Below, piece after piece: positions 1 to 33,422 of a DNA stretch of 33,422 nucleotides. How positions within the stretch are numbered: the first letter of the stretch is position 1; each line of letters begins with the position of its first letter. Both the position numbers and the translations under genes were made by a program. The notes below the pieces were generated by a model. It saw only the letters and a list, made by a program, of their open reading frames with translations. It searched no databases and was not told the DNA's origin. Source of the stretch: a virus; IMG/VR virus record IMGVR_UViG_3300044766_000018, positions 1-33,422 of that record, one strand, 5' to 3'.

Positions 1-393
1 TTCATCGAAGTGGATCCGGATGAGGTTCCGAACAACCGAGAAGGCAGGCGTGGACGTGTAAGTTATCCTATCACTAAGACCTTCCTAGAGTCAGGTCTGT
101 ATGTGGCCATGATGGATAGAACAGGTATTCAGCAGTCGCTTCAGTCACTCCAGAGTTGCCTGTTTTCCTACATCAGGAATCACGAACTTCCCATCAAGAT
201 GTTTACGCGTGGAGGACAGATTTACTTCATGCGTCTAGATATCGACAAGAATGGTAACCCAATGGGTGATTGGAAGGAAGAGCACGCAACTGAAGGGCGT
301 GATGGGGCCGATAGGAATGTAATTGCTATTCCTATCGACGACGCAGAGGTGGCTACTCGATTCAAGGAAGAAGAGGGTCAGGTGACTAAGTGA
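1..393 (+). CDS. Hypothetical phage protein, 5' end probably off-window
   Basis: The reading frame is open to the first base of the window. A GTG at 10 could serve as a start, but with no visible ribosome-binding site the gene more likely begins upstream and is truncated here. From the GTG it encodes 127 residues, soluble and charged, with no membrane segment or motif I recognise. Its stop codon overlaps the GTG start of the next gene (GTGA), so it is translationally coupled to the deazaguanine genes and belongs to the same operon. Function unknown. Confidence 0.6.
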   Translation, partial: FIEVDPDEVPNNREGRRGRVSYPITKTFLESGLYVAMMDRTGIQQSLQSLQSCLFSYIRNHELPIKMFTRGGQIYFMRLDIDKNGNPMGDWKEEHATEGRDGADRNVIAIPIDDAEVATRFKEEEGQVTK

Positions 394-1043
394 GTCATGT
401 TCTAGTTATATGCGCTAAGCGTTATAACGGACATGAGCTCTGGGTGGCACTTGGTGTGATGCGTCAGCGTGGGCATACTTTCGAAGTTGTATCTCAAGAC
501 ACAACTATTCGAGACGAACTCACGCTACGCCCCAATACGATCAATCGCACTGTCTGGAAAGTCGATCCTAGTGAGATGACTAACTATGATGGAGTTATGA
601 TCGTATCGGGAAACATGGCCGATACAGAAGCTTACTGGGATGACAAACATGTTCTCAGGCTCATCGAAGCCTCCAACAACTTAAGCAAAGCCGTCGCAGC
701 TATCTGCTGTTCTGTTTCTACCATTAGAACAGTAGCTGAAGGAAAGAAGGTTTCGTTCTATCCTCTAGTTAGAGCGCGTCATCGCCTAGCTTCTGCAGGA
801 GCAATTCTTCAAACAGTTGCTCTAACACGTGATGGCAATTTAGTGACAGCTGAACACCAGATGGCCTCACAAGTATGGGCTGAAGAGTATTGTAACGTTC
901 TAGAAGGGAAACCTCAGGAACATTTCTTTACTGACTCTAAGTTTGTACCAAAAGGACGTGAGCGTAAGCCTATTCCTGAACTAGAAGAGCTGAAAGAGAA
1001 GCTACGGAGGAAAGATGAACACCGCAGTAACGAAGGAGATTGA
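390..1043 (+). CDS. DJ-1/PfpI-like (class I glutamine amidotransferase fold) protein
   Basis: 217 aa from a GTG start that overlaps the previous stop (GTGA). It begins with a hydrophobic strand (SHVLVICAKRYNG) and has a GVMIVSGNMAD strand-turn typical of the DJ-1/PfpI fold. A later AAICCSV segment sits where the nucleophile-elbow cysteine of that family lies; the usual following His-Gly is absent, so activity is uncertain. The C-terminus is charged and helical. It is directly upstream of queD, overlapping it by 29 nt, which suggests a part in making or finishing a modified base, for example handling an amide or aldehyde group. That role is inferred only from position. A non-enzymatic DJ-1-like protein is an alternative. 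Confidence 0.6.
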   Translation: MSHVLVICAKRYNGHELWVALGVMRQRGHTFEVVSQDTTIRDELTLRPNTINRTVWKVDPSEMTNYDGVMIVSGNMADTEAYWDDKHVLRLIEASNNLSKAVAAICCSVSTIRTVAEGKKVSFYPLVRARHRLASAGAILQTVALTRDGNLVTAEHQMASQVWAEEYCNVLEGKPQEHFFTDSKFVPKGRERKPIPELEELKEKLRRKDEHRSNEGD

Positions 1044-1491
1044 ATTCGATGCTGGTCATCGTGTGCCTAATCATAATAGTAAGTGCCGTAATCCTCATGG
1101 GCATCGCTATAAGGTACGTGCTACTGTTGTTGGAAGCGTTCTTCAAGTAGCAGGTGATTCTTCCGAAGGAATGGTTGTTGACTTCGGAGACCTCAAGTCA
1201 GTCATGATGACTAGGATTCATGACGTTCTAGACCATGGCTTTATCGTCTACGACCTAGATGAAGTTATGAAGCAGGCGCTTAACATCCCCTTCGAGTTCG
1301 GCTACGAGAGTGAGCAAACATGGAGGGTAATCCAGCTCCCGTACGTTCCTACAGCTGAGAACCTCGCCCTATGGTGCTTCACTCAGTTGAATGACGTTCT
1401 CGATCTCGACAGATTTCATCTAGATGAAGTTACCGTGTGGGAAACTCCTACTAGTTCTGCTACGTACAACCCTCACTGGGAGAATTTGTGA
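1015..1491 (+). CDS. queD: 6-carboxy-5,6,7,8-tetrahydropterin synthase (QueD)
   Basis: 158 aa, ATG start preceded by a strong GGAGG site inside the end of the previous gene. QueD converts 7,8-dihydroneopterin triphosphate to 6-carboxytetrahydropterin, step two of 7-deazaguanine synthesis. Visible hallmarks are FDAGHR near the N-terminus (first zinc His), CRNPHGHRYKV (catalytic Cys and the two other zinc His), DFGDLK, and a late VWETPTSSATY block holding the conserved Glu. At 158 aa it is longer than typical QueD (about 120); the extra residues lie mid-protein around positions 85-110. Its TGA overlaps the GTG of queE, so the two are coupled. The family call is firm. Confidence 0.93.
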   Translation: MNTAVTKEIEFDAGHRVPNHNSKCRNPHGHRYKVRATVVGSVLQVAGDSSEGMVVDFGDLKSVMMTRIHDVLDHGFIVYDLDEVMKQALNIPFEFGYESEQTWRVIQLPYVPTAENLALWCFTQLNDVLDLDRFHLDEVTVWETPTSSATYNPHWENL

Positions 1492-2195
1492 CTCTTCGCT
1501 TGAGCGAAATCTACAGGAGCGTACAGGGTGAAGGACCCCGAGTTGGAGAGGCTACGATATTCGTTAGGTTTGCCGGATGCAACCTTCGATGCCCTAGTTG
1601 GCCTTGCGACACGCAACATGCCATCGACCCAGCAAAGTACCGACACGAGTGGCTACATCTCAACCCTAGCGCAATTGCTGAACGCATATCGTCCGTCGGA
1701 CCAGCTACAGACAATATCTGCTTCACTGGTGGGGAACCCTTCCTTCAGAACAACAAGGATCTTTCCCTTCTTGTTGAAGAGCTTATTGACAGAGACTTTA
1801 GGATTCAAGAAGTCTTTACTAACGGAACACTTCTCTTCCCTGACTGGGTCAAAGAATATCTGTACGTGGTCATGGATTGGAAACTTCCAGGATCAGGAGA
1901 AAGTTACCAAGACGCCAATCGATTCGAGAACTTTAAACGCCTCGATGGTCAGGACGCTATCAAATTCACTATTGCAGATCGAAACGATTACGATCATGCG
2001 ATCTCCATTTGGGATGCGCTCCGAGCCAGTAATAGTCGTAGAATCGACGAGGTCCCAGAGATCTTTTATGGTCCTGTTTGGGGGAAGATAGAAGCTTCAG
2101 AACTAATCAAGTGGGCTCTGGAAGATAATCGTCAGTGGCGACTCAATCTCCAGACGCATAATCTTATCTGGGACCGTACGAAACGAGGTATCTAA
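1488..2195 (+). CDS. queE: 7-carboxy-7-deazaguanine synthase (QueE), radical SAM
   Basis: 235 aa, GTG start overlapping the queD stop. QueE is a radical-SAM enzyme that rearranges 6-carboxytetrahydropterin to 7-carboxy-7-deazaguanine. The N-terminal SEIYRSVQGEGPRVG block is diagnostic of QueE, and TGGEP (residues 80-84) is the SAM-binding motif. The 4Fe-4S cysteines read C31-x3-C35-x4-C40 rather than the standard C-x3-C-x2-C: two residues are added between the second and third cysteine. The stop TAA overlaps the folE ATG (TAATG). Function is confident; the altered cluster motif is noted separately. Confidence 0.93.
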   Translation: MTLRLSEIYRSVQGEGPRVGEATIFVRFAGCNLRCPSWPCDTQHAIDPAKYRHEWLHLNPSAIAERISSVGPATDNICFTGGEPFLQNNKDLSLLVEELIDRDFRIQEVFTNGTLLFPDWVKEYLYVVMDWKLPGSGESYQDANRFENFKRLDGQDAIKFTIADRNDYDHAISIWDALRASNSRRIDEVPEIFYGPVWGKIEASELIKWALEDNRQWRLNLQTHNLIWDRTKRGI

Positions 2196-2749
2196 TGGAA
2201 GAGATGGAGTTCTACGCAGGTAATCTACTGTGCAGGTTGCCGGGGTGGGACTCCGTTGAAGAAGACCACAGAGCCGAAACGCCCAAAAGGTTTGTTGCCA
2301 TGCTCACTGAGATGTGTACACAAACAGACTACGACAAGAAGTTCAAGACATTCCCCAATCATGGCGTGGATGAAATGATTACTCTCGGACCTATTCCATT
2401 CTATACCCTCTGCGCTCACCATGTTGTTCCGTTCTATGGCAACGCCTGGATTGGCTATGTGCCGCGTGATCTGATCGCTGGCCTTTCCAAGTTTGCCAGA
2501 GTAGTTAAAGGTATTGCCAAGGGACTTTGGGTACAGGAGGAACTTACCCAAAGCATTGCCAACTACCTTGATGACGCTCTCCAGCCTCGAGGTGTTGCAG
2601 TTGTTATGAAGGCAGAGCACCTGTGCATGGCAATGAGAGGAATCGCTCAGCCAGGAGTAATCACTACTACATCGAGTATGAAGGGTGTCTTTGGTGACCA
2701 CGACCGAACCGCAAAAGCCGAATTCCTCCAGTGGATCCAGAACTCCTGA
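2195..2749 (+). CDS. folE: GTP cyclohydrolase I (FolE)
   Basis: 184 aa. It converts GTP to 7,8-dihydroneopterin triphosphate, the first step of the deazaguanine (and folate) pathway. Motifs seen are LCAHHVVPFYG (zinc Cys and His) and EHLCMAMRGI (second zinc Cys, with the M-x-x-RG signature), plus GLSKFARVV. It is slightly shorter than bacterial FolE (about 190-220), with a short N-terminus. ATG start overlaps the queE stop (TAATG). Because queD and queE adjoin it, it most likely feeds phage base modification rather than folate synthesis. Confidence 0.95.
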   Translation: MEEMEFYAGNLLCRLPGWDSVEEDHRAETPKRFVAMLTEMCTQTDYDKKFKTFPNHGVDEMITLGPIPFYTLCAHHVVPFYGNAWIGYVPRDLIAGLSKFARVVKGIAKGLWVQEELTQSIANYLDDALQPRGVAVVMKAEHLCMAMRGIAQPGVITTTSSMKGVFGDHDRTAKAEFLQWIQNS

Positions 2750-3059
2750 ACTTTACCTACTAGGAAAGAAGGCTCTGGAGGATAGCCGTCGATGGTTTCC
2801 TCAGACAGCTGAAAGCGTTGCCTTCACTGTACTAGCTCTTGCTGGTGAGGTTGGCGAAGTAGCTAACATCGTCAAGAAGATCGAACGCGGCACCTTCAAG
2901 TGGGGAGATGCTAAGGTTCGATTCGACCTTGACATGGAGGTAGCTGACGTCTTCACCTATCTCGTTCTTCTGGCAGGCCAGTTGAATATCGATCTGCTCC
3001 GTATATACGATCTGAAGCGTACCGAGAACGAACGTAGATTCGGAGCCAAAGATGTCTGA
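2694..3059 (+). CDS. MazG-like nucleotide pyrophosphohydrolase
   Basis: About 121 aa, all-alpha. The domain begins near ELYLLGKKALEDSRRWFP and carries LAGEVGEVANIVKK (E-x2-E metal-binding helix) and DMEVADVFTYLVLLAGQLNIDLL (E-x3-D helix), the pattern of MazG/all-alpha NTP pyrophosphatases that hydrolyse (d)NTPs to monophosphates. I place the start at the GTG at 2694, eight bases after AAGGG; GTG 2685 is an in-frame alternative. It overlaps folE by about 56 nt. Its place in the modification operon suggests nucleotide-pool adjustment. Substrate cannot be read from sequence. Confidence 0.75.
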   Translation: MTTTEPQKPNSSSGSRTPELYLLGKKALEDSRRWFPQTAESVAFTVLALAGEVGEVANIVKKIERGTFKWGDAKVRFDLDMEVADVFTYLVLLAGQLNIDLLRIYDLKRTENERRFGAKDV

Positions 3060-3354
3060 AGTAGAAAAGGCTATTCTCGAAGCACTTCAGGAGTTTCAGG
3101 CACTTCGTATCGAGCGTCATGCCAAAGGTGAAGAGAAGTATGGACATCTTACCTATCTGGGTAACGATGTTATCCGTATGATGCTCGAAGAGCTTGCTGA
3201 CCTGGTGAACTATGCTGAGTACCAGGCAGCGAAAATCCTCATGCTCCAACGTCTACTAGAAGAGGATCCTAGACTCGAAGCTGCAACGAAAGACAACCAG
3301 ATCACAATAGGTGTCGAAGCATTCAAAGGTACAAAGGAAGGGTGGAAGCAATGA
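3052..3354 (+). CDS. Small all-alpha protein, possible second NTP-pyrophosphatase-like
   Basis: 100 aa, ATG overlapping the end of the MazG-like gene. It is entirely helical and acidic, with HAKGEEKYGHLTYLGNDV followed by MMLEELADLVNYAEYQ; the EE-x2-D-x2-NYA helix resembles the metal-binding helix of MazG/dUTPase-type all-alpha enzymes found in many phages. The first metal-binding helix is less clear than in its neighbour, so enzymatic activity is only a suggestion. Its TGA overlaps the ATG of dpdA (ATGA), placing it firmly in the modification operon. Confidence 0.55.
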   Translation: MSEVEKAILEALQEFQALRIERHAKGEEKYGHLTYLGNDVIRMMLEELADLVNYAEYQAAKILMLQRLLEEDPRLEAATKDNQITIGVEAFKGTKEGWKQ

Positions 3355-4103
3355 AGCTTGCTCTAATTCCTCCAATCGACATGCTGGATGATACATGTCT
3401 GACACATGTTCAGATGATGCTTCCACATCTCCTGAAGTTCCCTTTCTATGCGAACGCCTACAGGAGACTCGCACAGGATTCGACACAGTTCGTCATCATG
3501 GACAACGGTGCAGCAGAGTCTGAGACCTTCAACATGGAGGCTCTTCTCTTCAATGCAATGTCATTCAATGTCGATGAGATTGTATGTCCAGACGCATTAG
3601 GTAATGCCCTCAACACATTCGACTTGACAGGTAGGTTTATTGACCTTGCCATCAAGGAGAAGTGGACAAAAGGTCTTGGCGTCGTGGCTCAGGGTTCTAC
3701 AGTTCATGAGGCATACGATACAGCTGTCGAGATGATCGAAGCTTTCAAGGCTGTAGTGACAGCAGTTCATATCCCTCGACTACTAATCAAACCTGGTAGG
3801 TTGAGTGCGCGGCTATTTCTAGCCAAGAGGTTACACGACGAGTACCCAAATATATCCATCCATCTACTAGGCGCGTCACCCCTGTGGTGCAGTGAAATTA
3901 AAAGGGCCCCGGTCTACATCCGTAGCATGGATACCTCGATGCCCTACGTGTATGGGCGAGCGAGGTATTACGTCGATAGGCAATACGGAACTCCTCCTCC
4001 TACCCGCGGAAACGACGAAAGCTTCTTTACTAGTAAGTGGAATAGTCCTCAGTACTCTGCTTGCCAGTACAACGTGGAGACTATGCTGAAATGGTCGAAG
4101 TAA
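3351..4103 (+). CDS. dpdA: DpdA-like DNA guanine transglycosylase (inserts 7-deazaguanine into DNA)
   Basis: 250 aa from the ATG at 3351, which overlaps the preceding stop (ATGA) and follows GGAAGGGTGG. It resembles phage DpdA proteins, compact relatives of tRNA-guanine transglycosylase that exchange guanine in DNA for a 7-deazaguanine base. Landmarks are MDNGAAE (Asp51), the VCPDALGN segment (Asp81), GVVAQG (113-115 region), HLLGAS (171-176), and RSMDTSMPYVYGR, where Asp194 is the candidate covalent nucleophile matching the second TGT aspartate. I see no CxCxxC zinc site. It follows folE/queD/queE and overlaps the polymerase gene by 13 nt. Base product and target motif cannot be read here. 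Confidence 0.85.
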   Translation: MKLALIPPIDMLDDTCLTHVQMMLPHLLKFPFYANAYRRLAQDSTQFVIMDNGAAESETFNMEALLFNAMSFNVDEIVCPDALGNALNTFDLTGRFIDLAIKEKWTKGLGVVAQGSTVHEAYDTAVEMIEAFKAVVTAVHIPRLLIKPGRLSARLFLAKRLHDEYPNISIHLLGASPLWCSEIKRAPVYIRSMDTSMPYVYGRARYYVDRQYGTPPPTRGNDESFFTSKWNSPQYSACQYNVETMLKWSK

Positions 4104-6433
4104 GAAAGCACCCATACGCAGAGTGTGAAAACTGTCCGCTCAGCCGAGGAGGGGTATTCGTCCCTTCAGTTGGGAATCCCAGTGCCAAACTTGCCATCGT
4201 CGGGGAAGCCCCTGGCGTGCAGGAATCCAGAGTGGGAAGGCCGTTTGTTGGGCCATCTGGAAAACTTCTCAACATGGTACTCAAACATCACGGGATCAAG
4301 CGTTCGGAAACAATGCTCACGAATGCCTGTCTCTGTCGCCCAGCAGATGGTTCGACGCCTCCTAAAGCCGCGATTAATAGCTGTCGACCGCGACTGCTCG
4401 CCGAGCTTGATGGAATTGGGATCACAACAGCACTTGCACTCGGTAACAGTGCATCTGAAGCTCTTCTCGGGGTATCTGGTGTTACAAAACTCCGAGTTGG
4501 CCCAGGACGACCTTCAACGTATCTCCCTAACGTACATGTCATTTCCACAGTCCATCCTGCAGCGTGCCTTCGCCAAGGGGATATGTTTCCTCACCTCGTC
4601 GCTGATGTAGGAAAGATAGGAGCGTCACGTGTTCCTTGGATGCCGCCTAGTTACTTCGTCGCTGAAACTCCAGTGGAGGCACTCTACGCGATCCAGTTCC
4701 TATGGCAAAGAGAAGGACCACTTGTTGTCGACATTGAAGTCGATATTGAAAAGGACACCGCTTTCGACCACCCAAATCGGTATGGCATGCTCTGTATTGG
4801 AGTCGCATACGCCAGAAAAAGAGCATTTGTATTCGCTGACAGTTGTTTGGACGCCCAAGTTTACAGTGAACTTGGTAAGCTATTCCGACGCCGACGCATC
4901 GTCGCTCAGAATGGCAAGTTCGATCTTGCGGGCCTATTCCCAAAGCTTGGGCCTCTTGAACTCTGGTTCGACACTATGCTTGCCAGCTACGTCTTCGACG
5001 AACGGCCAGGCATCCACGGACTCAAACACCAAGCTGTCGAATATCTAGGAGCTCCACAGTATGACGACGAAATCAAGCAGTACGTTTCAGGAGGAAGGTC
5101 TTACGCCAATATTCCTCGTTCAATACTACACAGATACAACGCGTACGATGTTGTTTGCACGTATGATCTGTTCAAAATGTATGAGAGGAGATTCGCGGAA
5201 CCTGCCAATGAAGGACTTAGATCCGTCCACGATCATCTCGTTGCAGCATCCAATCAGCTCATGTTCGTCGAGCTTAACGGAATTGCAATTGATCGTGAAT
5301 ACCTCAATGTGCTTTCCAAGGATTACCTTCAAAGTATCGCAGGAATAAGAAAAGAAATTCAAACTCTAACAGATACGGAGATTAATCCAAACTCTCCTTT
5401 ACAGGTTAAGAAGCAACTACTGACCTACAGGTGTCGAGTCGAATCTACTAACGCAGATACACTTCAAGGAATTATCGAAAGGACAGCAGAACAACCTCAA
5501 TATCTGGCTCTCAATCAGTTCTGTCAACTCTTACTGAAACATCGAAGGGAGGCTAAACTGTATGGTACGTATCTCAAAGGGACAACAACCAGACTCTATC
5601 GAGGTAGAGTTTACCCCACATTCCTTCTCCACGGAACTACTACCGGACGGCTTGCATGTAGAAATCCTAATCTCCAAAACGTTCCTCGAGAATCTTCCAT
5701 TAGGAAGATTTATGTTCCTGCAAAAGATGGGAACATCTTCGTACAAGTTGACTACAGTCAGGCTGAACTTAGAGTTCTGTCCTACCTCGCCAGAGACAAA
5801 TACTTCCGAGACATTTTTAACGGAGGAGACAGAGACCTTTTCGACGAACTCACACTCGTACTCTACCCAACTGCCAACCGTAGAATTCTCTCTTCCGCGC
5901 AATGGAAAGAACTTCGAATCAGAGTCAAAGCGTACGTCTACGGACTCTCCTACGGTCGTACTGAATATAGCATCGCTGATGAATACAGTATCCCTGTCGC
6001 TGAGGCCAGAGCCGGAATGTCCGCCTTCTTCAAAGTTATTCCGGAGATTGTGGAATTTTCTAAAAAGACACGTCAATCTGTCCTAGATGGTAACTACCTA
6101 GAGACACCGTTCGGAAGACGACGTCGATTCGGTTTGATCACGGACGAGAACAAAAAAGACATCATGAACGAGGCTCTAGCATTCATGCCTCAATCAACAG
6201 CTAGTGATATGTGTCTTCAAGCGTTCACCTGGGCAAGGAAGGAGCTTCGTGGGAAGGCATTCATTCGAAACATCGTCCACGACTCTATTCTGGCCGAATG
6301 TTCACCCGATGACGCAGAAGAAGTTGCCTCCGTTATCGATGAGCTTATGGTTCGATCGGCCAAATCGATCGTGGGTGATTACGTTCTATTCGCTACGGAC
6401 TACAAGGTCGGTCACAACTGGGGAGAGGTCTAA
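4091..6433 (+). CDS. Fused family-4 uracil-DNA glycosylase / 3'-5' exonuclease / family A DNA polymerase
   Basis: 780 aa from ATG 4091. N-terminus (about 1-190) is a family-4 UDG-like domain: Cys12, Cys15, Cys82 and Cys98 fit the 4Fe-4S ligand spacing, with GEAPGVQESRVGRPFVG (38-54) and a later STVHPAAC. Next comes a DnaQ-like exonuclease: VVDIEVD (Exo I), AQNGKFDL (Exo II), YNAYDVVCTYDL (Exo III). The C-terminal half is Pol I-type: DYSQAELR (motif A), R-x3-K-x3-YG-x2-YG (motif B) and VHDSILAE (motif C). This architecture resembles SPO1-type polymerases. Tyr replaces the Phe of E. coli Pol I in the O-helix, as in T7. No 5' nuclease domain is visible. It is the replicative polymerase candidate, coupled to dpdA. 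Confidence 0.93.
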   Translation: MVEVRKHPYAECENCPLSRGGVFVPSVGNPSAKLAIVGEAPGVQESRVGRPFVGPSGKLLNMVLKHHGIKRSETMLTNACLCRPADGSTPPKAAINSCRPRLLAELDGIGITTALALGNSASEALLGVSGVTKLRVGPGRPSTYLPNVHVISTVHPAACLRQGDMFPHLVADVGKIGASRVPWMPPSYFVAETPVEALYAIQFLWQREGPLVVDIEVDIEKDTAFDHPNRYGMLCIGVAYARKRAFVFADSCLDAQVYSELGKLFRRRRIVAQNGKFDLAGLFPKLGPLELWFDTMLASYVFDERPGIHGLKHQAVEYLGAPQYDDEIKQYVSGGRSYANIPRSILHRYNAYDVVCTYDLFKMYERRFAEPANEGLRSVHDHLVAASNQLMFVELNGIAIDREYLNVLSKDYLQSIAGIRKEIQTLTDTEINPNSPLQVKKQLLTYRCRVESTNADTLQGIIERTAEQPQYLALNQFCQLLLKHRREAKLYGTYLKGTTTRLYRGRVYPTFLLHGTTTGRLACRNPNLQNVPRESSIRKIYVPAKDGNIFVQVDYSQAELRVLSYLARDKYFRDIFNGGDRDLFDELTLVLYPTANRRILSSAQWKELRIRVKAYVYGLSYGRTEYSIADEYSIPVAEARAGMSAFFKVIPEIVEFSKKTRQSVLDGNYLETPFGRRRRFGLITDENKKDIMNEALAFMPQSTASDMCLQAFTWARKELRGKAFIRNIVHDSILAECSPDDAEEVASVIDELMVRSAKSIVGDYVLFATDYKVGHNWGEV

Positions 6434-6435
6434 GT

Positions 6436-6615
6436 ATGCCCACCGCAGATTATATGGCGGAATATAGAAAGAAGCACGAAGCATATAAAGAGCGACAGAA
6501 TGCTCTCGGTAGAGCAAGGAAGAGGGCTGATCAACGACTGCGCCATATGTATCTACAAGAATGGAATAAGCTGTTTGCTGAAGAGAAAGCTACTGAGGGG
6601 ATAAGAGATGCCTAG
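6436..6615 (+). CDS. Small basic helical protein, 59 aa
   Basis: ATG two bases after the polymerase stop; ends TAG at 6613-6615. The protein begins MPTADYMAEYRKKHEAYKER and is rich in Lys/Arg and Glu, probably one long amphipathic helix that could bind nucleic acid. The site GGGAGAGG just upstream, inside the polymerase end, serves as ribosome-binding site. Its end overlaps the next ATG by 8 nt, as expected in this operon. The MAEYRKKH style is common in small phage proteins; no function is assigned. Confidence 0.65.
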   Translation: MPTADYMAEYRKKHEAYKERQNALGRARKRADQRLRHMYLQEWNKLFAEEKATEGIRDA

Positions 6616-6916
6616 AGGCAAAGCAGCACAGGTCAGTGATACTCGTACTGCTCCCAACGGATATCACTACACCAGAACAACAAAGGGGTGGAGACTTACC
6701 CACCACATCTACGCAGAGAAGTACATCGGTCGACCTCTTCGAGAGGATGAACGAGTCACCTTCAAGGGAAAGGACAAGACAGACTTCTCTGAAGAGAACT
6801 TGGAAGTTTCAATCCAGGGAAGGGGATCACTTCACCGTCGTAAGGCTCAAATCGAAGCACGTATTGCGGAGCTTCAAGCTGAACTGGAAGATGTCGTCAA
6901 GAGGATCATGTTATGA
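6608..6916 (+). CDS. HNH-derived DNA-binding protein lacking catalytic histidines
   Basis: 102 aa. The segment WRLTHHIYAEKYIGRPLREDERVTFKGKDKTDFSEENLEV (positions about 28-67) is colinear with phage HNH endonucleases of the type that carry VHHKNGDKxDNRPENLEL, but the catalytic His-His has become Thr-Phe, and Asn-Gly has become Gly-Lys. The C-terminus (about 75-102) is a coiled-coil (RRKAQIEARIAELQAELEDV). Likely a DNA-binding remnant or repurposed HNH fold rather than an active nuclease. It overlaps both neighbouring genes; the downstream overlap is ATGA. Confidence 0.6.
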   Translation: MPRGKAAQVSDTRTAPNGYHYTRTTKGWRLTHHIYAEKYIGRPLREDERVTFKGKDKTDFSEENLEVSIQGRGSLHRRKAQIEARIAELQAELEDVVKRIML

Positions 6917-7065
6917 ATTTTGACAAGAGAGCTGGTAAACGTGTACGTAAGCTTCTTATTCTTCAAGAATATCTATGTAAAGTATGCGGAAAGCATACTA
7001 ACAATGGGAGCTATTTTGAGCATGAAAATATGTTAATCTGTGGCAAATGTTCTCTAAAGCTCTGA
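6913..7065 (+). CDS. Zinc-ribbon mini-protein, 50 aa
   Basis: ATG overlaps the previous stop (ATGA at 6913-6916); TGA at 7063-7065. The 50-residue product has a basic N-terminus (NFDKRAGKRVRK) and two CxxC knuckles, Cys22-Cys25 (CKVC) and Cys43-Cys46 (CGKC), 17 residues apart: a textbook zinc-ribbon pattern. The basic arm suggests nucleic-acid or polymerase contact. Last gene of the contiguous chain before the first real gap in the plus operon. Specific role unknown. Confidence 0.65.
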   Translation: MNFDKRAGKRVRKLLILQEYLCKVCGKHTNNGSYFEHENMLICGKCSLKL

Positions 7066-7219
7066 GCTCACAGCCTGAGACATCGTGTTAGACCTATTTA
7101 GACTCTAGAGAGACGAGATTGAATCTAGAAGCTGAGTAATGATAAAGCCAAAGATCCTTTAGAGTCTATACTCAAATCTAACCGCTTGATACAAGTCACA
7201 GAGACCACAGGGGTATACA
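7066..7219 (+). other. Non-coding gap with a 9-bp inverted repeat
   Basis: The only gap over 100 bp in the plus operon. TAGACTCTA at 7099-7107 is the exact inverse of TAGAGTCTA at 7160-7168; the match extends outward to 11 of 12. The stretch is AT-rich compared with flanking genes. I see no convincing -35/-10 pair, tRNA or ORF. It could hold an internal promoter, operator or RNA structure upstream of the 56-aa gene. Confidence 0.4.
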
Positions 7220-7390
7220 GTGGATATCAAAACGTCAACAACAGAACGAACAGTCGTAATTGATGGACCGCCCAAAGAACTGGAGGGATTAGCTCTAGAG
7301 ATATCCACTTGGACTCCTTCAGGAGGCTGGTCGGACAACGCTCTTGACCTGTTCGCCGCTCTAAGAGGGGAGGAAGTTGAGAGTGATTAA
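7220..7390 (+). CDS. Hypothetical small acidic protein, 56 aa
   Basis: GTG start at 7220, six bases after an AGGGG site; stop TAA at 7388-7390. The product starts VDIKTSTTERTVVIDGPPKELEG, giving a predicted short beta strand followed by helices, and ends acidic (RGEEVESD). It overlaps the resolvase start by 8 nt, which supports it as a real gene because the resolvase ribosome-binding site lies inside its end. No recognised family. Confidence 0.55.
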   Translation: MDIKTSTTERTVVIDGPPKELEGLALEISTWTPSGGWSDNALDLFAALRGEEVESD

Positions 7391-7889
7391 CTTCCGAATC
7401 TTAGCTCTAGATCCAGGTGGCACAACAGGCTGGGCGACATACTCAGCTCAGCGGTTGCTGAATCCAGAAGGGAGGTTTGAGTATTTCGAAGAGACATGGG
7501 ATAGGGGACAGATAGGTCCTAGGGAACACCATGGTCTCTTAAGGACTCTTCTGGAAATGCAGTGCGTCTACGGATTTACAGTTGTCTGCGAATCCTTCCA
7601 GCAGTATAGAGAGCGTGACAGTGTTAATCTTATTCCGCTAGAGTACATTGGCGTAGTAAAGAGTCTATGCCAAGAGCGTAGAGTTCCTCTAACGTTTCAG
7701 TCATCCTCTCAAGGGAAGGTCAGAGATAATAGCTTTGTTCGTCGAAAGAATCTCCTGAACCTAGGCCTGTGGTATCCGAACGCACAACACGCGATGGATG
7801 CTACAGGTCACTTGCTTTTCAATATGATACACAACAAGGGCGTCTCAACTGATAGAAAGAATCAGCTCATGATAGATGGGTGGAAATAG
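7383..7889 (+). CDS. RuvC-like Holliday-junction resolvase
   Basis: 168 aa from GTG 7383, nine bases after GGGGAGG (TTG 7377 is possible but too close to that site). ALDPGGTTGWA near the N-terminus is the first acidic strand of the RNase H/RuvC fold. A second acid is in TVVCESFQQY and a third in QHAMDATGHLLF, giving the D-E-D pattern of phage RuvC-like resolvases. Expected role is cutting branched DNA during recombination or before packaging. Last gene of the plus operon. Confidence 0.8.
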   Translation: MINFRILALDPGGTTGWATYSAQRLLNPEGRFEYFEETWDRGQIGPREHHGLLRTLLEMQCVYGFTVVCESFQQYRERDSVNLIPLEYIGVVKSLCQERRVPLTFQSSSQGKVRDNSFVRRKNLLNLGLWYPNAQHAMDATGHLLFNMIHNKGVSTDRKNQLMIDGWK

Positions 7890-7893
7890 ACTA

Positions 7894-7949
7894 CTAGCCC
7901 CTTCAGGAAGGGAGCACCCGACCGAGTAGCGAGTGCCTGAAGGGGCTAG
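7894..7949. terminator. Inverted repeat at the convergence of the two operons
   Basis: CTAGCCCCTTCAGG (7894-7907) pairs perfectly with CCTGAAGGGGCTAG (7936-7949) around a 28-nt loop. It lies 5 bp after the resolvase stop and 15 bp from the last codon of the minus-strand operon, where a bidirectional terminator is expected. No T-run follows on either strand, so it is not a classic intrinsic terminator. It may act as a barrier to read-through or protect mRNA 3' ends. Confidence 0.6.
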
Positions 7950-7964
7950 CAGCCGATCAGGGAG

Positions 7965-8393
7965 TTACGGCAAATCCCAGCTTACAGAACAGGTCTCGTT
8001 CGTACTCGTCAGGACGTATACCCACATCCAGTTGTAATGCCCTGGACGGTACAGAAACGGCAGGTAACTCTCTGAGATCCCTGTCTGGGCAGAGTAGGTC
8101 TGGCTTCCAGTGAAATTGATGTCGCGATGAGCGACAACGAAGGATGCCTGTCCCTCCACTGTAGAAATCTGCCGGATGTATCCGTGTCCACTCGTCAGCT
8201 GCACTCCGTAGCCATCGGCCCTTACGAGTGTACTGTCGTACTGGTAATGACCCTGGTTGTACGAAATACCAGCAGAGCATAGGTACGAATTTGTCCAGCT
8301 TCCGGTGTACGCCGCTGCAGGCGACACACCAGCCATCGTGACAAGTCCCATCGTTGCCAGGAACGCAACAACGAATGCGTACATCTTCTTCAT
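7965..8393 (-). CDS. Secreted protein of unknown function at the end of the lysis cassette
   Basis: 142 aa; ATG overlaps the holin stop (ATGA). The N-terminus MKKMYAFVVAFLATMGLVTMAGVSPAAA is a clear Sec signal peptide with an Ala-x-Ala cleavage site before YTGSW. The mature part is small, rich in Tyr, Ser and Thr, probably all beta, with two cysteines (SYLCSAG near the start, ETCSVSW near the end) that could form one disulphide. It carries no catalytic motif I know. As the last late gene after amidase and holin it may assist lysis, block superinfection or act on the host envelope; none of these is shown. Resembles host-style small secreted proteins. Confidence 0.75.
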   Translation of the reverse strand: MKKMYAFVVAFLATMGLVTMAGVSPAAAYTGSWTNSYLCSAGISYNQGHYQYDSTLVRADGYGVQLTSGHGYIRQISTVEGQASFVVAHRDINFTGSQTYSAQTGISESYLPFLYRPGHYNWMWVYVLTSTNETCSVSWDLP

Positions 8394-8713
8394 TTTCCGA
8401 TACCTCCAGGGACTACCTTCTGAATCATTCCGTCAGAGCCTGTGACGTGGAGAGGCTGTAGAAGACCAAAGTGCGTCACTACAGCGGTAGCGAAAGTAAT
8501 CAGAATGTTGACCACGGTAGGCCAGAGCTGAAAACTTCCACCATTCTTCTGAAGCTCCGTCAGCCATCCTGCCACGATGGACAAGAGAACCAGAACGAGG
8601 GCCTTCACAGAACTGTCAGCCAGCTTGTGGGTTACAAGCGCAGTAACCATAGGGAGCACAGCTCCGACAAGTACAGCAAGTACAGTCGGGTCGACAATAA
8701 CAGTTGTATCCAT
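8390..8713 (-). CDS. Holin
   Basis: 107 aa from the ATG at 8713, which follows GGGAGGGTATC; an upstream-open frame to 8833 overlaps the amidase and lacks such a site. Three hydrophobic segments are visible, at about 10-28 (VLAVLVGAVLPMVTALV), 36-52 (VKALVLVLLSIVAGWL) and 64-84 (WPTVVNILITFATAVVTHFG), with a charged C-terminal tail. Size, topology and place just after the amidase fit a holin that forms the membrane hole timing lysis. No cytolytic motif beyond this; the call rests on topology and context. Confidence 0.8.
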   Translation of the reverse strand: MDTTVIVDPTVLAVLVGAVLPMVTALVTHKLADSSVKALVLVLLSIVAGWLTELQKNGGSFQLWPTVVNILITFATAVVTHFGLLQPLHVTGSDGMIQKVVPGGIGK

Positions 8714-8724
8714 GATACCCTCCC

Positions 8725-9552
8725 TCAGTTCGTGACGGTAGCGGTCCAAGCAGCGTTCCAGGTCTGAAGTCCGATGCGCTCGTCTACGCCAAGTCCCTTC
8801 TCCTTCTGGAAGGCCTTGACGACAGTTGCACATCCTTCATCGAACTGTCCGTTGACATGAAGAGACCAACCTCGCGCAGCCATCTGACGCTGCCAAGTAC
8901 GAAGGCCCTCTTCAGGCGTAGCAATGCCTGAGTTGTTATTCCTACCATAGAAGTCACCCTCCCTCAGAGGGAACTTTGGCCACTGCTGAGCAGGTACAGG
9001 AGTAGGCGTGGTAGGAACGTGAAGCTGGTGAACGATCTCAGGCCACAACTCGGTATGCAGCTGAGCTTCACGAACGTTACCAGGACACACGTGACCACTC
9101 TTGTTCCACTGCGTAAACAACCTGTGGTATCCGAAACCGTAACCGTTCCACGACTTCGCCTGCGCAGGTGGATTGCCTGTCTGCCTACACCACCATACGC
9201 CTAGAGCGACCATCGCAGCGATCTGCTTGGGACTCCATGGACGTGAGGGATCTCCGCCGTCACTCGTCTCGATCGAGTTCGCGTAGAGGTTCCCGTCGTA
9301 CTGAGCATCTGCCATTCGCGTACACAGCTGCCACTGGTAGATGACACCGTCCTTGGACGATCCATCCCAAGGCCCACCGACGCCGAAGGTAGATTCAGTT
9401 CCTGTGTACCCGTCCTGCCGAAACATCGTCTCCGTCGAACCAAGGTATCCCACCATCGTGTGCCAGATCAGAAGCCTCGGCACTCCGATTGACGGCTCCG
9501 TCTGAATGCTGCTCAGGGGTCGCCACAGCGAATGAGGGTAGATCCCGTCCAT
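8725..9552 (-). CDS. Endolysin: N-acetylmuramoyl-L-alanine amidase with peptidoglycan-binding domain
   Basis: 275 aa from ATG 9552 (GAAGGAG eight bases upstream). The N-terminal amidase_2 domain has zinc His31 in LLIWHTMVG, a second in GYGFGYHRLF or the nearby SGHVCPG block, and the HVCPG signature near residue 150. It cuts between muramic acid and L-alanine of the stem peptide. After a Pro/Thr linker (PTTPTPVPAQ) a C-terminal domain (about 193-270) has the TPEEGLRTWQRQM...VNGQFDEGCATVVKAFQ pattern of PG_binding_1. No signal peptide, so export depends on the holin. Its first codons overlap the preceding coiled-coil gene by 158 nt. Confidence 0.92.
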   Translation of the reverse strand: MDGIYPHSLWRPLSSIQTEPSIGVPRLLIWHTMVGYLGSTETMFRQDGYTGTESTFGVGGPWDGSSKDGVIYQWQLCTRMADAQYDGNLYANSIETSDGGDPSRPWSPKQIAAMVALGVWWCRQTGNPPAQAKSWNGYGFGYHRLFTQWNKSGHVCPGNVREAQLHTELWPEIVHQLHVPTTPTPVPAQQWPKFPLREGDFYGRNNNSGIATPEEGLRTWQRQMAARGWSLHVNGQFDEGCATVVKAFQKEKGLGVDERIGLQTWNAAWTATVTN

Positions 9553-9694
9553 TCTCAAGCTCCTTCACTCGGTTTTCCAGGCCAGCCATCAGAGAACGAA
9601 CATTCTCATTCTCTGCCTGAAGCTGTGCTTTCTCAAACTCTAGCTGGCCAATCCTATAAGCCAGTCGTCCTGCTACTGCCTCGAAGTCTGTCAT
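9395..9694 (-). CDS. Small coiled-coil protein overlapping the endolysin gene
   Basis: 99 aa. ATG at 9694 follows GGAGGAAGGG closely, an excellent ribosome-binding site. Residues 1-48 form a clear coiled coil (VAGRLAYRIGQLEFEKAQLQ...LENRVKELENG). The remaining half is coded by DNA that also encodes the amidase N-terminus in another frame, and looks compositionally like a by-product (DGDDVSAGRVHRN). The N-terminal half does not overlap and supports a real gene; the endolysin start signal lies within it. Possible tail-tip or lysis accessory; function unknown. Confidence 0.6.
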   Translation of the reverse strand: MTDFEAVAGRLAYRIGQLEFEKAQLQAENENVRSLMAGLENRVKELENGRDLPSFAVATPEQHSDGAVNRSAEASDLAHDGGIPWFDGDDVSAGRVHRN

Positions 9695-9706
9695 GGACCC
9701 TTCCTC

Positions 9707-11848
9707 CTACAGACCTAGATGGGACTTGATGGTCTTCACCTCTTCATGCAGGTATCGAAGCACAGCTTGATGTGCAGCTTCGATACCTAGCGAGTAGACA
9801 CTCTCTACCTCGCCCTTCGTATAGGAAACCATATTAGGACCCAAACTACGTTCGTAAACTTCTTCTGCAATAAAGCCTAGATGCCTATGAGCCTCTTCTA
9901 TTGTAACACCCTTTTCATCCAAGTCAGCCTTGGCTACAAACGTAACTGGTCTTAACTTCAGGAAGTCTTCAACGTCAATGTCAGCTGTTTGAATATCTTC
10001 TTTGTACTTGCTAGACGAGGACATGAATCGAACAACGCCAGCATCGACACCAATAGCAGTAGGCGATCCACCGAATGCCACAACGCCGTGAATGAACACA
10101 CCAGTGCTAACACCTTCGAAACCGTTACCAGTACCAATGTGCTCCATTCGAGTATTGGTACCAGTACAAGTAATTCGAGAAGTTAGTGTACCGGAGACGT
10201 AACCTTCCAGACGCGAGTTGGAGACGTCTGAAACTACTCTAGTTTGTGCTACGCTTGAAGCACCCTTCCATTGCATTACAACATCGCTTTGACCTGCAAC
10301 AACACGACCAAGTTCTGCTCCGCCACTATTGTAAGTAACATTTGCAGCATCTACCTGTCCAGCCACTATTAGAGTACGCACGGTGTTACTCGAAATGCCT
10401 TCCAGCTTCGCGTCTCCGTTGTTATTGCAAGTAATACGAGTAGTGAGTGCGCTACTAGAACCATTAGTTCCAGTAATGGTTGTTGCGCCACCAGTCATCT
10501 GGATCTGTCCAACTACCGTTGTTCCATCAGTATAAAACGATTGTGCGAGAATATCCCCGCCGCCACCAACCTGTATTTCAGTACGACGAACTCCCGATGA
10601 ATCGAAAGCGTGCAAGAATCCAGAGCCGTTATTTAGGAATACCCTTCCTCCTGTTGCAACTACAGCACTATAGGTAACTACCTCAAGTGATAACGCTGTA
10701 GGATTCAGGAACAATCGACTGTACGTTCCACTTCCTGCAACACTGGAAGACGAGTTAACACCAATTCCACTTCCAGGAGAGTTAATATATGCATAGTTGC
10801 TAGTAGTGCTATCGTACATATAAATTGTAGGATACGTACCAGAAGAGTCAATAATAATTCGTTGTCCTGTAAGACCAGTCTGAAATGCTCCGGTAATAGT
10901 AGCATTACCAGTTGATGCAGAAATATTAACAGTCTGAGTATTTGAAGAGTTGAAGGCTTGGAAACCTGAACTGTTCATTTCAACACGAGCACCAGTATTT
11001 GCAGTCTTGATACGAGCAGACACTGTCATGTCAGCAATTAGTATACCTGCAATCAGTTTGCCGATACTAACTGTTGCAATATCACCATCTGCTGCCTGAA
11101 CAGGAACACAAGATACACCTGTACTGACAACACTACGGTTACCTACCTTATCGACTGCAACGAGTCGGAAGTAGTAGGTCGTGCCGTAAGTAAGACCAGT
11201 TACAGTATAGTAGCCACCACCAGGATAGAATACGTCAATAAGAGTAGCAGTGGTAGGTGTGAACGTAATACTACTGATGGACATATGAATTTCAGTACCA
11301 ACAGTATCGCTGGCCATAGCGCCGCCACCTACAGCGAGGCCATCCCAGAATATACGAACCTGTCCGAGGTAAGGTACTGCCGTAGGCGTACTAGGCTGAC
11401 CGGGAGAAACGTTATCTAGCGTAGTAGTAACATTGACTGTTGCATACGCACCGTAAGTGTTCTTCTGAGTTACAGCACGAACACGGAAAGTGATATTCTG
11501 TCCCTGAGCAAGCGGAGCGATTGTTGCATCAGTACTTGTAGTGAATAGCTCGTTGGTGTAGTTCGTCCCATCCTTTGTCCAGGATGTCAAATACCCACGA
11601 AGAGGGTCGTCAGTAATAACATTGCTATCAAGAGTAATAGCTGTCCAGGTAAACTTCAGGTAAACTTGAAAGTCTGTACCATATGCAACAACAGTCTGTG
11701 AAGAAATAGTAAGTCCAGTAACATTCAGAAGGCCTACAAACGACGTATCACTCTGACTGTTAGCAACAGTAGAGGTGCGCTCTAGGCGAGCAACACGGCG
11801 CTCAAGCTGAAGGTAGTAATCAGCAATATCAGCAGGAGACATTACCAT
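9707..11848 (-). CDS. Tail fibre / receptor-binding protein with fibronectin-III and self-cleaving S74 chaperone domains
   Basis: 713 aa; ATG overlaps the previous stop (TAATG). N-terminal helix (IADYYLQLERRVARLERTS) probably anchors or trimerises. A fibronectin-III-like domain spans about 147-245 (PSTPTAVPYLGQVRIFW...YYFRLVAVDKVGN). The middle is Gly/Ser/Thr-rich beta repeats typical of trimeric fibres. The C-terminus (from about 612) is a peptidase_S74 intramolecular chaperone: SSSSKYKEDI supplies the Ser-Lys dyad and HLGFIAEEV the conserved later block. Such domains fold the trimer and then cut themselves off. Expected role is host recognition. Confidence 0.85.
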   Translation of the reverse strand: MVMSPADIADYYLQLERRVARLERTSTVANSQSDTSFVGLLNVTGLTISSQTVVAYGTDFQVYLKFTWTAITLDSNVITDDPLRGYLTSWTKDGTNYTNELFTTSTDATIAPLAQGQNITFRVRAVTQKNTYGAYATVNVTTTLDNVSPGQPSTPTAVPYLGQVRIFWDGLAVGGGAMASDTVGTEIHMSISSITFTPTTATLIDVFYPGGGYYTVTGLTYGTTYYFRLVAVDKVGNRSVVSTGVSCVPVQAADGDIATVSIGKLIAGILIADMTVSARIKTANTGARVEMNSSGFQAFNSSNTQTVNISASTGNATITGAFQTGLTGQRIIIDSSGTYPTIYMYDSTTSNYAYINSPGSGIGVNSSSSVAGSGTYSRLFLNPTALSLEVVTYSAVVATGGRVFLNNGSGFLHAFDSSGVRRTEIQVGGGGDILAQSFYTDGTTVVGQIQMTGGATTITGTNGSSSALTTRITCNNNGDAKLEGISSNTVRTLIVAGQVDAANVTYNSGGAELGRVVAGQSDVVMQWKGASSVAQTRVVSDVSNSRLEGYVSGTLTSRITCTGTNTRMEHIGTGNGFEGVSTGVFIHGVVAFGGSPTAIGVDAGVVRFMSSSSKYKEDIQTADIDVEDFLKLRPVTFVAKADLDEKGVTIEEAHRHLGFIAEEVYERSLGPNMVSYTKGEVESVYSLGIEAAHQAVLRYLHEEVKTIKSHLGL

Positions 11849-12870
11849 TAGTTCAGCTCCCTCTGATCCTGGAAGTACAGAATGATTGACTCTGTACCAT
11901 GCTTGTCTACTGTTATCTGCGCAGTGATGTAACGCAATAGCTGATTGAACTGAACATAACCATCTTGAATGACAACAGTAACTAGGTCACCGTACTTGAT
12001 GATACTTGGGTCGAAGATATCAATGATATCTTGCTGAAGTGTAACTGTTGGATATGACTTAATATCCTTACGTTGATCACGAATCTTCGAAGCGTAGTTG
12101 TTAAGATCAGTAATAAGCTGAGCATCACGATAGCTATCAGCATACTCACGAAGGCCGTAAGTTGTACGTGACGTGGTATCGATAGCGTTGGAGATAGCTG
12201 GATCTACTCCTGCAACGTTAATGGAGTTTCGCATGTACTTGCCCATGTATTGGACACCATACTTGCGAATGTGCTGAGGGTATGAGAGCGTCAAATTGTT
12301 AGCCCGCTGTGGTCTTGGCCAAATGGCATTGAACGCACGAGTGACAGGATCGATATTGAAATCGAACCCTGACGTCATATCCGAGATGTCGGTAATAGCT
12401 TCTAGGATATACTTGTTGTCGTAGTCGCGCCATGAAGCAGAGCGAGTGATACCAGTGTTCAGAGTTCCAGAAACAATTCCTAGACCTCCACCAGTAAGAG
12501 CCTGCGTGGCGTTAATTAGATTCCAGGCAATAGCAGTTTGATCAATAGCAGAAAAGGTTTGACTATGAGTAAGTCGAGTATCAAGATAATCCAGCATATC
12601 CATAGCGCCACAGTCAATATTAGCAGAATCACTAGCAGGAGTGACGTCCCAAAGCGGTCCTGCCTTGATAAGTACACCATTTCGCCAAATCCAAATTTCG
12701 TGTAGCGCAGGAATTAGACTTGAGGTTGTAACAGCATCATGATATAGTGGTAGCGAGAAACGATGACCGTAAGGCTTATTGAAACCCATTTCATACTGAA
12801 GGTTTCTAAATGGCAAAGCCTGAACATAGGTACCATCACGAAGTCGCGTTTCGAGTCGGTAGTCAGTCAT
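11848..12870 (-). CDS. Minor tail protein, ReqiPepy6 Gp37-like (tail-tip hub)
   Basis: 340 aa from ATG 12870, which overlaps the previous stop (TGATG); an in-frame GTG lies 9 bases upstream. It starts MTDYRLETRLRDGTYVQALPF and has IWRNGVLIKAGPLWDVTP and later YGDLVTVVIQDGYVQFNQLLRYI, features of the Siphovirus ReqiPepy6 Gp37-like family and related baseplate hub proteins. Position after the Dit-like gene and before the fibre is where the tail-associated hub lies in siphoviruses of Gram-positive hosts. Confidence 0.75.
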   Translation of the reverse strand: MTDYRLETRLRDGTYVQALPFRNLQYEMGFNKPYGHRFSLPLYHDAVTTSSLIPALHEIWIWRNGVLIKAGPLWDVTPASDSANIDCGAMDMLDYLDTRLTHSQTFSAIDQTAIAWNLINATQALTGGGLGIVSGTLNTGITRSASWRDYDNKYILEAITDISDMTSGFDFNIDPVTRAFNAIWPRPQRANNLTLSYPQHIRKYGVQYMGKYMRNSINVAGVDPAISNAIDTTSRTTYGLREYADSYRDAQLITDLNNYASKIRDQRKDIKSYPTVTLQQDIIDIFDPSIIKYGDLVTVVIQDGYVQFNQLLRYITAQITVDKHGTESIILYFQDQRELN

Positions 12871-13679
12871 CACAACCACGCAGACTTGTTCGTAGCAGTG
12901 CCATTGCCTACGTTAGATGTTACCTTCCAGGTTTCGGCAACGCCTCCCAAAACAGAAGGCCAAGAAGTTCCACCAGCAAGAGTAATAGCTACAGGACGAA
13001 GCACACCTGCAACCTTTACAGTCATGTTCTCCATATCAATAACAATTGCCTGTCCGGAAGTAACTGCAGTACTAAATGCAATTGACACACTGCCAGTAAC
13101 ATCTAGGACAGTAATGCTTGCTGTAGTTGTGGAGCTTGCGGTGATTGATATAATAGGCGCAAACGTTGTATTGCCATTGTTGGTCAACGTGAAGTTAGTT
13201 GCAGTAGTCCAGTTAACAAGTGAACCATCAATGAAAGCCCTAGGATCGCCTGCAACGAACTGAAGTTGAAATGCACCTTGACCAATGCGACGACCTGTAT
13301 CAGCATCACACTTCGCTACAACAGACTTACACATGATGTATCGCTGAATCTGGTTAGGCGACTTGAAGTAAAGGGAGTAATCAATATTATCAGGAAGCAT
13401 AGTGTTCTTGAGTGCATATAGAGGAGTATCAAAATCCGAAACAGATGCGTAGAGAACACCATCGAATATGATAGTACGACCAGCAAAGAACTTAGCATAG
13501 AACGAAGAGCCATGACGACCATCGAGATCGAGGCTTTTTACTTCTAGTGGAGCAAAGTCAAACAAACCAGTAACCTTTTGTACATCCCAGAAAGGAACTG
13601 CAGAAGTCCCATTGAGAAGAACTCCTACACCTGCATCCTTAAACTGGAACTCGTAGTCGTTTAGGCTCGGAGCCGCCAT
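12870..13679 (-). CDS. Distal tail protein (Dit-like)
   Basis: 269 aa, starting MAAPSLNDYEFQF; ATG adjoins the tape-measure stop (overlap at 13679). Residues about 1-140 look like the Dit N-terminal belt domain: VKSLDLDGRHGSSFYAKFFAGRTIIFDG and CDADTGRRIGQGAFQLQFVAGDPRAF. The latter half is a beta-rich galectin-like or Ig-like region with many Thr/Val. Dit forms the ring joining tail tube and tip. Call based on order (tape measure, Dit, Gp37-like) plus these motifs. Confidence 0.75.
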   Translation of the reverse strand: MAAPSLNDYEFQFKDAGVGVLLNGTSAVPFWDVQKVTGLFDFAPLEVKSLDLDGRHGSSFYAKFFAGRTIIFDGVLYASVSDFDTPLYALKNTMLPDNIDYSLYFKSPNQIQRYIMCKSVVAKCDADTGRRIGQGAFQLQFVAGDPRAFIDGSLVNWTTATNFTLTNNGNTTFAPIISITASSTTTASITVLDVTGSVSIAFSTAVTSGQAIVIDMENMTVKVAGVLRPVAITLAGGTSWPSVLGGVAETWKVTSNVGNGTATNKSAWL

Positions 13680-16393
13680 TACCCACGCCTCCTAGAAATT
13701 TCCCAACCAAGATCAGCTGCATGCTTTACAGGATCGATCTCCTGCGTAGTGATATGGAAGTTCTGTGTCAATCCATCACTACCTGCGCCAGACGGGCCCC
13801 CTCGCCAATCAGGCACCACAGGGTTGCTCGGCATAGCGGTTGACACGTCCATAGAAATCTTCTTCATGCTTCCCAGGATCAAGTCTCGCTTAGACTCAAT
13901 TCCTTGCGAAAGCATCTTCATCAAGTTCTGTCCAGCCTTATCCATTGGGTACTGACGCAACGGTCCAGCCTTGGCAGGGGAGAATGGCCAGAGACTGCGA
14001 ACAGTCGATGCAACACTCGACACCTTGTTGTAGACTGTTTGAACCATACTACCAATACCGTTGATAAGACCCTGAAGAATACTTGCGCCTGCGTTGAAAA
14101 GAAGAGAGCCCAGGTTACCAAGAGCGCCTAGAATCCTACCTGGAATACTAATTGCAAAGGAAACAAGATTATTTGCACCAGTAACAACAGCATCACGAGC
14201 TCGACCCAAGGCATTACTTGCCCAATTGTAAAGCATAGAGGCGAATCCAGAAATAGCATTCCAAGCCTTACCAGGCAAGGAAGCTAGCCAGCTAACAATA
14301 GCATTAACCAGATCAGGAACAATAGAATGTCCAACTAGAATATTGTATGCTGCTTTGAAGATAGCAACGACGCCATCCCACAAACCCTTGACGATTCCGA
14401 CAAGAACATTCCAGAGGCCTTTGAAAAGTCCTTCGACAATGTCAACAAAGCCTCGAACGATCTGCTTAGCAGCCTCCCATGCAGCAGACCAGTTACCAGT
14501 TAGCAGTGCAGCGATCAGCGAAATGACACCGCCAACAACTTCGACAATGCCCTTGATAATCTGTGCTAAAGCTTGAATGACAGCTACAACAACTCGAACT
14601 GCTACGCTAATAACTGCAACAATGATACCGAAGGCAAGAACGATTGCACCTACAAGGACAACACCAACCACTATGCCCAGCATCTTGAAGTAGGGCATGA
14701 ATGGCTGTAGAGAATTCCACGCACTCTTCAAAGCTGCAACAAGTTCATCCCATGCACCCTTAAGGTCCTTGAGCGTAGGCTGAACAGCACTCTTAATAGT
14801 ATTCCAGAGGTCTTTTAGAATTGGCATAACAATGTTAGCAATGGTATGACCAAAGTTCTTAATTGCATCAACTACAGGCATAACATATGGAGCTATGCTA
14901 TTCCATACTTCTTTAGCCTTAGCCCAAAGCATATCATGGTTTTTCCAAGCCAAATATATTGCTGCAGCAATAGCAATAATTGCTACTACTAGCAACAGAA
15001 TAGGAGCCATAAAGGCACCGACGGTTGTTCCCGCTAGTGCTGCTGCTCCTGAGAGCATTAAGAATACACCAGCCAGAGCAACAACTACTCCGACTACAAC
15101 CATTACTACAGCAACTAGTCCAAAGAATTGTACAATGTTCTTTTGAATGTTAGGATCAAGATCGGTAAACTTCTGAATAAGATCAGCAAGAGCTCCTGCA
15201 AATGCACCCTTAATGGGCATTACGATATCGCCAATAACAGTCTTCAGAATCTCCCACTTGTTGGAGAGAAGCTGAATCTTCATAGCAGGAGTATCGTACA
15301 TAACCTTATAGGCATCCTCCATAGCGCCCTTGGAGTTAATCATCTGGTTAGTCAAATCATTAAACTGGCCGAACTGCTTAATAGCAATGTCAAAGAATCG
15401 GCGAGCCTGAATAGTTCCACCAGAACTCTTGAAGATTTGTTGCAAAACAGCTGCACGATCAGCTGTTGGAAGGTTTCCAATAGCATGACCCATGTCGGTC
15501 ATAATAGCAGTCATAGGACGAATATTGCCTGCAGAGTCCTTGACTTTAATAGACATGTCGTCGATATTTTTACCAAATATTTTAATTGCTGCTTCATCAC
15601 CAAGGGCAGACCTGATAGTCTTTCCAAGACTGGCAAGGTGGTCGATAGTCTTTGAGTTCGAAATTGCATCTAGAGCACGACCTGCAGAAGCCGAAGCCAT
15701 TGCAGCGCTCAAACCATTACGAGTCAAGAACGCTAGCATGCCAGCTAGAGTTTCAACACTCTGACCAGCACGAACAGCTGAAGGAACGGCTCGACCAATT
15801 GTAGTAGCAAACTCACCATAAGTTCCAACGCCCTTGCGAACGAGCTGGAACATAATATCATTCACTCGGTTAACATCAGAAGCCTTCATGCCATATGCAT
15901 TTAGGATACCAATGGTAGCACGAGATGCATCTTGAAGGTCAACCTGACCAGCTACTGCAGCCTTTGAGAACTCCGTCAATAACTTCTTCGACTCAGGCAT
16001 ATTAACATTCATAGAGGAGAAGATGTCGTATAGAGAATCCTGAATCTTCTTAAAGTCTACAGGAATGCTGCTTGCAACATCCTTACCAATAGTCTTGATC
16101 TGCTCAATTGAAGCACCAAGACCATCAGTCTGAGTCAATGTCAAAGCAGCTTGACGATTATACTCCATTGCAGCATTAGTTGCGTCGTTCAAGAATTGAA
16201 TTGCCTGAAGGCCAGCATAGGCAACGCCTACGCCAACTGTTGTCATTGCAGCGCCTTGCTGAATCTGCCTCTGGGCAGCTTGTTGTGCAGCAGCAGACAC
16301 ACTACCAATACTACCGGCAGCACCACGGAGGATCTTGCTAGCCTCATCACGCGCACGCAGGATAAGGAGCAGCTCCCGCGTCGAGATGGCCAC
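13679..16393 (-). CDS. Tail tape measure protein
   Basis: 904 aa, GTG start five bases after GGAGGATCTT. The first 400 residues match the TP901-type tape-measure core: AAVAGQVDLQDASRATIGILNAYG, GVGTYGEFATTIGRAVPSAVRAG and GLSAAMASASAGRALDA. A long hydrophobic block (about 410-480: VVMVVVGVVVALAGVFLML, ILLLVVAIIAIAAAIYLAW) and another near 570-640 are typical membrane-penetrating segments. The C-terminus ends in a short basic WEISRRRG. At about 0.15 nm per residue the tail would be near 135 nm, a rule-of-thumb estimate. It sits after the chaperone pair, as expected. Confidence 0.93.
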   Translation of the reverse strand: MAISTRELLLILRARDEASKILRGAAGSIGSVSAAAQQAAQRQIQQGAAMTTVGVGVAYAGLQAIQFLNDATNAAMEYNRQAALTLTQTDGLGASIEQIKTIGKDVASSIPVDFKKIQDSLYDIFSSMNVNMPESKKLLTEFSKAAVAGQVDLQDASRATIGILNAYGMKASDVNRVNDIMFQLVRKGVGTYGEFATTIGRAVPSAVRAGQSVETLAGMLAFLTRNGLSAAMASASAGRALDAISNSKTIDHLASLGKTIRSALGDEAAIKIFGKNIDDMSIKVKDSAGNIRPMTAIMTDMGHAIGNLPTADRAAVLQQIFKSSGGTIQARRFFDIAIKQFGQFNDLTNQMINSKGAMEDAYKVMYDTPAMKIQLLSNKWEILKTVIGDIVMPIKGAFAGALADLIQKFTDLDPNIQKNIVQFFGLVAVVMVVVGVVVALAGVFLMLSGAAALAGTTVGAFMAPILLLVVAIIAIAAAIYLAWKNHDMLWAKAKEVWNSIAPYVMPVVDAIKNFGHTIANIVMPILKDLWNTIKSAVQPTLKDLKGAWDELVAALKSAWNSLQPFMPYFKMLGIVVGVVLVGAIVLAFGIIVAVISVAVRVVVAVIQALAQIIKGIVEVVGGVISLIAALLTGNWSAAWEAAKQIVRGFVDIVEGLFKGLWNVLVGIVKGLWDGVVAIFKAAYNILVGHSIVPDLVNAIVSWLASLPGKAWNAISGFASMLYNWASNALGRARDAVVTGANNLVSFAISIPGRILGALGNLGSLLFNAGASILQGLINGIGSMVQTVYNKVSSVASTVRSLWPFSPAKAGPLRQYPMDKAGQNLMKMLSQGIESKRDLILGSMKKISMDVSTAMPSNPVVPDWRGGPSGAGSDGLTQNFHITTQEIDPVKHAADLGWEISRRRG

Positions 16394-16406
16394 AAGATCC
16401 TCCGCT

Positions 16407-17005
16407 TCAGTGCTTCTTGTCCGCTTCCATCTTTTCCTTCAGCGCGATAGCTCGGAATCCCGCTGTCATAAGTCTTAGATGGTACGGATCCTGATCGAGT
16501 AATCCCCCTGATCGAGGTAAGCATCTATAGGCTTTACATTGCACCGATATTTCGATAGACAGTGCTACTTCTTCGTCATCGATCGGTCTGTTCAGCACAT
16601 AAGAAGCCTCGACCAGGGCATTCAGTTTCCCTGGGTCTCGTCCTCGTCATCCTCGAAGTTGTTCATGTCGGAGATGAGCGACTCGATTTCCTGGCCAACC
16701 CGGGGGTTTAGCCTATCGAGCACCACAGGGTCGCCAAGATTGAGTGGGCGATCCTGTGCATCGGTAAGGTTGTGCGCAACGACACAGTGCTGGAACTCGT
16801 AGAGCTGAACGCGACGGTTTCCCATCGCCATCTCACCCTCGATGTTCTTCTTGCCCTTCTGAGTGGTGAACGTCAGCTTCATGATAGCACGTCGCTCAAG
16901 AGTCTGACCGTAGGTCATGCGCCTGAGGATAACGAATGCACCCTCAAGAGTCTTCAGCTCGTGACGAGTGCCATCTTCATCGAAATCGATTGTTGCGACA
17001 GGCAT
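16407..17005 (-). CDS. Tail assembly chaperone GT fusion made by -1 frameshift
   Basis: Full-length product of a programmed -1 shift at GGGAAAC (16631-16625). The upstream frame supplies 127 residues; after slipping, translation continues L-N-A-L-V-E-A-S-Y-V-L and adds 72 residues to the stop at 16407, giving about 199 aa. The extension includes CLPRSGGLLDQDPYHLRLMTAGF and ends basic (KEKMEADKKH). This matches lambda G/GT-type chaperones that load tail-tube protein on the tape measure. The downstream frame also has an internal GTG at 16598 but no good ribosome-binding site. Confidence 0.85.
16622..17005 (-). CDS. Tail assembly chaperone G (short form)
   Basis: 127 aa from ATG 17005 (GGGAG six bases upstream); an in-frame start at 17020 is less likely. 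Starts MPVATIDFDEDGTRHELKTLEGAFV and ends in an acidic tail (NNFEDDEDETQGN) immediately before TGA. Located between tail-tube and tape-measure genes, the universal place for siphovirus chaperones. Unshifted translation gives this short form; the slip site is its last two codons. Confidence 0.85.
   Translation of the reverse strand: MPVATIDFDEDGTRHELKTLEGAFVILRRMTYGQTLERRAIMKLTFTTQKGKKNIEGEMAMGNRRVQLYEFQHCVVAHNLTDAQDRPLNLGDPVVLDRLNPRVGQEIESLISDMNNFEDDEDETQGN
16625..16631 (-). other. -1 ribosomal slippery heptanucleotide GGGAAAC
   Basis: On the minus strand the codons read CAG GGA AAC TGA; G-GGA-AAC fits X-XXY-YYZ exactly with zero frame GGA AAC, just before the stop. Both tRNAs can re-pair on GGG AAA, moving into the frame that stays open to 16407. 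Consistent with phage G/GT frameshifts. Confidence 0.88.
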
Positions 17006-17041
17006 TTTGTCTCCCTTCAAAGACTTAGGCCCTGTGGTATC

Positions 17042-17977
17042 TTACGGGACGAACGACTCAAGAGTCTTGACGACAATCGAGTAAGAAGTTCCTCCGGCGT
17101 TGGCGTTGCCCAAGTACTCGATCTGTGCACGAAGCAGATCGCCCTGGCCACCTATGTTAACTTCGTAGGTGTTGGTGGGTGCAGCATTCAGGATGATGTC
17201 GATCTCGTTGTTGGCATCCTGAATGGCGTTCAGGGTGATTGCCTGAGACGTAACGTTCTTGAAGTTGTCGTACTCAGTACGAGTAACAAAGTCGCGTTCC
17301 GTCTTCAGAGTTACTTCGCGCTCGCCAAACTTGATGAATGAAGGGCCGCGACCAGAAGACTTCATGCGGTACTGAGCTTCTGCGTTGTCGTTAACAGTGA
17401 ACTCGAGTGTGTCAGCATCGAGCACCTGAGAAGCTGTAGGAATCTGTAGACTGTACATACCAGGGCCGAAAGGAATCGTAGTCGGCCAGGTAGCAGTGGG
17501 TGAGCTCTGAGGAGCTTCGGACAACGCAACGATAGAAGGCTTAAACATCAACCTTCCGTCATCCTTGAGTGAGAAGTTGAATCCACCAACTACACACCCT
17601 GCATATCCGAAGACAATACCGTTACGCACGATGGTCAGAGACACTGTCTTCGTTGGTACACCAATTGCTGTAGGCGTACCAGTATAGATCAGAGGAGTAG
17701 TACCGGTCTTGACAAGAGTCAGACGCGAAGCGTTGAGGAAGTAGGGAACACAGTCAGTCAAAGCCTCCATCTCGATGTCGCCCTCGAAGTGCTGATTACC
17801 AGGAACCGTTCCGATAATATCAGCAGACTGGCGAACAGGACGACGATCGATATTGTCGCTAGCAGCCTTGATCGACTCGCTCATGAAGGGTACATACTTA
17901 GTGGGAGCTACATACGTTCCCACTACGGTTTCTGGAGCAAGCCCTAGAATACCACTTGCACCGATGCCCTGAGGCAT
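17042..17977 (-). CDS. Major tail tube protein
   Basis: 311 aa, beginning MPQGIGASGILGLAPETVVGTY, a common opening for phage tail-tube proteins (APETVxGT). Beta-rich, no membrane segments. VRQSADIIGTVPGNQHFEGDIEMEALTDCVPYFL and a GGFNFSLKDDG segment are typical of siphovirus tube subunits. It sits between small connector genes and the chaperone pair. Expected to polymerise into the tail tube around the tape measure. Confidence 0.82.
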   Translation of the reverse strand: MPQGIGASGILGLAPETVVGTYVAPTKYVPFMSESIKAASDNIDRRPVRQSADIIGTVPGNQHFEGDIEMEALTDCVPYFLNASRLTLVKTGTTPLIYTGTPTAIGVPTKTVSLTIVRNGIVFGYAGCVVGGFNFSLKDDGRLMFKPSIVALSEAPQSSPTATWPTTIPFGPGMYSLQIPTASQVLDADTLEFTVNDNAEAQYRMKSSGRGPSFIKFGEREVTLKTERDFVTRTEYDNFKNVTSQAITLNAIQDANNEIDIILNAAPTNTYEVNIGGQGDLLRAQIEYLGNANAGGTSYSIVVKTLESFVP

Positions 17978-17978
17978 G

Positions 17979-18239
17979 TCAGCTCACCTTCCCTTCAGGA
18001 GCAACGGTCTTTGTGACAGTGACAGTAACATCCTTACGATCCTTGAAGGCCTCTACCAGAGTAGGACCATCAACGAATTTGCCTGTCTTAGGATCATTGC
18101 TAACATTCAGGCGACGAAACAGATCGTGTTCTTCATCTGTGATGTCGTGAGTCCCATTTGCAAACTCACCAAGACCGTTGATAGCCACCTTCTGCCCTTC
18201 ACCGAGGTAGGGTAGGTTAAGCTTTAACTTGTAAGGCAT
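17979..18239 (-). CDS. Small structural-module protein, 86 aa
   Basis: 86 aa with a CTAGGAGG site a few bases before the ATG at 18239. Begins MPYKLKLNLPYLGEG; includes ITDEEHDLFRRLNV and DRKDVTVTVTKTV. Mixed alpha/beta, soluble. It lies one base from the tail-tube start, between tail terminator and tube genes, so is probably a tail or neck component. Family not recognised with confidence. Confidence 0.6.
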   Translation of the reverse strand: MPYKLKLNLPYLGEGQKVAINGLGEFANGTHDITDEEHDLFRRLNVSNDPKTGKFVDGPTLVEAFKDRKDVTVTVTKTVAPEGKVS

Positions 18240-18249
18240 CGTGCACCTC

Positions 18250-18690
18250 CTAGGGCAGATTGGTCGTAGTTGTAGCTTCCACTACAATACGAGCGGCTCT
18301 CATTGGCTGGTCTGACTTTGTAACGTAGCTAGGAACGACTTGGGTGCAATAGCAGTGAGTGACCAAACCACCTAGCGTCTTGTCCTGATGGACAAAGAGC
18401 TCTATGGCTTCTGCTAAAGTGTCTGCATCTTTTCTATTGCTCTGTGGTGAACGAATTTCACTGTGATACAAAAGAAGGAAGACACTTATGTTATTCTGTG
18501 TTCTACGCATAGCACCTTGAAGTTGACGATCTTTTGGTCCTGATTCTATGCACATAGCAGGACTGCGAGGAATCAAAGATTGATCGCCATAAAATACATC
18601 AGTCAGACCAAACTGGTCCTTAACGCTCTGGACATTGAACTTGTCAAACAAGTACTGAGTAACAACGACAAGAGAGTCGGTAAGAGGCAT
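18250..18690 (-). CDS. Probable tail terminator protein
   Basis: 146 aa, overlapping the end of the gpG-like gene. Begins MPLTDSLVVVTQYLFDKFNV and ends in strands (RAARIVVEATTTT). Size and place, just after the tail-completion gene and before the tube gene, match siphovirus tail terminators (lambda gpU type), which cap the tail and join it to the head. Sequence motifs alone do not prove this; a minor neck protein is an alternative. Confidence 0.55.
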   Translation of the reverse strand: MPLTDSLVVVTQYLFDKFNVQSVKDQFGLTDVFYGDQSLIPRSPAMCIESGPKDRQLQGAMRRTQNNISVFLLLYHSEIRSPQSNRKDADTLAEAIELFVHQDKTLGGLVTHCYCTQVVPSYVTKSDQPMRAARIVVEATTTTNLP

Positions 18691-19292
18691 TAGGGATAAG
18701 CCTCCTCGATCTTCCTACCAAGCCACATCATGAAGATGTCGACAATTTTGTCTTCATCTTCAGTTTGAAGCATAATGAATGGACGTGCAGGAATAGCAGC
18801 AACAGTAGTGCCCGTAGCTCCTGCACTTGCGACAATCTGCGAAAGGGTTTTACCTTTTACCTTTTGTCCACCACCCATACCGCCATAGCCGTCTTGTTGA
18901 ATAGCTCCATACCAAACATTCTCTGGGAAGGTATTGAGAGATGCAGCCGTATCAGTAACTAACCAAGAACTCATACTGGTAACAGCAGCTCTTAGCGCAC
19001 CTGATCTAACAAGTGTCTTATTACCACCCTGACCAAAACGCTGTCTGATTTCCATTGTAGCTTCAGACAGTGGTTGCCAAGTAGGACGTCCACCAGCAGA
19101 GAAGTTGGTTTTAATACTAGGAAGTACAACTTTTGTAAGCGACTCTTTAAGCGGCTCTTCAAAGCTAGTAACCATTGCCCCAAGAACGTCAATGCGCGAA
19201 GCAACAATAGCCAAAGGAGGATAGAACTCAGTCTCAAAAGAGAGACCATTGCCAACGGATGCCTGGAGTTGCTTGAAAGTAGGACCAGCCAC
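18690..19292 (-). CDS. Neck/tail-completion protein, Mu gpG-like (phage virion morphogenesis family)
   Basis: 200 aa with GTG start overlapping the previous stop (TAGTG). FSAGGRPTWQPLSEATMEIR, then TLVRSGALRAAVTS, then IPARPFIML are the ordered motifs of the virion-morphogenesis/gpG family (F..G.P.W.PLS...L..SG.L...R.F). Probably a head-tail joining or tail completion protein. Position between connector and terminator genes agrees. Confidence 0.75.
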   Translation of the reverse strand: MAGPTFKQLQASVGNGLSFETEFYPPLAIVASRIDVLGAMVTSFEEPLKESLTKVVLPSIKTNFSAGGRPTWQPLSEATMEIRQRFGQGGNKTLVRSGALRAAVTSMSSWLVTDTAASLNTFPENVWYGAIQQDGYGGMGGGQKVKGKTLSQIVASAGATGTTVAAIPARPFIMLQTEDEDKIVDIFMMWLGRKIEEAYP

Positions 19293-19750
19293 TACCAGAT
19301 CACCCCCATAGTAAACTTCTCTGGACCAAGACTTGTGTCGTCATCATCGGCAGGAAGAGCAGAAGAACTGTCTGTAGGATAGAAGTAAGGAGATCCCGTA
19401 TCGACAGTAGGTGTAGCTTCTGGCAACGTAACATTACCAGACATAATTGCTTCTAGTAGAGAGTCCGCACGCGTCTTGAGTTTGTCTGCATAGCTCCTAG
19501 AACCTGCAGGAGAATCTTCAGCATACGTGCGGTCATAAATCCAAGCTACATAGTACATGGAGATAATACTACGAATCAACTTAGGAGTTGTAGTATTATC
19601 GACCCAGCTCGAAGTGTCGAACACCTGCGCTACTTGTGTAAGTACCTGGGAGGTGATACTAGCTTCAAGCTCGCCGTCCAGAGCGGTACCCAGATTCAGC
19701 TTGGTAGTCTCACACCAAGCTTGCGCTTCCTGGACGTCGATGTTTGCCAT
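19292..19750 (-). CDS. Head-tail connector/adaptor protein
   Basis: 152 aa. N-terminal half is helical (MANIDVQEAQAWCETTKLNLG, LIRSIISMYYVAWIYDRTYAED, ADKLKTRADSLLEAIMSG), the pattern of HK97 gp6/SPP1 gp15-type adaptors that bind the portal ring. The C-terminus is Pro/Ser/Asp-rich (DSSSALPADDDDTSLGPEKF). Follows the capsid and two small genes, as usual for adaptors. Call from fold pattern and order. Confidence 0.6.
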   Translation of the reverse strand: MANIDVQEAQAWCETTKLNLGTALDGELEASITSQVLTQVAQVFDTSSWVDNTTTPKLIRSIISMYYVAWIYDRTYAEDSPAGSRSYADKLKTRADSLLEAIMSGNVTLPEATPTVDTGSPYFYPTDSSSALPADDDDTSLGPEKFTMGVIW

Positions 19751-19761
19751 GAGTCATTGCC

Positions 19762-20019
19762 TCACTTGGTAGGAGCTTCGGCCTTGACCTTCGCAGCAAG
19801 CTGAGCCTTGAGAGCTGCGATCTGCTTCTTCAGAGCCTCGTTCTCGTCGATGACATCGGCAGGAGCAACAACAGGCTCGCCAACAGCCCCAGCTGCAACG
19901 AGAACTGCCCAGTCCTCTTCAGAGAAGTCATCTTCCTTGACAGGAGCACCCTCCGCGATCTCACGGAGGTCCTTCTCGCCAGGCTCACCATGAAGGATGC
20001 GGGTAAGAGCAACAGTCAT
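19762..20019 (-). CDS. Small acidic coiled-coil protein, 85 aa
   Basis: 85 aa; ATG overlaps the previous stop (TAATG) after GAGGAGGCG. N-terminus LTRILHGEPGEKDLREIAEG, then EEDWAVLVAAGAV, then a coiled coil (NEALKKQIAALKAQLAAKVKAE). Many phages have such a short helical protein after the capsid gene; role unknown. It may be a head-completion aid. Confidence 0.55.
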   Translation of the reverse strand: MTVALTRILHGEPGEKDLREIAEGAPVKEDDFSEEDWAVLVAAGAVGEPVVAPADVIDENEALKKQIAALKAQLAAKVKAEAPTK

Positions 20020-20222
20020 TACGCCTCCTCCTCGATCGTAACCGAGTAGGTCTTGGTAACGTCGAAAGCTGACGCAGCAGCACTGTTGAGCGCCAGGTTC
20101 AAAGTCACCTGCTGGTGGGGAACGGAAGTGCCTCCGTGGTTGAGAACTACTTCGATAGCAGCAGGTCCTGCCGTCTCCTTGTTCTCGTACACAGACATGT
20201 TACTCTGAGAGAAAACACTCAC
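20019..20222 (-). CDS. Hypothetical small protein after the capsid gene, 67 aa
   Basis: 67 aa; GTG overlaps the major capsid stop (GTGA); an internal ATG lies 24 bases further on. Content is beta-strand-like (EVVLNHGGTSVPHQQVTLNLAL, TKTYSVTIEEEA), soluble, no motif. Coupled to both neighbours, so probably real. Could be a minor capsid or head-joining part. Confidence 0.5.
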   Translation of the reverse strand: MSVFSQSNMSVYENKETAGPAAIEVVLNHGGTSVPHQQVTLNLALNSAAASAFDVTKTYSVTIEEEA

Positions 20223-21223
20223 AGGACGGCTGCCTTGATGATGTACCCAGTGACCAGCTTGTTGAAGTCACCAGATGCCGGGTTGATCTCGACGCCCGTG
20301 AGCTTCAGGTCGTAGCGTCGACGGACACGAAGGAGATCAGACGCTCGCTTCTCTTCACGCCACCTGTCGACCACCTGAGGAGTACCACCGAAGGTCCAGG
20401 CGAACTCGTAAGCGAAGGCAGGAATCTTCAGGCCAGGGCTCGAAGGCACCCAGGCCAGAACAACATCCTTGCCCCACAGGTAACCAGCAGTGACAGCATT
20501 GCCGAGAGCGCCGACAGGACCGGTTGCAAGAGCGACACCAGGAACGATGACGTTCTGAATACCAACGATAGCTGCGATGATCTCCGGAGTCAGAATCGCA
20601 CGCTCAGCATACTGAATACGCGCAATAAGATCCGGGTGGTCCTCCATGTAGGACATAACCACGTAGGGGATGATCGCAGTGTTCGGCTCGAAGAACACCT
20701 TGGCGTGGACAGCGCGCATAGCCGTGCGGATGTCCTTGATCGGGTGGGAAGCGCCTGTGTAGTCCGACCACTGAGCAGTACCGACCAGAGTGGTGCTTAG
20801 ACCCGAGGCGTAGTTCGCCGCAACGCTCACGAGGGTCTGCATTGCAACCTCACGAGCCAGCCAGATCTTGGACGTCACGAGGTTGGTACCGTCGCGCTCA
20901 GGAGCGAACGGACTATCCACCATCTCACGCTCTTCGTCCGTCACTGCAATCTGCAGCGCGTGCTCCTGAGCGTAGAAGGTGTCGTTGGACACCGTAAAGC
21001 CGGGAACCTCGTTGGCCTCGGTACCAGGAGCTCGGAGGTCAGACGTCTCCGTCAGCCAAGCCTCACGACCGAAGATGTAGTACTTGCCCGACTGCTTGTT
21101 GACAGTAACCGTCGGAAAGAGACGCTCACCAACAAGCGCGTTGTTCGGCCAACCGATCGAGACGTTCGTGAGAATCTGATCGAGGTGGACCAAACCAGAG
21201 CCAGTAGGACTCCAAACTGCCAT
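20219..21223 (-). CDS. Major capsid protein (HK97 fold)
   Basis: 334 aa; strong AGGAGGTG site seven bases before ATG. Features of phage capsid proteins: early IGWPNNALVGERLFPTV, then YYIFGREAWL, a bend ITVTDEEREMVDSPF-like segment, a spine helix region (LAREVAMQTLVSVAANYA) and later HPDLIARIQYAERAILTPEII and YLWGKDVVLAW. This matches the capsid family with the N-arm, E-loop, P-domain order of HK97-fold proteins. Placement after protease/scaffold and decoration genes agrees. Subfamily not determined. Confidence 0.88.
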   Translation of the reverse strand: MAVWSPTGSGLVHLDQILTNVSIGWPNNALVGERLFPTVTVNKQSGKYYIFGREAWLTETSDLRAPGTEANEVPGFTVSNDTFYAQEHALQIAVTDEEREMVDSPFAPERDGTNLVTSKIWLAREVAMQTLVSVAANYASGLSTTLVGTAQWSDYTGASHPIKDIRTAMRAVHAKVFFEPNTAIIPYVVMSYMEDHPDLIARIQYAERAILTPEIIAAIVGIQNVIVPGVALATGPVGALGNAVTAGYLWGKDVVLAWVPSSPGLKIPAFAYEFAWTFGGTPQVVDRWREEKRASDLLRVRRRYDLKLTGVEINPASGDFNKLVTGYIIKAAVL

Positions 21224-21239
21224 TTGTTACACCTCCTTC

Positions 21240-21656
21240 TCAGTAAGAAGCGCCCGGGGTAAGCAGCACGTCAATGTGCTCACCAACGGTTGCAGTAGTG
21301 GTAAGAGCGATGCCAAAGCTGTTCTGTGGCTGAGCACCAGCACCAGCGCGAGTGATCGGCGTGGCGCGGCAGGACGTGTCGTTCGTGAGCTTCGCACCCT
21401 TCGTAATTGCAGCACCTGCAATCACTCGAGCAATGCCCATGATGTCGACCTGAACCTCAGCCTTGCCCGTAGTGATCTTGGCGACCTCAACGGTTTCAGA
21501 AACAACGCCAAGGAAGTTGTTGGTCGCACCTGTGGAGGTAGCACGAGCAGCACCCTGCACAGCAGCACCCATGACAACGATCTCGCCCTTAGTAAAGGCA
21601 GCTGCACCTTCACCAAGGAAGCCCTTGCTGAGGACGTAGTTCGGTCCGAGACCCAT
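21240..21656 (-). CDS. Probable capsid decoration protein
   Basis: 138 aa, Ala/Gly/Thr-rich and beta-strand-rich: MGLGPNYVLSKGFLGEGAAAFTKGEIVVMG, NNFLGVVSETVEVAKI, VQVDIMGIARVIAGA and GIALTTTATVGEHIDVLLTPG. It resembles DUF2190-type / lambda gpD-like decoration proteins that bind the capsid surface. It lies between scaffold and major capsid genes, the usual place. Medium confidence. Confidence 0.7.
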   Translation of the reverse strand: MGLGPNYVLSKGFLGEGAAAFTKGEIVVMGAAVQGAARATSTGATNNFLGVVSETVEVAKITTGKAEVQVDIMGIARVIAGAAITKGAKLTNDTSCRATPITRAGAGAQPQNSFGIALTTTATVGEHIDVLLTPGASY

Positions 21657-21671
21657 CTAGATTCCCTCCCT

Positions 21672-22262
21672 TCAGTTCTCGCGACCAGCAAAGCTGGCCT
21701 GGCGGTAAGCCTCGAAGGAATCGGGCTCAGTCAGCGAGATGTGCGACACCGCATCGGCGTAGTCCATCTTCAGATCCGTCATAGCCTTCGCGATCTTGTC
21801 GGTGAAGGTCTTGACAGCATCGCTGTCACTCTCGCCCTTGCCAGGACGAGTCCTACCCTTCTCCTTGAGCTGGACGAGGCCAGTCTCAGCAACCTTGCCA
21901 AGAATCTCAATGAGCTTGTCGCTCAGAGTCTTTGGCATCTGAACCATCGCTGCAGGAAGCTCATTGAGCATAACAGCGGGGAAGGCCCAGTCCTTGCCAG
22001 TAGACAGGCTAGCAATGCCAGTCGTGATCTCAGACAGGCGAAGTGCCGTCTGAGTCTCGGCAAGCTGCTTGGCCTGGAGAGCCTGCGTCTCCATCAGCTG
22101 CTTGATGACGGGATTGGACTCCGCCAGCTGCTTGAGAGCCTCGTCAGTCGGAGGCGTCGGGGGTGCGGGGGTCTCACGGAGCTTCTTGATCGCCGCAGTA
22201 ACATCGGCGTCAGTAGCATCCTCACGGAGACCCAGAAGCTCACGAAGAAGCTTCGGGTCCAT
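21672..22262 (-). CDS. Nested scaffolding protein from an internal start
   Basis: In-frame ATG at 22262-22260 with a perfect AGGAGGT and six-base spacing, inside the protease gene, would yield 196 aa beginning MDPKLLRELLGLREDATDADV. The product is helical: ADVTAAIKKLRETPA, Pro/Thr linker, then DEALKQLAESNPVIKQLMETQALQAKQLAE. Overlapping protease/scaffold pairs are known in lambda (C/Nu3) and Mu (I/Z). Such a strong internal site is unlikely by chance. Confidence 0.75.
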   Translation of the reverse strand: MDPKLLRELLGLREDATDADVTAAIKKLRETPAPPTPPTDEALKQLAESNPVIKQLMETQALQAKQLAETQTALRLSEITTGIASLSTGKDWAFPAVMLNELPAAMVQMPKTLSDKLIEILGKVAETGLVQLKEKGRTRPGKGESDSDAVKTFTDKIAKAMTDLKMDYADAVSHISLTEPDSFEAYRQASFAGREN

Positions 22263-22757
22263 ACTAGTACCTCCTGTGGGCTTCGGCTCCGCGAGGAGCT
22301 CAGACATATTGATCGGCAGGATGTCCTTCAGGAACGGCCTGTTAGTAATCCCACCACCGAACAGAACATCCTGGAACATCTGCTCAGACTTGGGGTGCTT
22401 CCACTCATCCACGAACTCAGGCGAGAAGTACCTGTACGCCTTGTCCTTGATCTTCTGAGCAGCAGCTTTTGTCCACTCGACAGCGAGCCAAAGACCGTCG
22501 CTACGAGCTTCTGCCTTACGAACCCAACCAGCAGCTTCTCCGGACTTGTCTTTGTGATCGTAATCGATGTCGAGATCCTGACCACGAACGTTAGCATTGA
22601 CGTTCGCCGCGAATCGCTGAACACGATCCGTCGTGATATCAATCGTTCCGTGAATCGGATGCTGGTACGTGCCAAGAGGCATTGCTTGGATCCAAGTAGT
22701 ACCTTCGTTGGACATTGTAATCCCGAACAGGTCTACCCAATAACCAGCGGTCTTCAT
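21672..22757 (-). CDS. Capsid maturation protease (Mu I-like) with C-terminal scaffold domain
   Basis: 361 aa from ATG 22757 (GGAGG five bases upstream); the frame is open to 22808 but without a comparable site. N-terminal half matches Mu I-like proteases: GTYQHPIHGTIDITTDRVQRFA, DLDIDYDHKD, GLWLAVEWTKAAAQKIKDKAYRYFSPEF and GGGITNRPFLKDILPINM. The C-terminal half (from about residue 166) is helical and Glu/Leu-rich, a scaffold. The protein trims procapsid parts. A separate scaffold start lies inside the gene. A 19-bp element lies 15 nt upstream of the ATG. Confidence 0.85.
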   Translation of the reverse strand: MKTAGYWVDLFGITMSNEGTTWIQAMPLGTYQHPIHGTIDITTDRVQRFAANVNANVRGQDLDIDYDHKDKSGEAAGWVRKAEARSDGLWLAVEWTKAAAQKIKDKAYRYFSPEFVDEWKHPKSEQMFQDVLFGGGITNRPFLKDILPINMSELLAEPKPTGGTSMDPKLLRELLGLREDATDADVTAAIKKLRETPAPPTPPTDEALKQLAESNPVIKQLMETQALQAKQLAETQTALRLSEITTGIASLSTGKDWAFPAVMLNELPAAMVQMPKTLSDKLIEILGKVAETGLVQLKEKGRTRPGKGESDSDAVKTFTDKIAKAMTDLKMDYADAVSHISLTEPDSFEAYRQASFAGREN

Positions 22758-22772
22758 CTCAGCCTCCTTCTT

Positions 22773-22791
22773 CCTATATGGTAACTTATAC
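22773..22791 (-). promoter_or_regulatory. 19-bp element upstream of the protease gene (copy 1)
   Basis: Minus-strand GTATAAGTTACCATATAGG, 15 nt before the protease ATG. It is identical over 19 bp to the copy at 28796-28814, and spacing to the start codon is near equal. It contains TACCAT, which fits the TANNNT form of an actinobacterial -10. I cannot see a matching -35, so promoter versus other leader element is undecided. Confidence 0.6.
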
Positions 22792-22811
22792 CATGTGTTG
22801 AACGACACCTA

Positions 22812-25205
22812 CTACGATATAATGGTAATACTTCCATCAGACGTGATATACTTAAGAGGAGCTCTAGTACCTGTCACATATTTAGTATTGACAGCACTAG
22901 TAAGAGAAGGAGATGTAGACGAAGCAGTTACTACTTTAACTGCTACTGTCGCGGAAAGGCTGTATTGCTGCCAACTAAGAGTGAACACTGTTGCAATTGT
23001 ATCGCTCTTAGATACATGGAAGGCAATATCAGAAGCGGAAGCCAGATCGCCCACGGAACGTGATAGTGCTGAAACGAAGTCGATTCCTGTAGCAGAATCG
23101 CTAACAAAAATTGTAAGGAACAAGCTACTACTGTCGACAGCTGTTCCAGTATCAGAGCTTGAAACATTAGCAAAGATAGAAGCAGCTTCAATAGCAGTTG
23201 CAATATCGCTAACGACGCGACTGATAACCGAGGCAAAGTCGTTACCAATACCAAAGTCACCATCGTTAACTGAAGCAGAGACATTACTACTCTCCAATCC
23301 AGTAGCAGTATCTCCAGTGAATTGATTAACACTACTGGAAGTAACTACTTCAATTCCTACAGCAACATCTCCGACTGTTATATCTTTCCCCGCAATAGCA
23401 TCAATGCCAGTTGCAGTATCAGATACGTTGGAAACAATAGTAATGCTGGACGACTCAGGAGCAATAACCATGAAGTCAGACGCCGAGAGAGACGCCGAGG
23501 ACGTGGCATTCTCAGAGACCACAGCTGTGTCACTAACATTGATTGACACAGTCAAAGAAGCAACATCTGTAGATGTAGCAGAGTCGCTGTCGCTCTTCGA
23601 TGTTGTACTGCCAGTATCTAGACTTATGAAAGCATCTATAGCTGTTCCTGTATCGCTCAGGAACATAGTTCTGTTACCGTTAGTTGCAACGTCAGTAGCA
23701 GTTGCAGTATCAATATCTGCGATAGCTCGAACAGTTATGGCTTCAGTTGCAGTTGCTGAATCCGCGCTAGATGCTATAACCGTAACAGAGCTAACAGCAT
23801 CTGTTCCAGTAGCAGTATCTGTCGTAGTGAAAGTCTTAACAGTAATAGTATCTGAAGCAGAGGCACTATCCGTATCGCTTAGTGAAACAGCTAGGACAGT
23901 TACTGCATCAGTAGCAGTTCCAGTATCAACTGCAGACACTGGTACACCAACACTAATGGCTGTGTCTGTAGCAGTACCAGTGTCTGTAGCACTTAGCGTT
24001 GCAGCAATGGATGTAGTTTCTGTTCCTGTACCAGTTTCAGTAGTAGAACTCGTACGAACAGAAGTAGTTACTGCGTCAGTAGCTGTTCCTGTATCTGAAT
24101 CAGACTTAGGAATAACAAGTAGTGTAACAATATCTGTTGTAGTTCCAGTATCAGTAGAGCTTAACGTATTGACAGAGGTACTTACTACGTCAGTTGTAGT
24201 ACCTGTATCTGTACTCGAAAGTGTATTAGTTGAGATCGTTACAGCATCTGTTGCTATGCCAGTATCTGAATCACTCTTCGGAATAACTAGGAGAAGAACA
24301 GCATCTGTAGCAGTAGCCGTATCGGATGCAGAAAGAGTTACTACAGAGTTAGTAACAGCGTCTGTGGCTACTCCTGTATCAGTAGAAGAAGTAGTTACAG
24401 ATAGAGTAGTAGATGCGTCTGTTCCAGTTCCAGTATCTGTTGAAGAGGTAGTGACAGACAAAACAGTAGAAGCATCTGTACCTGCAGCTGTATCTGACGC
24501 AGATAGATTGCTAGAGTTGCTAGTAGGCTGGATATCGACACCGATATCTACCCACCAGTCAGATGTTGTAACTGTACGAGAAAATGCAACTGTAGCTGCA
24601 CCAACAGCATATGCCATAGCAGCGTTACCTGCACCGCTGCCGAGATCCTGATTTTTAATCCAGGCTGCAGTTTTGTTTGATGCACCAAGATCGGATCCTG
24701 CAGCAACAAGATCAACAGTCATATCGTTTGCAACTGACGTTACTGTAACCGCTGCAGTAGCTGATGCGCCAACTGCAGAAGTAGTATGCGCAGAAACTAT
24801 TGGATTAGTTTGATGTGTACCAGTAAACGATATCGAGCCGCCTTCAAGGCTCGTCATTGATGTGTTTCCAGTAATAGCAACCGAAACAGTATTAGCACCA
24901 GAAGCTGGATTAATTAAGTAGAACAGTTCAGCAAAGCCAGTGGTCTGGTCATTGCTATGACGTTTAAGAACAGACGTCATAGAAACACCATTGTATGTTA
25001 CAGATAGACTAATACTAGCATCTGTAGTAGCTGCTCCGACAGCTACACCAACAATGAGCAAACGATTCGTTCCAGTACAAGTATGAGACCATGTAGCTGG
25101 AGTAGTGGTAGTAGACTGTCCATAACCTGCAGATGAAGGACCGACTGCATCAAATACAACCGTAGGTGTAGATACAGAGGGCGCTAAGAGGGTAAGAAGT
25201 GTCAA
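22812..25205 (-). CDS. Repeat-rich virion protein with N-terminal beta-sandwich and about 26 copies of a 19-residue unit
   Basis: 797 aa, TTG start six bases after GGAGGG. Residues 1-230 form a beta-rich domain: PATWSHTCTGTNRLLIVGVAVG, SVTYNGVSMTSVLKR, FYLINPASGANTVSVAITG. This type recurs in phage and bacterial surface proteins. Residues about 232-735 are degenerate 19-residue repeats of the form S-x-T-D-T-G-T-A-T-D-A-V-T..V..L, best preserved in the N-terminal half. The last 60 residues are unrelated. Thr/Ser/Asp-rich, Lys-poor and acidic, it looks like an extended fibre or capsid/tail decoration. No enzymatic motif seen. Confidence 0.7.
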   Translation of the reverse strand: MTLLTLLAPSVSTPTVVFDAVGPSSAGYGQSTTTTPATWSHTCTGTNRLLIVGVAVGAATTDASISLSVTYNGVSMTSVLKRHSNDQTTGFAELFYLINPASGANTVSVAITGNTSMTSLEGGSISFTGTHQTNPIVSAHTTSAVGASATAAVTVTSVANDMTVDLVAAGSDLGASNKTAAWIKNQDLGSGAGNAAMAYAVGAATVAFSRTVTTSDWWVDIGVDIQPTSNSSNLSASDTAAGTDASTVLSVTTSSTDTGTGTDASTTLSVTTSSTDTGVATDAVTNSVVTLSASDTATATDAVLLLVIPKSDSDTGIATDAVTISTNTLSSTDTGTTTDVVSTSVNTLSSTDTGTTTDIVTLLVIPKSDSDTGTATDAVTTSVRTSSTTETGTGTETTSIAATLSATDTGTATDTAISVGVPVSAVDTGTATDAVTVLAVSLSDTDSASASDTITVKTFTTTDTATGTDAVSSVTVIASSADSATATEAITVRAIADIDTATATDVATNGNRTMFLSDTGTAIDAFISLDTGSTTSKSDSDSATSTDVASLTVSINVSDTAVVSENATSSASLSASDFMVIAPESSSITIVSNVSDTATGIDAIAGKDITVGDVAVGIEVVTSSSVNQFTGDTATGLESSNVSASVNDGDFGIGNDFASVISRVVSDIATAIEAASIFANVSSSDTGTAVDSSSLFLTIFVSDSATGIDFVSALSRSVGDLASASDIAFHVSKSDTIATVFTLSWQQYSLSATVAVKVVTASSTSPSLTSAVNTKYVTGTRAPLKYITSDGSITIIS
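22990..24512 (-). repeat. Coding tandem repeats, 57-bp unit
   Basis: Region coding about 26 diverged 19-residue units of the repeat protein. Units such as LSSTDTGTTTDVVSTSVNT occur almost identically side by side near 24170-24230; copies further downstream are more diverged. DNA is comparatively AT-rich (22 G/C of 60 in 24121-24180). Repeat number could vary by slippage or recombination. Boundaries approximate. Confidence 0.75.
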
Positions 25206-25220
25206 CGACTACCCTCCTTA

Positions 25221-27005
25221 TTAGCCTGCGGCAACACGCTTCAGGCCGATGTACGGGACCTGCACAACTGCGGTCGCGCCAGCAGGGAACAGGCTGGGCA
25301 TCGCCGAGGTGACACCCTGCCCGGTGAGCTGCCAGCCAGCTGCCTGCCCTGCCGAGAGATCTCCCGTCGTTGAAATCATGGGCATGTGCGGCTCGGGCCC
25401 GATCAGCCGGCGGAAGTTAGCCGCTGTTGTCCCAATAGACATGACCTTGAAGGTCAGCCAGAACAGACCCTGGTCGGGCTCCCAGACCGAGGACACGGTG
25501 AGAGTGGCGCTCGCCGTGGTGCCGCAGTTCAGGCCAGAACCACCCCATACCCCAACCTGCCGCTGAGGATATCCAGACCAGTCGACGTCGTTGTATACCG
25601 CCAGCTGCACAATGGTCGAGGCAGTAAGGACCGCCGTGCCCAGCTTGATAGCCATAGTGTCATAGCGGTCATAGGATTCGGAGATTACGAAGGGAAAGGC
25701 GAACATGTTTCCGGCAACAGCCGTGATGAACGTTGCCCCGCCATCCGTGGCCTGGCCAGTGTGCCAGCCCAGCATCACGTGCGGACGCCGGTCAGCAGCA
25801 GCAAGAATCGCGGGCGGAGCCATGCTTGCAGATCTTCCCAGCACTGTAGTCGGGACGAGCCTGCCGATAGCATCCATAATTGCATCGACCTGACGGGCAG
25901 CGCCGTACTCATTCGGGTGCAGATTGTCCGACCCGAAAAGCCCGGTAACAGGATTCAGCGCGCTTGCGCAGTCTGCAATCTGCACCATTGAATCGAACTC
26001 GGCCTGCACCTCGGTCAGAGCAGTATTCCAGGAAGCGACATCAGCATCCCGGTTCGCCTGCGTCGGCTGTGCTGTCGTCCAGGCTGTGTAGGTCGCCGTC
26101 TGCCCAGCCAGCGGGATCTGGGCGATGTTGCACACGATGACCGGCGGGGCCGCGCGGGCCTCCAGCCAGTAGCTATCGAAATCGATCTGCGGCGAGCCAG
26201 CGTCGACCGCGGTCACCGTACAGATGATCGTCTGAGTAGCCCCGGTGACCGGCGCGGTATACCGCTTCACCATGGCGATGTGCCCATTGGTCGCAGCGAC
26301 GTAGGCGCTGTTGGTGATCGGTGCGGAGGGAGTGATGTTGCTGGTCGAGAACGTGCCGGTGAGCCCGGCCGTCCCGCTGAAGGTAATCGTTCCGCCAGAG
26401 GTACCAGGCTTCCCGAGGAACCCGAGTCCGATCACCTCTCCGGCGTAGTCCGCCGGGATCGTGATCGTGATGGTCGCCGTAGTCGTCGTGGTCGCACGGC
26501 GGATCGTCCCGAGGGTAGAGGCATCCACCGCAGCCACCGATGTGAAGCCTGCCCCATAGGCAATCGAGGCATCGGTGTGCGGGCGAACCACCCCAGCCCG
26601 GGCCCGGGAGATGACCGCCCGCATGGCCTCCTTGTAAGCCGTCCGGGTCTGCGTAGTGTTGCTCATGTGACCGAGATCATTCAGGCCCCAGAGCAGTAGG
26701 GTCGCTCCTCCGAAAGCTGAGTATGGTCCAGTACGCAGCGGATTGATCTGCATCTGATGAAAGGCCGTGGTCCAGCCGCCGCCATGCATCAGCGCATTGC
26801 CGGCGGTCCCGGACCAGGTGACTTTCGAGCCATTTACCGCGCTGTTGGTCCAGTTAGACAGCGGGATCTGCAGACGGTTGCGCACCAATGCGTCTGTGCG
26901 CCCCGTCTGATCAAATGTTCCGGCGGTCACATTCAGATAGGAGTGCCCGAAGGCCCGCCACGGGTTCGGGAGCGGCTGTAAGTCCACCGGGTTATAAAGA
27001 GGCAT
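25221..27005 (-). CDS. SGNH/GDSL-type hydrolase, virion-associated (predicted glycan or capsule esterase)
   Basis: 594 aa; ATG overlaps previous stop (TAATG). The catalytic blocks of SGNH esterases are visible: AFGHSYL near residue 20 (Ser nucleophile), an N in the LLLWGLNDLGH region (Gly-x-Asn-Asp), and DNLHPNEYGA around 370 (Asp-x-x-His). A beta-sandwich module (about 170-280: TITIPADYAGEVIGLGFLG...TGTFSTSN) interrupts the hydrolase. C-terminal 200 residues are beta-rich, likely carbohydrate-binding. Probably deacetylates or cleaves esters on host surface polymers. Base composition is clearly GC-rich compared with neighbours (45 of 60 in 26101-26160), suggesting recent acquisition. Confidence 0.8.
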   Translation of the reverse strand: MPLYNPVDLQPLPNPWRAFGHSYLNVTAGTFDQTGRTDALVRNRLQIPLSNWTNSAVNGSKVTWSGTAGNALMHGGGWTTAFHQMQINPLRTGPYSAFGGATLLLWGLNDLGHMSNTTQTRTAYKEAMRAVISRARAGVVRPHTDASIAYGAGFTSVAAVDASTLGTIRRATTTTTATITITIPADYAGEVIGLGFLGKPGTSGGTITFSGTAGLTGTFSTSNITPSAPITNSAYVAATNGHIAMVKRYTAPVTGATQTIICTVTAVDAGSPQIDFDSYWLEARAAPPVIVCNIAQIPLAGQTATYTAWTTAQPTQANRDADVASWNTALTEVQAEFDSMVQIADCASALNPVTGLFGSDNLHPNEYGAARQVDAIMDAIGRLVPTTVLGRSASMAPPAILAAADRRPHVMLGWHTGQATDGGATFITAVAGNMFAFPFVISESYDRYDTMAIKLGTAVLTASTIVQLAVYNDVDWSGYPQRQVGVWGGSGLNCGTTASATLTVSSVWEPDQGLFWLTFKVMSIGTTAANFRRLIGPEPHMPMISTTGDLSAGQAAGWQLTGQGVTSAMPSLFPAGATAVVQVPYIGLKRVAAG

Positions 27006-27847
27006 TAGATCACCAGCTCTGTCACCCGGGCGAAGCCGTTCGCGGCTAACCAGATACCCCTGATCATCCCGACATACCCGAAAGGCACCTCAAGATACCC
27101 AGCTGCCGCCATCAGCACGGTGAACGCCGTGGCCGAGGCTGCGTTCGTCCCTAAGCTGACCTTCAGCGTGGAGGTGCTGTCGTTGAAAATCGTGACACCC
27201 TTCCGCAACGGGTTGGCCGCCAGCAGAAGCGTGTCCGTCGTTGCCGCCGTCACCGACGTCGGGCCGCCGCTGGTCACCGAGGATGGGCCCTGAATGAAAG
27301 CGGTCACCGAAGGTGAGAACGGCATCCCACCCGGCTGAATCACAATCGTCAGGCCGTTGGTCGCTGGCGCAGTCGTGCACCGGACACGTACCCAGTTCAC
27401 GCCCTCAAGGGCCGCATCAAACATCAGCTCAGCGTTTGCTGCCCCTACCCCAAGAGTGAAGGTGCTGGCGGAAATGCTCGTGTCCGAGCGCGTCACGCCC
27501 AGCGGCGCCCAGCTGGTCGAGTCGTCCGATTGCTCGAACACCAGCACCGGTGCGCCCGCCCAGGCACTCGCCGCCGCCGTATTCTTGACAATAAAGGTGG
27601 CGTTGCCAGCTTTCGAGACATCCAGCGCCGCGGTGTTCGCCGGGGTCGCTACAACGATCGCAGTCGATGAACCAGTAATCGTCTGGCCAACCGCGGACAC
27701 AGGCAACGGGGTGCCAGCATTCACGTCGGTAGCAACACCATCAACGCCCCACGTCGCTTTAACACGCTGGTACTTAACGCCGGAGAGATCATCGGATGCG
27801 ATGACATCTCCACCCGCCATCGCATTGAGCGTTGTATTATCAGCCAT
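27005..27847 (-). CDS. Virion-accessory protein, conserved N-terminus, GC-rich body
   Basis: 280 aa. N-terminus MADNTTLNAMAGGDVIASDDLSGVKYQRVKAT is a recurring opening of phage structural proteins. Middle and C-terminus are beta-rich: AASAWAGAPVLVFEQSDDSTSW, LRKGVTIFNDSTSTLKVSLG, YLEVPFGYVGMIRGIWLAANGFARVTEL. No catalytic motif. Directly upstream of and overlapping the SGNH gene, it may anchor that enzyme to the particle. Composition is moderate at the N-terminal end and turns GC-rich from about 27700 downwards. Role inferred from context. Confidence 0.65.
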   Translation of the reverse strand: MADNTTLNAMAGGDVIASDDLSGVKYQRVKATWGVDGVATDVNAGTPLPVSAVGQTITGSSTAIVVATPANTAALDVSKAGNATFIVKNTAAASAWAGAPVLVFEQSDDSTSWAPLGVTRSDTSISASTFTLGVGAANAELMFDAALEGVNWVRVRCTTAPATNGLTIVIQPGGMPFSPSVTAFIQGPSSVTSGGPTSVTAATTDTLLLAANPLRKGVTIFNDSTSTLKVSLGTNAASATAFTVLMAAAGYLEVPFGYVGMIRGIWLAANGFARVTELVI

Positions 27848-27856
27848 GGTATGTCC

Positions 27857-28444
27857 TTAGCTGATTGTGATAGTAACCGTGAGAGCCCAGCTAGAACCAG
27901 AAGCCTTCGTACCAAGAGCTGCCGAAGTCTTGTGGTTGAGAAGAGTAGCATTGACAGTAGCAGAAGATGAAACAGTGGGTGTTCCGATGTCGAGGCCCCA
28001 CTCGTTCCATGCGTAGTTCCCATCAGCAGATGCAAACGTCGACTTCGCAGTCAGAACGTTAGTCGCAACGCTCGGGAACGTAGCATCCATAATATTGAAC
28101 CAACGGTTCGCAGAGCCAGCAGCTGCGCCAAGATCGGTGTCGCCAATTGCGGCAGAACCAGCACCGTTACCAGTACCAAGACGAGTTGCTGTGTTCGTAG
28201 CAGCCTGGCCACCGGTAGCGTTCAGAAGAGCCATCAGACGAGTCAGGCCAGCAGTCGTTAGAAGGTTGTCTTCACGCTCAATAGTACCATCTTCAGGTAC
28301 TATCCGGTGCGCAATGAAAGCTGAGTGCTGAGGCCTACGGAGACCCGTACGTCGACACACCCAGAGAGTCTGATCGGTAGAGAACTTATCTACCTTGGCA
28401 TGAGCCTTCCACGTGGCACGCTCTCGAGCAATTACAGCTGTCAT
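27857..28444 (-). CDS. Structural-like protein of the accessory cassette, 195 aa
   Basis: ATG overlaps the previous stop (ATGA). Begins MTAVIARERATWKAHAKVDKF, followed by REDNLLTTAGLTRLMALLNATGG and WNEWGLDIGTPT and a strand-rich Thr/Ser C-terminus. The NLLTTAG...NEWGL arrangement is common in phage tail-fibre or baseplate accessory proteins. Function uncertain; probably part of the particle. Ordinary base composition, unlike its downstream neighbours. Confidence 0.6.
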   Translation of the reverse strand: MTAVIARERATWKAHAKVDKFSTDQTLWVCRRTGLRRPQHSAFIAHRIVPEDGTIEREDNLLTTAGLTRLMALLNATGGQAATNTATRLGTGNGAGSAAIGDTDLGAAAGSANRWFNIMDATFPSVATNVLTAKSTFASADGNYAWNEWGLDIGTPTVSSSATVNATLLNHKTSAALGTKASGSSWALTVTITIS

Positions 28445-28779
28445 CGTTGAACCCTTACCTCTCCCGAGAGAATGACGTATCGTTTCGTACTATTCACATA
28501 TACGAGTCGGAAGTCAGCCTTAGACCAAGTGACTGTCGACTGCGCTTGTGTAATAGAGAACGTTACCTGATTGGTAGATCCAACAACTACGCCAGTAATA
28601 ACTAGCCCAGCTGTAGTAGGTTGATCGATCTCTAGTGTAACAGTAGTGCTAGCCAAGTTGGAAGGAATAGTGTTAGCAGCATCGTCCCAAAAGTAAACGC
28701 TGAAGTCCTGTTGAGAGTTGTACTTCAAATTCATAATACCACTCTGAAGTACCTGACCTAGTACTAGGGCTGCTGTCAT
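28441..28779 (-). CDS. LtfC/p132/Gp6-like beta-sandwich protein
   Basis: 112 aa, SD GAGGGGAGGG close to ATG. Beta-rich: QDFSVYFWDDAANTIPSNLASTTVTLEID, GLVITGVVVGSTNQVTFSI, DFRLVYVNSTKRYVILSGEVRV. This resembles the small LtfC/p132/Gp6 beta-sandwich domain of actinobacteriophages (adsorption or fibre-attachment proteins). It is the first gene of the accessory cassette and starts 16 nt after the 19-bp element. Confidence 0.6.
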   Translation of the reverse strand: MTAALVLGQVLQSGIMNLKYNSQQDFSVYFWDDAANTIPSNLASTTVTLEIDQPTTAGLVITGVVVGSTNQVTFSITQAQSTVTWSKADFRLVYVNSTKRYVILSGEVRVQR

Positions 28780-28795
28780 CGTCCCTCCCCTCTTA

Positions 28796-28814
28796 CCTAT
28801 ATGGTAACTTATAC
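28796..28814 (-). promoter_or_regulatory. 19-bp element upstream of the accessory cassette (copy 2)
   Basis: Minus-strand GTATAAGTTACCATATAGG, 16 nt before the ATG at 28779 in a 68-bp gap. It is identical to copy 1 at 22773-22791 while flanking bases differ. As with copy 1, TACCAT could be a -10. The two copies mark both ends of the cassette. Confidence 0.6.
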
Positions 28815-28847
28815 ACTAGCGTGACTGCCACCCATGTTGATATCTTG

Positions 28848-29195
28848 TTAACGAAACCAAGAGCGACGTTGTTTCGCTACGTGATCTTCAAGATGGTGGT
28901 CTAGTCTTCGATGCAAGTCCACTTGCGATTCTTTCACTGTACGCATACTGTCTTGAACATCTTTCATATCCAATTTGACATTATGCATCTCAGATAAAAC
29001 TTCTGACAACATCCTCTTAACACTATCCGCAAAACCATTAGCTATAGGAGCTGTCTGCTTTATAATCTCGTCCTGTTTCTTAGTCGACTCTTCCCGACCT
29101 GACTTAGCAGTACGCCGCACAACTTCAACCCATACGCCTAGAAGACCAGTAGTTACTGCAGATACAACTCCCCAAGCTTCTGGAGACAAGTCCAT
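28848..29195 (-). CDS. Membrane-anchored coiled-coil protein
   Basis: 115 aa; ATG overlaps the portal stop (TAATG). One N-terminal hydrophobic segment (AWGVVSAVTTGLLGVWVEVV, about 6-26), followed by a basic stretch (RRTAKSGREESTKK) and a long coiled coil (MLSEVLSEMHNVKLDMKDVQDSMRTVKES...). It is reminiscent of small phage membrane proteins such as DUF2746 or a second holin/antiholin, but located far from the lysis cassette, between portal and accessory genes. Function unknown. Confidence 0.6.
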   Translation of the reverse strand: MDLSPEAWGVVSAVTTGLLGVWVEVVRRTAKSGREESTKKQDEIIKQTAPIANGFADSVKRMLSEVLSEMHNVKLDMKDVQDSMRTVKESQVDLHRRLDHHLEDHVAKQRRSWFR

Positions 29196-30811
29196 TACTT
29201 CTTTCCTCCGGAAGCATCACGACCGCCAGTAGGTTTAGGAGGCTGTGCACTTGGGGGACTTTGTCGAGGTCCTCCAGCAGCAGGTGCTGTCGGAGGAGCA
29301 ACACCAGAAGCTGCTGTAGGATTAGCTGCATCACGAACAGTACCCTGACCAACAGGCGAACCTTGAGGAGTAGCAATAGTTCGAGCTGTCTTGGGATCAG
29401 AGAACGGAAGGTCCATCTCGGCGCGAAGGTGTCGCTCGAGACGATCGTCCGGAACGAGAATACCTGCTCCGACAAGGTTCCGAATCGCAAAGCTGATGGT
29501 GCGCCAGTCGGCCTGCTCACCAATACGACGCGCTCGAAGCTTAGGGTACTTCGCACGAGAGAAGTTGAAGTCGATCAGTTGCGGAATCAAGTGAAGATTG
29601 AAAACCTCACACACAATGTCAGCAATGAATCGAGTTGCCTTGAGGAACATAACCTGATCTTCATCCTTGGCACCGCCTTCAATAAAAGCGCCAAGAATAT
29701 TCTTCTCAATCTCCTTGTTGTGGTGCTCGATCGACTTGATGGCATCAACAACATGACCCTCTAGCTTGGCGAAGGCCAAATCCCAAAGAGGAGGAAGAAC
29801 GACATGAGCACGCTCATTCGTACGAAGATTTCGGCCAAGTTGCTGAGCAGTAGCGACGTCCGCTTTGCTGTACCCCGGAGGAAGTTTAATAACAGGAACG
29901 CCAATACCGTGACGTTCCTTTTGAATGGCGTCGATCTTGTAGAGCTGCTCCTTATAATACCAGTGCTTGTAGGCACTACGTAGTACAGAGATACCTTCAA
30001 TGTTCCCGCATTCCTTATCGAACGTGAAGATCAGAAGCTTGTCGATCGGAATGAAGTAGTCATCCTGAGGGAAACCACTTTCGCCAGCCATCCATACGCC
30101 AGCAGGCCCACCGTTGCCATCATACTCCCAAACGAGGGCATCCATGGGGTGGCGCGGGGCAAGCTTCTTGAGAACTGTGCGCATCGTTCCATCGACAACT
30201 CGATTCTCCCAGACCTTCTCGAACATGTAGTAACCGAAGTCGCACATGATCAAAGACTCAACGAGCACCTGACTCCAGGAGATGGACATCTCTTCGAAGA
30301 GCGCCTTCTCAATGAAATCCGAAGCTGTCTGGTCGACCTTCTTTACATCAGCATCGTCGTTGGCGCGGTACGGCTCGAAGAACCAACGCGCAGCAAGTAC
30401 AGGAGTTTTAACAAGACGAAGAGTAGACTTAACAGTACCGTCGCTACGGCGCATCTGGTCGTATCGCTTAAGACCTTCAAGTCCCTGCAAGTCACGATTG
30501 TATTCCTTACGAAACTGTGACGTGAATGGACTAGGCGCAGCGGTACCAAGCTCATTGAAGACTGCTGAGTCTGCGTTGTGGCCACCGTCAGCAAGCTTCT
30601 TGGGTGCAACAATAAGGAAGGGGTCAACGCCATCTTCGATTACTGTCTCAAGCAAGTCATAGTCAGCAAGCAACTTAGCCATACTAATGCCCTGAGACAC
30701 CGAGAGAGACTCAGCCTCTGGCTTACGTCGAGACCACAGGGGCAAGCCGTTGAAGTTTCTGACGAGGTCACGAAAGCGACTCCGTGTGTCGGGTCGGTTA
30801 TCGATTACCAT
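29195..30811 (-). CDS. Portal protein
   Basis: 538 aa; ATG overlaps the terminase stop (TGATG). YDQMRRSDGTVKSTLRLVKTPVLAARWFFEPY is a hallmark of DUF935/Mu gp29-like portals, followed by WSQVLVESLIMCDFGYYMFEKVW, PMDALVWEYDGNGG and ISVLRSAYKHWYYKEQLYKIDA. A late part (VMFLKATRFIADIVCEVFNLHLIPQLIDFN) completes the wing/clip pattern. C-terminus is Pro/Gly/Ala-rich and disordered. Portal forms the dodecameric DNA channel. Context after terminase agrees. Confidence 0.9.
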   Translation of the reverse strand: MVIDNRPDTRSRFRDLVRNFNGLPLWSRRKPEAESLSVSQGISMAKLLADYDLLETVIEDGVDPFLIVAPKKLADGGHNADSAVFNELGTAAPSPFTSQFRKEYNRDLQGLEGLKRYDQMRRSDGTVKSTLRLVKTPVLAARWFFEPYRANDDADVKKVDQTASDFIEKALFEEMSISWSQVLVESLIMCDFGYYMFEKVWENRVVDGTMRTVLKKLAPRHPMDALVWEYDGNGGPAGVWMAGESGFPQDDYFIPIDKLLIFTFDKECGNIEGISVLRSAYKHWYYKEQLYKIDAIQKERHGIGVPVIKLPPGYSKADVATAQQLGRNLRTNERAHVVLPPLWDLAFAKLEGHVVDAIKSIEHHNKEIEKNILGAFIEGGAKDEDQVMFLKATRFIADIVCEVFNLHLIPQLIDFNFSRAKYPKLRARRIGEQADWRTISFAIRNLVGAGILVPDDRLERHLRAEMDLPFSDPKTARTIATPQGSPVGQGTVRDAANPTAASGVAPPTAPAAGGPRQSPPSAQPPKPTGGRDASGGKK

Positions 30812-32259
30812 CAGAAGCTCCCTGCATTAGTAAAGAAGCCGGCCTCTTCGTCTCCACTATCAAAGTGGCTAACGTCTTGTGTGAAGAAGCCACCATCTTC
30901 TTGCTCTGAAGAGTCAGAAGTTCTTCCGCCACCATAAACTTCGGAAAGAGATGAGCCTGCACCGAACTTGTACTTGTGTACAATACCATATCGAATGGCA
31001 TCTAGTGCGTGGTCTTCTGTCTTGTTACCCATCTCGGGAACATTTCGGCCCTTGACAGACTCTGGTGCCTTGTAGTTGTTGAATTCACGAATCAAGTTTT
31101 CGCAGGAAAAGTCTACAACGAAGCCAGGTCGCTCAGGACCAGGAGTTCCATACTCGTCAATAACCTCGTTGCTTGGACGGTCCTGCATAAAGCTGCGGAC
31201 CAAGTCAATGCCTTCGCGCCAATTCTCCTTGGCCTCGGGCATTGCAAGGCACATAACTAGCTTGATCGATACCTTAATAGCCGCTTCAGGGTCGGCGGCA
31301 TCTCCGAAAGCCATGTCAAGGTGATAACCCTCGGGCTGGTCACGACGTTTGAGCAGTTCAATGTGCTCGTCGAGCGTAGTATAGGGCCTGTAGTGCTCTC
31401 GCCAGACACGAATGCGGTCGTCAGGAGTAACTTGGAACTCGATTGCTGCGAGAGGGTTAGTATAACCCCAGTCAAAAGCGATGTAGTTTGGTAGTGAGGG
31501 TATAAACTTGACGTTCCCAACGTGCTTCTCCGTGTCCCATTCAGGGTAGATTTTGCCTGCAAAACTAGAGAAGTCCGCAGCAATTTCCTGCTCGAACCTC
31601 TCAGGCATCATCGTACGCTTCAGGAGGAGAATCTCAGGGTCGTCAATCCCACCTGGGTATACCTCTAGGTTGTCCCAAGCTGGAAAGCGCCAAGATTCAT
31701 ACTCAGGGAACTCTTTGTTCTTCCCGTACATCCAGAGTTGCCAAAGCCAGTTGAAGCCCTCAGGTGTAGTTGGGAAGTCTCCGCCACCGCGCTTGTCGGC
31801 TAGTGCAGGCCGAATGAAGCGCTCCCAAGTCTCTTCCTTGTGCTTAGCTGCCTCAGACATAATAACCCAGTCGAGAGCTTCGCCAACAAGGTTCTCAGGG
31901 TGGTCAGCAGATCGTACTTCCAGTCTTGTCTGCCAAGGGAACTCCAGGAACATATTCCCTTGCTTCTTGTTGTACGACTTCTTAACTCTACGGTCTTTGC
32001 CTAGTTGCTGACCAATAATGAGGTCATTCCAAATAACACGGAACTCCTTCTCACCAAGGTCGTAGGTAGGGCCAATAATCCAGAACATCTTACCTGGCTC
32101 AAACAACCTTGGCTCAAGGTCTCGTCCAGCCATTGTACTCTTGCCGAACCGTCGTCCACAGTTGGGGAGGCGAAAGCGTGCACGACTATTGTGATACAGC
32201 CACTGCTTCTCGTGCGGCTTATACCCAATAGTCTCGAAGTACGTAGCCTTGTCATACAT
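30811..32259 (-). CDS. terL: Terminase large subunit (packaging ATPase/nuclease)
   Basis: 482 aa. ATPase half: NCGRRFGKSTMAG (Walker A, about residue 34-46), LDWVIMSEAA (Walker B, about 130), coupling motif region ADKRGGGDFPTTPEG. Nuclease half: YIAFDWGYTNPLAAIEF (first Asp), MAFGDAADPEA (second) and DHALDAIRYGI (third), the RNase H-like triad. C-terminus is Gly/Ser/Asp-rich. It packages DNA through the portal, encoded directly downstream. The weakly spaced ribosome-binding site (GGGGAGG, 14 bases before ATG) lies in a predicted stem, described separately. Confidence 0.93.
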   Translation of the reverse strand: MYDKATYFETIGYKPHEKQWLYHNSRARFRLPNCGRRFGKSTMAGRDLEPRLFEPGKMFWIIGPTYDLGEKEFRVIWNDLIIGQQLGKDRRVKKSYNKKQGNMFLEFPWQTRLEVRSADHPENLVGEALDWVIMSEAAKHKEETWERFIRPALADKRGGGDFPTTPEGFNWLWQLWMYGKNKEFPEYESWRFPAWDNLEVYPGGIDDPEILLLKRTMMPERFEQEIAADFSSFAGKIYPEWDTEKHVGNVKFIPSLPNYIAFDWGYTNPLAAIEFQVTPDDRIRVWREHYRPYTTLDEHIELLKRRDQPEGYHLDMAFGDAADPEAAIKVSIKLVMCLAMPEAKENWREGIDLVRSFMQDRPSNEVIDEYGTPGPERPGFVVDFSCENLIREFNNYKAPESVKGRNVPEMGNKTEDHALDAIRYGIVHKYKFGAGSSLSEVYGGGRTSDSSEQEDGGFFTQDVSHFDSGDEEAGFFTNAGSF

Positions 32260-32276
32260 GGTCTGAGCTTTCGCCT

Positions 32277-32441
32277 CCCCTCAGCGTTTTTGCTTTTGGC
32301 CCTTCGGCCGTACCTTCTTCTCCTGTACGACCGAAGGGAGTTCAGCAGATGAAGTACAGGGGCTGGAGCAGGTGGTGGAAGTGATGGAAGAGGAAGTGCA
32401 TGTGAGTCCCTTCGAAACGTTAGCGTTAGAACGCTGAGGAG
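32277..32441 (-). promoter_or_regulatory. Structured leader upstream of the large terminase
   Basis: Minus-strand bases 32441-32430 (CTCCTCAGCGTT) pair with 32288-32277 (AACGCTGAGGGG), 11 of 12 plus one G-U. The second arm includes part of the terminase GGGGAGG site. Enclosed is a 14-bp hairpin (arms 32338-32325 and 32313-32300, one G-U) with loop AGGAGAAGAAG. A-rich sequence follows, not a T-run, so this is not an intrinsic terminator. It may control terminase translation by hiding its ribosome-binding site. Confidence 0.5.
32342..32401 (-). CDS. Possible His-rich leader peptide, 19 aa
   Basis: ATG at 32401 follows AAGGGA by five bases; TGA at 32344-32342 comes three bases before the 14-bp hairpin. 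The peptide MHFLFHHFHHLLQPLYFIC has five His in its first ten residues. The geometry (short ORF with repeated codons right before a hairpin) recalls leader peptides. The evidence is positional; it may be chance. Confidence 0.3.
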   Translation of the reverse strand: MHFLFHHFHHLLQPLYFIC

Positions 32442-32563
32442 AAACGTGCAACAGGGTCTTCAGGGTCAGGCTTGTTAGCCTCTTCAGCTTCCTCCTGTGC
32501 ACGCTGTAGTGCGATGTCCAGTTGTGACGGTTTGGGTTTGGGTTTGGAAAGGGTGTCTAGCAC
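32426..32563 (-). CDS. Small Lys-Pro/acidic protein, 45 aa
   Basis: GTG at 32563 follows AAGGGTGG by seven bases and overlaps the end of the preceding mini-gene; stop TAA at 32428-32426. Begins VLDTLSKPKPKPSQLDIALQ, then an acidic helix (RAQEEAEEANKPDPEDPVARF). The KPKPKP is coded by a GTTTGG-type DNA repeat on the plus strand. Coding-like composition and coupling to its neighbour support it. Role unknown. Confidence 0.5.
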   Translation of the reverse strand: MLDTLSKPKPKPSQLDIALQRAQEEAEEANKPDPEDPVARFSSAF

Positions 32564-32658
32564 ATCTTGCCACCCTTGCTGCCCTTGGTCGTACCTGCCG
32601 CTCCAGGAGTCTTCCCAGTCTTGGAGACCTTACCACCAGCCTTAGTGCCCACGTCCAT
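32557..32658 (-). CDS. Small Gly/Lys-rich basic protein, 33 aa
   Basis: ATG at 32658 lies just after GAGGGGGTGG and inside the end of the preceding gene; stop TAG at 32559-32557. The product is MDVGTKAGGKVSKTGKTPGA followed by a GTTKGSKGGKMC tail, strongly basic and unstructured. It overlaps its downstream neighbour by 7 nt. It may be a DNA- or RNA-binding mini-protein; no family recognised. Confidence 0.45.
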   Translation of the reverse strand: MDVGTKAGGKVSKTGKTPGAAGTTKGSKGGKMC

Positions 32659-32953
32659 CCACCCCCTCTGCGGAATCAGAAGCGTACTTCTCGAACAACT
32701 GCTCCGTGAGAATCAGTGCAGCTTCAGGAGTTGGAGCATCATCGATCTGTGCCTCGTAGTAAGGCCTATGCGCCGCAAGAAGAGCAGCATCTCGGGCTGC
32801 CTGCGCCGGCAAGAGAGCCTTCGCAAAAGCCTCATCTACGTCAGCGACATTTTCATCGCGCTGTGCTTTGAGGGTGTTGTACACTGCCTCGTACTCGTCG
32901 GTCGCCTTCTTGACCGCAGCGACCTCGGCCTCGACGTCATATTCTACGGCCAC
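32642..32953 (-). CDS. Helical acidic protein upstream of terminase, 103 aa
   Basis: I place the start at the GTG at 32953, five bases after AAGGGG; the frame is open to 32992 without a better site. The protein is all helical and Ala/Glu-rich (VEAEVAAVKKATDEYEAVYNTLK...FAKALLPAQAARDAALLAAHRPYYEAQ), coiled-coil-like. It lies between the putative small terminase gene and the large terminase, so could assist packaging, but no conserved motif is recognised. Confidence 0.6.
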   Translation of the reverse strand: MAVEYDVEAEVAAVKKATDEYEAVYNTLKAQRDENVADVDEAFAKALLPAQAARDAALLAAHRPYYEAQIDDAPTPEAALILTEQLFEKYASDSAEGVDGRGH

Positions 32954-33013
32954 GGGGTCCCCTTCTCTTTGCAACACCACAGGGGCGCGCAATGCTTATG
33001 TTTGACAGCGTCA

Positions 33014-33343
33014 CTAGTTGTTGGCGTGAACCTCTGCAGCCTTCTGCATGTTCTTGATCATCAGGTCCAGAGGAGAATCCTTGCCGACGTTGACATCTTC
33101 GCCAACACGCCCAAGAACTCTATCCGTCACATACATAGCAGCAGCCAGTCTTACGCGCTCATTGGAGCCGTAGAGCGCAATATGAACAACGGAAGTAGCA
33201 GCTGCTGGTGCGTTCTCGTGGTAGATCCGCCTTGCAGTCTCCGCCAAAGACTCTTCTGGATGGAAACTACGATCCATGTTGAGCGCCTCAACAGCCTCGT
33301 CTGGCAGCCAGTCTGGGCTATTGCGTGGGTCATCTTCGCGCAT
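33014..33343 (-). CDS. Putative terminase small subunit-like protein
   Basis: 109 aa; ATG four bases after GGAAGGAGGTGCGTA. WLPDEAVEALNMDRSFHPEESLAETARRIYHENAPAAATSVVHIALYGSNERVRLAAAMYVTDRVLGR is a helical pattern; the last part (ERVRLxAAxYVxDRVLGR) is typical of small terminase-like proteins of actinobacteriophages. First gene of the late operon. The function is suggested by this motif and position, not proven. Confidence 0.55.
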   Translation of the reverse strand: MREDDPRNSPDWLPDEAVEALNMDRSFHPEESLAETARRIYHENAPAAATSVVHIALYGSNERVRLAAAMYVTDRVLGRVGEDVNVGKDSPLDLMIKNMQKAAEVHANN

Positions 33344-33357
33344 TACGCACCTCCTTC

Positions 33358-33376
33358 CCTCTATTGTAGATGATAC
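33358..33376 (-). promoter_or_regulatory. Diverged copy of the 19-bp element before the first late gene (copy 3)
   Basis: Minus-strand GTATCATCTACAATAGAGG matches the 19-bp element at 14 of 19 positions and ends 14 nt before the ATG at 33343. TACAAT (5 of 6 to TATAAT) occupies the place of TACCAT in the other copies and fits a -10 for the late operon. ATGAT/ATCAT (33370-33374, 33380-33384) forms a short inverted repeat over its upstream side, a possible operator. Confidence 0.55.
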
Positions 33377-33422
33377 AACATCATGAACGCACCCTTTTGT
33401 CTATTCAGGTAACACATGATAG

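What the first reader, a model, noticed from the sequence alone, without database searches (positions are those of the whole stretch)
390..4103. 7-deazaguanine DNA-modification operon lacking queC
folE, queD, queE and a DpdA-like base-exchange enzyme are coupled in one operon, but no gene in the window shows a QueC pattern (ATP-binding SGGxDS and a C-terminal zinc Cys set). Known phage versions insert preQ0, preQ1, ADG, archaeosine, carboxy- or plain deazaguanine. Without QueC the product of QueE is 7-carboxy-7-deazaguanine; with QueC from off-window or the host it would be preQ0. The product here is open.
Basis: partly seen in the sequence, partly recalled or inferred. Interest (0 to 1): 0.72.

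Follow-up and report, generated by a model that had tools for sequence, protein, structure and literature searches.

The report
Phage DNA-base operon, cut at contig edge
This phage fragment carries an ordinary gene set for swapping guanine in its DNA for a 7-deazaguanine; the 'missing' queC gene most likely lies just beyond the cut end of the fragment, and the less familiar part is an unstudied two-gene pair sitting in the same operon.

Summary
The operon is real: queD, queE, folE, a MazG-like gene, a small gene and a DpdA-type base-exchange enzyme overlap or abut on the + strand, preceded by a DJ-1/PfpI gene and an orphan (orf127). The window has no queC (PF06508). But the window is a whole 33.4-kb fragment whose left end cuts orf127 about three codons after its start, where relatives carry queC. 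In all 11 viral contigs with the window's gene order and sequence to the left, queC ends -2 to 1253 nt before orf127. In the wider DpdA lineage 46 of 48 loci with at least 2.5 kb upstream have queC, against 4 of 32 with less. So 'lacking queC' is most likely truncation, and the likeliest product is preQ0 in DNA, a known phage type. The 253-aa protein has TGT/DpdA fold (Z 17.4 to solved DpdA 7ui4). Truly queC-less relatives exist (phages phiST and phi13:1; contigs L068 and G048), but not among the closest.

The parts
1..393 (+). orf127, orphan small protein, 5' end cut off by the contig edge (about three codons after the start seen in relatives)
   Evidence: bases 1-9 read F-I-E in frame before V-D-P-D-E; most relatives begin M-V-K-F-x-x-V-D-P; no Pfam or PHROG family
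390..1043 (+). DJ-1/PfpI-family protein next to orf127; C106 (nucleophile-elbow position), E16 and H156 invariant in 6 homologues
   Evidence: PF01965 3e-11, TIGR01382 PfpI 1e-17 but under its cut-off, alignment A2
1015..1491 (+). queD, 6-carboxytetrahydropterin synthase
   Evidence: PF01242 3.5e-36; TIGR03367 over its cut-off
1488..2195 (+). queE, 7-carboxy-7-deazaguanine synthase (radical SAM)
   Evidence: PHROG 2076 8e-33; TIGR04349 7e-42, under its cut-off
2195..2749 (+). folE, GTP cyclohydrolase I
   Evidence: PF01227 1e-49; TIGR00063 7e-48, under its cut-off
2685..3059 (+). MazG-like nucleotide pyrophosphohydrolase
   Evidence: PHROG 229 1e-6; PF03819 4e-4, just under the Pfam cut-off
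3052..3354 (+). small conserved operon protein, unknown
   Evidence: no family; conserved next to dpdA in most relatives
3342..4103 (+). DpdA-type DNA guanine transglycosylase; D54, D84, Q117-G118, H174, D197 invariant
   Evidence: AF2 pLDDT 86.8; VIA Z 17.6 TGT, Z 17.4 to 7ui4 DpdA; BFVD best named hit phiST M4SLA5, TM 0.81; alignment with CP220, immuto, phi13:1 and phiST proteins
4061..6433 (+). DNA polymerase A with N-terminal uracil-DNA-glycosylase-like and 3'-5' exonuclease domains, next gene of the operon
   Evidence: PF03167 3e-26, PF01612 1e-8, PF00476 6e-62

Best explanation
It is a phage operon that makes a 7-deazaguanine and swaps it for guanine in the phage's own DNA, seen on a contig that is broken at its left end inside the operon. 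FolE, QueD and QueE make 7-carboxy-7-deazaguanine from GTP (inferred from family membership); a QueC encoded just left of the cut converts it to preQ0 (inferred from relatives); the DpdA enzyme then exchanges guanine in DNA for preQ0 (fold and conserved aspartates shown, reaction inferred), presumably hiding the DNA from host restriction enzymes (inferred). The DJ-1/PfpI and orf127 genes are an accessory pair of unknown role.
For: No QueC in the 33,422-base record, whose left end truncates orf127. The 11 contigs with the order orf127-DJ1-queD-queE and some sequence to the left (L005, L006, L013, L017, L026, L032, L036, L037, L044, L045, L076) all have queC upstream, in six of them within 60 nt of orf127 and in all within 1253 nt (L017's is cut by its own contig edge). 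Their QueCs carry SGGxDS and the four-Cys motif (10 of 11; L017 shows only the Cys part); L013's, and L001's, pass the QueC equivalog cut-off. In the DpdA lineage 46 of 48 loci with at least 2.5 kb upstream have queC, against 4 of 32 with less; 30 of 31 larger contigs given to a whole-contig search have QueC, and two of them (L153, L156) have queC at one contig end and the rest of the operon at the other. The window has no match to the relatives' primase and relatives' contigs are often 50-54 kb, so it is a partial genome. Hutinet 2019 (PMC6884629, passages read): FolE+QueD+QueE+QueC+DpdA without an amidotransferase gives dPreQ0 (Rosebush, CAjan). No QueF over the cut-off in 39 relatives.
Against: No contig overlapping the window's left end was found, so its queC was not seen. 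Four of the 21 related contigs with the pair (or orf127 alone, L081) inside the operon lack queC (L067, L068, L069, L081); L068 has 3.5 kb upstream of orf127 and L081's 51.8-kb contig has none at all, although their gene order differs. Two DpdA loci with enough sequence (L157, L158) also lack it. The nearest named structural match of the DpdA is that of phiST, which has no QueC.
Confidence: 0.85

Rival explanations
1. The phage truly lacks queC and DpdA inserts 7-carboxy-7-deazaguanine, the product of QueE.
For: phi13:1 has the order queD-queE-folE-MazG-hypothetical-ATPase-DpdA-like gene and phiST a matching row of genes; neither has QueC in its whole record. More distant relatives L068 and G048 have a primase just before queD (directly, or with one HNH-like gene between) and no queC; G040 and G044 (79 and 87 kb) have QueE and DpdA but no QueC.
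Against: All 11 contigs with the window's own gene order and left-hand sequence have queC; absence of queC in the lineage tracks contig edges.
Confidence: 0.06
2. The phage lacks queC and takes preQ0 from the host's queuosine pathway.
For: DpdA of phage 9g expressed alone in E. coli inserts some preQ0 using the host pathway (PMC6884629 passages).
Against: Same as above; the host is unknown; keeping folE, queD and queE would be odd if the host supplied preQ0.
Confidence: 0.03
3. The operon makes preQ0, but the DJ-1/PfpI protein (with orf127) processes the base further, for example hydrating the nitrile or delivering ammonia, so that the final base is not preQ0. (It can hold together with the best explanation's queC part.)
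For: The pair sits between queC and queD in 11 contigs; 42 of 47 contigs with orf127 or DJ-1 hold QueC, DpdA or QueD; C106 and E16 are invariant; no QueF over the cut-off in 39 relatives. That some DJ-1-superfamily enzymes hydrate isocyanides is recalled, from no call.
Against: In many contigs the pair lies among replication genes, away from the operon; the lineage-matched excess is weak; only 5 of 80 DpdA loci have the pair in their flanks; closest solved relatives are PfpI proteases/deglycases and DJ-1 homologues.
Confidence: 0.1

Closest known systems
Phage preQ0-in-DNA pathway (FolE, QueD, QueE, QueC, DpdA; Mycobacterium phage Rosebush, Escherichia phage CAjan; Hutinet 2019)
   Same: Same enzyme set, with queC expected just off the contig.
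   Different: The DpdA is a short (253 aa) version without a significant sequence match in 50,697 phage records; extra orf127 and DJ-1/PfpI genes.
Cellulophaga phages phiST and phi13:1 deazaguanine operon
   Same: queD-queE-folE-MazG-small gene-DpdA order (phi13:1 annotation); DpdA fold TM 0.81 to phiST.
   Different: No QueC in their whole records; an ATPase gene before the DpdA-like gene and a PolIII-alpha polymerase after it in phi13:1.
DJ-1/PfpI family
   Same: Domain and nucleophile-elbow cysteine.
   Different: A phage clade with no close relative in 50,697 phage records (two hits, 20% identity); beside orf127.

Membership tests
DpdA / TGT-fold base-exchange enzymes | TGT-type TIM-barrel fold | tested here: met
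   AF2 pLDDT 86.8; Foldseek top hits TGT 2ash, 7b2i; VIA Z 17.4, rmsd 3.5, 228 aligned to 7ui4 DpdA
DpdA / TGT-fold base-exchange enzymes | conserved catalytic aspartates | tested here: met
   D54 and D197 invariant with CP220, immuto, phi13:1 and phiST proteins; their equation with TGT residues is recalled, not computed
DpdA / TGT-fold base-exchange enzymes | guanine exchange in DNA | not testable with these tools
   needs enzyme assay or nucleoside LC-MS
Phage preQ0 pathway (Hutinet 2019 group 2) | folE, queD, queE and dpdA present | tested here: met
Phage preQ0 pathway (Hutinet 2019 group 2) | queC present | tested here: inconclusive
   absent from the fragment, which is cut at that place; present in 11 of 11 same-order relatives
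Phage preQ0 pathway (Hutinet 2019 group 2) | no amidotransferase (Gat-QueC, ArcS, QueF-L) | tested here: inconclusive
   QueF over cut-off in 0 of 39 relatives; ArcS not searched; full-length QueC ORFs of the same-order relatives are 223-297 aa, or 599 with an intein-like insert
DJ-1/PfpI family | domain match over the curated cut-off | tested here: met
   PF01965 43.7 bits against 26.6; NCBIfam PfpI subfamily cut-off not reached

The most novel reading that the evidence does not exclude
The orf127-DJ-1/PfpI pair is a previously undescribed accessory of phage deazaguanine modification: a cysteine enzyme plus a small partner that acts on preQ0 or on the modified DNA and yields a base not yet catalogued, or protects the modified DNA.
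Probability: 0.1. Interest if true: 0.6.

Novelty: new member of a known kind. Interest (0 to 1): 0.25.

Why it matters
It removes a false lead (a queC-less operon inferred from a truncated contig) and shows how to tell: absence of queC in this lineage tracks contig ends. It also points to relatives that probably do lack queC (G048, L068, G040, G044), better candidates for carboxy-deazaguanine DNA, and to an unstudied gene pair that travels with deazaguanine phages.

Tried and rejected
A close overlap to the left: the viral-contig scans with DJ-1 and orf127 gave nothing above 65% identity, so no contig of the same phage; megablast of window 1-25000 against 50,697 phage records gave nothing. 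The start and end of the window do not recur (test printed nothing), so there is no sign of a circular genome.

DJ-1 as queC's replacement: rejected, since the 11 contigs with DJ-1 in this order also have queC. DJ-1 as a defence protein: no PADLOC match. Host by DJ-1: a scan of bacterial genomes gave 26 stretches, none a relative. orf127 in phage records (L009's homologue as query): no match. tblastn of the window DpdA against phage records: no match; the link was made through a relative (L009) and by fold.

orf127: AF2 pLDDT 81.3, pTM 0.62; Foldseek best E 0.14, VIA best Z 5.4, i.e. no reliable fold; a winged-helix-like arrangement is only suggested. PHROG: nothing; Pfam: only weak matches, each in one of 30 members.

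Association of the pair with deazaguanine genes: raw 42 of 47 contigs (QueC in 35, DpdA in 5 more, QueD in 2 more; the other 5 are 7.5-25.4 kb). Lineage-matched control, loci of at least 10 kb found by a replication AAA gene: pathway genes in the fetched stretch in 5 of 6 with DJ-1 against 25 of 44 without (the other 30 of the 80 loci are under 10 kb); the sixth DJ-1 locus (L217) lies on a contig with QueD. Counting it, my own arithmetic C(31,6)/C(50,6) gives 0.046; not counting it the excess is not significant. So most of the association may be lineage.

Selections to know: searches were given 31 of the 80 DpdA loci, larger contigs without DJ-1 in the flank; the 0 of 31 for DJ-1 is therefore not a free sample. 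One search used all 80. One search kept 80 of 171 confirmed loci, one search kept 80 of 388. The QueF search was given 39 of the contigs then known. The 11 same-order contigs were picked by reading the maps; the script used coordinates copied from there.

Literature: 'PfpI' with 'deazaguanine' and 'phage' gave one paper, seen in the listing only, with a single mention of PfpI. Cui 2023 (10.1093/nar/gkad657), which reports further deazaguanine bases, is not held; what it says, including the base of phiST, is recalled and not used as evidence.

Full report
What is in the window. The record is the whole of a 33,422-base virus contig. Bases 1-6433 hold, on the + strand and with overlapping or touching ends, orf127 (cut), a DJ-1/PfpI gene, queD, queE, folE, a MazG-like gene, a small gene, a DpdA-like gene and a UDG-exonuclease-DNA polymerase A fusion. 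The rest, mostly on the - strand, is a structural module: endolysin, tail genes, tape measure, major head protein, protease, portal, terminase. No tRNA. A six-frame search with the QueC family finds nothing; the same search finds QueC in 12 of 14 control genomes.

The contig edge. Bases 1-9 read F-I-E in frame with orf127, continuing as V-D-P-D-E-V-P; many homologues start M-V-K-F-I-x-V-D-P or the like. The contig thus begins about three codons inside orf127. There is no primase match in the window and its first and last bases do not recur, while relatives' contigs are often 50-54 kb. The fragment is missing its left, early region.

Where relatives keep queC. Scans of viral contigs with the DpdA protein gave 4 relatives, with DJ-1 5, with the DJ-1 alignment 35, with the orf127 alignment 41; together give 47 distinct contigs with orf127 or DJ-1. 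In 21 of them, by my reading of the maps, the pair (or, in L081, orf127 alone) is in the deazaguanine operon; 17 of 21 have queC. The 11 with the window's order all have it, ending -2, 10, 17, 30, 45, 59, 367, 659, 943, 962 and 1253 nt before orf127. The four without (L067, L068, L069, L081) have a different order (queD before orf127, or none in the stretch); in L068 a primase runs straight into queD, and the contig of L081 (G048, 51.8 kb) has no QueC anywhere. The QueCs of the 11 carry the SGGxDS and Cys motifs given for canonical QueC in PMC13329287 (passages), with seven instead of eight residues in the first Cys spacing; L017 shows only its Cys end.

The wider DpdA lineage. An alignment-based scan gave 171 loci, 80 kept. 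Of 48 with at least 2.5 kb before the first pathway gene 46 have queC; of 32 with less, 4. The two exceptions (L157, L158) have no QueC in their whole contigs either (9.2 and 7.7 kb). Of 31 larger contigs searched whole, 30 have QueC; the exception, L141's contig, ends about 320 nt before queD. In L153 and L156 queC stands at the right contig end and the rest of the operon at the left, a break like the one in the window.

The base-exchange enzyme. The 253-aa protein has no significant family match by sequence and none in phage records. Its model (pLDDT 86.8) matches TGTs (Foldseek E 9e-6; VIA Z 17.6) and the solved DNA preQ0 insertase DpdA 7ui4 (Z 17.4, rmsd 3.5, 228 aligned), and among viral models a phiST protein (TM 0.81). 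A relative, L009's, matches Campylobacter phage, Cellulophaga phage and Flavobacterium phage proteins, the last annotated DpdA. D54, D84, Q117-G118, H174 and D197 are invariant among nine such proteins. It is DpdA-like by fold and residues; activity is not shown.

How it most likely works. FolE, QueD and QueE make 7-carboxy-7-deazaguanine, QueC (off the contig) turns it into preQ0, DpdA puts it into DNA. Hutinet 2019 (PMC6884629; passages) found preQ0 in the DNA of phages with this set and no amidotransferase; the same paper lists one phage (Bipper) missing only queC and one clone whose missing queC may be due to an incomplete genome, the situation here. QueF was over its cut-off in 0 of 39 relatives; 11 gave weak hits under it, which I take for the related FolE since several lie at folE. 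My estimates: queC just off the edge about 0.9; base preQ0 about 0.7.

True queC-less cases. phiST and phi13:1 have no QueC in their whole records; CP220 and immuto do. phi13:1 has nearly the window's operon order. Contigs G048, L068, G040 and G044 are further candidates.

The pair orf127-DJ-1. The two genes are adjacent in nearly all loci and 42 of 47 contigs with either carry QueC, DpdA or QueD. Outside the operon they lie near genes resembling helicase, ligase, nuclease and AAA proteins (names by my reading of the sequences). A lineage-matched control weakens the link. DJ-1's closest solved relatives are DJ-1 homologues and PfpI proteases/deglycases; orf127 has no clear fold. Their role is open.

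Noticed in passing
window 1-1043; 47 contigs: orf127 and a DJ-1/PfpI gene form a conserved pair, found almost only in deazaguanine phages, sometimes inside the operon and sometimes among replication genes; function unknown.
   Followed up: partly
L026 3907-5706: queC is interrupted by an intein-like insert (starts with Cys, ends His-Asn before Ser, with a LAGLIDADG-like stretch), read from the sequence.
   Followed up: no
L004 11141-14509: The UDG-polymerase A gene is interrupted by an intein-like insert: the polymerase match splits in two within one open frame.
   Followed up: no
window 1488-2195: QueE has C-x3-C-x4-C where L007-L009 relatives have C-x3-C-x2-C (the usual radical SAM spacing, recalled); shared by L001, L002, L004, L005 and L006.
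   Followed up: no
window 4061-6433: DNA polymerase A fused to an N-terminal uracil-DNA-glycosylase-like domain, in the same operon and conserved in the lineage.
   Followed up: no
G048 (L088, L089), L068, G040 (L086), G044 (L087): Relatives with deazaguanine genes but no QueC in the whole contig: better candidates for carboxy-deazaguanine DNA.
   Followed up: partly
L153, L156 (contigs G070, G072): Contigs of 51-52 kb broken between queC and the rest of the operon, so the two parts lie at opposite ends, as in a circularly permuted genome.
   Followed up: no

Follow-up and report, generated by a model that had tools for sequence, protein, structure and literature searches.

The stretch of DNA analysed here, referred to as the window, comprises the 33,422 nucleotides of the IMG/VR virus record IMGVR_UViG_3300044766_000018. 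This record is a 33.4-kb linear fragment, and most of the early region is therefore missing from it. The late genes are all located on the minus strand, in the order TerS-like gene, large terminase, portal, cargo genes, Mu-like protease, major head protein, and tail genes. The large terminase was assigned by tblastn to annotated terminases, and the portal matches Portal_Mu and the portal barrel of P23-45. Genes relevant to the analysis are the following:

33014..33343, minus strand: first late gene, 109 aa, terminase small subunit-like (TerS-like); weak match to phrog_2538 (E 4e-4), orthologues in all 21 long contigs
28441..28779, minus strand: 112-aa first cargo gene behind putative promoter 2; phrog_1084, unknown function
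22812..28779, minus strand: cargo genes between portal and protease, for proteins of 112, 195, 280, 594 (GDSL-like), and 797 aa (weak minor-tail match)
21672..22757, minus strand: head maturation protease (Mu-like I protein), 361 aa; PF10123 (E 6.8e-32) and phrog_328; first gene of the capsid/tail unit
2195-2749, plus strand: GTP cyclohydrolase I (FolE-like)
1488-2195, plus strand: radical-SAM QueE-like
1015-1491, plus strand: QueD-like; homology to a protein of the same cluster in the relative G001
390-1043, plus strand: DJ-1/PfpI protein

An earlier note on this DNA had described the 112-aa protein as LtfC-like, for which no support was obtained from Pfam or PHROGs. In the gene for the 797-aa protein (22812-25205, minus strand), numerous short, degenerate repeats can be recognized at the DNA level, and the protein has a weak minor tail match. 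At the end opposite the late start, a DNA polymerase A with an N-terminal uracil-DNA glycosylase superfamily domain (PF03167, E 2.8e-26) is encoded (4061-6433, plus strand). The region from 390 to 2749 (plus strand) harbors 7-deazaguanine (preQ0-type) pathway genes, a set which suggests that the phage DNA may be modified. Searching genome contigs for a host yielded 'Bacterium UASB270' as the sole match; a distant similarity to actinophages suggests that the host may be an actinobacterium.

Two identical 19-bp elements had been noted ahead of the protease gene and the 112-aa gene, and a third version ahead of the first late gene. The exact copies are indeed present at 22773-22791 and 28796-28814, both on the minus strand, and the third element, matching at 14 of 19 positions, is located at 33358-33376 before the TerS-like gene. 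Their distances to the start codons are 15 nt (ATG at 22757), 16 nt (ATG at 28779), and 14 nt (ATG at 33343), as had been stated. Further copies with up to three mismatches were not detected elsewhere in the record. In 33 kb, chance alone would produce about 0.004 pairs of exact 19-mer repeats, and none of 100 shuffled controls gave any match. The exact 19-mer was not found in a scan across IMG/VR, from which the record of the window itself was possibly excluded.

A bipartite motif upstream of late genes

For comparison, IMG/VR was scanned with the large terminase, yielding 80 loci with 51-74% identity. Twenty relative contigs of 45-92 kb were read whole; together with the window record, 21 records were available. 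The relatives have the gene order and most virion genes in common with the window. Among named phages, the closest have terminases with only 31-35% identity. An unsupervised search for one motif was performed with 93 non-redundant regions upstream of the orthologues of the protease gene and the first late gene, aligned at the start codon and without any information on -10 sequences. The top motif, GTTACT.TTATATA, is located about 68-75 nt before many protease starts, and its log-likelihood was 173.9 compared to 43-53 in six dinucleotide-preserving shuffled sets. Its consensus is tGTTACYnTnATATMc, which is partly AT-rich. The corresponding regular expression was absent upstream of capsid and portal genes.

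The position of this box relative to -10-like sequences is nearly fixed. In 22 of 26 boxes, the best -10-like hexamer follows 45-47 nt downstream of the box start (about 3e-25 under uniform placement). An alignment of 24 sites, with a near-fixed spacing of 46 nt, showed the A and C of GTTAC to be invariant (24/24), T at the last -10 position in all sites, and, 24 nt ahead of the -10 hexamer, a weak TKG in the place of a -35. In the window, each 19-bp element is likewise accompanied by a second conserved box starting 45-46 nt upstream of the -10-like hexamer, so that the flanks, previously regarded as unrelated, are not. The 19-mer is not the whole signal; it constitutes the -10 half of a longer bipartite motif and corresponds to the -10 region of the predicted promoter, reading GTATAAGT[TACCAT]ATAGG.

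A bipartite scan was then carried out in a leave-genome-out manner, each genome being excluded from its own model. In the window exactly three matches were obtained, which are the three elements described above, at a null rate of 0.45 matches per Mb-strand or about 0.03 false matches expected for the window. The putative sites are:

33363..33368, minus strand: late promoter 1, -10-like hexamer TACAAT before the TerS-like gene, within the third element (33358-33376); score 24.9
33400..33413, minus strand: late promoter 1, upstream box GTTACCTGAATAGA, from the bipartite scan
28801..28806, minus strand: late promoter 2, -10-like hexamer TACCAT, within the exact copy at 28796-28814; score 14.6, lowest of the three
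28839..28852, minus strand: late promoter 2, upstream box GTTAACAAGATATC, degenerate, with the invariant C missing; overlaps the 3' end of a 115-aa gene
22778..22783, minus strand: late promoter 3, -10-like hexamer TACCAT, within the exact copy at 22773-22791; score 17.6
22816..22829, minus strand: late promoter 3, upstream box ATTACCATTATATC, overlaps the 3' end of the 797-aa gene

Each of the three sites precedes a virion gene or a cargo gene encoded on the late strand. Promoter 2, before the 112-aa gene, is the least secure of the three: its score is below the top null value of 15.6 (null over 4.5 Mb) and its box lacks the invariant C, even though in the -10 half it matches the protease promoter exactly. 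The 19/19 identity of the two exact copies is more than the family motif requires, a point against the promoter reading.

In the other loci, 36 matches were located on the late strand and one on the opposite strand, numbers that are not all independent because a few loci are near-duplicates. Scanning all of IMG/VR with a strict pattern returned 28 stretches. Those encoding this phage family (L161, L165, L176, L177, and L182) have the match upstream of TerS or the protease gene; the remaining ones look like AT-rich chance matches. The motif search in genome and relatives, proposed earlier as a check, places the motif at the three sites and, at similar distance from the start codon, before orthologous genes. 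In about half of the 20 long contigs from relatives, the portal-protease interval has no clear canonical box, and some of these contigs have GTTAC-type variants instead. Around the terminases of Wollypog, Shrew, Huwbert, Kurnik, and Krampus, the best scores were 1.4-10 and no promoter was detected. The putative late-promoter architecture is defined for a conserved group of uncultured phages; the late regions examined in these five named isolates did not show it. Searches of open-licence literature returned no account of the element.

The earlier note had also considered a start-associated signal. Short repeats directly upstream of start codons are known from cluster K mycobacteriophages as SAS/ESAS (PMC3203893), and a translational element of this kind would account for the constant 14-16 nt to the start codon and for the adjoining Shine-Dalgarno sequence. 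Conservation, however, reaches about 70 nt upstream of the start, where the box overlaps the preceding gene, and since this is the better conserved half, a purely translational role is unlikely. The cluster K SAS is a 13-bp sequence, GGGATAGGAGCCC, that occurs 11-19 times within the non-structural genome half (PMC3203893), whereas three sites of another sequence are found here; sequence, copy number, gene set, and upstream partner all differ. Overall, a translational start-associated sequence is considered highly improbable.

Diverging elements were also observed. The contigs G014, G015, G016, and G020 and the locus L064 contain variant upstream boxes, for example GTTACnGTAAC and GTTACATAAGTAAC, several at the same distance to the -10 hexamer and some before early-strand genes; they possibly reflect a diverged recognition specificity. 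In L026, L028-L030, and L082, a TAAGCTATCATATAGGAA element with four mismatches to the 19-mer is located about 56 nt before the first late gene and is preceded by TTGCGT 18 nt upstream of its -10, which possibly represents a different promoter type with a common -10 region.

Proposed late promoters and candidate activators

A -10 sequence of the type TANNNT (TACAAT or TACCAT) is present at suitable distance from the gene start at all three sites. A -35 hexamer TTGACA at 16-18 nt is lacking, the -35 position showing only the weak TKG. A standard sigma70 consensus scan detected no promoter at any of the three sites. RNA polymerases of the T7 type (RNA_pol family) were not detected in the 21 records, i.e., the fragmentary window record and the relatives of 45-92 kb, while T7 as positive control was found. 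A phage sigma factor was rejected, since sigma70 region 2 (PF04542) was absent from the same 21 records with positive controls. As neither a phage RNA polymerase nor a phage sigma factor was found, host RNA polymerase together with a phage activator is the simplest reading. The 19-mers are fairly likely to be the -10 regions of three late promoters served by host sigma70-type RNA polymerase and a phage-encoded activator, which probably switches on the virion genes. This reading is based on conservation, rigid spacing, strand, gene context, and the lack of a recognizable phage polymerase or sigma factor; from these we infer promoter activity, late timing, the start site, and the existence and identity of the activator.

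In the proposed arrangement, the upstream box (tGTTACYnTnATATMc) would be located at about -58 to -44, followed by the weak -35 (TKG) and a -10 that is mostly TANNNT, in the window TACCAT or TACAAT. The predicted transcription start is about 12-20 nt ahead of the start codon. Promoter 1 would serve TerS, terminase, and portal, the extra promoter 2 the cargo genes, and promoter 3 protease, capsid, and tail genes. A promoter that is specific to the phage lineage and splits the late operon in three, much as had been proposed before, is supported by the motif at exactly three places and by its presence before orthologous genes in relatives; the 19-mer alone as the signal and cassette exchange were not sustained.

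Other modes of recognition were considered. UP elements, the sites of the alpha-CTD, lie at about -58 to -44. The box has this position and is partly AT-rich, and the -10 with a weak -35 would be compatible with a host sigma factor, so that the sites could be strong, factor-independent host promoters. The invariant A and C of GTTAC and the near-fixed 46-nt spacing suggest base-specific recognition instead, and the sigma70 scan was negative at all three places; UP elements are an unlikely explanation. Taking the box as an independent -10 of tandem promoters is at odds with the fixed 46-nt spacing and with the absence of a conserved -35 ahead of it, and this reading was rejected. The T7 promoter consensus is TAATACGACTCACTATAGGGAGA. 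To the eye, GTATAAGTTACCATATAGGAAGA resembles it, and ATATAGGAAG resembles its start, which could indicate promoters of a phage single-subunit polymerase. Besides the negative search for such enzymes, G001 is without an unassigned early ORF of suitable size, and what the relatives conserve is the -10 hexamer and the distant upstream box, not a T7-like 23-mer. T7-like promoters are hardly credible and strongly disfavoured.

With an activator and host RNA polymerase, the promoters would most closely resemble, in how they work, the activator-dependent late promoters of phages such as P2. In P2, 186, and P4, late promoters have an activator site near -55. As in these Ogr-Delta systems, separate virion operons would be driven by a small number of promoters, each preceded by a putative activator site. 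Ogr is a CX2CX22CX4C zinc protein (PMC3931495), and the relatives here encode a conserved CX2C...CX4C zinc ribbon. The systems differ in the box, tGTTACYnTnATATMc here and TGT-N12-ACA in P2. When this dyad was looked for in the 24-site alignment, TGT was frequent at the left, but no conserved ACA was seen at the right. The lineage is unrelated, the zinc ribbon is a sub-threshold Ogr_Delta match, and an adjoining winged-helix protein is an equally good candidate. In T4 middle promoters (MotA box and AsiA), phage factors redirect host RNA polymerase to a -10 and a phage-specific upstream box (PMC7403470). The MotA box replaces the -35, whereas here the box is further upstream and a weak -35 is retained; among the early proteins of G001, no relative of AsiA or MotA was noticed. 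In Thermus phage P23-45, whose portal barrel the window portal matches, middle and late promoters are read by host RNA polymerase without reliance on a -35 (PMC7403470), which parallels the proposal made here. Unlike the present sites, they are extended -10 promoters with gp39, and the corresponding passage of PMC7403470 does not mention a distal box.

Two adjoining early-region genes outside the window, for a winged-helix protein and a zinc ribbon, are kept in all 20 long relative contigs and are weak candidates for the activator. The winged-helix protein has a conserved RGGG wing and a C-terminal coiled coil; the fold is predicted with a mean pLDDT of 88, and generic winged-helix matches have E values above 1e-3. 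The zinc ribbon has the cysteine pattern CX2C...CX4C. The gene in G006, G010, and G012 gave a sub-threshold match to Ogr_Delta (E 4e-4 to 2e-3), and profile-profile alignment with Ogr (hhalign) a probability of 49% (E 1.7e-4), a likeness that may serve as a lead and does not denote membership. A fold search of the zinc ribbon against PDB gave no useful match, and no clear co-variation of wing residues with box variants was apparent by eye. Since relatives lacking the canonical box have both genes as well, gene content singles out neither, and neither is demonstrated. Tentatively, and with considerable doubt, the winged-helix protein and/or the Ogr-like zinc ribbon might recognize GTTACYnTnATATM at a fixed distance upstream of the -10 and recruit host RNA polymerase, which would be a strategy resembling that of Ogr in phages not related to P2. 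The 19-bp repeat has in this way led to a testable model with named candidate activators.

Two other sources of an activator were discarded. WhiB as general activator was rejected because a WhiB-type Cys motif is present in G017 only, and the G001 match covers just the C-terminal end of the model. Genes restricted to box-positive relatives came down to a single family, present in four genomes, in which inspection by eye revealed no clear DNA-binding feature.

The cargo slot between portal and protease

In the relatives, the portal-protease interval varies from 79 to 6441 bp and contains differing cargo. As judged by sequence comparison, it is a variable cargo slot, and the variability is real. 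For most cargo genes of the window, the other loci contain no homologue; the exceptions are the 112-aa and the 594-aa genes, each with one in G001. Where present, the canonical site is mostly at the protease end of the slot, no more than about 400 bp from the protease match. A promoter at this end suggests how head genes could stay expressed despite 0-6 kb of cargo inserted ahead of them. Only the window has a clear promoter site at both edges of the slot, and most simply, the middle promoter (promoter 2) would give the cargo its own late transcription.

The hypervariable slot and the many cargo genes without homologue are also what would be expected if the identical short repeats were recombination sites exchanging the 6-kb cassette, as the earlier note had suggested. 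Yet the cargo varies among relatives that have the site at one edge only, and no relative with the element at both edges was found. In the window, just 19 bp are common to both places, the spacers and upstream boxes being different, and the GC profile of the cassette is a mosaic with steps near 25.2 and 27.8 kb, away from the repeats. Exchange through the repeats is therefore unsupported and very unlikely. Between these steps, a block of 60-65% GC (25221-27850) amid 43-53% GC spans the genes for the GDSL-like 594-aa and the 280-aa proteins and looks as if it had been acquired from elsewhere.
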